From contig JACQSD010000025.1 of NCBI GenBank assembly GCA_016206165.1, positions 1 through 35,326 on the forward strand: a stretch of DNA of 35,326 nucleotides, read 5' to 3'. The stretch comes from Candidatus Uhrbacteria bacterium (GTDB taxonomy: Bacteria > Patescibacteriota > Patescibacteriia > JACQSD01). The notes under the pieces are model-generated. The model ran no database searches. It saw only the letters and a program-made list of their open reading frames with translations, and was not told the origin of the DNA. Below are positions 1-35,326 of this stretch, one piece after another; positions within the stretch are counted from its first letter, which is position 1, and each line of letters begins with the position of its first letter. The position numbers and the translations under genes were made by a program.

Positions 1-1940
1 ACATCTGACATCTGACATCTGACATTTGACTGACACTGGTAGTATTTTTTAAAACCGAATTCGCGGATGGCAGCGGCAGAGACCGCTTGATTTGCGAGGA
101 CAATATACGGCTCGCCACCTGCGTTGTCTTCGATCCAATGGACTGCGGCGATATCTGATTGGCTCGTATTGAACCCACGGCTTACCGAATAACTATCCAC
201 ATTCTGCGGATAGGTGAGGTAGAGCGACGCGGTCATCGCGAGTGCAAGCACTGCAGGCGCTCCCGCTGCTATTGCAGACCTCACCCATCTCCCTCTCCTC
301 ATAGGAGAGGGGCCGAAGGCGGGCCGAGCTGGCACAGGCCCAGGGAAGGGTGAGGTTTCCAGAACGACAGCAGAAAGTATTTTGTCTATCCACCAGTCGA
401 ATCCAATGAGGAAGAAGGGGATGAGGAAGAAGTATGCGATGTCGAGCAGGCGATCTGCGTAATCGGTTTGTTCGTAGCCGATTAAAAAATTGAAGGAGAG
501 GAATCCAGCCATGAAGATGTATGATACGAGGAGGATGAAGAAACACCTGACACCTGACACTTGACACCTGACACCTTTTTTATTTTTCCACCACGAGATA
601 AATCCAGTGATGATAAAGAACCAGAAGATATTTTTTGCATTAAAAGCGTAAAAGTAGAGAAGGTCCCATGGTGCGTGGAAACGATTTTCACGATAGATAC
701 CCGTCCATTCAATCGATTGGAGCCAATGGAGAAAGTTTTGTGGCGCCCAGGTGATATGGATCGAGGAAGAGAATTGGGCAATGAGGAGGAAGGCAGCAGG
801 GATAGCAGTGGCAGCAAACACATAACACATAACACAGAACACATAACTTTTTTTTGATTGGATGAGGCGGAGCAGTAAGAGAATAAATGCAGGAATACCG
901 GCAAGTGGGTGAACGAGCAGTATAGCGAGCGCAATGAGCCAGTTTGTTATATGTTTTGTGTTATATGCTATATGAAATATGAGAACGACAAGTAACAAAT
1001 TCGCAAGCGCCTGCGGTGTGGTGATGGTGAATTGAGCAAGGAAAAAAGGAAGGAGGAGTATTCCGAATATGGAGTATGCGCGCTCAGGGTCCTGCCGCTC
1101 CGTACCCCCATCGTGCTCGCTGTCGCTCCGCGCGAATGGGGGGCCCCCACTCCGCGTCACCCTTCGCTTCCACCAATGCCCGATTGCCCACGGAATGAAC
1201 AGTGCAGCAAGGATGGGAACAAGGAGTGTATCGATCCACGCGATCGAGACAGAGAGAAATTTCGAGAGAAAAACAACGAGACTGTATTGTCCAATGTAGT
1301 AGAGCGGTTTTGGAGTCACCACACCCTCTACTGCAATCAATTTTTCCGTCGCTTGATGAATGAACGAATCAAAGCCGTAGCCGATCGGGAAGACTATCCA
1401 TCCGATTGATACAATGAGAAAAAAGAGGAGTGCGATAATACGAATCGTCGATTTGATCGACGGGTTATCGCGATACGCATGGACGAGGTAAATGCCAAAA
1501 CAAGAGAGGAGAAAGAATAATGGGAAAATAATCCATGGAATTCGGTCCCACGGCGACCGCACCGCATCAGTGATCGGGGATCGTGCGAGGATGGCGATGA
1601 TCGTGATGAACAAAGCGACGAAGAGTGCGAAAATAATTTCCACCTTTGGGCGACTGCGGTACCACGCCACTTGATCGGCTGCGAAGGTACGAATATCGCG
1701 GAGCACTGCAACAAAGGTTCGCTTGAGGAGGAGGAATGTGATGATGAGTCCCGTGCTCATGAGTGCGATGACGAAGAAGGGGAGCCCCACGATGTAATAG
1801 AAAATCGTCCCTACAATACTCAAGCTCGAAATGAGCGTGAGTATGCCAATTCCTGAATAGAAAACAATGCTTTCGCTCGGGTAAAGCCGTTTTCCAATCG
1901 TCAGGCCTAGCGCAAGGAGAAAGAGAATACTGATGAATGT
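1..1940 (-). CDS. Large multi-spanning membrane protein (glycosyltransferase-like), truncated by window edge; apparent frameshift near the N-terminus
   Basis: Minus-strand frame stays open from ~1940 to the window start (e.g. FLLALGLTIGKRLYPSESIVFYSGIGILTLISSLSIVGTIFYYIVGLPFFVIALMSTGLIITFLLL... and ...FLIGYEQTDYADRLLDIAYFFLIPFFLIGFDWWIDK...). Many TM-like segments. Not in the ORF track because it has no stop inside the window. Confidence 0.75.
279..355. repeat. CCCTCTCCTC-R-TAGGAGAGGG...AGGGTGAGG palindromic repeat, copy 1
   Basis: Same core as at 11721-11752; lies inside the open frame of the membrane protein. Confidence 0.7.
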
Positions 1941-1952
1941 CATACGCTTTCA

Positions 1953-2005
1953 GTATAGCAGACTTTACAAAATCTTTGACAGAATGGTTTTTTTGTGGTA
2001 GGATT
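1953..2005. promoter_or_regulatory. Divergent promoter region
   Basis: Plus: TTGACA (1977-1982), 17-nt spacer, TAGGAT (2000-2005). Minus: TGTCAA over the same hexamer, 18 nt, TATACT (complement of 1953-1958). Confidence 0.6.
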
Positions 2006-2038
2006 TTGTCAATAAGATCGCAGCATTATTTTTTTAGT

Positions 2039-3004
2039 ATGTATAAACCAGACTCCGAACCAAAACGACGAATACATGACGGGAATCTTTTAACGTTCCT
2101 GCGCGATGCTGCGGAGCCAAATGGCGCCGATGCCTATGATTGCGACCCTGTTGCTGGATATATCAGTGAGGTGCATGTCATCCAAGGTCCAATGAAGGCT
2201 GCGCATGCAACGAGGCTTGCGCGTATTCAGGAAAACGCTACAGCGCGACAGGAACGACAGGAGGGGGAATTTCGGGAAGAATTTGGGAACGTACGTGGCC
2301 AACGACGTGCGGAAGGGAAAGAGCAAGCGGATGTCGATGGGGAACTCTATGTGCGCATGGTGACCGCACTGAACCAGGCGAATGCATGGCTTGGAGTTGA
2401 TGGGCACCTTTCGGTGACACACAAAAGCGATGATTGGACAAAAGGGAGTGATCTTATTCTCACATTGCCGGGCCCAAATGGGCAGCCAGTGCGACTTGCC
2501 ATTGATATGACGGTTGCAAAAAGTGATGACGTTGTGAATAAAAAACTTGATCGTATTTTCGAAACAATAAAAGATGGAAAGATGACAACCGTCGAGTATT
2601 TTGAGGATCCAGAGACGCACCAGAAGGAAAAACTTGAAATGATTCCGCGTGTGGTGGTCCCGATTGGTGAGGAGGGTCTGCAAAAATTACGGGACATCAC
2701 GGCACAGTTTTTTTCTGGAGAGAAGCGTGTGTGGGGTGAAGAGACGGGATTTCCAAAAGCTTTTCTTGATACCATCATTGGAGAATTGGAAGGATTCATT
2801 CACGTGCTTGAGCGTGCTGCGGCTGCAAAGACACTTCCTGACAAGGCAATGAAGAACAAGGATCACATGATTGAAAAGATGCGCGTGATCCTCGCGCCGC
2901 TTCGCGAGCTCCGAAATTCGAAAGACATTACAAAGCTCGGGAGATGGGAATTGGATGAGCGGCAACTCTATGTGTTGGATTATGTACAAGGGCTCGCTGC
3001 ATAA
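2039..3004 (+). CDS. Hypothetical protein (~321 aa), conserved-looking, unknown function
   Basis: ORF 1937..3004; ATG at 2039 (MYKPDSEPKRRIHDGN...) lies downstream of a TTGACA-N17-TAGGAT promoter. Confidence 0.75.
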   Translation: MYKPDSEPKRRIHDGNLLTFLRDAAEPNGADAYDCDPVAGYISEVHVIQGPMKAAHATRLARIQENATARQERQEGEFREEFGNVRGQRRAEGKEQADVDGELYVRMVTALNQANAWLGVDGHLSVTHKSDDWTKGSDLILTLPGPNGQPVRLAIDMTVAKSDDVVNKKLDRIFETIKDGKMTTVEYFEDPETHQKEKLEMIPRVVVPIGEEGLQKLRDITAQFFSGEKRVWGEETGFPKAFLDTIIGELEGFIHVLERAAAAKTLPDKAMKNKDHMIEKMRVILAPLRELRNSKDITKLGRWELDERQLYVLDYVQGLAA

Positions 3005-3031
3005 CCATATTTTTCATTTTGAATAAAAGGT

Positions 3032-3060
3032 GAAGGCGCTTCTTTAAGGGAAGCGCCTTC
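3032..3060. terminator. Bidirectional hairpin terminator between convergent genes
   Basis: GAAGGCGCTTC-tttaagg-GAAGCGCCTTC, 11-bp perfect stem between the stops of 2039..3004(+) and 3061..3243(-). Confidence 0.75.
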
Positions 3061-3243
3061 TTAGTTTGGCCGTTCGCGGGCCGCTTTCTCGGCGGCGAGT
3101 TGCGCGAGCCATTCCTCGATCTTCCGCCGCATGAGTGGGCGAATATCGGGGATGATCTCGCAGTCTGGGTGCAGGGGGAGTGGATGCTCCCCTGGTATTG
3201 CTGGGCCACGGGGGGCCCAGCGCTCGTTGCTCTGGTCCCCCAT
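3061..3243 (-). CDS. Small GC-rich protein (60 aa), unknown function
   Basis: MGDQSNERWAPRGPAIPGEHPLPLHPDCEIIPDIRPLMRRKIEEWLAQLAAEKAARERPN. AAGGAGG Shine-Dalgarno 6 nt upstream of ATG, promoter upstream, terminator downstream. Confidence 0.7.
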   Translation of the reverse strand: MGDQSNERWAPRGPAIPGEHPLPLHPDCEIIPDIRPLMRRKIEEWLAQLAAEKAARERPN

Positions 3244-3286
3244 GGAGGGCCTCCTTTCCCTTTATTTTGTGCCTCCCAAGCCTTCT

Positions 3287-3315
3287 ACCCTAGAGTATAC
3301 GCCATATTCTGTCAA
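3287..3315 (-). promoter_or_regulatory. Promoter of the small GC-rich ORF
   Basis: Minus strand TTGACA - 17 nt - TAGGGT. Confidence 0.55.
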
Positions 3316-3356
3316 GTTCTTTCACGGGTTGAGGATAGCCTGTGGATTACTCCCTC

Positions 3357-3385
3357 TTGACGGCATTTTGGAAAGCGCGTAGGCA
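3357..3385 (+). promoter_or_regulatory. Candidate promoter of the structured RNA
   Basis: TTGACG - 17 nt - TAGGCA, just upstream of the base-paired region. Confidence 0.4.
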
Positions 3386-3391
3386 GTAAAT

Positions 3392-4336
3392 TACCGTCGC
3401 AAATTTTCGTTCCTTTCAATCAACCCAAACCAACCAGTTTAAAACTGGATTCGACAAGGGTTACGAGATCAAGCAGGACACCCACATGTTTCTCGCAGAG
3501 AGAAACACGCCTCGAGCAATTGAGCCCTCTTCTCGCCAAGGAAGGTGACGACGGGAAATCAACCCGACGCCGCTCGACAAAGCAGGAAGTATCTCCGGCT
3601 CCGCCTCCAAACGGAACCCGGGAGAAAGCCAAGGCTCAATTGGCACGAGATCGCAACTCTTCGGAGTGGCGATTAAGGAAATGGGTAGAGGCTTACCAAA
3701 GAGGACAGATTCCACAATGTGGCTGCCTCCGGGTAGCTTCAGCGAGGAATCCCAGCAAACGGACCATGGTATACACGGTTCTGGTCACCTCTCTTGGTTC
3801 AACCTGCTGCGCAAAGGATACTCTTCCGACCAGATCGATGCAGATGACGCGGGATGATAACTGCGTCCAAAGCATACACGAGGTCGGAACGAAAATCCTA
3901 AAGCGCGAGTCTCAAACCTGAGAGTGTGAGAAGAAGGTCATTAAGAGACCTTCGGAACCTTCTCACAATACTCTCTCCCCATCTGGAACCCCCCATGAAT
4001 TCCAATGCCAATGGAAACGCTCCCGTAAAACGGAGAATATTCAACGGCAACGGAAGGGCCTGAACGAGTCGACGGACTCAATTAGGACTCAAATAGGGAA
4101 AACCAGATCGATCAACGGGGAAAAACCTCGACATACGGCTCGGGTATCAGTCTTCCTGCTCCAGGAAGCACCCGAGCAATCCTGAATATGTTTCGTTACC
4201 AAGAGCTGCAAACTCAAGGCGACGGAATACTTCCCCCCATAAGGGATAGGGAAAACGTATGTGCCCTTTGTCGAATCTTCTTCGGCCCAGGTAGTAAACT
4301 CGCAACGCGAGTGGACTACCTGGGCCTTCTTTTTTT
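3392..4336 (+). ncRNA. Candidate large structured non-coding RNA (~0.9 kb)
   Basis: No credible ORF. Local hairpins: 3650-3673 (ATCGC-a-ACTC-UUCG-GAGT-g-GCGAT), 3926-3966 (GTGAGAAG/CTTCTCAC enclosing GAAGGTC/GACCTTC), 4138-4177 (GCTCGGGT/ACCCGAGC plus CTTCCTG/CAGGAAG). Long-range complements: 3403-3413 with 3886-3896 (11 nt), 3517-3526 with 3633-3642 (10 nt). Ends in a strong terminator. Confidence 0.65.
4284..4336 (+). terminator. Intrinsic terminator
   Basis: GGCCCAGGTAGT aa ACTCGC aac GCGAGT gg ACTACCTGGGCC followed by ttcttttttt. Confidence 0.9.
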
Positions 4337-4368
4337 GTAACCGGCCATGCGTGCTATACTGTAGAGAC

Positions 4369-4959
4369 ATGCGATTTCAGTCATCTCAACGATCACACGA
4401 GCAACTCTTTTTTACTGATCGCCTGCTTGCGGCGACGGTGTTGCGTTTGTTTCCACGATGGGTGCGGCCGAATGATGTGACCGTATTCCGGATGCTCGCG
4501 ACGCCGTTTGTGTTGTGGTTGATCATCGTGCAGAATTACGTGTGGGGAATTCCTGTTTTTTTGCTTGTCGCGTTTACCGATGCGATCGATGGCGCGCTCG
4601 CGCGGACACGCAATCAAATTACCGATTGGGGGAAGCTCTATGATCCGCTTGCGGATAAACTACTCATTGGTTCGGTTGTTGCTGTTGTTGTCCTCCAACA
4701 TCTTGATCTCTGGCTTGGCATAGCGATTCTCGGCATTGAAAGTACATTTATCCTTGGCGCATGGTATTTTAAGTGGAGAGGAATGATCGTGCAGGCGAAT
4801 GTGTGGGGGAAGATCAAGATGATTTTGGAAGTACTCGCCGTTTTCTTATTGCTCCTATCGCTCATGATGCAATGGCCATCACTCCTTCCATTTTCACAGG
4901 CGACATTTATGCTCGCGATCGCATTCGCCCTTGTTAGTTTAGTGACCTATGGAATTTAA
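4369..4959 (+). CDS. CDP-alcohol phosphatidyltransferase family protein (PgsA-like)
   Basis: CDP-OH-P transferase motif D-A-I-D-G-A-L-A-R...G...D-P-L-A-D (TDAIDGALARTRNQITDWGKLYDPLADK); TM segments. Confidence 0.88.
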   Translation: MRFQSSQRSHEQLFFTDRLLAATVLRLFPRWVRPNDVTVFRMLATPFVLWLIIVQNYVWGIPVFLLVAFTDAIDGALARTRNQITDWGKLYDPLADKLLIGSVVAVVVLQHLDLWLGIAILGIESTFILGAWYFKWRGMIVQANVWGKIKMILEVLAVFLLLLSLMMQWPSLLPFSQATFMLAIAFALVSLVTYGI

Positions 4960-6610
4960 CGAAACGAAAGAACTGACAAACCAAAAAACGAAAGAACGTT
5001 CATCCGTTCATTCGTTCATCCGTTCATTCGTACCTTGGTCACACGCCTTCTTGATGGCTGGGGCAGTTTTGTTTTTTCTCGTCACATCGTATTTTTCATT
5101 TCAATTACAAAATCCATACAGCAGTCCGGATGAAACCGCGCAAGCCTACTTTATTCAACAGTATGCAACCACGGGAACGTTGCGCGTCGCGGAACCGTTG
5201 AATGCGGTCGTCGAGAATATTATCCATCCGCGGTCGATGAATGTGTTTGATCATGATCTTGTTCCAGGATCGTTTATTGGTCTCATTCTTATCTACGGAT
5301 GGATTGCCTGGTTGCTTGGGATGTGGGTAGTTCCTTTTTTAACGCCGCTCGTGGCGACATTTGGTGCGGTTGCTTTTTTCTCGATCGTTCGTTTCTTTTT
5401 TTCTGATCGTGTTGCACGGTGGTCATTTTTCATACTCCTCTTGCACCCGGCGTATGTGTACTACTCCTCGCGCTCACTTCTCTCAGCGAATGTTTTTTTC
5501 ATATCGATGCTCATGATTGGTGTCGCGGTACTCCTTACACACCACGAACGATGGACGGCATGGGCGATTGGTGGTGTTTCCATTGGCGCGAGTCTTATCG
5601 CACGCACAACGGAGGCCGGGTGGGTTCTGGGTGTATTTTTCCTTGTCATTCTTTATTTCCGGCAGCGCATTCACGTACGTCATCTCTTTATCTTTTTTTT
5701 CGCGGTGATCTTTGCTTTTCTTCCGGTGCTCGCACACCAAGCACTCCTGTACGGGCACGCACTGACCACAGGGTATGCGCAGGGAGGGGAGTCGATCGTG
5801 CCCCTCATCTCCCCATGGAGATTTTCATCGCCAGTGCGCGCAATCATCAGCGCATTTGTTCTTCCATTTGGGTTTGACGCTGCGAATATACTCAAGAATG
5901 CGTACGAGTATCTTGTCCTCCTTTTTTGGTGGTTGACGATTCCTGCACTCCTCGGGATTGTGATAATGATACGAAAGAACGAAAGGACGCGCGAACGAAA
6001 GAACAGTTCTTCCGTTTCTTGGTTCATCGGTTCTTTCGTTTTCATTGCTTTGTGGCTCGTCGTGTACTATGGCTCCTCTACGTTTCGTGATAGTCCGTTG
6101 CCATCGCCGACGATTGGAACAGCATATGTTCGTTACTGGCTTCCTCTTTTTGTGTTGAGCATCCCATTTATGGCTATTGCGTTTCAATCCATCACAACGC
6201 GTTGGTTTCAGACGTGTGTGGTTACGGCTTGTGCGCTCTTCTCGATCGCATCCACGTTTGTACTCACGCAGGAGAGTTTGTGGTGGATGCGTGCATCGAC
6301 CCGAAAACAGCGTGTGATCGCAGTAGAAATTTTGACCATTGTTCCATCGAATGGAGTCATTCTCACGGAAAGTTCAGACAAATTATTTTTTCCATCGCGC
6401 CGGGTGATGCAGTTTGATCCAAAAGAGCAACTGAAGATTGAGCGGTTGCTTGCCCGCGTTGCGGAGCGTGTGCCGGTGTATTTTTATACGAGCCTTGCGC
6501 CACGTGGAATTGAGTATTTGAATACGCGCCACCTTGCAAAGTATGGAGTAGCGTGGGAAGATGCAAAGAAAATAGGAGCGTTGACACTCTACAAATTACA
6601 ACGACAGTGA
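4949..6610 (+). CDS. Multi-spanning membrane glycosyltransferase-like protein (GT39/ArnT-like architecture)
   Basis: 553 aa, many TM segments, N-terminal ...SSPDETAQAYFIQQYATTGTLRV... resembles the acidic first-loop motif of GT-C enzymes. Confidence 0.65.
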   Translation: MEFNETKELTNQKTKERSSVHSFIRSFVPWSHAFLMAGAVLFFLVTSYFSFQLQNPYSSPDETAQAYFIQQYATTGTLRVAEPLNAVVENIIHPRSMNVFDHDLVPGSFIGLILIYGWIAWLLGMWVVPFLTPLVATFGAVAFFSIVRFFFSDRVARWSFFILLLHPAYVYYSSRSLLSANVFFISMLMIGVAVLLTHHERWTAWAIGGVSIGASLIARTTEAGWVLGVFFLVILYFRQRIHVRHLFIFFFAVIFAFLPVLAHQALLYGHALTTGYAQGGESIVPLISPWRFSSPVRAIISAFVLPFGFDAANILKNAYEYLVLLFWWLTIPALLGIVIMIRKNERTRERKNSSSVSWFIGSFVFIALWLVVYYGSSTFRDSPLPSPTIGTAYVRYWLPLFVLSIPFMAIAFQSITTRWFQTCVVTACALFSIASTFVLTQESLWWMRASTRKQRVIAVEILTIVPSNGVILTESSDKLFFPSRRVMQFDPKEQLKIERLLARVAERVPVYFYTSLAPRGIEYLNTRHLAKYGVAWEDAKKIGALTLYKLQRQ

Positions 6611-6612
6611 AT

Positions 6613-7212
6613 ATGTCTTTTCGGCGCTTTCAATTCGTGATTCGCATTATACTCATCATCATCCCCGTGATTCTCTTTTTTTGGCTGCTTGCAAAAGATT
6701 TTGTGGTCACCGGAAGACTTGTCGTTGAATACGATTTTTCGAACGATTCACCATTCATTCGCCACCTGCGATCACCCGACAATGTTGGTCGGATTCAGCT
6801 GAATAAGGTCAATCGTGACTCTACACAAAGTATGAAGAGAGATCCGGTAACTTTTGACGTGCAACTCCCGCGTCGGTTTGTACGTACTATTGTTGAACTT
6901 CGCTACACAAAAAATCCGGAACAAGAGTTTCGTCTCGGTTTGCAGCGTCGAAAAGGAACGGTGAGTCCTGAACTCCATGATCTTGCTCTCGTTGGCACTG
7001 ATGGACCGTGGACGATCGGTACTGCAACATTTGATCATCTTGAGCGTTTTGATTTTTCGAAAGACCGATATCAATTTTTCTTGAGTGCACCAGGGCTCAC
7101 ACGATCAAAAGATCCCATTCTCTTGACCTCGATTCGGATCATCTTTGAACGTGAACCATGGACGATGAATAATTTTTTCCCACGCGTATGGAATTTCTTC
7201 AAAAGAAAATAG
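6613..7212 (+). CDS. Hypothetical protein with N-terminal membrane anchor
   Basis: MSFRRFQFVIRIILIIIPVILFFWLLAKDF... single TM then soluble domain. Confidence 0.65.
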   Translation: MSFRRFQFVIRIILIIIPVILFFWLLAKDFVVTGRLVVEYDFSNDSPFIRHLRSPDNVGRIQLNKVNRDSTQSMKRDPVTFDVQLPRRFVRTIVELRYTKNPEQEFRLGLQRRKGTVSPELHDLALVGTDGPWTIGTATFDHLERFDFSKDRYQFFLSAPGLTRSKDPILLTSIRIIFEREPWTMNNFFPRVWNFFKRK

Positions 7213-7430
7213 CAACCGATTTCTTGATACCGGTTATTCGTGATACATTCGTCATTAGTTTGTGCACATTCGTGTTCTACTTTTTCGCTGATATGGTGAA
7301 GCCAGGGCTTGTGACGAACTATGTTAACCTCAATGTGCTGTTGCTTTTTGTGATTGTTTCTGGTATCGTCACGGTACTTCTCTATGATCGACGGAGTGAA
7401 GATCAAACCAATGACGACGCACGCGGATGA
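7188..7430 (+). CDS. Small two-TM membrane protein
   Basis: 80 aa, two hydrophobic segments, overlaps neighbours in operon style. Confidence 0.55.
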   Translation: MEFLQKKIATDFLIPVIRDTFVISLCTFVFYFFADMVKPGLVTNYVNLNVLLLFVIVSGIVTVLLYDRRSEDQTNDDARG

Positions 7431-7839
7431 TCGCGGATACTTCCGTGAGATTTTGCGTTCCGACGAAGGGCTCATGGATGTGTTTCGGCAGTCATCGATC
7501 ACGAAAACGAATCCTGGAGTCGTCAAAGCATTTCATTGGCACGCACGTCAAGAAGATTTTTGGTATGTCGTTGATGGTATGGCGCGTGCGGTGCTTTATG
7601 ATCGCCGTGATGAATCGCCGACAAAAGGAGAAACACAAACGGTTGTCATGGGAGAAGAGTATCCTGTCGGCCTTCTTATCCCCCGGGGCGTCGCGCATGG
7701 GTATCAGGTGCTTGGGGTAAAACCGGTCGTGCTCGTCTATTACACAACCGAATGCTACGACGTCAAAAATCCAGATGAGCTCCGGATCCCTTGGAATGAC
7801 CCGACGATCAATTACGATTGGACAATCAAAAATCGATGA
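7384..7839 (+). CDS. dTDP-4-dehydrorhamnose 3,5-epimerase-like cupin (RmlC family)
   Basis: DDRGYFREIL...QSSITKTNPGVVKAFHWHARQEDFWYVVDGMARAVLYDRR...IPRGVAHGYQVLG pattern. Confidence 0.85.
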   Translation: MIDGVKIKPMTTHADDRGYFREILRSDEGLMDVFRQSSITKTNPGVVKAFHWHARQEDFWYVVDGMARAVLYDRRDESPTKGETQTVVMGEEYPVGLLIPRGVAHGYQVLGVKPVVLVYYTTECYDVKNPDELRIPWNDPTINYDWTIKNR

Positions 7840-8753
7840 GCAAAGTCCTTCTCATTATTCTCGACGGATGGGGGATCGGGCCCATGAATGAGGCAAATGT
7901 TTTTTCGCACGTCGCGACACCGACATTTGATCATTGTGTTGCACACTACCCAGTGGCAGCACTCGCCGCATCTGGTGAGGCGGTCGGGCTTGCACCTGAC
8001 GAAGTGGGGAATTCAGAATCCGGGCACTGGAATTTAGGCACTGGCCAGCGTTTCCGCCCCGAGATTTGGAATACAACGATGATTCAGTCGACGACGTCGC
8101 TCGGCGCTGTCATTGCGCGCGCTGGGAAAAAGCAGCTGCATATTTCGGAAACAGAGAAGTACGTCCACGCGACGTATTTTTTTAATGGTGGACATGCGTC
8201 TCCATTTCAAGGAGAAGATGACATCCTTGTCCCATCACCAAAAGTTTCTTCGTACGACGAGAAACCTGCGATGAGTGCACGCCTCATCACACGGCGTTTG
8301 GTGCAGGCGCTCGAGAGCGGCGTCTATGATTTTTTTGTCGTCAATTATCCGAACCTCGACATCATTGCACACACCGGAAACCGTGCCGCAGTGATCAAAG
8401 CGCTTGCCATTATTGATCGCGAACTCGCGCTCGTCACCGCAACTGCGCTGCAGCACGGGGTGACCATACTCATGACTGCGGATCATGGGAACATTGAGCA
8501 GATCACCGAGGCGGATAACAACACTGCGCATCGCACCCATACGTTCGCGCCAGTTCCATTCATTTTTGCTCGTCCGGATCTTGAGCGTCGTCGCTTTGTT
8601 GATGCGCCAGTGATCACCCGTGACCTTTCTCCACTTCCTGTTGTCGGCGCACTTCGGGATGTTCCAGTCACCATCCTTGAGTTGCTTGGGCTTGAAAAGC
8701 CGATGGGCATGGAAGGAGCGTCATTGACACGCCTCCTTCCGAAAGGAGTGTAG
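7836..8753 (+). CDS. iPGM/GpmI-like metalloenzyme lacking the inserted phosphotransferase domain
   Basis: N-terminal LLIILDGWGIG...NSESGHWNLGTGQ and C-terminal KQLHISETEKYVHATYFFNGG...LVPSPKV...NYPNLDIIAHTGN...TADHGNIEQ motifs in only ~305 aa. Confidence 0.85.
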   Translation: MSKVLLIILDGWGIGPMNEANVFSHVATPTFDHCVAHYPVAALAASGEAVGLAPDEVGNSESGHWNLGTGQRFRPEIWNTTMIQSTTSLGAVIARAGKKQLHISETEKYVHATYFFNGGHASPFQGEDDILVPSPKVSSYDEKPAMSARLITRRLVQALESGVYDFFVVNYPNLDIIAHTGNRAAVIKALAIIDRELALVTATALQHGVTILMTADHGNIEQITEADNNTAHRTHTFAPVPFIFARPDLERRRFVDAPVITRDLSPLPVVGALRDVPVTILELLGLEKPMGMEGASLTRLLPKGV

Positions 8754-8754
8754 T

Positions 8755-9144
8755 ATGTTTGTCGTAACTGCACGGGTCATTCACGGATTACGGCGCGGAA
8801 GGAACCTTGGGTTTCCTACTGCGAATGTGCGCCATCGCATCGGTCAAGCTCCACCCGATGGCATTTATGCGGCATGGGCATGCATTGATCGACAGTGGTA
8901 TCGTGCTGCGGTGAGTGTGGGGAAAAATAAGACATTTGGCGCGTCACATGCTACTATAGAAGCACATGTGCTCCATTGGAATAGGTCGCTGTATGGGCGG
9001 ACGATCACATTAGTTTTTGTTCGTTGGCTTCGCGCGATGCGCCGTTTCAATACGGATCAAGCACTGGTTCATACGATGAGAATGGATATAAAGAGAGTAA
9101 ATAGTTTCTTAGTTTCCCGCTGCGGCCGTTCTGGAATTTCTTAA
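8755..9144 (+). CDS. Stand-alone riboflavin kinase domain (RibF C-terminal type)
   Basis: ARVIHGLRRGRNLGFPTANV...PPDGIYAAWACIDRQWYRAAVSVGKNKTFG...EAHVLHWNRSLYGRTITLVFVRWLR. Confidence 0.85.
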   Translation: MFVVTARVIHGLRRGRNLGFPTANVRHRIGQAPPDGIYAAWACIDRQWYRAAVSVGKNKTFGASHATIEAHVLHWNRSLYGRTITLVFVRWLRAMRRFNTDQALVHTMRMDIKRVNSFLVSRCGRSGIS

Positions 9145-9157
9145 TTTCTTACCGATT

Positions 9158-9793
9158 ATGTTCACTGGAATTATTAGCACCATTGGGACCATTGCACGGA
9201 TCGAGCGCACTGCAAAAAAGAATCGTGTGACGTGTGCCGTGGCAGAAAAAAAATGGCGCGCAATGCTTTCGGTTGGTACGAGCGTGAGCATGGATGGAAC
9301 ATGCGTGACGATCGTTGCATTGCAGCCAAAGGGGTTCTTGGTCGACATTGCGCGTGAAACGGAGCGTGTGACAAATATCGGATCATGGAAAAAAGGACAT
9401 CGCGTGAATCTCGAGTTACCCGTTCGTGCAAATGAGATGCTCTCTGGCCACCTCCTCCTCGGGCATGTCGATGGCGTCGGTCATGTCGTCGAAATATATG
9501 ATCAGGGAAATGGAAAGCGGCTTGTCGTCGCACCACCCCCTGATCTTTTTCGTTTCTTGCCATACAAGGGGTCAATCGCAGTGAACGGAGTGAGCCTCAC
9601 CATCGCAAATGTGGATGCAGACAAGCATCAATGCATTATTGCGCTCATCCCCCATACGATTCATCACACGACACTTGGCGTGTTGAAACCAAAAGATCTT
9701 GTGAACATCGAAGTTGATGCGATCGCACGTTACCTTGATCAACTGCTCGAGGAACGATTTAAAATATTTGAAGAGCGATTATTACAGCGATGA
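9158..9793 (+). CDS. ribE: Riboflavin synthase alpha chain
   Basis: MFTGIISTIGTI..., duplicated lumazine-binding domains, GHLLLGHVDGVG, GSIAVNGVSLTIANV. Confidence 0.93.
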   Translation: MFTGIISTIGTIARIERTAKKNRVTCAVAEKKWRAMLSVGTSVSMDGTCVTIVALQPKGFLVDIARETERVTNIGSWKKGHRVNLELPVRANEMLSGHLLLGHVDGVGHVVEIYDQGNGKRLVVAPPPDLFRFLPYKGSIAVNGVSLTIANVDADKHQCIIALIPHTIHHTTLGVLKPKDLVNIEVDAIARYLDQLLEERFKIFEERLLQR

Positions 9794-10590
9794 AAACGAA
9801 CAAGTTTATTATCATCATCGTGCTCGTGGTTGCTGTTTTTTTTGGCTACCGTTGGTATCGTCGTGCCACTGCTCCACCACCGCCCCCCCCACCACCGTCG
9901 ATTGAGCAGACGATTACGACAATCGAGGGGTGGACTGTTGAAGAAATTGCCGAGTATCTCCGCGATGCGATTGGGATGCCAGTAACGGCGTTCGAGAAGG
10001 CAGCATTTGCGTATCCGAAAAGTCCGGCGGGAAAGAGTTTTTTTGGTGGTGGCCGTATACAGAGTGTCGAGGGCTATCTTTTTCCAGATACGTATCGTGT
10101 GTATAAGAAGGCGACAGCGCTTGATGTGGTTGAGAAGATGCTTGCAAATTTTGATGCGCGCGTCACCGCAGATATTCGCGCAAAAATTCGTGCGCAACGT
10201 CTCACGCTCCACGAGGGGGTCACGCTCGCAAGTATTATTGAGCAGGAGGTGGCAACACCCGAAGATCGGCGGGTTGTTGCCGATATTTTTTTGAAACGTT
10301 TGAAAGCCGGTATTGCACTGCAGGCGGACTCGACCGTGAATTATATTACGAAGAAGGGGATGAGCCGCGCGACGATTGTGGATACAAAAATTGATTCTCC
10401 GTACAACACGTATCGTTATCGTGGCCTTCCGCCAGGGCCGATTAGCAACCCTGGGCTTGACGCGATCCTTGCCGTTGCAGAGCCGACCCTATCACCGTAT
10501 TTGTATTTTCTCACAACCGAAGATGGCCGCGTCATTTATGCAAGGGATTTCGAGGAGCACAAACAGAACCGGCAGCGCTATTTGCACTGA
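9790..10590 (+). CDS. mltG: Endolytic transglycosylase MltG (YceG-like)
   Basis: N-terminal TM, LEGYLFPDTY-like VEGYLFPDTYRV, LASIIEQEV, ALQADSTVNY, SPYNTYRYRGLPPGPISNPGLDAI. Confidence 0.95.
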   Translation: MKTNKFIIIIVLVVAVFFGYRWYRRATAPPPPPPPPSIEQTITTIEGWTVEEIAEYLRDAIGMPVTAFEKAAFAYPKSPAGKSFFGGGRIQSVEGYLFPDTYRVYKKATALDVVEKMLANFDARVTADIRAKIRAQRLTLHEGVTLASIIEQEVATPEDRRVVADIFLKRLKAGIALQADSTVNYITKKGMSRATIVDTKIDSPYNTYRYRGLPPGPISNPGLDAILAVAEPTLSPYLYFLTTEDGRVIYARDFEEHKQNRQRYLH

Positions 10591-11005
10591 ATCACAGAAT
10601 CACGGAATCATTTATGACACCGTTTCAAGAACAACTTAAAAGCAAGATGCATGCGTATGTGCGATTTGTCTATCGAGTGACGAAGAATTTTCCGCGAGAT
10701 GAAATCTACGGAGTAACATCACAAATAAGACGAGCCGCTGTTTCTATCGTTCTCAATTTTATTGAAGGTTATGCGCGAAGGAAATTGCTCGTGCAGCTGA
10801 ATTTTTTTGAGACGTCGTATGGCTCTCTCCAGGAATCAAAGTATTTACTCCTCCTGTCTTCTGAAGAGGCATATATGACTCAAGATGAATATAAAATTGG
10901 CACGAAGATGGCAGAAGAGATTGGAGCAATGCTTTGGACGGAAATTATTTCTATTGATAAAAGTGCAAAGTGATTCTGTGTTTTTTTGATTCTGTGTTTC
11001 TGTGA
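10588..11005. repeat. Inverted microrepeats flanking the four-helix bundle gene
   Basis: cacagaatca (10593-10602) upstream; its exact reverse complement tgattctgtg at 10971-10980 and 10987-10996. Confidence 0.7.
10614..10973 (+). CDS. Four-helix bundle protein (23S rRNA intervening-sequence protein family)
   Basis: VYRVTKNFPRDEIYGVTSQIRRAAVSIVLNFIEGYAR...LNFFETSYGSLQESKYLLLLS. Confidence 0.9.
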   Translation: MTPFQEQLKSKMHAYVRFVYRVTKNFPRDEIYGVTSQIRRAAVSIVLNFIEGYARRKLLVQLNFFETSYGSLQESKYLLLLSSEEAYMTQDEYKIGTKMAEEIGAMLWTEIISIDKSAK

Positions 11006-11010
11006 AAATA

Positions 11011-11700
11011 ATGAAAACTGTAGTCATCTCTCTCGGAGGGTCACTCATCGTCCCGGACGGCGGGATTGATATTCGTTTTCTCAAAAAATTTCGTGCTCTG
11101 ATTTTGGCACACGTCCGACGGGGTGTGCGTTTCGTCATCATCACCGGCGGGGGAACAGTGTGCAGAGATTATCAAAATGCACTCCGTGATTTAGGGAGGC
11201 GCGACGCGACAGATCTCGATTGGATCGGTATTCGGATAAGCAGATTAAATGCACATCTTGTCCGGATTATGTTTGGAAGCCGTGCCCCTGATCGATTTAT
11301 CACTGACGCAACAAACGTGCATCCACGTGAGTACAGAAAATATCCGCTCCTCGTTGCCGGAGGAGAAAAGCCGGGTCAATCAACGGATGATGTCGCGGTC
11401 AAGCTCGCCATTCGCTTTGGTGCACATGAGCTCATTAATCTTTCAAACATTCGCTACGTCTACGATCGTGATCCACGGAAACATAAAGATGCGAAACCGT
11501 ATCACGAAATGTCGTGGAAGGAATTAAAGAAACTCGTCGGAAGTAAATGGACTCCTGGCGCCAATGTTCCCTTTGATCCACGAGCAACCGCGCTTGCTGT
11601 GAAACATCATCGCACGCTCTTTTTCCTCCATGGCGGTGATATGAAAAATCTTAGCCGCTGTCTCGCTGGAAAAAAATTCGAAGGGACGATCGTACAGTGA
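11011..11700 (+). CDS. Amino-acid-kinase family UMP kinase, archaeal type
   Basis: VVISLGGSLIVPDGG...FVIITGGGTVCRDYQ...DATDLDWIGIRISRLNAHLV...PLLVAGGEKPGQSTDDVAVKLA...YDRDPRKHKDAK. Confidence 0.8.
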   Translation: MKTVVISLGGSLIVPDGGIDIRFLKKFRALILAHVRRGVRFVIITGGGTVCRDYQNALRDLGRRDATDLDWIGIRISRLNAHLVRIMFGSRAPDRFITDATNVHPREYRKYPLLVAGGEKPGQSTDDVAVKLAIRFGAHELINLSNIRYVYDRDPRKHKDAKPYHEMSWKELKKLVGSKWTPGANVPFDPRATALAVKHHRTLFFLHGGDMKNLSRCLAGKKFEGTIVQ

Positions 11701-11720
11701 TTATGATCTCCACCACGATT

Positions 11721-11752
11721 CCCTCTCCTCGTAGGAGAGGGTTAGGGTGAGG
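11721..11752. repeat. CCCTCTCCTC-R-TAGGAGAGGG...AGGGTGAGG palindromic repeat, copy 2
   Basis: ccctctcctcgtaggagagggttagggtgagg, intergenic. Confidence 0.7.
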
Positions 11753-11801
11753 TTTTCGAGATCGACCTCGTAAAATTAAGTACGTGACACTATTACACGG
11801 T

Positions 11802-13283
11802 ATGTTCACATTCCCATCACACATTGGTAAAAAACTCGCGAAGAAAAAGATCACGTGGATTCGCGATCAAGAATGGTACCCGAAGTCTTTTCAGGGCTGG
11901 GCTGGACTTTTGATTATTCAGGGTGCGGGCGCGGTTGCTGCCACATTGAAACGAATGCCGCAGGCGATGCGGTTTGGCGCGATGACCGTGGAAGGCACGC
12001 AGAGCTCATGGTACTGGAATGTCGCTGAACAGCGGCGCGTGCGGCCGATCCTTATTACAAAGTTGCGCAAAAATTCTGCATGGGCGCGTATGATTGTCCG
12101 GAAGTTTTTTGTGGCATGGCACGCGTTTGATCGGACGGTAACACGGGTATTGCATCAAGATTTTTCGAGCCTTTCATTACGACAGCTCGGAACGTTGTAT
12201 ACCGAGTGCGTTGATGCAGCGCTTGTTCAGGCCTCATACGGGTATATCGTCGAACCATTCTTAACCGCAGGGGAGGAAGATTGGTTGGTTGCGGCGATCC
12301 GCGATGCACTGCCAGAGAAAATCGCGACGGCGCGCGTCGAAGAGATTACTCGCGTGTTGACGACGCATACGATTCCCACATTCTCACAAGAAGAGGCATG
12401 GTCGCGCGCCGCGCTCGCCAAGAAAGCGCGAGGGCGTGTGTTTGATCGCGCACTGAAGGCGCATGTGGAAAAATTCGCGACGATGCGGGGGAATTACTAT
12501 GATGTGCCGCGGCTTACAGAAAAAGAAGTGCGTGCATCATTGCGAACGTTTGATGTGCATGGTGCGGAGGAGAGCCAGAGGATGATGCGTCGTACTGCTC
12601 GAGCGAAAGCCCGCATCGTAAAACAGTATCGTCTTCACGCGCTCGCATCACTCCTTGATGGTGCTGAACAATTTGCGCACATGCAGGATTATCGGAAGTG
12701 GGCAGTGACAAAGGTGAATGACGTTGTGTTCCAGCTTCTTGATGCAATGGCGCCGCTCCTTTCCGTATCGGCAACGACACTTCGTTACGCAACGCCGAAC
12801 GAGATTGTTCGCGCGTGCATGGGCAAAAGAATAGATTGGAAATCAGTGGGAGAGCGCAGTGCAGGGACATTGTATTGGTGCACCGCGAGCGGCGTCACTG
12901 TTTATCAAGGCAAGGCATTGCGCGGATTTGACGCCAAGTTTTTTCATGGCAGTGCAGGCGTGAATAAAGTATTGAAAGGAACAACCGCAATGCCGGGAAA
13001 AGTGCGCGGGCGCGTGCGCATTGTGTATGGCCGTCTCGAGTTTGCGGCGTTCAAGAAAGGGGAGATCCTCGTAACCAATAATACAACGCCGGAGTTTGTA
13101 CCAACAATGAAACGCGCGGCTGCGATTGTCACCGAACAGGGCGGCATCACCTCGCACGCAGCGATCATCTCCCGTGAACTCAAAGTCCCTTGCATCATCG
13201 GGACAAAAGTCGCCACCAAAGTTTTCAAAACTGGCGATCGCGTGGAAGTTGACGCCGAGAACGGAGTTGTAAGGAAGATATAA
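11802..13283 (+). CDS. PEP-utilizer phosphohistidine-domain protein, paralog A1 (no ATP-grasp domain)
   Basis: C-terminus GKVRGRVRIV...KGEILVTNNTTPEFVPTMKRAAAIVTEQGGITSHAAIISRELKVPCIIGTKVATKVFKTGDRVEVDAENGVVRKI. GTG start at 11784 also possible. Confidence 0.9.
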   Translation: MFTFPSHIGKKLAKKKITWIRDQEWYPKSFQGWAGLLIIQGAGAVAATLKRMPQAMRFGAMTVEGTQSSWYWNVAEQRRVRPILITKLRKNSAWARMIVRKFFVAWHAFDRTVTRVLHQDFSSLSLRQLGTLYTECVDAALVQASYGYIVEPFLTAGEEDWLVAAIRDALPEKIATARVEEITRVLTTHTIPTFSQEEAWSRAALAKKARGRVFDRALKAHVEKFATMRGNYYDVPRLTEKEVRASLRTFDVHGAEESQRMMRRTARAKARIVKQYRLHALASLLDGAEQFAHMQDYRKWAVTKVNDVVFQLLDAMAPLLSVSATTLRYATPNEIVRACMGKRIDWKSVGERSAGTLYWCTASGVTVYQGKALRGFDAKFFHGSAGVNKVLKGTTAMPGKVRGRVRIVYGRLEFAAFKKGEILVTNNTTPEFVPTMKRAAAIVTEQGGITSHAAIISRELKVPCIIGTKVATKVFKTGDRVEVDAENGVVRKI

Positions 13284-13290
13284 CCACTCT

Positions 13291-13944
13291 ATGCGCACGC
13301 TCGCATTCATTGATGCATCAAATCTCTTTTATGGCGGTGAGAAGAGTTTAGGTTGGAAGATTGATTATCAAAAGTTACTCCAGTATCTTCGCGAGAAGTA
13401 TCAGGTTGAGGCCGCATTTTATTTTGGTGGCGTTGAGATACATAATTTTCAATTTGATTACCTTGCGAACGATACAGTACCGATTGATCTGCTCGTGTCG
13501 CATCTCTCGCGACTCGTGCACGAGCGCGGGGACACATTGGATGATGCCGCATTATTGCTCTTGAGTCGACATCTTGCGCGTGTCCGATTCTATGTGCGAC
13601 TGCAAGAGTTCGGTTATCAGCTGCGCCTGAAGCCGGTCAAATTGTATACCAATGATGACGGTACGACTCGGCGGAAGGCCAATTGCGATGTCGACATGAC
13701 ATTTGTTCTCATGAAGGAGCAGGAGCATTTCGATCGCGTCATCATTCTTTCTGGCGATGGAGATTTCTTACCAGTTTTGAAGCATTTACGAAAGGAGGGT
13801 AAGGAGATCATTGTTCTTGCCCGTGGGCCTCGGGCAGCCCGTGAGATTCGACAGTTTGCAGGGGGAAACTTTCGAGATTTTGAGTATCTGAAGTATCTTT
13901 TGAAGATGGAAGATGAAGTAAATAAACGGAGGGGACTCATATAG
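13291..13944 (+). CDS. NYN domain protein (LabA/DUF88-like, PIN-fold)
   Basis: LAFIDASNLFYGG...KANCDVDMTFVLMKEQEHFDRVIILSGDGDFLPVLKHLRKEGKEIIVLARG. Confidence 0.9.
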   Translation: MRTLAFIDASNLFYGGEKSLGWKIDYQKLLQYLREKYQVEAAFYFGGVEIHNFQFDYLANDTVPIDLLVSHLSRLVHERGDTLDDAALLLLSRHLARVRFYVRLQEFGYQLRLKPVKLYTNDDGTTRRKANCDVDMTFVLMKEQEHFDRVIILSGDGDFLPVLKHLRKEGKEIIVLARGPRAAREIRQFAGGNFRDFEYLKYLLKMEDEVNKRRGLI

Positions 13945-13954
13945 AATCCCCTCC
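13928..13954 (+). terminator. Hairpin terminator after the NYN gene
   Basis: GGAGGGGA...TCCCCTCC stem overlapping the gene end. Confidence 0.65.
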
Positions 13955-14051
13955 ACGTTTAGTACTTTTACTATAGCAATCATCATGATATTGTGTCAAG
14001 AGCAGCCTGACAGAGCAGCCTGATACAGGGCAATGACGAGATTTTTACACT

Positions 14052-15440
14052 ATGACTTCACCATGGAAAAAATTTATTGCGCGGGAAGGGGTTGATGTGT
14101 TGACGATTTCATCGTTGGACATTGTTTTCTATGCCTGCATTCGGGAGTACGACAAGAAAACGCGGGAGCCGTTCTTTACCCGCGTGCAGGATCGTGTGCT
14201 CACGCATTATCTTTGCGTGGACCCATTGCCGGTGGGAAGAAAGATTTATCCGATCTTCTTTAAAACTCCTGCGCATGTACAGCGGTACTATCGCGAAGGA
14301 TTAAAATTTTTATCGCATGTACGGAGGATAACACGTGCATGGAAAAAGAAAGCAGCGCGGTCGGATCATGCATGGCAGCTTGCTGCATTTAAGGAATTCC
14401 GAAAACAATTTTTGTACGTCAATTATACTTTCAGCATCTGGCCGTGGTGGGGGATTGAATCGTGGCAGACCGATGCGGATGCGTTGTTCAACACGTTGAT
14501 CGAGCGTCGTGGGTTGCAGGATCGCAGAGACGAACTCCTTGCGTCTATTTATCATCCGTGGAAGAAGACAGCGATCATCGAACTCCAGGATCACATGCGC
14601 CATGGAGTAGCGATCCCCAAGCTGCTGCAGCGGTATCAATTCCTGCGGAGCTGGTCGGTCGTGTGGTATCGTCCGATTAACAAGCAGTGGATCGAGGATT
14701 TCAAGAAACAAAATATCGCGGGTGCGCATATGAAACTATTGCCACGTGCAGCTCTGGCGCGTCTCTTGCGGCCGACAAAAAAAGAGCGATGGTTTCTTGA
14801 TATCGCACCATACATTATTTTTTTTAAGGATTGGCGCGATGATGTGCGACGTACGCACGTTTACGAATGGTCGTTTTTCTGGGACGCATTAGCAGAACGT
14901 TTTCACGTCGAACGGAATGACCTCGGGTATCTCTCGTTTGATGAGATGGAGCAGGCAATCAAGACAGATCATTTTCCTGTGGAGACTGTTGCATATCGAA
15001 AGAGTCATCCATGTATCATCACGACGAGCGGGAATGATCGCAATATGACGGTGCATGACAAAAACATCCGACGGTATCTTTCGATTATCAATGCGGTTGA
15101 TCATGCAGCAGCGAAGAGTATTGCGATCACAGGGCTCATTGCACAGACCGGAAAGGCACGCGGTATTGTGCGAATCCTAAAAACATATCACGACATTAAA
15201 AAATTCAAGCAAGGCGAAATCTTGGTTGCGAATACGACGCATCCGAATTATCTCCCAGCAATGCAAAAGGCAGCCGCGTTTGTGACGAATGAGGGGGGCA
15301 TCGTGAGTCATGCCTCGATCGTCGCCCGTGAACTGAAAAAGCCGTGCATCGTCGGCACAAAAAATGCGACTGACATTCTTAAGGATGGCGATGTAGTAGA
15401 AGTCGATGCGGAGCGCGGAATTATTAAGAAAATCTCCTAA
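14052..15440 (+). CDS. PEP-utilizer phosphohistidine-domain protein, paralog A2
   Basis: ...QGEILVANTTHPNYLPAMQKAAAFVTNEGGIVSHASIVARELKKPCIVGTKNATDILKDGDVVEVDAERGIIKKIS. Confidence 0.9.
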   Translation: MTSPWKKFIAREGVDVLTISSLDIVFYACIREYDKKTREPFFTRVQDRVLTHYLCVDPLPVGRKIYPIFFKTPAHVQRYYREGLKFLSHVRRITRAWKKKAARSDHAWQLAAFKEFRKQFLYVNYTFSIWPWWGIESWQTDADALFNTLIERRGLQDRRDELLASIYHPWKKTAIIELQDHMRHGVAIPKLLQRYQFLRSWSVVWYRPINKQWIEDFKKQNIAGAHMKLLPRAALARLLRPTKKERWFLDIAPYIIFFKDWRDDVRRTHVYEWSFFWDALAERFHVERNDLGYLSFDEMEQAIKTDHFPVETVAYRKSHPCIITTSGNDRNMTVHDKNIRRYLSIINAVDHAAAKSIAITGLIAQTGKARGIVRILKTYHDIKKFKQGEILVANTTHPNYLPAMQKAAAFVTNEGGIVSHASIVARELKKPCIVGTKNATDILKDGDVVEVDAERGIIKKIS

Positions 15441-15449
15441 CCGCGCGGA

Positions 15450-15488
15450 GCCCCGTACTGTCCGCCTCGTGCGGGCTAGTACTGGGGC
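15450..15488 (+). terminator. Imperfect hairpin downstream of A2
   Basis: GCCCCgTACT...AGTACTGGGGC; no clear T-tract. Confidence 0.4.
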
Positions 15489-15583
15489 GGATCAAGGTAT
15501 CATAAGAAAGGTGTAGTGCTCGACTTTACAGATGTCTTATAGAGTGTTAAGATTGATGAATCTACAATTAACAATTCATCCTT

Positions 15584-16924
15584 ATGTCATTCACTGAAGG
15601 GGAACAAGAAGTCACAACTAATCATGGTCTAGAGCAGCAGGAGTTCGGCGAACGCATGCGCGTTGAGGCACAAGAATTGCAATCGGAACTTGAGAAGAAT
15701 TACAAGGACTTTCATGAGAATCCGGAACTTGGTGGAGAAGAAAAACGAACCTCTGGGCGTGTCATTGAAGAGCTCGAAAAACTTGGCATTGAGATTGTGG
15801 GAAAAGAAATTGGATACAAAATGGGTACTGGTATTGTTGCGCGAATCAAGGGTAAGCAAGGTGGACCCGTGATTGCACTCCGTGCAGACATGGATGCACT
15901 GCCAATTCAAGAAGATTCCTCACACGAGCTTCGATCAAAAAAAGATAAAGTGATGCACGCATGCGGGCATGATGCGCATACGACTGGACTTCTTGGTGCC
16001 GCGACGCTGTTGAAGGATCTCGCAGATAACGGTGAATTACCCGGCGATGTGATTCTTCTTTTCCAGCCGAGTGAAGAAAAGACGCATCAGAAAGAAAGCG
16101 GATCAGTGCAGATGGTCAAGTTTTTAGAGGAGCATGGCTTGCGTAACGAAATTAAGGCATTCTTTGGTATCCATGTACGGAGTGATCACGAACGCGGATG
16201 GGTGAATTTGAAAGACGGGATTCAGTTTGGAAGTTCCGGGGAGATTGATATCACACTTAAATCTCCAGGAGGGCATATCATGAATGCGTATACCGAACCG
16301 AATTTGAATCTTATTTTTGCAGAGATTACGGTCGAGCTCGATAAAATATTTCGTGCGGCAGGAGAAAGTAAAGAGGCGCTCATTGCATCAGGGCGAACGA
16401 ATTTTGCAGGGTCGGGATACAATGTCCTTCCCGCAGCTGCAGACAGCACCTTTGTCGTTCGCATTGCATCGGAGCGATATCGAGAAATTCGTACAGATGT
16501 TCTCAATACGATTCAGAAGGTTGTTGCCGATGCGGTTGCACGACATGATCCAACAAAGAAGGTGCAGATTGAGCTCACCCCACGTCCTGGCTATCGGCCG
16601 GTGATTCATCGTGATCCTGAATTGGTGAAAATTGCGGACGCGTCGGTTGCAGGGACTGTTGACGATTATCATCGCGTGGAGGTGACGGAAAATGCGGGTG
16701 AAGATTTCTGTTTTTATCTAGAAAAGTTCGCGGATAAGCAAATCCCCGGAACGTTCGTATGTGTGGGGGCAGCAAATCCGGACAAGGGTATACCAAAAAT
16801 CGGACATCATACGCCAAAGTTCAGGATTGACTCGGATGTGCTCCCCGAAGTTTCCGCGTTGCACGCAACACTCGCAGTCAATGCATTAAAGTATTTTGAA
16901 AATATTCGACGTCCGCAAAACTAA
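15584..16924 (+). CDS. M20D family amidohydrolase/peptidase
   Basis: VIALRADMDALPIQE...KVMHACGHDAHTTGLLGAA...LLFQPSEE...TENAGEDFCFYLE...GHHTPKFRID. Confidence 0.9.
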   Translation: MSFTEGEQEVTTNHGLEQQEFGERMRVEAQELQSELEKNYKDFHENPELGGEEKRTSGRVIEELEKLGIEIVGKEIGYKMGTGIVARIKGKQGGPVIALRADMDALPIQEDSSHELRSKKDKVMHACGHDAHTTGLLGAATLLKDLADNGELPGDVILLFQPSEEKTHQKESGSVQMVKFLEEHGLRNEIKAFFGIHVRSDHERGWVNLKDGIQFGSSGEIDITLKSPGGHIMNAYTEPNLNLIFAEITVELDKIFRAAGESKEALIASGRTNFAGSGYNVLPAAADSTFVVRIASERYREIRTDVLNTIQKVVADAVARHDPTKKVQIELTPRPGYRPVIHRDPELVKIADASVAGTVDDYHRVEVTENAGEDFCFYLEKFADKQIPGTFVCVGAANPDKGIPKIGHHTPKFRIDSDVLPEVSALHATLAVNALKYFENIRRPQN

Positions 16925-16973
16925 ATTCGCCCCATGGTAGTTTAGGATTTAGGATTTCGGATCTCCCTATTCT

Positions 16974-17909
16974 ATGGCTATCCGACACCTTATCAACTCA
17001 TCCGATCTCACGAAAGCAGACTACGACGAAATGCTCCGGCGGTTTCGTTTTTTTGTAAAGAACGGAATCTCACCGGATCTCGCACGTGGGAAGATTGCCG
17101 CAACGCTCTTTTTTCAGCCGTCAACACGTACGATGAATCTGTTCCAGATCGCGATGCTTCGGATGGGCGGTGGCTGGATTGGTACGGTTGGAGAGAAGGG
17201 GCTCTCGATGGAAAAGGGTGAGACGCTCGAAGATACCGTGCGCGAGTACAGTTGTTTTGCGGACATTATTGCGTTACGTCACCCGGATGATGATTCTGCA
17301 GAACGAGCAGCAAAGGCGTCGTTTGTCCCGCTCTTGAATTGTGGGAGCGGATCGCGCGAGCACGCGGTCGCAGTCCCATACGTGTTGTGCGAAATGGCGT
17401 ACTTTTTGAAAGATCGCCCATTACAAGGATTGAAGATTGGAATTTATGGAACACCAGAAATCAATCGCGTCACGAAGGCAATGGTGCCAATTTTTGGAAT
17501 GTTCGGCATGGACCTTGTTGTGGATGACCTCGGACATTTCCCGATTCCGAAGGATATTGAAGAAAAAGCAAAAGCATATGGATTGAAAGGTTTGCGCTAC
17601 GACAAGCTCGAGAATTTTATCGGTGATGTGGATTTCCTTTTCCTCACGCGTGGACTCCAAAAGGGGATCATCCCACCGGACAAGTTCCCGAAAGAAAAAG
17701 AAGAACTGATTTTGAAGAGTTATCAGACAATTACCACGGAGCACATGAAGAAACTGCGCAAGGATGCGTTCCTCTTCATGTTGAAGCCACGAATATTTGA
17801 GGTTGATAAAGCAGTGGATGCTGATCCACGCTGCACGCATTCAAAACAAGAGCCATACAAGGAACTCGGCGCTTCGATGCTTACATTTTACCTCGACATT
17901 AACGTTTAG
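16974..17909 (+). CDS. Divergent aspartate/ornithine carbamoyltransferase superfamily protein
   Basis: FFQPSTRTMNLFQIAMLRMGG, IIALRHPDDDSAERAA, VPLLNCGSGSREH, LKIGIYGTPEINRVTKAM, MLKPRIFEVDKAVDADPR. Confidence 0.82.
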   Translation: MAIRHLINSSDLTKADYDEMLRRFRFFVKNGISPDLARGKIAATLFFQPSTRTMNLFQIAMLRMGGGWIGTVGEKGLSMEKGETLEDTVREYSCFADIIALRHPDDDSAERAAKASFVPLLNCGSGSREHAVAVPYVLCEMAYFLKDRPLQGLKIGIYGTPEINRVTKAMVPIFGMFGMDLVVDDLGHFPIPKDIEEKAKAYGLKGLRYDKLENFIGDVDFLFLTRGLQKGIIPPDKFPKEKEELILKSYQTITTEHMKKLRKDAFLFMLKPRIFEVDKAVDADPRCTHSKQEPYKELGASMLTFYLDINV

Positions 17910-17944
17910 TGTTCGAGCGGGTCGAGAACATTCATAAAAAGAAT

Positions 17945-17976
17945 GAACCCCACGCGCGTTTCCGCACGTGGGGTTC
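17945..17976. terminator. Terminator hairpin between convergent genes
   Basis: GAACCCCACG...CGTGGGGTTC 10-bp stem; T-run on the minus-strand exit. Confidence 0.75.
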
Positions 17977-18006
17977 GTTGTTGCTGAGGTTCTGTCGAGC
18001 GCCTCT

Positions 18007-19239
18007 CTAACTGGTCATGAGGAGCAACCAGTAGAGGACACCGCGCCAGAACTGTTCCGGATCCGGGTTGAACGTCGGGGTGTGGTGGTCCCCCGACTCC
18101 GGACGCTTCGCGCCGAGCATGAAGAAACTTCCCGGCACCTTCTGGAGGTACCACGCGAAGTCTTCACCTCCGAGCTCGAGTCCCTGGGTCTTCGTTTCCT
18201 GACCAGCGCTCTCGAGCAGCGCTTTGACCCCGGCCACGGACTCCGGCGTGTTGATGAGTGCCGGATGCCCGTAGACGTACTCCCAGCCATCGACCACCTT
18301 GTCGTTCTCGATGGCCTCCACCTTCGCGTCCGGGTAGAGCGCGACGATGGCGCGGACGAACGCCTCGAGTTGCTTCGCGAACGCCATGCGTTCGTCCATC
18401 GGAAGGACGTTCCGGTTCGCGAACCACATGTCGACATCCGACGGCCGGATGTTCGATCCGGTTCCCGCCTTGAAGACCGCCGGAACAAGGCTCGAAGGTT
18501 CGGTTCCCCCGAGCGTGCGGAGCGCGAAACCGTTGAGCGCGTTGCAGAGGTGCACGCCGATGTCGATCGCGTTCGAGCCCCGGTGCGGGCTCATGACGTG
18601 ACCGCCCGAACACCGGACGCGAACGCGGAACCGATCCGAGTTCGCCATGGCACCCCCAGGGCGAGCCTGGAAGACGCCGGGAGTTCCTTCCTCGCTCGTC
18701 CAGATGTGGAGGCCATGTGCCGACTCGATGCCGTCGCAGACCCCGCCTTCGAAGACGAGCTTGTATCCCCCCGACGGCGTCACCGGGTTCTCCTCCGCCC
18801 GCTGGAACACGAATCGGAGATTCCTGGACGGCGTTACGCCACATTCGGCCATGGCGAGCATCGCAGCCATGAGCATGGCCGAGTGCACGTCGTGACCGCA
18901 AGCGTGCATGACGCCCGCGTGCTCGGAGGCGAACGAAAGGCCGGTCGCCTCCTGGATCGGAAGAGCATCGACGTCCGCACGGAGCAGACGTCGGGGCAGC
19001 TTCGGGTCGACCGTGTAGTCGATCCAGATCCCACCGTCTCCTTCGACGATTTGCGTCCCGCCGAACTGGAGTTTCGGAAAGATGTCATGGGTGACGCCGT
19101 GGGTGATGTATTCGAGGGTCGTTGTTTCCTCTTGGCTGAAACGGACACCCGGATGCTGGTGCATCCACTGGCGCCACTCTTGCATCCGCGCCACGACGCT
19201 GTGTGCCGCGCCGACGAGGTGCTGCATTTCGGTCAACAT
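18007..19239 (-). CDS. M20D family amidohydrolase/peptidase, GC-rich
   Basis: LLRADVDALPIQEATGLSFASEHAGVMHACGHDVHSAMLMAAMLAM...LGGEDFAWYLQKVPGSFFMLGAKRPESGDHHTPTFNPD; AAGGAG Shine-Dalgarno. Confidence 0.92.
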   Translation of the reverse strand: MLTEMQHLVGAAHSVVARMQEWRQWMHQHPGVRFSQEETTTLEYITHGVTHDIFPKLQFGGTQIVEGDGGIWIDYTVDPKLPRRLLRADVDALPIQEATGLSFASEHAGVMHACGHDVHSAMLMAAMLAMAECGVTPSRNLRFVFQRAEENPVTPSGGYKLVFEGGVCDGIESAHGLHIWTSEEGTPGVFQARPGGAMANSDRFRVRVRCSGGHVMSPHRGSNAIDIGVHLCNALNGFALRTLGGTEPSSLVPAVFKAGTGSNIRPSDVDMWFANRNVLPMDERMAFAKQLEAFVRAIVALYPDAKVEAIENDKVVDGWEYVYGHPALINTPESVAGVKALLESAGQETKTQGLELGGEDFAWYLQKVPGSFFMLGAKRPESGDHHTPTFNPDPEQFWRGVLYWLLLMTS

Positions 19240-19392
19240 AATTCCGTACTCCTTCTGTCTGTGGTGGGCATTTTGCCCTGGTTGATCCGCGCCGTTCCAG
19301 GTGAATCTACGATTGTATTCTCAAGCGTCCCTTTCGAAGACGCTGAAATCGGATGAGTTTTGAGAGACCAAACAATAATTCTCCAGCCCGAC

Positions 19393-19468
19393 AATTTACC
19401 ATTTCGTCTCACTATTGTCAAGTATTTCGTCAAGTTTTCGTCAAGTTTGTCGAGTTTTCGTCGAGTTC
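19393..19468 (-). promoter_or_regulatory. Promoter of the GC-rich M20 gene with tandem TTGACG(A) repeats
   Basis: Minus strand TTGACA (19416-19421 complement), 17 nt, TAAATT (19393-19398 complement), preceded by two more CTTGACGAAA copies and related CGAC units. Confidence 0.55.
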
Positions 19469-19553
19469 TGATTCGTTAACTCCCATACAGAATTTCGATA
19501 CAAGAATATGCCATAAAAGTATAGATCACCAGTACACGTTATAAATTCAACAG

Positions 19554-19587
19554 AACGTCTTTTGATCCGATCGGATCAAAAGACGTT
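19554..19587. repeat. 34-bp perfect palindrome, copy 1 (candidate operator)
   Basis: AACGTCTTTTGATCCGATCGGATCAAAAGACGTT followed by TGGTG; identical to 20231-20264. Confidence 0.9.
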
Positions 19588-19656
19588 TGGTGCAAAGAAT
19601 CGTCGTTTATGATACAATTGTATGCAGAGTATTGAGGTATACCGGTCTCTATCGCT

Positions 19657-20226
19657 ATGCGTAAAAAAGAAGAGAAAAAGCAACTATCACTGACAAAACA
19701 AGTACTATCCTTTATCGCTGCAAAATGCATTGAGGCAGGCGCTGGATTGATCACGGCAACGGTGAACTCCATCGAGTACCCACACGTTTTTCCAGAGTTT
19801 GTGGAAGGTATTCGCGCTGAGCGTGCATATTGGGAGCACAAGCGTGTGCACCGTGCGATACAGGAATTGCACAGGCATAAATTTATTACGATGCGCAAGA
19901 AGGGGAATAAACTCGTCATCCAACTTACTGAAGACGGCCGTATTCATTATCTGCGTCAACAAATACAATGTGCATCTTCATGTATACCTGGAGAATGTAT
20001 TATGGTTACCTTCGATATCCCGGAAGCGGCGCGGAGCGCGCGACTGCATTTCCGTCGTTTTCTGAAAGACTGCAATTTCTATCAATTACAAAAAAGTGTT
20101 TGGGTCTGTGAGAAAGCAGTACTACCAAATTTATTGCAGTTCATTGATATCACGAATGTGGGGCAATGGGTCCACGCGTTTGTTGCCAAAGAAGTCAAAC
20201 ATCCAAAGCTCAAGAAGAAAAAATAA
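19657..20226 (+). CDS. PaaX-like transcriptional regulator (winged helix plus Cas2-like C-terminal domain)
   Basis: Basic HTH-like N-terminus and C-terminal GECIMVTFDIPEAARSARLHFRRFLKDCNFYQLQKSVWVCEKAV. Confidence 0.75.
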   Translation: MRKKEEKKQLSLTKQVLSFIAAKCIEAGAGLITATVNSIEYPHVFPEFVEGIRAERAYWEHKRVHRAIQELHRHKFITMRKKGNKLVIQLTEDGRIHYLRQQIQCASSCIPGECIMVTFDIPEAARSARLHFRRFLKDCNFYQLQKSVWVCEKAVLPNLLQFIDITNVGQWVHAFVAKEVKHPKLKKKK

Positions 20227-20230
20227 GAGA

Positions 20231-20264
20231 AACGTCTTTTGATCCGATCGGATCAAAAGACGTT
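20231..20264. repeat. 34-bp perfect palindrome, copy 2 (candidate operator upstream of A3)
   Basis: Identical 34 bp plus the same TGGTG on the right flank. Confidence 0.9.
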
Positions 20265-20289
20265 TGGTGATAATACGCTTTTTATACGT

Positions 20290-21753
20290 ATGAATTTACA
20301 GGAGTTGACTTCGGCGATAAAAAAGGAAGACTGGGAATACCTTGTCGATCGGCGGGAGACGGTGTTGCACCGGTCGTTTACTGCTGCGTGTTACGATTAT
20401 TTTTTTGAGGAGACGGGAATAAAGATTTCTCGAGCGACGGTGGTACGTCCCGGGGGCGACGTGTGGTATCCGCAGAGTGTTCTTGAAAAAGTACGAGAGA
20501 CATTTCGTCGGGGCGGCGTCGCACGATGCCTTGATTTTCAGAAGCGCCTTATCCGAACCGTTCGTGCACTCGACCGATTAGCAACGCGATATGAAAGGCG
20601 AAAATCATTTGCACATTTTTCTGATGTACAATTGCGTCGCATGCTCTCCGAATTTGTCACGTTCACCATTCGTGCGAATGCGTTTCTTCTTCCATTCCCC
20701 GTAGCAGACGGCGTGATTGTCGATCTGATTCGCGCCGAACTCCCTCAAGCCTCGCGAGATCAACAAACAGAATGGATTTGTACGTTGACGTTTCCAGTGA
20801 AAGAGAATGCACATGCGCGTGAGCTGCGATCGCTTCTCATGCTTGCACAGAGGAGTAATGAGCAGCGGATCGTAAAACATCGTCAGCGTTTTTCATGGAT
20901 TGGCGCGCGGGGGCTTTGGTGGCAGGATGCATGGACGCCGGCGATGATCCGTGCGCGCATTCATGCTTCCCACGCTGCAGGGAAGAATCCAGTAGAGGTG
21001 ATTGCAGAGCAGCGCGCAGTGCGTCGAGCAATCATGTATGACGCACGTCGTCTTACGCAGACGCTCGCGATCAAACATGGATCACGCCTTGCGAAGCTGA
21101 TCGCGATCGCGCGTGACTATGCATATCTCCGCACATGGCGTACTGATGTTGTCTATGGATCGAGTTATCGCGCGCGTGGATTGTTCCAGGAACTTGCACG
21201 GCGGAGTCATGTTGATTATTTTCACCTTCCGTATCTGACGTTTCAAGAATTTCAGGAACTCGTTCTTACGTTTCGATTTCCGATTACTCAACAGGAGCTG
21301 CGTCGTCGCATTGCCGCAGGCAAGGATTATCTCGTGACGATTCGTTGTGGACGCGAGTATTTTGTATACACGGGAAAGCGATGGGTTGCATATTTTCAAA
21401 AACTTGTGCGTGGCAATACACAACAATCACGCGTGACCGCAGTGCGAGGAAGCATTGCATATCCCGGCGTGGTTCGTGGGCGGGCGCGGATTGTGCTATC
21501 AACAGACGATTTGTCCAAAGTACGCCGGGGTGATATTCTCGTTGCAGTGATGACGTTTCCTAATTTCATCCCCGCGATGGAAAAAGCAGCAGCATTTGTA
21601 ACCGATGAAGGGGGTATTCTCTGCCACGCATCGATCGTCTCTCGTGAAATGGGAAAACCGTGCGTCATTGGGACAAAGTCGGCGACCACAGTGTTTCGCG
21701 ATGGAGATCGCATTGAAGTTGATGCAACGCATTGTATTGTGAGAAAACTATGA
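20290..21753 (+). CDS. PEP-utilizer phosphohistidine-domain protein, paralog A3
   Basis: ...RGDILVAVMTFPNFIPAMEKAAAFVTDEGGILCHASIVSREMGKPCVIGTKSATTVFRDGDRIEVDATHCIVRKL. Start moved to 20290 because 20239 lies in the palindrome. Confidence 0.9.
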   Translation: MNLQELTSAIKKEDWEYLVDRRETVLHRSFTAACYDYFFEETGIKISRATVVRPGGDVWYPQSVLEKVRETFRRGGVARCLDFQKRLIRTVRALDRLATRYERRKSFAHFSDVQLRRMLSEFVTFTIRANAFLLPFPVADGVIVDLIRAELPQASRDQQTEWICTLTFPVKENAHARELRSLLMLAQRSNEQRIVKHRQRFSWIGARGLWWQDAWTPAMIRARIHASHAAGKNPVEVIAEQRAVRRAIMYDARRLTQTLAIKHGSRLAKLIAIARDYAYLRTWRTDVVYGSSYRARGLFQELARRSHVDYFHLPYLTFQEFQELVLTFRFPITQQELRRRIAAGKDYLVTIRCGREYFVYTGKRWVAYFQKLVRGNTQQSRVTAVRGSIAYPGVVRGRARIVLSTDDLSKVRRGDILVAVMTFPNFIPAMEKAAAFVTDEGGILCHASIVSREMGKPCVIGTKSATTVFRDGDRIEVDATHCIVRKL

Positions 21754-23075
21754 CATTTGCTTTGCCACGACATCAATACCTGCGCACTGTGCGGCGGCCA
21801 TATCCGCCTTTTTATGCGTCTCTGATTTTTACAGGATCGGCGAATCCAAAGCATTATTATTTCGCGCTCAAAAAACCATCCACGGTCCGCAATATTATTG
21901 TATGTGATGGGGTTTGGTATTATGTTGCGCGGGAACTTAGGGCATGTGGGCGCGCTGCATTTCGTGAATGGAATAGTGCACAGATCATCGCCCGTGTTCA
22001 AAGGGCTTTCGTGCAACGTGAACAGGAATTGATGCGAGCGACAAAAACTAATTTGCATACATACGTTAAAGCGTACGAAAGATACATGCCAGCACTACAA
22101 ACTATCTGGAACTTAGATTCGTTCGTTGCCGCTGCTGTTCGTCACGCCATGCATCGAAAATTTCACGCACCAGCAGTGGAGGAGTTGATGGATACATTAA
22201 ACATCCCACTGCAAAATAACTTTTATAAACAAGAAGAATGTGATTTGTTGAATACGCGAGACCTCCATGCGCACGTTCGAAAATATGATTGGATTCATTC
22301 TCGTTATGGAGAAGTGCGCCCGTATACGATCGCGGAAGCACGTGCGAAGCGGGCAGGGATGGATAAAACGGCATTGATTGCTGGATGGAGGAAGGAAAAA
22401 AGAAAGGTCAGACGCGCTATCCGTGATGCAAAGCGCATGCTTGGGTCCCGCGCGTATCTTATTGATCTGCTTCAATTCATTATTTACTATCGAACGCAAC
22501 GAACGGACATCATTAATAAGAGCAGTTATCTCTTTGCGCCGAAACTTGCGCGCTTCGCCCACGCAAGGGGATTGACGTACGATCAGATGCTGCATTGCAC
22601 GAAAGATGAAGTACTCCAGGGTGCCCCATCGCGCACGATATTGAATGCACGAATTCGTCATCATGCAACGATTATTGATCGCGGGGGAGTCTCGGTGCTT
22701 GCTGGAAAAGACTATGATCGGATCAAAGCATTCGTTGATAAAGATGTCGCGCGTGTGAACAGGTTTTCCGGCTCCGTCGCGTCTCCCGGACGAGTTACCG
22801 GAATTGTAAAGATTATTTTAGGGCGCGACGATTTTTCAAAAATCAAAAAAGGAGATATTTTAGTTGCAGGTATGACCACGCCACAGATGCTTCCGATTAT
22901 GAAAAAAGCAGGAGCATTTGTCACGGATGAGGGCGGTATTACGTGTCACGCAGCCATTATTTCGCGCGAGCTCAAGAAGCCGTGTATCATCGGAACAAAA
23001 GTTGCCACTCGCGTTCTCAAAGACGGCGATCGCGTGGAGGTGGATGCCGAGCGTGGGATAGTACGAAGGCTGTGA
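21750..23075 (+). CDS. PEP-utilizer phosphohistidine-domain protein, paralog A4
   Basis: ATGA overlap with A3. ...KGDILVAGMTTPQMLPIMKKAGAFVTDEGGITCHAAIISRELKKPCIIGTKVATRVLKDGDRVEVDAERGIVRRL. Confidence 0.9.
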   Translation: MTFALPRHQYLRTVRRPYPPFYASLIFTGSANPKHYYFALKKPSTVRNIIVCDGVWYYVARELRACGRAAFREWNSAQIIARVQRAFVQREQELMRATKTNLHTYVKAYERYMPALQTIWNLDSFVAAAVRHAMHRKFHAPAVEELMDTLNIPLQNNFYKQEECDLLNTRDLHAHVRKYDWIHSRYGEVRPYTIAEARAKRAGMDKTALIAGWRKEKRKVRRAIRDAKRMLGSRAYLIDLLQFIIYYRTQRTDIINKSSYLFAPKLARFAHARGLTYDQMLHCTKDEVLQGAPSRTILNARIRHHATIIDRGGVSVLAGKDYDRIKAFVDKDVARVNRFSGSVASPGRVTGIVKIILGRDDFSKIKKGDILVAGMTTPQMLPIMKKAGAFVTDEGGITCHAAIISRELKKPCIIGTKVATRVLKDGDRVEVDAERGIVRRL

Positions 23076-23152
23076 CCTCGCCCACGCGAAGGCCCCGGGT
23101 TTATCCCGGGGCGACGAAAGGAATTGCTCGTAAATTAACGGAGTGAAAAAAT

Positions 23153-23998
23153 ATGATAGAACGACAAATAGGCATATCTGAATTTTCTGAACCAGAGCAA
23201 CCCATTCTTTCTCCAGAAGATCAGCAGGTTATTGAATTTGGACTCCACGCGTTGCAAGAATGGCTGCAAAAAAAGAAGAATGAGGAGCTTCCGACGTGCG
23301 TTATATTTCTCGAAACTTCCGCACGCCCTTTTTATGCTGCGGTCGCTCCGATCCTGAAGTCGCTGTATTCATCCCGCGATCTCCCTTCGCCCTCATACCA
23401 TTTCCTTGTGACACCGCCTCGAGATTCTGATGCGCGCGCAGTAGAATGGCGTGAAGCGCAGGCGCAACGTCTTCAAGAGGTCATTGGATCTGCGCGGCCG
23501 GGAAATATTTTAATGGTAGATGATTTCTTATTTCATGGAGAAACGATTTCGCAGATTAATACTTTAAAGCCATTGGTTTGTCCTGGTGTGAAACTCGATT
23601 TCTTTGTATTCTTTGATACGGAGAATCGCCATAAAACAATGCCGGGCGTCGTCGCGGGGGTATGTCAGGACGATCTTCAGTCGTACGATGTAATTCGGAA
23701 AATAACCTGGAAGAAGGAACTGAGCAACTTTACCGGTTTCCGATTTACAAGTAAGGGGGTTTTTCCGCGGCATGAAGGAGTAGCAGCGATCGGACAGCGT
23801 GGTAAGGAGGCGGTCATTGGTGTGCGAGAACAAGAGAACCCATCGAAAAAAACAGAGCGATCCCCAGATGCAAATCAAGGGAAGATCCAGCAGATAAGAG
23901 CGGAAATGTCTGCAATTGCCGAGAAGGTTCTTTCCGATACGCAATGGAATAAAGCGGATGCTATTAGTAAACTTGAAGCAGAGCATATTGAATTTTAA
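23153..23998 (+). CDS. Phosphoribosyltransferase-like protein
   Basis: PRPP-loop-like GNILMVDDFLFHGETISQINTLKPL after an alpha/beta N-terminal region. Confidence 0.6.
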   Translation: MIERQIGISEFSEPEQPILSPEDQQVIEFGLHALQEWLQKKKNEELPTCVIFLETSARPFYAAVAPILKSLYSSRDLPSPSYHFLVTPPRDSDARAVEWREAQAQRLQEVIGSARPGNILMVDDFLFHGETISQINTLKPLVCPGVKLDFFVFFDTENRHKTMPGVVAGVCQDDLQSYDVIRKITWKKELSNFTGFRFTSKGVFPRHEGVAAIGQRGKEAVIGVREQENPSKKTERSPDANQGKIQQIRAEMSAIAEKVLSDTQWNKADAISKLEAEHIEF

Positions 23999-24036
23999 TA
24001 TTCTTCATTGCGGATTACGACTATAGATTATTGATT

Positions 24037-25326
24037 ATGGATATCACCGAACTTAAAAAGAAGGTCCTGTCATACACATGGGAATACTGGGCGGCGCGGC
24101 CGTTTGGGGCGTTTATTATGTCCATTTTTCGTGAAGGAAATACGCGTCCCTTTATGCGGAGAGTTGGTGTGGATGCGGAATTTCCCGTGACGCTTTTTCA
24201 GAAAGGCGCGTTTTATAAGAGTGAAAAGGTGTTTGATGATTTTTCAGCGCAACTCGCGCGAAATATTAAAAGGGGCGTTACGGTATTCGATATCGTGCGG
24301 TCATGTGAGGAATTTCACGTGCGCGAGCGGAAGCATATTGAAGAGTTACTTAAAAAGAAAATGGATCCCATTCATAAATTGCGCGAGCTTCACGATATCT
24401 GTGCGTTACTCTTTTCGTACGTCTGGATTACGCATGGACTGGAACATCTTTATCTTGGGCAACTCCAAAATGAGGCTCCACGGTATACGCGCGGTGATGT
24501 TGCGAAATTCATTGGCGATATTAGTTTCCCGATCAAGAAAAATGCACACGCATATTTTTTGGAGGCGCTCGCGTCACGTGCATCACTCGCGAGTATTCAG
24601 AAACAATTTGCATGGATCAAAGTACGCGATGGGTTTAGTGCAGGATTTACATTGGAAGAGCTTGGTGTAGAGCGGGCGAAGATACGAAAGCAGGGGAGGA
24701 GTCACGCCGTGCCTCATGTGCGTATACCAACAGGATTGAAAAATCTCGCAGCGATTGCACAGGAGCTCGTGTATTTCCGAACGCTCCGCACGGATATTTT
24801 GTATGAATTCTTGTTTCTTGCTCGACCAATTTTGAAGAGCGTCGCGAAGAAATACGGTATACCTTTTTTAGAACTCCGCAATTACGCGATTCAAGATCTT
24901 ATCGCAGGGAAACCAAAAGCATATCCGCCGGCGGTCTGCGTCATTTCGTACGGCAAAGAGTTCGCGATTCTTGACGCACCTCTTGTTGACGACTCGCTTG
25001 GCGCTGTTCGGGAACTTAAAGGTGTCATTGCATTCAAAGGTGTTGTACGTGGCATTGCAAAAATTGTGAAAGTCGCGCATGAGATTGGGAAAGTACAAGA
25101 AGGTGACATTATCATTGCGCCGACCACTGCCCCATCATTTATTTTTGGTATGAAGCGCGCCGCCGCATTTGTCACGGAGGAGGGTGGGATTACCTCGCAT
25201 GCTGCAATCGTTGCACGCGAAATGAAAAAGCCATGTATCATCGGAACAAAGATCGCGACGAGAGTATTCAAAGACGGCGACCGTGTGGAAGTTGACGCTG
25301 AACGAGGGATTATTCGTAGGATTTGA
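24037..25326 (+). CDS. PEP-utilizer phosphohistidine-domain protein, paralog A5
   Basis: ...EGDIIIAPTTAPSFIFGMKRAAAFVTEEGGITSHAAIVAREMKKPCIIGTKIATRVFKDGDRVEVDAERGIIRRI. Confidence 0.9.
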   Translation: MDITELKKKVLSYTWEYWAARPFGAFIMSIFREGNTRPFMRRVGVDAEFPVTLFQKGAFYKSEKVFDDFSAQLARNIKRGVTVFDIVRSCEEFHVRERKHIEELLKKKMDPIHKLRELHDICALLFSYVWITHGLEHLYLGQLQNEAPRYTRGDVAKFIGDISFPIKKNAHAYFLEALASRASLASIQKQFAWIKVRDGFSAGFTLEELGVERAKIRKQGRSHAVPHVRIPTGLKNLAAIAQELVYFRTLRTDILYEFLFLARPILKSVAKKYGIPFLELRNYAIQDLIAGKPKAYPPAVCVISYGKEFAILDAPLVDDSLGAVRELKGVIAFKGVVRGIAKIVKVAHEIGKVQEGDIIIAPTTAPSFIFGMKRAAAFVTEEGGITSHAAIVAREMKKPCIIGTKIATRVFKDGDRVEVDAERGIIRRI

Positions 25327-25350
25327 CAGGTGCTTGCGTCATGCTATACT
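25323..25350 (+). promoter_or_regulatory. Promoter of the RHH/RelE-like module
   Basis: TTGACA - 16 nt - TATACT. Confidence 0.6.
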
Positions 25351-25379
25351 AGGATTACTAAGTATTAATAAGTATTACT

Positions 25380-25613
25380 ATGCGTACTTCATCTGTCTTA
25401 ACCATCTCACTCCCACCGTCGATGGTCCGCGATCTCGAACGTGTGACGAAAAAGACGCAAATGACGCGCTCGGAACTTCTTCGTGCAGCGTTACGCCGTT
25501 TTTTTGAGGAAGAAAATGCCATGGACGCGATCCGTATTGCGAATACGGAGCGTGCACAAGGAAAACTCAAACTCCTTCCTAAAGGTGGGCTTGCACAACT
25601 TATGCATACGTAG
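25380..25613 (+). CDS. Ribbon-helix-helix (CopG-like) antitoxin
   Basis: MRTSSVLTISLPPSMVRDLERVTKKTQMTRSELLRAALRRFFEE. Confidence 0.85.
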   Translation: MRTSSVLTISLPPSMVRDLERVTKKTQMTRSELLRAALRRFFEEENAMDAIRIANTERAQGKLKLLPKGGLAQLMHT

Positions 25614-25883
25614 ATGGCAGCCATACGTTTTATCTACTACACGTCGCATTTTGTTCGAGCAGCGAAGCGATTACCTGCAGAACTGCAGAGCGCTGCAGAG
25701 GAGCGGGAGTTGCTTTTTCGGCGCAATTGCTTTGATCCGCGACTCAAGACGCACAAGCTCTCTGGAAGACTCCGAGAGCTTTGGTCATTTTCTCTTGCGT
25801 ATAAGTATAGAATTGCTTTTCGTTTTGTCGATGGTACTACCGTAGAATTTGTTGATACTGGAGATCATGATATTTATCAATGA
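25614..25883 (+). CDS. RelE/ParE superfamily toxin (mRNA interferase-like)
   Basis: FVRAAKRLPAELQSAAEERELLF...DPRLKTHKLSGRLRELWSFSLAYKYRIAFRFVDGTTVEFVDTGDHDIYQ; adjacent to the RHH antitoxin. Confidence 0.88.
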   Translation: MAAIRFIYYTSHFVRAAKRLPAELQSAAEERELLFRRNCFDPRLKTHKLSGRLRELWSFSLAYKYRIAFRFVDGTTVEFVDTGDHDIYQ

Positions 25884-25887
25884 TTGT

Positions 25888-26994
25888 ATGCAAGTACTTG
25901 TGTCAAGAATTGATACTATCATCGCGCAGTATGGTCTCAAGCCGGCGACGCGGCGGAGGTTTCCGTTGCTCACGTTGAGTTGCATTGCTGAAGGGTACAC
26001 GCATGTGTTGCGACGCATGTTCGGTATTTCTGCGCATGCAGTCGGCGGGCTTGGGTCGCGCGATGAATGGCACACAATGTTGAATGAGCAGGCGATTGGC
26101 GATGGAGCGCGTGTGCTCATTCAAAAATATGGAGCTGATCTTGACGGAGAAGTTTTTATTCCTGTTCGTGCCGCGCTCGTAGCATGGACAAAAGAATGGA
26201 AGGTGATCGAACCGCTCATCACGCAGGATCCACAAAATTTTTTTCAGAGAATCGTTCGCCTTTATCCCACATACCTTGCCTGTCTCGGTCTCTATAATTG
26301 TTTCTGGCGGTACATTGGCGATCGCAGTGATGCTGAAGGATTGTCGAAGAAAGAAATAGATGCTCTTGGTGCAGAGCGCGATATCATGGCAAAAATTTAT
26401 CCTGAAGTTGAATCGCAGATCGCGAGCGCCGTCAAGAATTTTGGAGACGCGGAAGGATTTGACGGTGATCTTTTACGATATGCAACATATCGTGAATGTG
26501 TTGATGGGAAGGCAGACACACATGATCATGAATGGCTTTCTGAACTTGCGCGCAGAAGAGACAGATTCTTCTATCTTTACGCCGAAGAAGGTGCGCGTGA
26601 GTATCTTATCACTCACCGAAAGATGATCGCGGAGATCGAACGACGATATTATACGATTGATACCACAGTGAAAGAGGTGCAGGGGAATATCGCGCATGCG
26701 GGTTTTGTGCAAGGGACTGTTTTTAATCTTGCAGAATGGAAAGGTGCTAAGCCGGAACATTTGGCGCCAGGGACTATACTTGTGGCGGGGATGACACACC
26801 CGAGTGATAGTACGCTCATTCGCGAGGCAGCAGCGATCGTCACGGACGAGGGCGGGATTCTTTGCCATGCGTCCATTCTTGCGCGGGAGTTTAAGATCCC
26901 GACGGTGATCGGCACCAAGATTGCAACACGAGTATTTCATGATGGGGATCGCGTTGAATTCGATGCAGTGAAGGGAATTGTACGAAAGATCTAA
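25888..26994 (+). CDS. PEP-utilizer phosphohistidine-domain protein, paralog A6 (most divergent N-terminus)
   Basis: ...PGTILVAGMTHPSDSTLIREAAAIVTDEGGILCHASILAREFKIPTVIGTKIATRVFHDGDRVEFDAVKGIVRKI. Confidence 0.88.
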   Translation: MQVLVSRIDTIIAQYGLKPATRRRFPLLTLSCIAEGYTHVLRRMFGISAHAVGGLGSRDEWHTMLNEQAIGDGARVLIQKYGADLDGEVFIPVRAALVAWTKEWKVIEPLITQDPQNFFQRIVRLYPTYLACLGLYNCFWRYIGDRSDAEGLSKKEIDALGAERDIMAKIYPEVESQIASAVKNFGDAEGFDGDLLRYATYRECVDGKADTHDHEWLSELARRRDRFFYLYAEEGAREYLITHRKMIAEIERRYYTIDTTVKEVQGNIAHAGFVQGTVFNLAEWKGAKPEHLAPGTILVAGMTHPSDSTLIREAAAIVTDEGGILCHASILAREFKIPTVIGTKIATRVFHDGDRVEFDAVKGIVRKI

Positions 26995-27042
26995 AGCCTC
27001 CATTGTCTTATTCGCGCGAATGGTAGAATAACAAAAGTGACT

Positions 27043-28491
27043 ATGCTAGTGACAAAGAAAATAGATTGGGCGGCATATCAGTTTATTGCCGAGGCGGGGA
27101 GAGCGACGTATTTCCCGATGGCGTATTTTATTATCCACGCATATTGGCGTGCAGCGCGCCATACACAGTGGCCGCTCCGCATTCCCGTGCTTGGCGATTT
27201 TTCAAAATACTCGACACGTTGGCACTATGCGATCCGTGATCCGCACGTCTTTGATCCATATCTCATGCGGTTTCTCATGGCGCCGAAGGAGATGCGTGCG
27301 TTTGAACAATATATTGCAGCGCAGCGCATGCATGTTCGTCATCTTTTTCCTTGTGATACATGCTCCACTGTATCGAATCATGAGCTCGTCAGTGACGTAG
27401 AAAAATTTTATTCTTGTTTTCAGGATCTCATTGTTGCGGCTGGTACACTCCGCTATCTTGATCGCGCGCTTGTTCCTGCGGTGCAGCATGCATATCGCTT
27501 GCACAAAAAAAGAGATGCACTTGTTGCCATAGTCTCCATGGGTGCACAGGTAAGTTTTGCACTCCGCGAAGAATACGCAATGCTTGCGCTTGCTGCGGGT
27601 TTGCAGAAAAGACATGATTCGATCACATCGAGCGCAGCAGTTTCTGGGATCAAGAAAATTTGGAGTACATATCGTTGGTCGTCGTGTGGGTACTATAATG
27701 AGCAGTTGAAAACCATTGCCGTCTATACTACAGAGTTGCGCGCACTTCTCAAACAGGATTCGATACGCGCGTTTCGTGCAATGCGATTCCGTATTCGAGC
27801 GGATCAGCAAAAGCGTCGCGCTGCACTTCGTCTGCTTGAACCGCGTGATCGATCGCTTGGGATTCTCGCAGGACAGGCGACGGTTGCGAAAGACGAATAT
27901 CGCTTTGTCGCGAGTGAACTTATCGGCCGCGCAATGCCGTTGTTTAGGGAGATTGCACGGCGTACGGGATACAGCGTTGATGCAGTGCGCGATCTGCTTC
28001 CAAAGGAAGTTAGAGCACTGCTTCTTGGGAAACCATATCCGTCTGCACTTGTTCGCGCGCGACGGCGTGCAATTGTCATCTATGGTGGGCCTGGATTTTT
28101 TCAAGTACTGCTCGGCCGCGCTGCAGATACATTTGCACGACGACATCTCCATCATGGTGATCGTGATGCAACGACGTGGCATGGTCGTGCTGCGTCACCC
28201 GGGCATGTTCGTGGTACTGCGCGCGTTGTTCTTAACGTGAATGATTTTCACAAAGTAAAGCGCGGGGATATCCTCGTCTGTTTGAATACAAGTCCCGAAT
28301 TTATGCCGGTGCTACGGAAGGTGGCGGGCATCATTGGTGAGGAGGGCGGGATTACTGCGCATGTCTCTGTGGTTTCGCGCGAGCTTGGTATCCCGTGTGT
28401 TGTCGCGATCAATGGTGCGACACTCCACTTAAAAGACGGTGACTGGGTTGATCTTGATGCAGCGCGTGGTATTATAAAGAAGGTGATATGA
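27043..28491 (+). CDS. PEP-utilizer phosphohistidine-domain protein, paralog A7
   Basis: ...[76 protein letters not shown]. Confidence 0.88.
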   Translation: [482 protein letters not shown]

Positions 28492-29966
28492 GCAAATCTA
28501 TTTTCAAGCAAGTATCGGGAAAACAATGGTACCATCAGCGGTTTGATGGTACGCCCTTGTATATCGGGGTGATTGCAGAGTCAGAGTTTCGACGTGAGCA
28601 TCGCAAACCCGCATTGCAAACACCTCGCGTTCGCGTTTGTTTTTTCAAGAATCGAACATCAGACTGGCATCTCACAATGGAAGACATTGAACGTGGCGCG
28701 CGTGCCATTGTGAAACAAGTAAATCATGAACCGCATATTAGTACTCAGCTACTCCGAGCATGGAGGAAAGATGAGGAAGCATTTCAGCGTTTTTTCGATT
28801 CGTTTCAAGGAATTTCGTTACGCTCTCTTTCCGATGAGAAGTTACTCGCGCTCTTTCGGACGTATTATCGCCTTGGTATTGCACGATTTACATCATCGGT
28901 GATTATTGATCACTTTGCATTAGGGACTGATACGTTGATTGCGGATATGCTCCGCAAGGAACTCGGGAACCTTGGATCTGAGTCTATATTCACTGACATT
29001 GTCAGCGGATTAACTGCGCCCGTGCATCAGTCGTTCATCAATGCAGCAGAGCTCGAATTACTCAGGATTGCGCTTGCGTCCGCGGTACAACATCCGCGAC
29101 TGCTCGCACGATGTCAGGCGCGCTATTTTTGGATCAGGAATAATTATGTTGACGTGCATGTACTCACTGCCCGTGACTTCGCAAAGGATCTTGCGGTGCT
29201 CCTCAAATCTAAAGCCGATGCACGGAAACAGTACGCGCGAATTTATGCAACACCGCGCCTCAATGCAGAGCGAAAGAAAAAATTGCTTCAGAAATATCAT
29301 CTCTCTCCGCTCTTGCGACGGCTTTTAAAAATTTCCGAAGACTTTACATGGTGGCAGGACGAGCGGAAGAAGGCGACGTATCTCAATATCCACATGGGTG
29401 CACAGATTCTTGGGGAGATGGCGCGTCGTCGTGGCATTGATCCAGAGTATACCAAGTATCTTGTGTTGCCAGAGGTGGAGCATTGGTTCATAAAAGGGAC
29501 CCCATCATTAGCGATGCTCCGTCAACGCCGAAAATCATGTGCATTTGTTGTTACCACAAAAGGATTCCGTTTCTTCACAGGCAGTGATGTTGAGAAGTTA
29601 CACAAGCGTATGTTCCCACCAACGCAGCGAGACATGGTGAATGATGTTCGTGGTCTCACTGCATCGACAGGGAAGGTTGTTGGGCGCGTGAAAATTGTGA
29701 GCTCGGTTCGCGATATTGGCAAAATGCAGCAGGGTAATATTCTTGTTTCGGTGATGACGCGTCCGGATTACATTGCAGGGATTAAGAAAGCAGCGGCGAT
29801 TGTTACGAACGAGGGCGGAATCACGTGCCACGCAGCGATCATCTCGCGCGAACTCGGTATCCCATGTATTATCGGTACAAAAATCGCGACTGAAGTTTTT
29901 AAAGATGGTGATTTAGTGGAAGTGAACGCGAATCACGGGGTCGTCACACGAATATTACACGTATGA
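28488..29966 (+). CDS. PEP-utilizer phosphohistidine-domain protein, paralog A8
   Basis: ATGA overlap with A7. ...[75 protein letters not shown]. Confidence 0.9.
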   Translation: [492 protein letters not shown]

Positions 29967-31399
29967 AAAAATTATCCGTACAACAGATTATTGGCGTCGT
30001 CAAAAAGTCGCAATGGTTTATCCAAGGGTTCAATGCGTTCCCGCTCTATTTGCATAGCGCGGCAAGTATGACCGGTTGGATGGTGCATCAGGCGGTCGGC
30101 GTGAACTATTCGCACTTTTTTTACGTAGCGCATGAGAGTCGAATGGATATGTATTATGACGAGCGAGATCTTGTGGCCATTGGCGAGGCGTATTATAAAA
30201 AGATTCACAATATACAGGAATTGAACACACTTCGCAGGAAACATCGCGATGCCTACCTTGCGGCGCGAAAGAAGACTGGAGATTTTTCCATAAAAGGCTT
30301 AGGTGGATGTTCACTGAACGAACTCATCGCACTCGCGCAACGCTTGATCAACGAACTCACGATGACGGTGAGCTTTGCACATGTCATCGAAGGGATTGCG
30401 TGGATTTCCGAACGCCGTCTCCATGATTTTCTCGCACAGCGAACGAACGCGAACAAAAAAGACGAGCAACTGTTTTCCTCGCCTGTTGATCCATCGTTTA
30501 TTCTCCGTGCGCAGATGCTCCTTGGCGCAATAAAAAAGAGTGCAGGCGCGGCACGAACACGAAAAATTGAACAGTTTATTCTTGAGTTCGGCTGGTTGGA
30601 TTCGAGTTTTGTTGGAGGGAAAACATTTGATGCACGCCGCGTTCGCGAAATGGTACGTGGCATCAAACATGTCTCATCGCTCGAAGGACTTAAAAGGACG
30701 AAACAACTCAAACTGGCGCGGGCGCGACAGCTGGAGCTTACTCCTGAGGAGACTTTTGTGGTGCGAACGATTGAATTGTGCACGCTCTGGCAGGATAATC
30801 GGAAGGAATTTATTTTGAGCACGATTGCACGGTTTGAGCCGGTGGTTGTCGAGCTTGCGCGTCGCCTGCATATATCTGCTGATGCATTGAAGTGTATTTG
30901 TCCGGCGGAGCTGACAGAAATGAATCTTTCGAGAAAAAAATTTCTTGCAGTACTAGAAAAGCGGTTTCATGGATGTGGGTATTATGTTGTTCGTGATCAT
31001 TTCTTGACGTATCCGGGAAAAGCCTATCGCGATATTGAACAGAAGCTCACAAGCACAAATGAGTCGAAAGTCGGAGAATTTCATGGCACCATTGCGAATC
31101 AGGGGAAGGTAACGGGCATCGTAAAGATTTGCCAGACCATCGAGGATATTGCTAAAGTGAAGGAAGGAGAAGTGCTTGTTGCGTTTATGACGCGCCCGGA
31201 ATTTTTACCCGCAATGCAAAAGGCAGCCGCGTTTGTGACGAACGAGGGCGGGATCACATCGCATGCGGCGATTGTTGCTCGTGAGATGAATAAGCCGTGC
31301 ATCATTGGCACAAAGATCGCGACTGATGTTCTTCACGATGGTGATGTCGTCGAGGTGAATGCGAATCACGGGGTGGTGACCATTATACAGAGAGTGTGA
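29963..31399 (+). CDS. PEP-utilizer phosphohistidine-domain protein, paralog A9
   Basis: ATGA overlap with A8. ...[75 protein letters not shown]. Confidence 0.9.
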   Translation: [478 protein letters not shown]

Positions 31400-32811
31400 A
31401 TGATTTTCTTATGCCAAAACGTCTATCAACTATTCCACGATCACATCTTTTTCTCCCCGAGGATCTTCATCTCTATGAGATTCAAAATATTTTTACAGCA
31501 TGCGCACTATGGTTGGAGGAGGGAATGGAATATCAGATTGCAACGTATGATTTGTATGTTCGTGAGATGCCACCACATCGTAATTTTTTAGTGCTCGGTG
31601 GAATCGAAGAGGTGATTACTGGCATTAAACAGTGGAGGTTCAGCTTGAAAGAGATTGAGTATTTACGGAAACACAATCTTGCGACACCGAAACTAATTTC
31701 GTATCTTCGCAAATTTAAATTTACTGGCGATCTCTATGCGATGCGGGAGGGAACTATTTTTTTTCCAGGGGAGCCGGTCATCCGCATTACCGGGCCAATC
31801 TGTGAAGGGAATCTCCTTTCAAATTTTTTAATGACGACGGTATTTGGTAATTCCTTGTATCTTTCAAAAATTATTCGTGGGAAAATTGCATGTGGTAAAA
31901 AACGTTTTATCGCTGCAGGGGGGATGCGTGTGAGTTCATTCGAGACAGCGATGAAAGCGAGTCGCGCTGGCTATATTGCGGGAGCTGATAATGCCTTTCC
32001 AGCATTTTTTCGGAAGTATCGACTTCCACCACCACCACTATCTATTAATGCGTATCATGCGGTGATCAAGTCTTTTCCTACGGAGTTGGAGGCCTTTCGT
32101 GCAGCAGCACGACTGTTCCCAAATCGGCTTCGTCCCATGGTTGATACGTATGATTTTAGACAGGGTGTCGCCAACCTTGTTACTGTAGCGCGCGAACTTA
32201 AAAAGAAAGTGCAACACGTCGCATCAATTACTATTGATAGCGGAGATTTACACAAACGTGCTCTGTATGCGCGTCGGGCATTCGACAGGGCAGGTTTTCC
32301 TGAAATTCAGATATTACTCGCTAGTAACCTCGATGAATATAAAATTTCGGCACTTGAAAAAATGAAGACTCCAGCAGACGTCTATTTGTCAGCAACTGAG
32401 ATTTCAACAGTTTCGGATGCACCAAAAATGGAAATTGTATACAAGATCGCAGAGTTGCGCGATGGAAGAACAGTACGCCCATTGGCAAAACTTGCCGAAG
32501 GGAAGGAAAGCTACCCGGGTCAGAAGCAAGTTTTTCGACGCTATCGAAAAGGGGTGTTCAGCGGGGATGTCATTGGTCTTGTAGGAGAGCTTCATGGGAA
32601 ACCGCTCTTGCAGAAAATGATTTTACGCGGAAAGTCCGTGTATAATCTCCCACATCTTGATACAATTAAATCCTATGTACAGAAGCAACTTGTAATGCTT
32701 CCGGAGCGGTTCAAAAGTATCGATCGGCAGTTTGTGTATCCGGTGACCATTAGCTCGAAATTAAAGATGCTTTTTCATTTGGTAAAGAAAGAGCACGGAG
32801 CAAAAAAATAA
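31396..32811 (+). CDS. Nicotinate phosphoribosyltransferase family protein, divergent
   Basis: SFPTELEAFRAAARLFPNRLRPMVDTYDFRQGVANLV, ITIDSGDLHKRALYARRAFDRAGFPEIQILLASNLDEYKI, LAEGKESYPGQKQVFRR. GTG 31396 overlaps A9 stop; ATG 31411 is the alternative start. Confidence 0.85.
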   Translation: MNDFLMPKRLSTIPRSHLFLPEDLHLYEIQNIFTACALWLEEGMEYQIATYDLYVREMPPHRNFLVLGGIEEVITGIKQWRFSLKEIEYLRKHNLATPKLISYLRKFKFTGDLYAMREGTIFFPGEPVIRITGPICEGNLLSNFLMTTVFGNSLYLSKIIRGKIACGKKRFIAAGGMRVSSFETAMKASRAGYIAGADNAFPAFFRKYRLPPPPLSINAYHAVIKSFPTELEAFRAAARLFPNRLRPMVDTYDFRQGVANLVTVARELKKKVQHVASITIDSGDLHKRALYARRAFDRAGFPEIQILLASNLDEYKISALEKMKTPADVYLSATEISTVSDAPKMEIVYKIAELRDGRTVRPLAKLAEGKESYPGQKQVFRRYRKGVFSGDVIGLVGELHGKPLLQKMILRGKSVYNLPHLDTIKSYVQKQLVMLPERFKSIDRQFVYPVTISSKLKMLFHLVKKEHGAKK

Positions 32812-32815
32812 TATT

Positions 32816-33766
32816 ATGGCTCAAAGTTACATTAAATTTTTTAAGGAGATATCAAAGAAGGACGTCCACATCGCCGGTGGGAAGGGGGCGTCGTTGGGTG
32901 AAATGACGCAGGCGGGGATTCCAGTGCCGCCGGGGTTTGTGTTGACCGCAGCAGCATTTGATCGGTTTATCGAGGAGACGGATCTTGATGTGGAGATCGA
33001 GGCGATATTGAACAAGGTGAACTATAAAGATGTAAACTCGGTGGATCGGGCGTCGAACGTGATTCGTGATCTCATCCACGATGAACGCATGCCAAAGGAT
33101 TTGCAGACGGATATTCTGGGAGCATTCAAGCAATTGAAGGCGAAGGAAGTTGCCGTGCGTTCATCCGCAACGGCAGAGGATTCCTCACAGGCGTCGTGGG
33201 CAGGGGAGCTGGAGACATATCTCAACTCAACAGAAAAGAATGTGATCGGAAATGTGAAAAAATGCTGGTCATCGCTTTTTACTCCGCGCGCCATTTTTTA
33301 TCGGAATGAAAAGGGAATGCGCAAAACAAAGGTGAGTGTGGCGGTCGTGGTGCAGGCGATGATTCAGTCGGAAATTTCAGGTGTCATGTTTACGGTGCAT
33401 CCGGTAACAAAGGATCGGAACCAGATGATTATCGAGGCGGCCTGGGGTTTGGGGGAGGCGCTGGTCTCCGGGCAGGTGACGCCGGATAGTTATGTCGTGA
33501 GTAAACGCGATTGGTCGCTCATTGATGTAAGCGTTGCGGAGCAGGCGCGGATGATCGCGCGAAAGACGCTTGGCACCGGAGTTGAATGGAAGCCGGTGCC
33601 AAAAAAAGACGCGCCGAAACAAAAATTGAATGGGAAGGAAATCGTGATCATTGCGCAAATTGGGAAGAAAATCGAGGAGCACTACGGCAAGCCGGAGGAC
33701 ATCGAATGGGCGTATGCAAAGAAAAAGTTCTACATTGTCCAATCCAGGCCGATTACGACGCTGTAG
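32816..33766 (+). CDS. Stand-alone PPDK_N/PEP-synthase-type ATP-grasp domain protein
   Basis: GGKGASLGEMTQAGIPVPPGFVLTAAAFDRFI, AVRSSATAEDSSQASWAGELETYLN, SGVMFTVHPVTKDRNQMIIEAAWGLGEALVSGQVTPDSYVV, ends FYIVQSRPITTL at the usual domain boundary; no His or PEP-barrel domain follows. Confidence 0.93.
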   Translation: MAQSYIKFFKEISKKDVHIAGGKGASLGEMTQAGIPVPPGFVLTAAAFDRFIEETDLDVEIEAILNKVNYKDVNSVDRASNVIRDLIHDERMPKDLQTDILGAFKQLKAKEVAVRSSATAEDSSQASWAGELETYLNSTEKNVIGNVKKCWSSLFTPRAIFYRNEKGMRKTKVSVAVVVQAMIQSEISGVMFTVHPVTKDRNQMIIEAAWGLGEALVSGQVTPDSYVVSKRDWSLIDVSVAEQARMIARKTLGTGVEWKPVPKKDAPKQKLNGKEIVIIAQIGKKIEEHYGKPEDIEWAYAKKKFYIVQSRPITTL

Positions 33767-33784
33767 ACTATTTAATGCAAGAGA

Positions 33785-33813
33785 TTGTATTCATACATTG
33801 AGTATGGTATGCT
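33785..33813 (+). promoter_or_regulatory. Promoter of hicBA
   Basis: TTGTAT - 17 nt - TATGCT, upstream of ATG 33823. Confidence 0.45.
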
Positions 33814-33822
33814 TTCATTGTT

Positions 33823-34065
33823 ATGAAGAATCATAAGACACAATATCATTTACCAGTAATCATCGAGCGCGATGAATCAGGTTATTACGTAGGAATTGTT
33901 CCGACGCTCCGGAGTTGCTATACACAGGCAAAAACACTGCCAGAACTGTATCGTCGGCTACAGGAAGTTGCGGCATTATCTATTGAAGCAGAGAAGGAAT
34001 TATTTGGTGGCAAAGTGGAACAGAATGAATTTATCGGAGTACATCAGTTGGAATTCAGCACGTAA
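33823..34065 (+). CDS. hicB: HicB-like antitoxin
   Basis: YHLPVIIERDESGYYVGIVPTLRSCYTQAKTLPELYRRLQEVAALSIEAE. Confidence 0.88.
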   Translation: MKNHKTQYHLPVIIERDESGYYVGIVPTLRSCYTQAKTLPELYRRLQEVAALSIEAEKELFGGKVEQNEFIGVHQLEFST

Positions 34066-34069
34066 TGCT

Positions 34070-34309
34070 GTGCCAAGAATTCTACCGATTCATCCACGGA
34101 AGATGATGCGGATGCTCGAGCATCTCGGGTATCGTATTGTACGCATCCGTGGAAGCCATCATTTTTTCTTCAATACAATGACGAGACGAACAACATCGAT
34201 TCCACTGCATGGAGGTGAGGAGCTTGGTATTGGATTGATCAAACAGATATTGCGTGACATCGAGGTATCAGCTGAGGAATATGATACGCTTCGAAAGGAA
34301 GTCTCGTAG
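34070..34309 (+). CDS. hicA: HicA-like mRNA interferase toxin
   Basis: GTG start 4 nt after the hicB stop; VPRILPIHPRKMMRMLEHLGYRIVRIRGSHHFFFNTMTRRTTSIPLHGGEELGIGLIKQILRDIEVSAEEY. Confidence 0.87.
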   Translation: MPRILPIHPRKMMRMLEHLGYRIVRIRGSHHFFFNTMTRRTTSIPLHGGEELGIGLIKQILRDIEVSAEEYDTLRKEVS

Positions 34310-34339
34310 GTAGAATACTGACGTGCATACAGTGCATGG

Positions 34340-34390
34340 TTGACAAATAATCCATAAACGTGTATGATAAGCCGATGATGATATCATCGG
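34340..34390 (+). promoter_or_regulatory. Consensus promoter plus dyad at the transcription start
   Basis: TTGACA (34340-34345), 17 nt, TATGAT (34363-34368), then CCGATGAT-gat-ATCATCGG (34372-34390). Confidence 0.7.
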
Positions 34391-34518
34391 TCTTTTCATA
34401 AAGAAGACAATTCCTGATCGGATGGTCAGGTCGTTCGCTCGGCTTGGGGCCGAGGAATAAGAAGGTTGGGTTTCCACCTTATCCAAGGAAGCCAGTCGTT
34501 CAAGAAGGGAGGTGCCGG

Positions 34519-35326
34519 ATGGCACCTGAAACAGCAGTAGTGCGGAAGCATGCGATTTGGGATGGGCCGTCGAAGTGGGATCTAATGCTTTCCCTCTTCG
34601 ATGGGACTGATCGCACCGTGCAGTTCTACGGTAACGATGGGTCCCTTTTTGGTGAGATTGTGCTGCTCCCACTGCCGATTGTCGTGATTGATGGACTCGA
34701 GCACCTGTCCGGAGACGATGAGTGGCGCTTCATCGGGCACACCGCGGACGGTCTCCTCAAGGTGCGTGGCACCTTCGGTACCCGCAAACGCCGCGGGGAG
34801 ATGGAGCTCCTCTGCAACGTGAGCGGCGCGGAGCTGGACAGCCCCTTCGTCCTCGTCACGACGTTCTCGGTCGTTGTCCCTGCGGACTACGACCACGCGA
34901 CCCGCCTCGCGACGTTCCGGCGGTTACATGGGTCCGAGTTTACTCACTACAACGGCGATATGACGGACGAGCACTTCCGGAACGCGACGGTGAAGTTGAC
35001 CCCTGGCCGGAAGTTCTTGGTCAAGGTCTTCCAGATCACCAGCAGCATGGTGAGCCCGGAGGAATGCCTCACGCTCATCACGCGCGAGCAGGGTGTTCTC
35101 GTCGGGGCACAAGGAGCGACCCTCGCCTACGAGCAGGGCAAGGATCATTTGCCGAAAGGCCGCTGGCACATCTCCTTCGACGAGAAGGAGGCGCTCTGGG
35201 AAGACGCGTCTGGCCTCCACCGGGTGCCGCTCGTGGGCGCCTACGCAGACGGAAGCTTCGGGTTCGACCTCGGCATCTTCGTGGACGGCTGGGACGGCGA
35301 CCGCTGCCTCCTCTGCTTCTGCGAGA
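34519..35326 (+). CDS. GC-rich hypothetical protein, truncated by window end
   Basis: Open frame from ATG 34519 to the window end (MAPETAVVRKHAIWDGPSKWDLMLSLFDGTDRTVQFYGNDGSLFGEIVLLPLPIVVIDG...); GGGAGG Shine-Dalgarno. Not in the ORF track because it has no stop in the window. Confidence 0.75.
   Translation, partial: MAPETAVVRKHAIWDGPSKWDLMLSLFDGTDRTVQFYGNDGSLFGEIVLLPLPIVVIDGLEHLSGDDEWRFIGHTADGLLKVRGTFGTRKRRGEMELLCNVSGAELDSPFVLVTTFSVVVPADYDHATRLATFRRLHGSEFTHYNGDMTDEHFRNATVKLTPGRKFLVKVFQITSSMVSPEECLTLITREQGVLVGAQGATLAYEQGKDHLPKGRWHISFDEKEALWEDASGLHRVPLVGAYADGSFGFDLGIFVDGWDGDRCLLCFCE

What the first reader, a model, noticed from the sequence alone, without database searches (positions are those of the whole stretch)
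3392..4336. Large structured non-coding RNA candidate
~0.9 kb without a credible ORF but dense in stems: a UUCG-capped hairpin at 3650-3673, a two-tier hairpin at 3926-3966, a long hairpin at 4138-4177, and long-range pairings spanning ~480 nt (attttcgttcc 3403-3413 with ggaacgaaaat 3886-3896) and ~120 nt (3517-3526 with 3633-3642). It ends in a strong terminator and has a candidate promoter at 3357-3385. The size recalls giant bacterial RNAs (OLE, GOLLD, ROOL), but I cannot assign it to any of them.
Basis: seen in the sequence. Interest (0 to 1): 0.78.

Follow-up and report, generated by a model that had tools for sequence, protein, structure and literature searches.

The report
Orphan 830-base structured RNA candidate
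A roughly 0.9-kilobase stretch of a tiny-genome (Patescibacteria) bacterium codes for no protein but looks like the gene of a large, elaborately folded RNA of no known family; the folding signal is strong, but no relatives were found and expression and function are untested.

Summary
Window 3386-4336 has no credible ORF and folds far better than shuffled sequence, with a well-defined fold comparable to the RNase P RNA of the same genome. The predicted core is 3448-4277: a 14-bp closing helix and four domains, about 830 nt, followed by an 18-bp intrinsic terminator. Rfam gives no useful match, so no membership in OLE, GOLLD, ROOL, RNase P, tmRNA or intron families is detectable. No relative appeared in about 750 patescibacterial genomes by BLAST, in 363 genomes with a single-sequence covariance model, or in phages, plasmids or viral contigs, so covariation is untestable here. 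In relatives the flanking genes are adjacent, so the RNA, a 355-aa ORF and a 60-aa ORF form a lineage-specific ~2.3-kb insertion. Best reading: the gene of an orphan large structured non-coding RNA, probably a structural or RNP scaffold like OLE, GOLLD or ROOL (inferred). Main rival: structured but functionless intergenic DNA, because several other intergenic regions of this genome also fold unusually well. New candidate of a known kind, moderate interest.

The parts
3357..3385 (+). weak candidate promoter, TTGACG-N17-TAGGCA
   Evidence: Score 5.3, below the genomic median of 6.75; TTGAC+17+TAG is enriched in this genome but the last -10 base is not T.
3386..3434 (+). single-stranded leader of the RNA
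   Evidence: Unpaired in MFE; 3386-3447 z 0.0.
3435..3447 (+). small hairpin next to the closing helix
   Evidence: p = 0.87.
3448..4277 (+). predicted structured core, about 830 nt
   Evidence: MFE -320 vs -243 +/- 8.6; 43% vs 17% of bases in p>0.9 pairs.
3448..3461 (+). closing helix P1, 5' strand (pairs with 4263-4277)
   Evidence: 10+4 bp, p 0.87/0.81; inverted repeat I3, 13 nt at 92%.
3465..3913 (+). domain I, multibranched; includes arm 3809-3906, and arms 3480-3686 and 3688-3801 whose fold is less certain
   Evidence: z -5.8 for the domain; arm 3809-3906 z -7.0; the other two z -2.7 and -1.9.
3650..3673 (+). UUCG-capped hairpin
   Evidence: p 0.96-0.97.
3920..3975 (+). three-tier hairpin domain
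   Evidence: z -5.1; p 0.85-0.98.
3976..4121 (+). domain II with 4-bp helices separated by A-rich internal loops
   Evidence: z -4.1; helices.
4131..4262 (+). domain III, includes hairpin 4138-4177
   Evidence: z -5.0, ensemble diversity 0.022 vs 0.212; used for covariance model R1.
4263..4277 (+). closing helix P1, 3' strand
4284..4336 (+). intrinsic terminator of the RNA
   Evidence: 12+6 bp stem (p about 1) and TTCTTTTTTT tail.
1937..3004 (+). 355-aa ORF upstream (likely start at 2039); in the same insertion, not shown to act with the RNA
   Evidence: Codon score +0.19; family in 35 of 381 class genomes, no similar RNA found in the flanks of the loci fetched.
3061..3243 (-). possible 60-aa ORF, divergent from the RNA, with an AAGGAGGG ribosome-binding site
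   Evidence: Codon score +0.118; no homolog found.

Best explanation
Window 3386-4336 is the gene of an independently terminated, large non-coding RNA with a structured core of about 830 nt (3448-4277): a long closing helix joins the two ends and four domains radiate from a central junction. It most likely works as a structural RNA, either as the scaffold of a ribonucleoprotein or as a self-assembling RNA particle, in the manner of OLE, GOLLD and ROOL, rather than as an mRNA or a leader of the next gene. Shown here: the absence of coding signal, the unusually stable and well-defined predicted fold, the terminator, and the lineage-specific insertion between two genes that are adjacent in relatives. 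Inferred: transcription, the exact ends, conservation of the structure, and the scaffold role.
For: Folding z of -8.9 to -10.8, low ensemble diversity and 43% of bases in p>0.9 pairs, matched by the genome's own RNase P RNA (z -10.5) and not by coding windows of similar size (z +1.9 to -3.0). Every domain is significant on its own except two arms of domain I. Only 10 of 266 predicted pairs lie in helices of 10 bp or more, so the energy comes from many short helices, as in ornate RNAs, not from a few palindromes. Unpaired bases on the + strand are 52% A, against 47 +/- 1% in shuffles. Strong terminator after the closing helix. No coding signal. pgsA has its own -10-like TATACT 8 nt upstream of its ATG, after the terminator, so the RNA does not look like its leader. 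Synteny on both sides with relatives argues against misassembly.
Against: No homolog in any collection searched, so no covariation. The promoter is weak. Other intergenic regions of this genome also fold much better than shuffles, some as strongly per base, so the z-score alone does not prove function. No expression data.
Confidence: 0.6

Rival explanations
1. Structured but functionless intergenic DNA: hairpin-rich, decaying insertion debris that folds well by chance and by local palindromes, with no selected RNA.
For: The median intergenic region of this genome already folds better than shuffles, and several 0.6-1 kb intergenic regions reach similar or stronger per-base values. No homologs anywhere. 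Weak promoter.
Against: The other strong regions examined get more of their energy from long hairpins (25-56 pairs in helices of 10 bp or more, against 10 here); some hold RNase P or rRNA sequence or dispersed repeats, whereas this region is single-copy apart from its own terminator palindrome. Multi-domain organisation closed by one long-range helix and followed by a terminator is not expected from debris.
Confidence: 0.18
2. Remnant or ORF-less form of a self-splicing intron or other RNA-containing mobile element that inserted between the 647-aa gene and pgsA.
For: The region is an insertion relative to relatives; large central-junction fold; a 355-aa accessory ORF lies in the same insertion.
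Against: No group I or group II intron match in Rfam with permissive filters; no reverse transcriptase or endonuclease family recognised nearby; the 355-aa family occurs elsewhere in the class without any RNA of this kind; not multi-copy in the genome.
Confidence: 0.1
3. Very long regulatory leader (attenuator or riboswitch-like) of pgsA, with the terminator as the off-switch.
For: The terminator ends 32 nt before the pgsA start, on the same strand.
Against: pgsA carries its own TATACT element at 4355-4360, consistent with a leaderless transcript starting at about 4367; 0.9 kb is far longer than usual leaders; relatives have no such leader at the same gene; no antiterminator competing with the terminator stem (p about 1) was seen; no riboswitch match.
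Confidence: 0.07
4. A strongly diverged and enlarged housekeeping RNA (tmRNA or RNase P RNA).
For: CTGGATTCGAC at 3445-3455 equals the 5' motif of classical tmRNA (from memory), occurs once in the genome, and no tmRNA was found in this genome; its RNase P RNA is itself enlarged (677 nt).
Against: RNase P RNA is present elsewhere (C35:6283-6959, 100.1 bits). tmRNAs of relatives are 355-406 nt, mostly running GGGGAUG...CAUCUCCACCA; the window region has no acceptor stem, T-arm or tag ORF and no tmRNA model match. The motif is explained by helix P1. The genome is only 83% complete, so absence of tmRNA means little.
Confidence: 0.03

Closest known systems
[quoted passage not shown]
   Same: Size (many exceed 800 nt; the solved one has 833 residues, PMC12286853) and multi-domain complexity; function unknown.
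   Different: No Rfam match; not next to tRNAs (none in the window) or recognisable phage genes; no homologs, whereas GOLLD has a universally conserved 3' region.
ROOL RNA
   Same: Large ornate non-coding RNA with no known protein partner.
   Different: No Rfam match; ROOL is phage/prophage-borne and often near tRNA islands (PMC12286853); neither seen here.
OLE RNA
   Same: Large, elaborately structured non-coding RNA on a bacterial chromosome; the next gene here (pgsA-like) is a membrane-lipid enzyme, which is at most a suggestive neighbour.
   Different: No Rfam match; OLE is about 600 nt and known mostly from Bacillota (PMC9723947, PMC12054373); its protein partners were not looked for.
Bacterial RNase P RNA, class A
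   Same: Comparable folding statistics; the copy in this genome serves as positive control.
   Different: Encoded elsewhere in the same genome; no match of this region to the model.

Membership tests
OLE / GOLLD / ROOL (Rfam families) | match to the family covariance model | tested here: not met
   cmscan: none at gathering score and none among the four chance-level matches at E up to 10.
GOLLD / ROOL | phage/prophage or tRNA-island context | tested here: not met
   No tRNA in the window; no PHROGs match above chance for the five neighbouring ORFs scanned; no phage DNA match.
Large ornate bacterial RNA (functional kind, not one family) | long non-coding region with extensive secondary structure beyond chance | tested here: met
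Large ornate bacterial RNA (functional kind, not one family) | structure supported by covariation among homologs | tested here: inconclusive
   No homolog found by BLAST or single-sequence covariance models, so covariation could not be computed.
Large ornate bacterial RNA (functional kind, not one family) | discrete transcript | not testable with these tools
   No RNA-seq; terminator present, promoter weak.
tmRNA | tRNA-like domain and tag reading frame | tested here: not met
   ARAGORN none; no tag or T-loop motif in the region; no model match.
RNase P RNA | match to the RNase P covariance model | tested here: not met
   The genome's copy is at C35:6283-6959; no match here.
Group I / group II intron | catalytic-core model match | tested here: not met
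   No match at E up to 10.

The most novel reading that the evidence does not exclude
A new class of giant structured RNA, specific to an undersampled lineage of Patescibacteria, possibly one of several unclassified large structured RNAs in a 0.84-Mb genome, that assembles into an RNA or RNP particle or acts as a ribozyme.
Probability: 0.35. Interest if true: 0.8.

Novelty: new member of a known kind. Interest (0 to 1): 0.45.

Why it matters
Few large ornate bacterial RNAs are known, and their functions are mostly unsolved. One that devotes almost a kilobase to structure in a reduced genome, in a phylum with little RNA biology, would be a good target for cryo-EM and for asking whether RNA-only particles are common. 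At present it is a single-sequence prediction.

Tried and rejected
BLAST of the region against 381 class genomes, 380 phylum genomes and 8 genomes carrying the nearest pgsA: only 22-52 nt matches at E about 0.002-0.009; the places found, when inspected, had no further similarity to the RNA around them. Phage and plasmid records: none. Four exact-pattern scans of viral contigs: two single hits, not supported by R1, R2 or BLAST. Covariance models built from the single sequence: R1 (domain III) over 363 genomes and R2 (arm 3802-3914) over 38 genomes, plus part of the own genome, found only the window itself. The idea that the RNA belongs with the 355-aa ORF was rejected: the family is in 35 of 381 genomes and no flank examined resembles the RNA. 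Association with the 60-aa ORF: orphan, only chance-like matches. tmRNA idea: see rivals. A candidate pseudoknot (3536-3549 with 3784-3797, 14 nt at 86%) lies in the two arms that fold worst, but about one such repeat is expected by chance (own estimate), and a duplex test between the two arms gave P = 0.21. A larger folding survey of intergenic regions timed out and was repeated in reduced form.

Full report
SETTING. The window is contig C5 of an 836-kb, 92-contig genome, 83% complete. The best relatives of its pgsA-like gene are Magasanikbacteria and other Parcubacteria/Patescibacteria at 54-57% identity. No other genome of its own family or order appeared among the relatives searched; all were given as 'same class'. 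The order of genes is: 647-aa membrane protein (minus), 355-aa ORF (plus), bidirectional terminator 3032-3060, a possible 60-aa ORF (minus, 3061-3243), the RNA region, pgsA-like CDP-alcohol phosphatidyltransferase (4369-4959, Pfam E 3e-29), 553-aa membrane protein. In four relatives the 647-aa gene's homolog and pgsA are direct divergent neighbours with gaps of about 40-105 nt, and the gene after pgsA matches in three of them. The 355-aa ORF, the 60-aa ORF and the RNA are therefore a lineage-specific insertion of about 2.3 kb in authentic context.

OBSERVATION. The region has no coding signal: codon scores negative in all six frames, no Pfam match above cut-off in any frame with stops read as X, longest stop-free stretch only marginally long (P 0.05). 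It folds far beyond chance. The full region has MFE -360.4 against -277.8 +/- 7.7. The core 3448-4277 has MFE -320 against -243 +/- 8.6, half the ensemble diversity of shuffles, and 43% against 17% of bases in near-certain pairs. The genome's RNase P RNA, 677 nt, gives z -10.5 and 35% in the same test; protein-coding windows of 830-894 nt give z between +1.9 and -3.0. Folding is strong on both strands, as expected of complementary sequences; the + strand is preferred because of the terminator at 4284-4336 and because unpaired bases there are 52% A.

ANATOMY. A 10+4 bp helix (3448-3461 with 4263-4277) closes the core. Inside are domain I (3465-3913), a three-tier hairpin (3920-3975), domain II (3976-4121) and domain III (4131-4262), many helices having p above 0.9. 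Arms 3480-3686 and 3688-3801 of domain I are the least certain (z -2.7 and -1.9). The leader 3386-3434 is predicted single-stranded.

TRANSCRIPTION SIGNALS. The terminator is strong. The promoter TTGACG-N17-TAGGCA is weak by a general model. In this genome, intergenic TTGAC sites carry TANNNT at 16-18 nt in 84 of 217 cases against about 6% expected, and TAG often starts the -10 element; the candidate fits this except for its last base. pgsA has TATACT at 4355-4360, eight bases before its ATG, which suggests a leaderless transcript independent of the RNA.

RELATIVES. None found: Rfam, BLAST in 381 class and 380 phylum genomes and in the genomes with the nearest pgsA, phages and plasmids, viral contigs by pattern, covariance models of two domains. 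A single-sequence model finds only fairly close relatives, and near relatives of this genome are not in the collections, so absence of homologs is weak evidence against function; but it removes the decisive test, covariation.

HOW SPECIAL IS THE FOLDING SIGNAL? I surveyed other intergenic regions of the same genome. Many fold well; some match or exceed this region per base. Known causes include RNase P RNA and a 16S fragment, dispersed repeats and long hairpins. Some remain unexplained (C47:5247-5822 minus, C74:4737-5828 minus, C61:5331-6315 plus, C87:848-1827). This region stands out by spreading its energy over many short helices, by A-rich loops, and by one closing helix followed by a terminator. 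This survey is the main reason for not going above 0.6.

MECHANISM AND CLASSIFICATION. The most economical reading is a dedicated structural RNA. By analogy with OLE, GOLLD and ROOL, of which GOLLD and ROOL form RNA-only cages (PMC12286853), a scaffold or particle role is the best guess; nothing here shows it. It is not a detectable member of any of those families. It is best filed as a new candidate of a known kind.

Noticed in passing
L095 (G000 contig C35) 6283-6959 +: RNase P RNA of this genome spans 677 nt (model has 367 positions; 100.1 bits against a cut-off of 100), so it seems to carry large insertions; it has a consensus promoter TTGACA-N17-TATATT.
   Followed up: partly
G000, whole genome: No tmRNA gene found by ARAGORN (most of the genome) or the Rfam tmRNA model, while 11 of 13 related genomes have one above the cut-off; the genome is 83% complete, so it may simply be missing.
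   Followed up: partly
G000 C47:5247-5822 (-), C74:4737-5828 (-), C61:5331-6315 (+), C87:848-1827: Other intergenic regions that fold far better than shuffles without an Rfam match; the first three contain TTGACA-N17-TAGNAT promoter-like sequences and hairpins resembling terminators. Possibly further unclassified RNAs or structured leaders.
   Followed up: partly
window 290-363 (-) and many contigs (e.g. C61, C71, C85, C86, C22, C32): Dispersed repeat of about 70-110 nt in many places of the genome; the window copy (89% over 74 nt) lies inside the 647-aa ORF, reminiscent of palindromic elements inserted in genes.
   Followed up: no
window 1937-3004 (+): 355-aa protein of an unnamed family in 35 of 381 class genomes, no Pfam, NCBIfam or PHROGs match; the conserved part holds DWTKGSDLILTL...LAIDMTVAK, which looks like a PD-(D/E)XK-type nuclease core (from memory, untested).
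   Followed up: partly
window 3061-3243 (-): Orphan 60-aa ORF with a strong AAGGAGGG ribosome-binding site, divergent from the RNA; no homolog found.
   Followed up: yes
window 3445-3455 (+): CTGGATTCGAC, identical to the classical tmRNA 5' motif, here at the start of the closing helix; probably coincidence.
   Followed up: yes
L160 (C90) 6600-6746 +: Adenosylcobalamin riboswitch (65.5 bits) in this reduced genome.
   Followed up: no
window 4355-4369 (+): TATACT eight bases before the pgsA start codon suggests leaderless transcription.
   Followed up: partly

What the first reader, a model, noticed from the sequence alone, without database searches (positions are those of the whole stretch)
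19554..20264. Two identical 34-bp perfect palindromes bracket a PaaX/Cas2-fold regulator
AACGTCTTTTGATCCGATCGGATCAAAAGACGTT(TGGTG) occurs exactly twice, 67 bp before the regulator start and 25 bp before A3, the first gene of the main paralog run. A zero-loop 34-bp dyad without a T-tract looks like an operator rather than a terminator. Inference: the regulator autoregulates and controls the phosphotransferase array.
Basis: partly seen in the sequence, partly recalled or inferred. Interest (0 to 1): 0.75.

Follow-up and report, generated by a model that had tools for sequence, protein, structure and literature searches.

The report
Cas2-fold gene bracketed by matching palindromes
In tiny, mostly uncultured bacteria (Parcubacteria), a small DNA-binding-type gene is nearly always sandwiched between two matching copies of its own long DNA palindrome, and spare copies of that palindrome lie elsewhere in the genome; this looks like an undescribed kind of self-spreading or self-regulating gene unit rather than an ordinary switch for the neighbouring enzymes.

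Summary
Confirmed: a perfect 34-bp palindrome (39-bp direct repeat with TGGTG) occurs exactly twice in the window, bracketing a 189-aa winged-helix plus Cas2-like (PaaX_M) gene, and nowhere else in the genome even with 3 mismatches. The gene belongs to a patchy, multi-copy Parcubacteria family (30 of 144 genomes, up to 9 copies). In 69 of 87 loci the gene lies between two matching dyads (above every shuffled control); 8 of 9 new loci repeat this. Each gene type has its own dyad: near-invariant centre (CGATCG/CGGCCG), AT-rich spacer, variable but self-complementary outer module, 34 bp in all. Centres track protein clades. Solo copies of cognate dyads lie elsewhere (two in this genome, five exact ones in another). 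Neighbours are unrelated housekeeping genes. In one same-genus comparison the gene-less site carries a single dyad. Three copies in one genome share DNA only from dyad to dyad. Best reading: a REP/RAYT-like unit built on an unrelated Cas2-fold protein, probably mobile or dyad-spreading. Main rival: an autoregulator with two operators. No chemistry is shown. I found no earlier description, but only open-access text was searchable.

The parts
19554..19587 (.). Upstream dyad (U): 34-bp perfect zero-loop palindrome, half-site = outer module AACGTC(T) + AT-rich spacer + core; followed by shared TGGTG
19657..20226 (+). 189-aa protein: N-terminal helix, winged helix (about 52-106), Cas2-like/PaaX_M domain (about 112-180) with family-invariant D120, R129, R133
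20230..20265 (.). Downstream dyad (D): identical palindrome (36 bp perfect here), 3 bp after the stop codon, followed by the same TGGTG
19554..20269 (+). Whole dyad-gene-dyad unit (about 716 bp; G+C 0.43 against 0.48-0.51 in the flanks)

Best explanation
The unit is one of a family of small cassettes (dyad - winged-helix/Cas2-fold gene - dyad, about 0.7-0.9 kb) found in Parcubacteria. Shown: the gene is bracketed by two copies of a cognate 34-bp dyad; gene types differ in dyad sequence; dyads recur without the gene at other places in the same genome; an orthologous gene-less site carries one dyad. Inferred: a dimer of the protein binds the dyad, the Cas2-like domains over the conserved centre and the winged helices over the outer modules about one helical turn away, possibly on the extruded hairpin form. 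Inferred: the dyad acts as the unit's end or attachment site, so that the unit, or the dyad alone, is copied or moved (occupied = two dyads, empty = one, solos scattered), much as RAYT transposases spread REP palindromes. The invariant Asp of the Cas2-like domain is the candidate catalytic residue. Binding to the upstream dyad would also repress the gene's own promoter.
For: 69 of 87 homologous loci have a matched dyad pair scoring above the maximum of 435 shuffled controls; 8 of 9 loci fetched later repeat it. Of 397 ORFs in three related genomes without a detected gene, none scores 48 or more. Bipartite 17-bp half-site: pairing falls to background beyond position 17. Core 4-mer follows the protein tree, 24 changes against 27-33 shuffled; core tracks the Cas2-like domain, partial r 0.13, p 0.002. 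Cognate solo dyads: two in own genome; in G066 the L049-type 36-mer is exact at seven places, five beyond its bracket pair; G126 has solos of two of its types. Patchy, multi-copy distribution; same-genome copies cluster on the tree, 52 changes against 66-76. Three copies in G059 share DNA only from U to D, in unrelated contexts. Empty site: G089 (same genus as G059) keeps both flanks at 73-74% identity, lacks the gene and has one bipartite dyad at the junction. Neighbours are unrelated housekeeping genes.
Against: No movement, excision or DNA cleavage is shown, and no target-site duplication beyond the dyad. The single clear empty site could be a deletion between direct repeats, and its dyad is partly decayed (core and outer module intact, spacer mostly unpaired). 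A second orthologous gap (L023 in G089) shows no clear dyad. Some loci persist at the same place within a genus or family (rsmA, gyrA, folD, ligA), so the unit is not highly mobile. L066 has two perfect dyads with different arms, which crossover at the centre does not explain. Protein-dyad correlations are weak in size. In L044/L052/L078 the downstream flank is shared. The C23 solo lies in a variable linker and is not provably an insertion.
Confidence: 0.55

Rival explanations
1. Plain autoregulator: the protein is a PaaX-like repressor, the two dyads are operators that it bridges to loop out its own gene, and solo dyads are operators of other genes. No mobility.
For: Best fold match over the full length is E. 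coli PaaX, 8a39. U lies 20-150 bp before most starts. Bipartite half-sites with a footprint-like edge at position 17 fit a dimer on duplex DNA. Some loci are kept over long times. In the window U lies between divergent genes (M20 peptidase at 18007-19239 minus, and this gene).
Against: A second operator just behind the stop codon in nearly every locus is not expected, and the next gene is almost as often convergent as codirectional (31 against 37, rough ORF calls). None of 17 solo dyads is between divergent genes, 5 are convergent, and some lie inside genes. Five solo 36-bp copies are fully identical, too long and exact for convergent operators. Spacers change on both arms together, 16 compensated against 1.4 expected.
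Confidence: 0.3
2. RNA-level system: the dyads act as mRNA hairpins at both ends of the transcript, bound or cut by the Cas2-fold protein as an RNA-binding protein or RNase, or serving as stability and termination elements.
For: Strong hairpins (DNA-parameter fold, z about -7); compensatory changes; Cas2 relatives include RNases (background knowledge).
Against: G-T mismatches show no excess on the sense strand (U 29 against 55, D 30 against 32). U lies up to 450 bp upstream, probably often outside the mRNA. The second dyad in the window has its T-rich tail on the antisense side. The base-specific centre tracks the protein.
Confidence: 0.07
3. Neutral palindrome biology: Parcubacteria tolerate or create perfect palindromes by template switching; the association with this gene is incidental.
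For: Other zero-loop palindrome families exist in a genome without a detected gene (G006).
Against: CGATCG/CGGCCG-centred long dyads: none in 600 kb of three genomes without the gene, present in all three with it; pairing with the gene is far above controls.
Confidence: 0.04

Closest known systems
REPtron (RAYT/TnpA-REP transposase gene flanked by REP palindromes; PMC3733652)
   Same: A single small gene flanked on both sides by palindromes that are also dispersed as solo copies in the same genome, mostly between convergent or codirectional genes; repeat types specific to each gene; vertically kept but spreading units.
   Different: Protein has no HUH motif and is winged helix + Cas2-like; dyads are perfect, loopless, centred on CGATCG/CGGCCG, without the GTAG or CGTC foot; few solo copies per type (about 1-5 seen in the stretches scanned, rather than high copy numbers).
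PaaX family transcriptional repressors (PDB 8a39, 3l09)
   Same: Winged helix followed by the Cas2-like PaaX_M domain; wide-spaced inverted half-sites (reported EcoPaaX site TGATTC-N27-GAATCA; PMC9493321) and autorepression.
   Different: 189 aa with no C-terminal ligand domain; conserved Asp in the Cas2-like motif; not beside paa genes; two dyads around nearly every gene, solo dyads elsewhere.
Cas2 (CRISPR adaptation)
   Same: Ferredoxin-like domain with invariant Asp, Arg and Q-x-S-V motif; sub-domain Foldseek matches to Cas2.
   Different: Fused to a winged helix; no Cas1 or CRISPR among the window genes scanned; bracketed by palindromes.
IS200/IS605 insertion sequences
   Same: Tiny single-gene units with hairpin-forming ends.
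   Different: No HUH/Tyr transposase; symmetric loopless dyads; no clear target signature.

Membership tests
PaaX repressor family | Cas2-like central domain (PaaX_M) | tested here: met
   PF20803 in 31 of 31 members, best 1.4e-24; fold match 8a39 over 189 columns
PaaX repressor family | N-terminal winged-helix domain of the PaaX type | tested here: inconclusive
   A winged helix is predicted, but only weak Pfam hits to other winged helices and none to a PaaX N-terminal model
PaaX repressor family | C-terminal extended domain that binds phenylacetyl-CoA | tested here: not met
   Protein ends right after the Cas2-like domain (189 aa; PaaX chain about 305 aa); no PaaX C-terminal hit
PaaX repressor family | Encoded with phenylacetate catabolism genes | tested here: not met
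   Neighbours are unrelated housekeeping genes
REPtron (RAYT + REP) | Gene flanked by palindromes that also occur dispersed in the genome | tested here: met
REPtron (RAYT + REP) | HUH motif and catalytic Tyr | tested here: not met
   2 chance H-x-H among 87 proteins, at unrelated positions; no invariant His or Tyr
REPtron (RAYT + REP) | GTAG or CGTC tag at the foot of the hairpin | tested here: not met
   No common tag in the site tables; the window pair shares only TGGTG
Cas2 of CRISPR-Cas | Cas2 fold with conserved Asp | tested here: met
   D120 invariant in 31 sequences; Cas2 models hit 28 of 31; window protein is below the TIGR01573 cut-off
Cas2 of CRISPR-Cas | Cas1 and a CRISPR array nearby | tested here: not met
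   No Cas1 among the window genes scanned and no CRISPR-like array among the tandem repeats; not tested genome-wide
Site-specific mobile element | Occupied and empty sites differ by the unit, with one site copy left when empty | tested here: met
   One case, L080 in G059 against G089:C11; a second (L023) was unclear
Site-specific mobile element | Demonstrated excision or integration | not testable with these tools
   Needs experiment or population reads

The most novel reading that the evidence does not exclude
A new class of single-gene mobile elements in Parcubacteria in which a Cas2-fold protein, without Cas1 or an HUH nuclease, is itself the enzyme that recognises, cuts and rejoins or copies palindromic (hairpin) ends, spreading both the gene and solo palindromes.
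Probability: 0.3. Interest if true: 0.92.

Novelty: categorically new. Interest (0 to 1): 0.8.

Why it matters
If the reading holds, a Cas2-fold protein works with palindromic ends on its own, outside CRISPR adaptation. That would bear on how Cas2 and PaaX arose and on the origin of dispersed palindromes in bacteria without RAYTs. It would also give Parcubacteria, mostly uncultured and with tiny genomes, a native gene unit whose specificity can be read from its flanking dyads. Even if only a regulator, the rule that one gene brings its own pair of 34-bp dyads gives about 70 protein-site pairs for decoding specificity, and it explains genes that match PaaX or Cas2 models in these genomes.

Tried and rejected
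Intrinsic terminator: no T-tract on the gene strand after the dyad; the only tail is antisense. Known RNA family: one weak hit far below its threshold. Phage or plasmid gene: no tblastn match in phages, plasmids or IMG/VR; PHROGs hits are scattered single weak matches. Defence system: mainly Cas2 and CARF look-alike models. Control of the PEP-utilizer array: no recurrence. Solo dyad C23 as an insertion in a TRM11-like methyltransferase: homologues show a variable linker there, undecided. Sense-strand RNA hairpin: no wobble bias. Passenger cassettes: the G066 array dyad-gene-dyad-gene-dyad-PaaX-dyad is suggestive, but in L033 the extra dyad merely follows the core gene rsmA, so local spread of solo dyads is simpler. 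Searches that gave nothing: genome contigs with the single window protein, A3 profile too diverse, L090 in G100, L017 in G049 without usable flanks; one search used the wrong stretch of G066 and showed only that its family holds three genomes. Literature terms PaaX with CPR, Parcubacteria, Patescibacteria or Cas2: no paper in the open-access library.

Full report
OBSERVATION. The palindrome AACGTCTTTTGATCCGATCGGATCAAAAGACGTT occurs exactly twice, at 19554-19587 and 20231-20264, with no match expected by chance and no other copy in the 836-kb, 92-contig genome at up to 3 mismatches. The copies share TGGTG on the same side, so the direct repeat is 39 bp. They are the only zero-loop perfect palindromes with arms of 10 bp or more in the window. 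Between them lies one gene, 19657-20226, 189 aa, matching PaaX_M and Cas2 models. As single-stranded DNA each site folds far better than shuffles (z about -7).

THE GENE FAMILY. tblastn of the protein over 144 genomes (the own genome and others of its class) found it in 30, patchily and in up to 9 copies per genome. The own genome has three PaaX_M genes. Named relatives are all Patescibacteria/CPR assemblies or unnamed bacterial MAGs (Kerfeldbacteria, Veblenbacteria, Parcubacteria, Colwellbacteria, Jorgensenbacteria). The alignment of 31 members has invariant D120, R129 and R133 and a Cas2-like Q-x-S-V-W motif. AlphaFold gives a confident model (pLDDT 85): N-terminal helix, winged helix, Cas2-like domain. 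The best PDB match over the whole length is PaaX 8a39 (E 1.1e-3), followed by Cas2 chains over the C-terminal domain.

BRACKETING IS THE RULE. I searched each locus for the best pair of sites, one near the start and one near the stop, scored for self-complementarity and mutual identity, with the same maximisation on shuffled flanks. 69 of 87 loci exceed the maximum of 435 controls. Nine loci fetched later were an out-of-sample test: 8 exceed it and the ninth has one perfect dyad. Among 1078 ORFs of fetched genome stretches, scores of 48 or more go to genes of this family, to genes lying between further copies of the same dyads, and to two unrelated repeats; none of 397 ORFs in three genomes without a detected gene reaches 48. 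Long CGATCG- or CGGCCG-centred perfect palindromes were absent from 600 kb of those three genomes and present in every genome with the gene that was scanned; a family-model search also found no PaaX_M gene in those three.

ANATOMY OF THE DYAD. Over 69 loci the half-site has three parts: positions 1-5, a near-invariant centre (CGATCG or CGGCCG, rarely CCATGG, CTATAG and others); positions 6-10, AT-rich and less strictly paired; positions 11-17, 81-93% self-complementary but variable in sequence. Pairing falls away at positions 18-20. That edge suggests a protein footprint. The centre follows the protein tree (24 changes against 27-33 in 500 shuffles) and mainly the Cas2-like domain (partial r 0.13, p 0.002); the outer module tracks the winged helix weakly (partial r 0.06, p 0.047) and the Cas2-like domain (partial r 0.09, p 0.005). 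Effect sizes are small. Within one locus the two dyads are usually the same, mostly in direct orientation. Where they differ, both arms often change together: 16 compensated spacer changes against 1.4 expected under independence. Mismatches show no sense-strand wobble bias, so a DNA-level cause is likelier than an mRNA hairpin.

SOLO DYADS. The 18-bp core of the window dyad also occurs at C86:758, between convergent genes, in a different 36-bp perfect palindrome, and at C23:5821, inside a TRM11-like gene. In G066 the dyad of gene L049 is present as the exact 36-mer at seven places, and dyads of three other genes have solo copies or near copies; G126 has solos of two of its types. Of 17 solo dyads 5 lie between convergent, 8 between codirectional and none between divergent genes; 4 overlap ORFs, some of them perhaps spurious. 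Gene calls here are simple longest-ORF calls. This resembles the placement described for REPs (PMC3733652). Solos tend to lie near the parent gene.

CONTEXT AND MOBILITY. Neighbours are unrelated housekeeping genes; no Pfam family occurs in more than 4 of 98 neighbours. In G126 the five genes lie beside an MFS gene with rsmA, ligA, parB, pyrG and gatB (names from reading the sequences, partly backed by Pfam). Same-genome copies cluster on the tree (52 label changes against 66-76 in 200 shuffles), which points to expansion within genomes. The three copies in G059 are about 77% identical between U and D and unrelated outside. The most telling single case: the L080 locus of G059 aligns on both flanks (73-74%) with G089:C11 of the same genus, where the gene is absent and 231 bp replace 742; at the junction G089 has one dyad, CTAAATA-TTTTTAAA-CGATCG-CCAAATTT-TATTTAG, with core and outer module intact and spacer decayed. 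Such bipartite dyads occur about once per 116 kb in genomes without the gene, so chance at this spot is unlikely. It may record either insertion or a clean deletion. Against high mobility: several loci (rsmA, gyrA, folD, ligA) are shared within a genus or family, with the gene diverging faster than its flanks at rsmA and gyrA.

MECHANISM. Shown: association, pair structure, cognate solo copies, one-dyad empty site. Inferred: a dimer binds the dyad; the dyad is the end or attachment site of a unit that is copied or moved, or that seeds solo dyads; the invariant Asp may be catalytic; U binding represses the gene. The main rival is a PaaX-like autoregulator with two operators. It explains U and the footprint-like edge, but not D behind the gene, solo sites at gene ends and inside genes, the exact 36-bp solo copies, or spacer compensation. 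In the window itself U lies between divergent genes (M20 peptidase on the minus strand and this gene), so local regulation is not excluded.

COMPARISON AND NOVELTY. It works most like a REPtron but is not one: no HUH motif, no GTAG/CGTC tag. It has the PaaX fold but lacks the PaaX C-terminal domain and context. It is Cas2-like without Cas1 or CRISPR among the window genes. Five literature searches pairing PaaX with CPR, Parcubacteria, Patescibacteria or Cas2 found nothing, in an open-access library only. I therefore rate it categorically new as a system, with moderate confidence in the mobile reading.

Noticed in passing
window 11784-33766: Run of many diverged paralogues that carry only the PEP-utilizer mobile (phospho-histidine) domain at the C-terminus, followed by a separate PPDK_N ATP-binding protein at 32816-33766: a split, expanded PEP-synthase-like set.
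   Followed up: partly
window 19417-19467: Short tandem repeat GTCAAGTTTTC (4.7 copies) between the M20 peptidase start and the upstream dyad.
   Followed up: no
L121-L136 (G066:C6) 44040-46997: Array dyad - 218-aa gene - dyad - 186-aa lipoprotein-like gene - dyad - PaaX/Cas2-like gene - dyad, all with the same 36-bp dyad; the two extra genes have no Pfam match.
   Followed up: partly
L157-L166 (G006:C1 1-200000): A related genome without a detected PaaX/Cas2-like gene has other families of loopless palindromes (for example GACCCGTCAGTCGCGACTGACGGGTC, and GAGTACTC-centred ones) with no known partner.
   Followed up: no
L124 (G066:C6 60001-80000), about 3320-3710 and 8290-8730: Several unrelated dispersed repeats of roughly 40-105 bp with dozens of copies in G066, G029 and G096.
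   Followed up: no
L022 and L066 (G126): Two genes with nearly identical Cas2-like halves but different N-termini share the dyad core TCACGATCGTGA and differ in the outer arms: a natural domain-swap test of specificity.
   Followed up: partly
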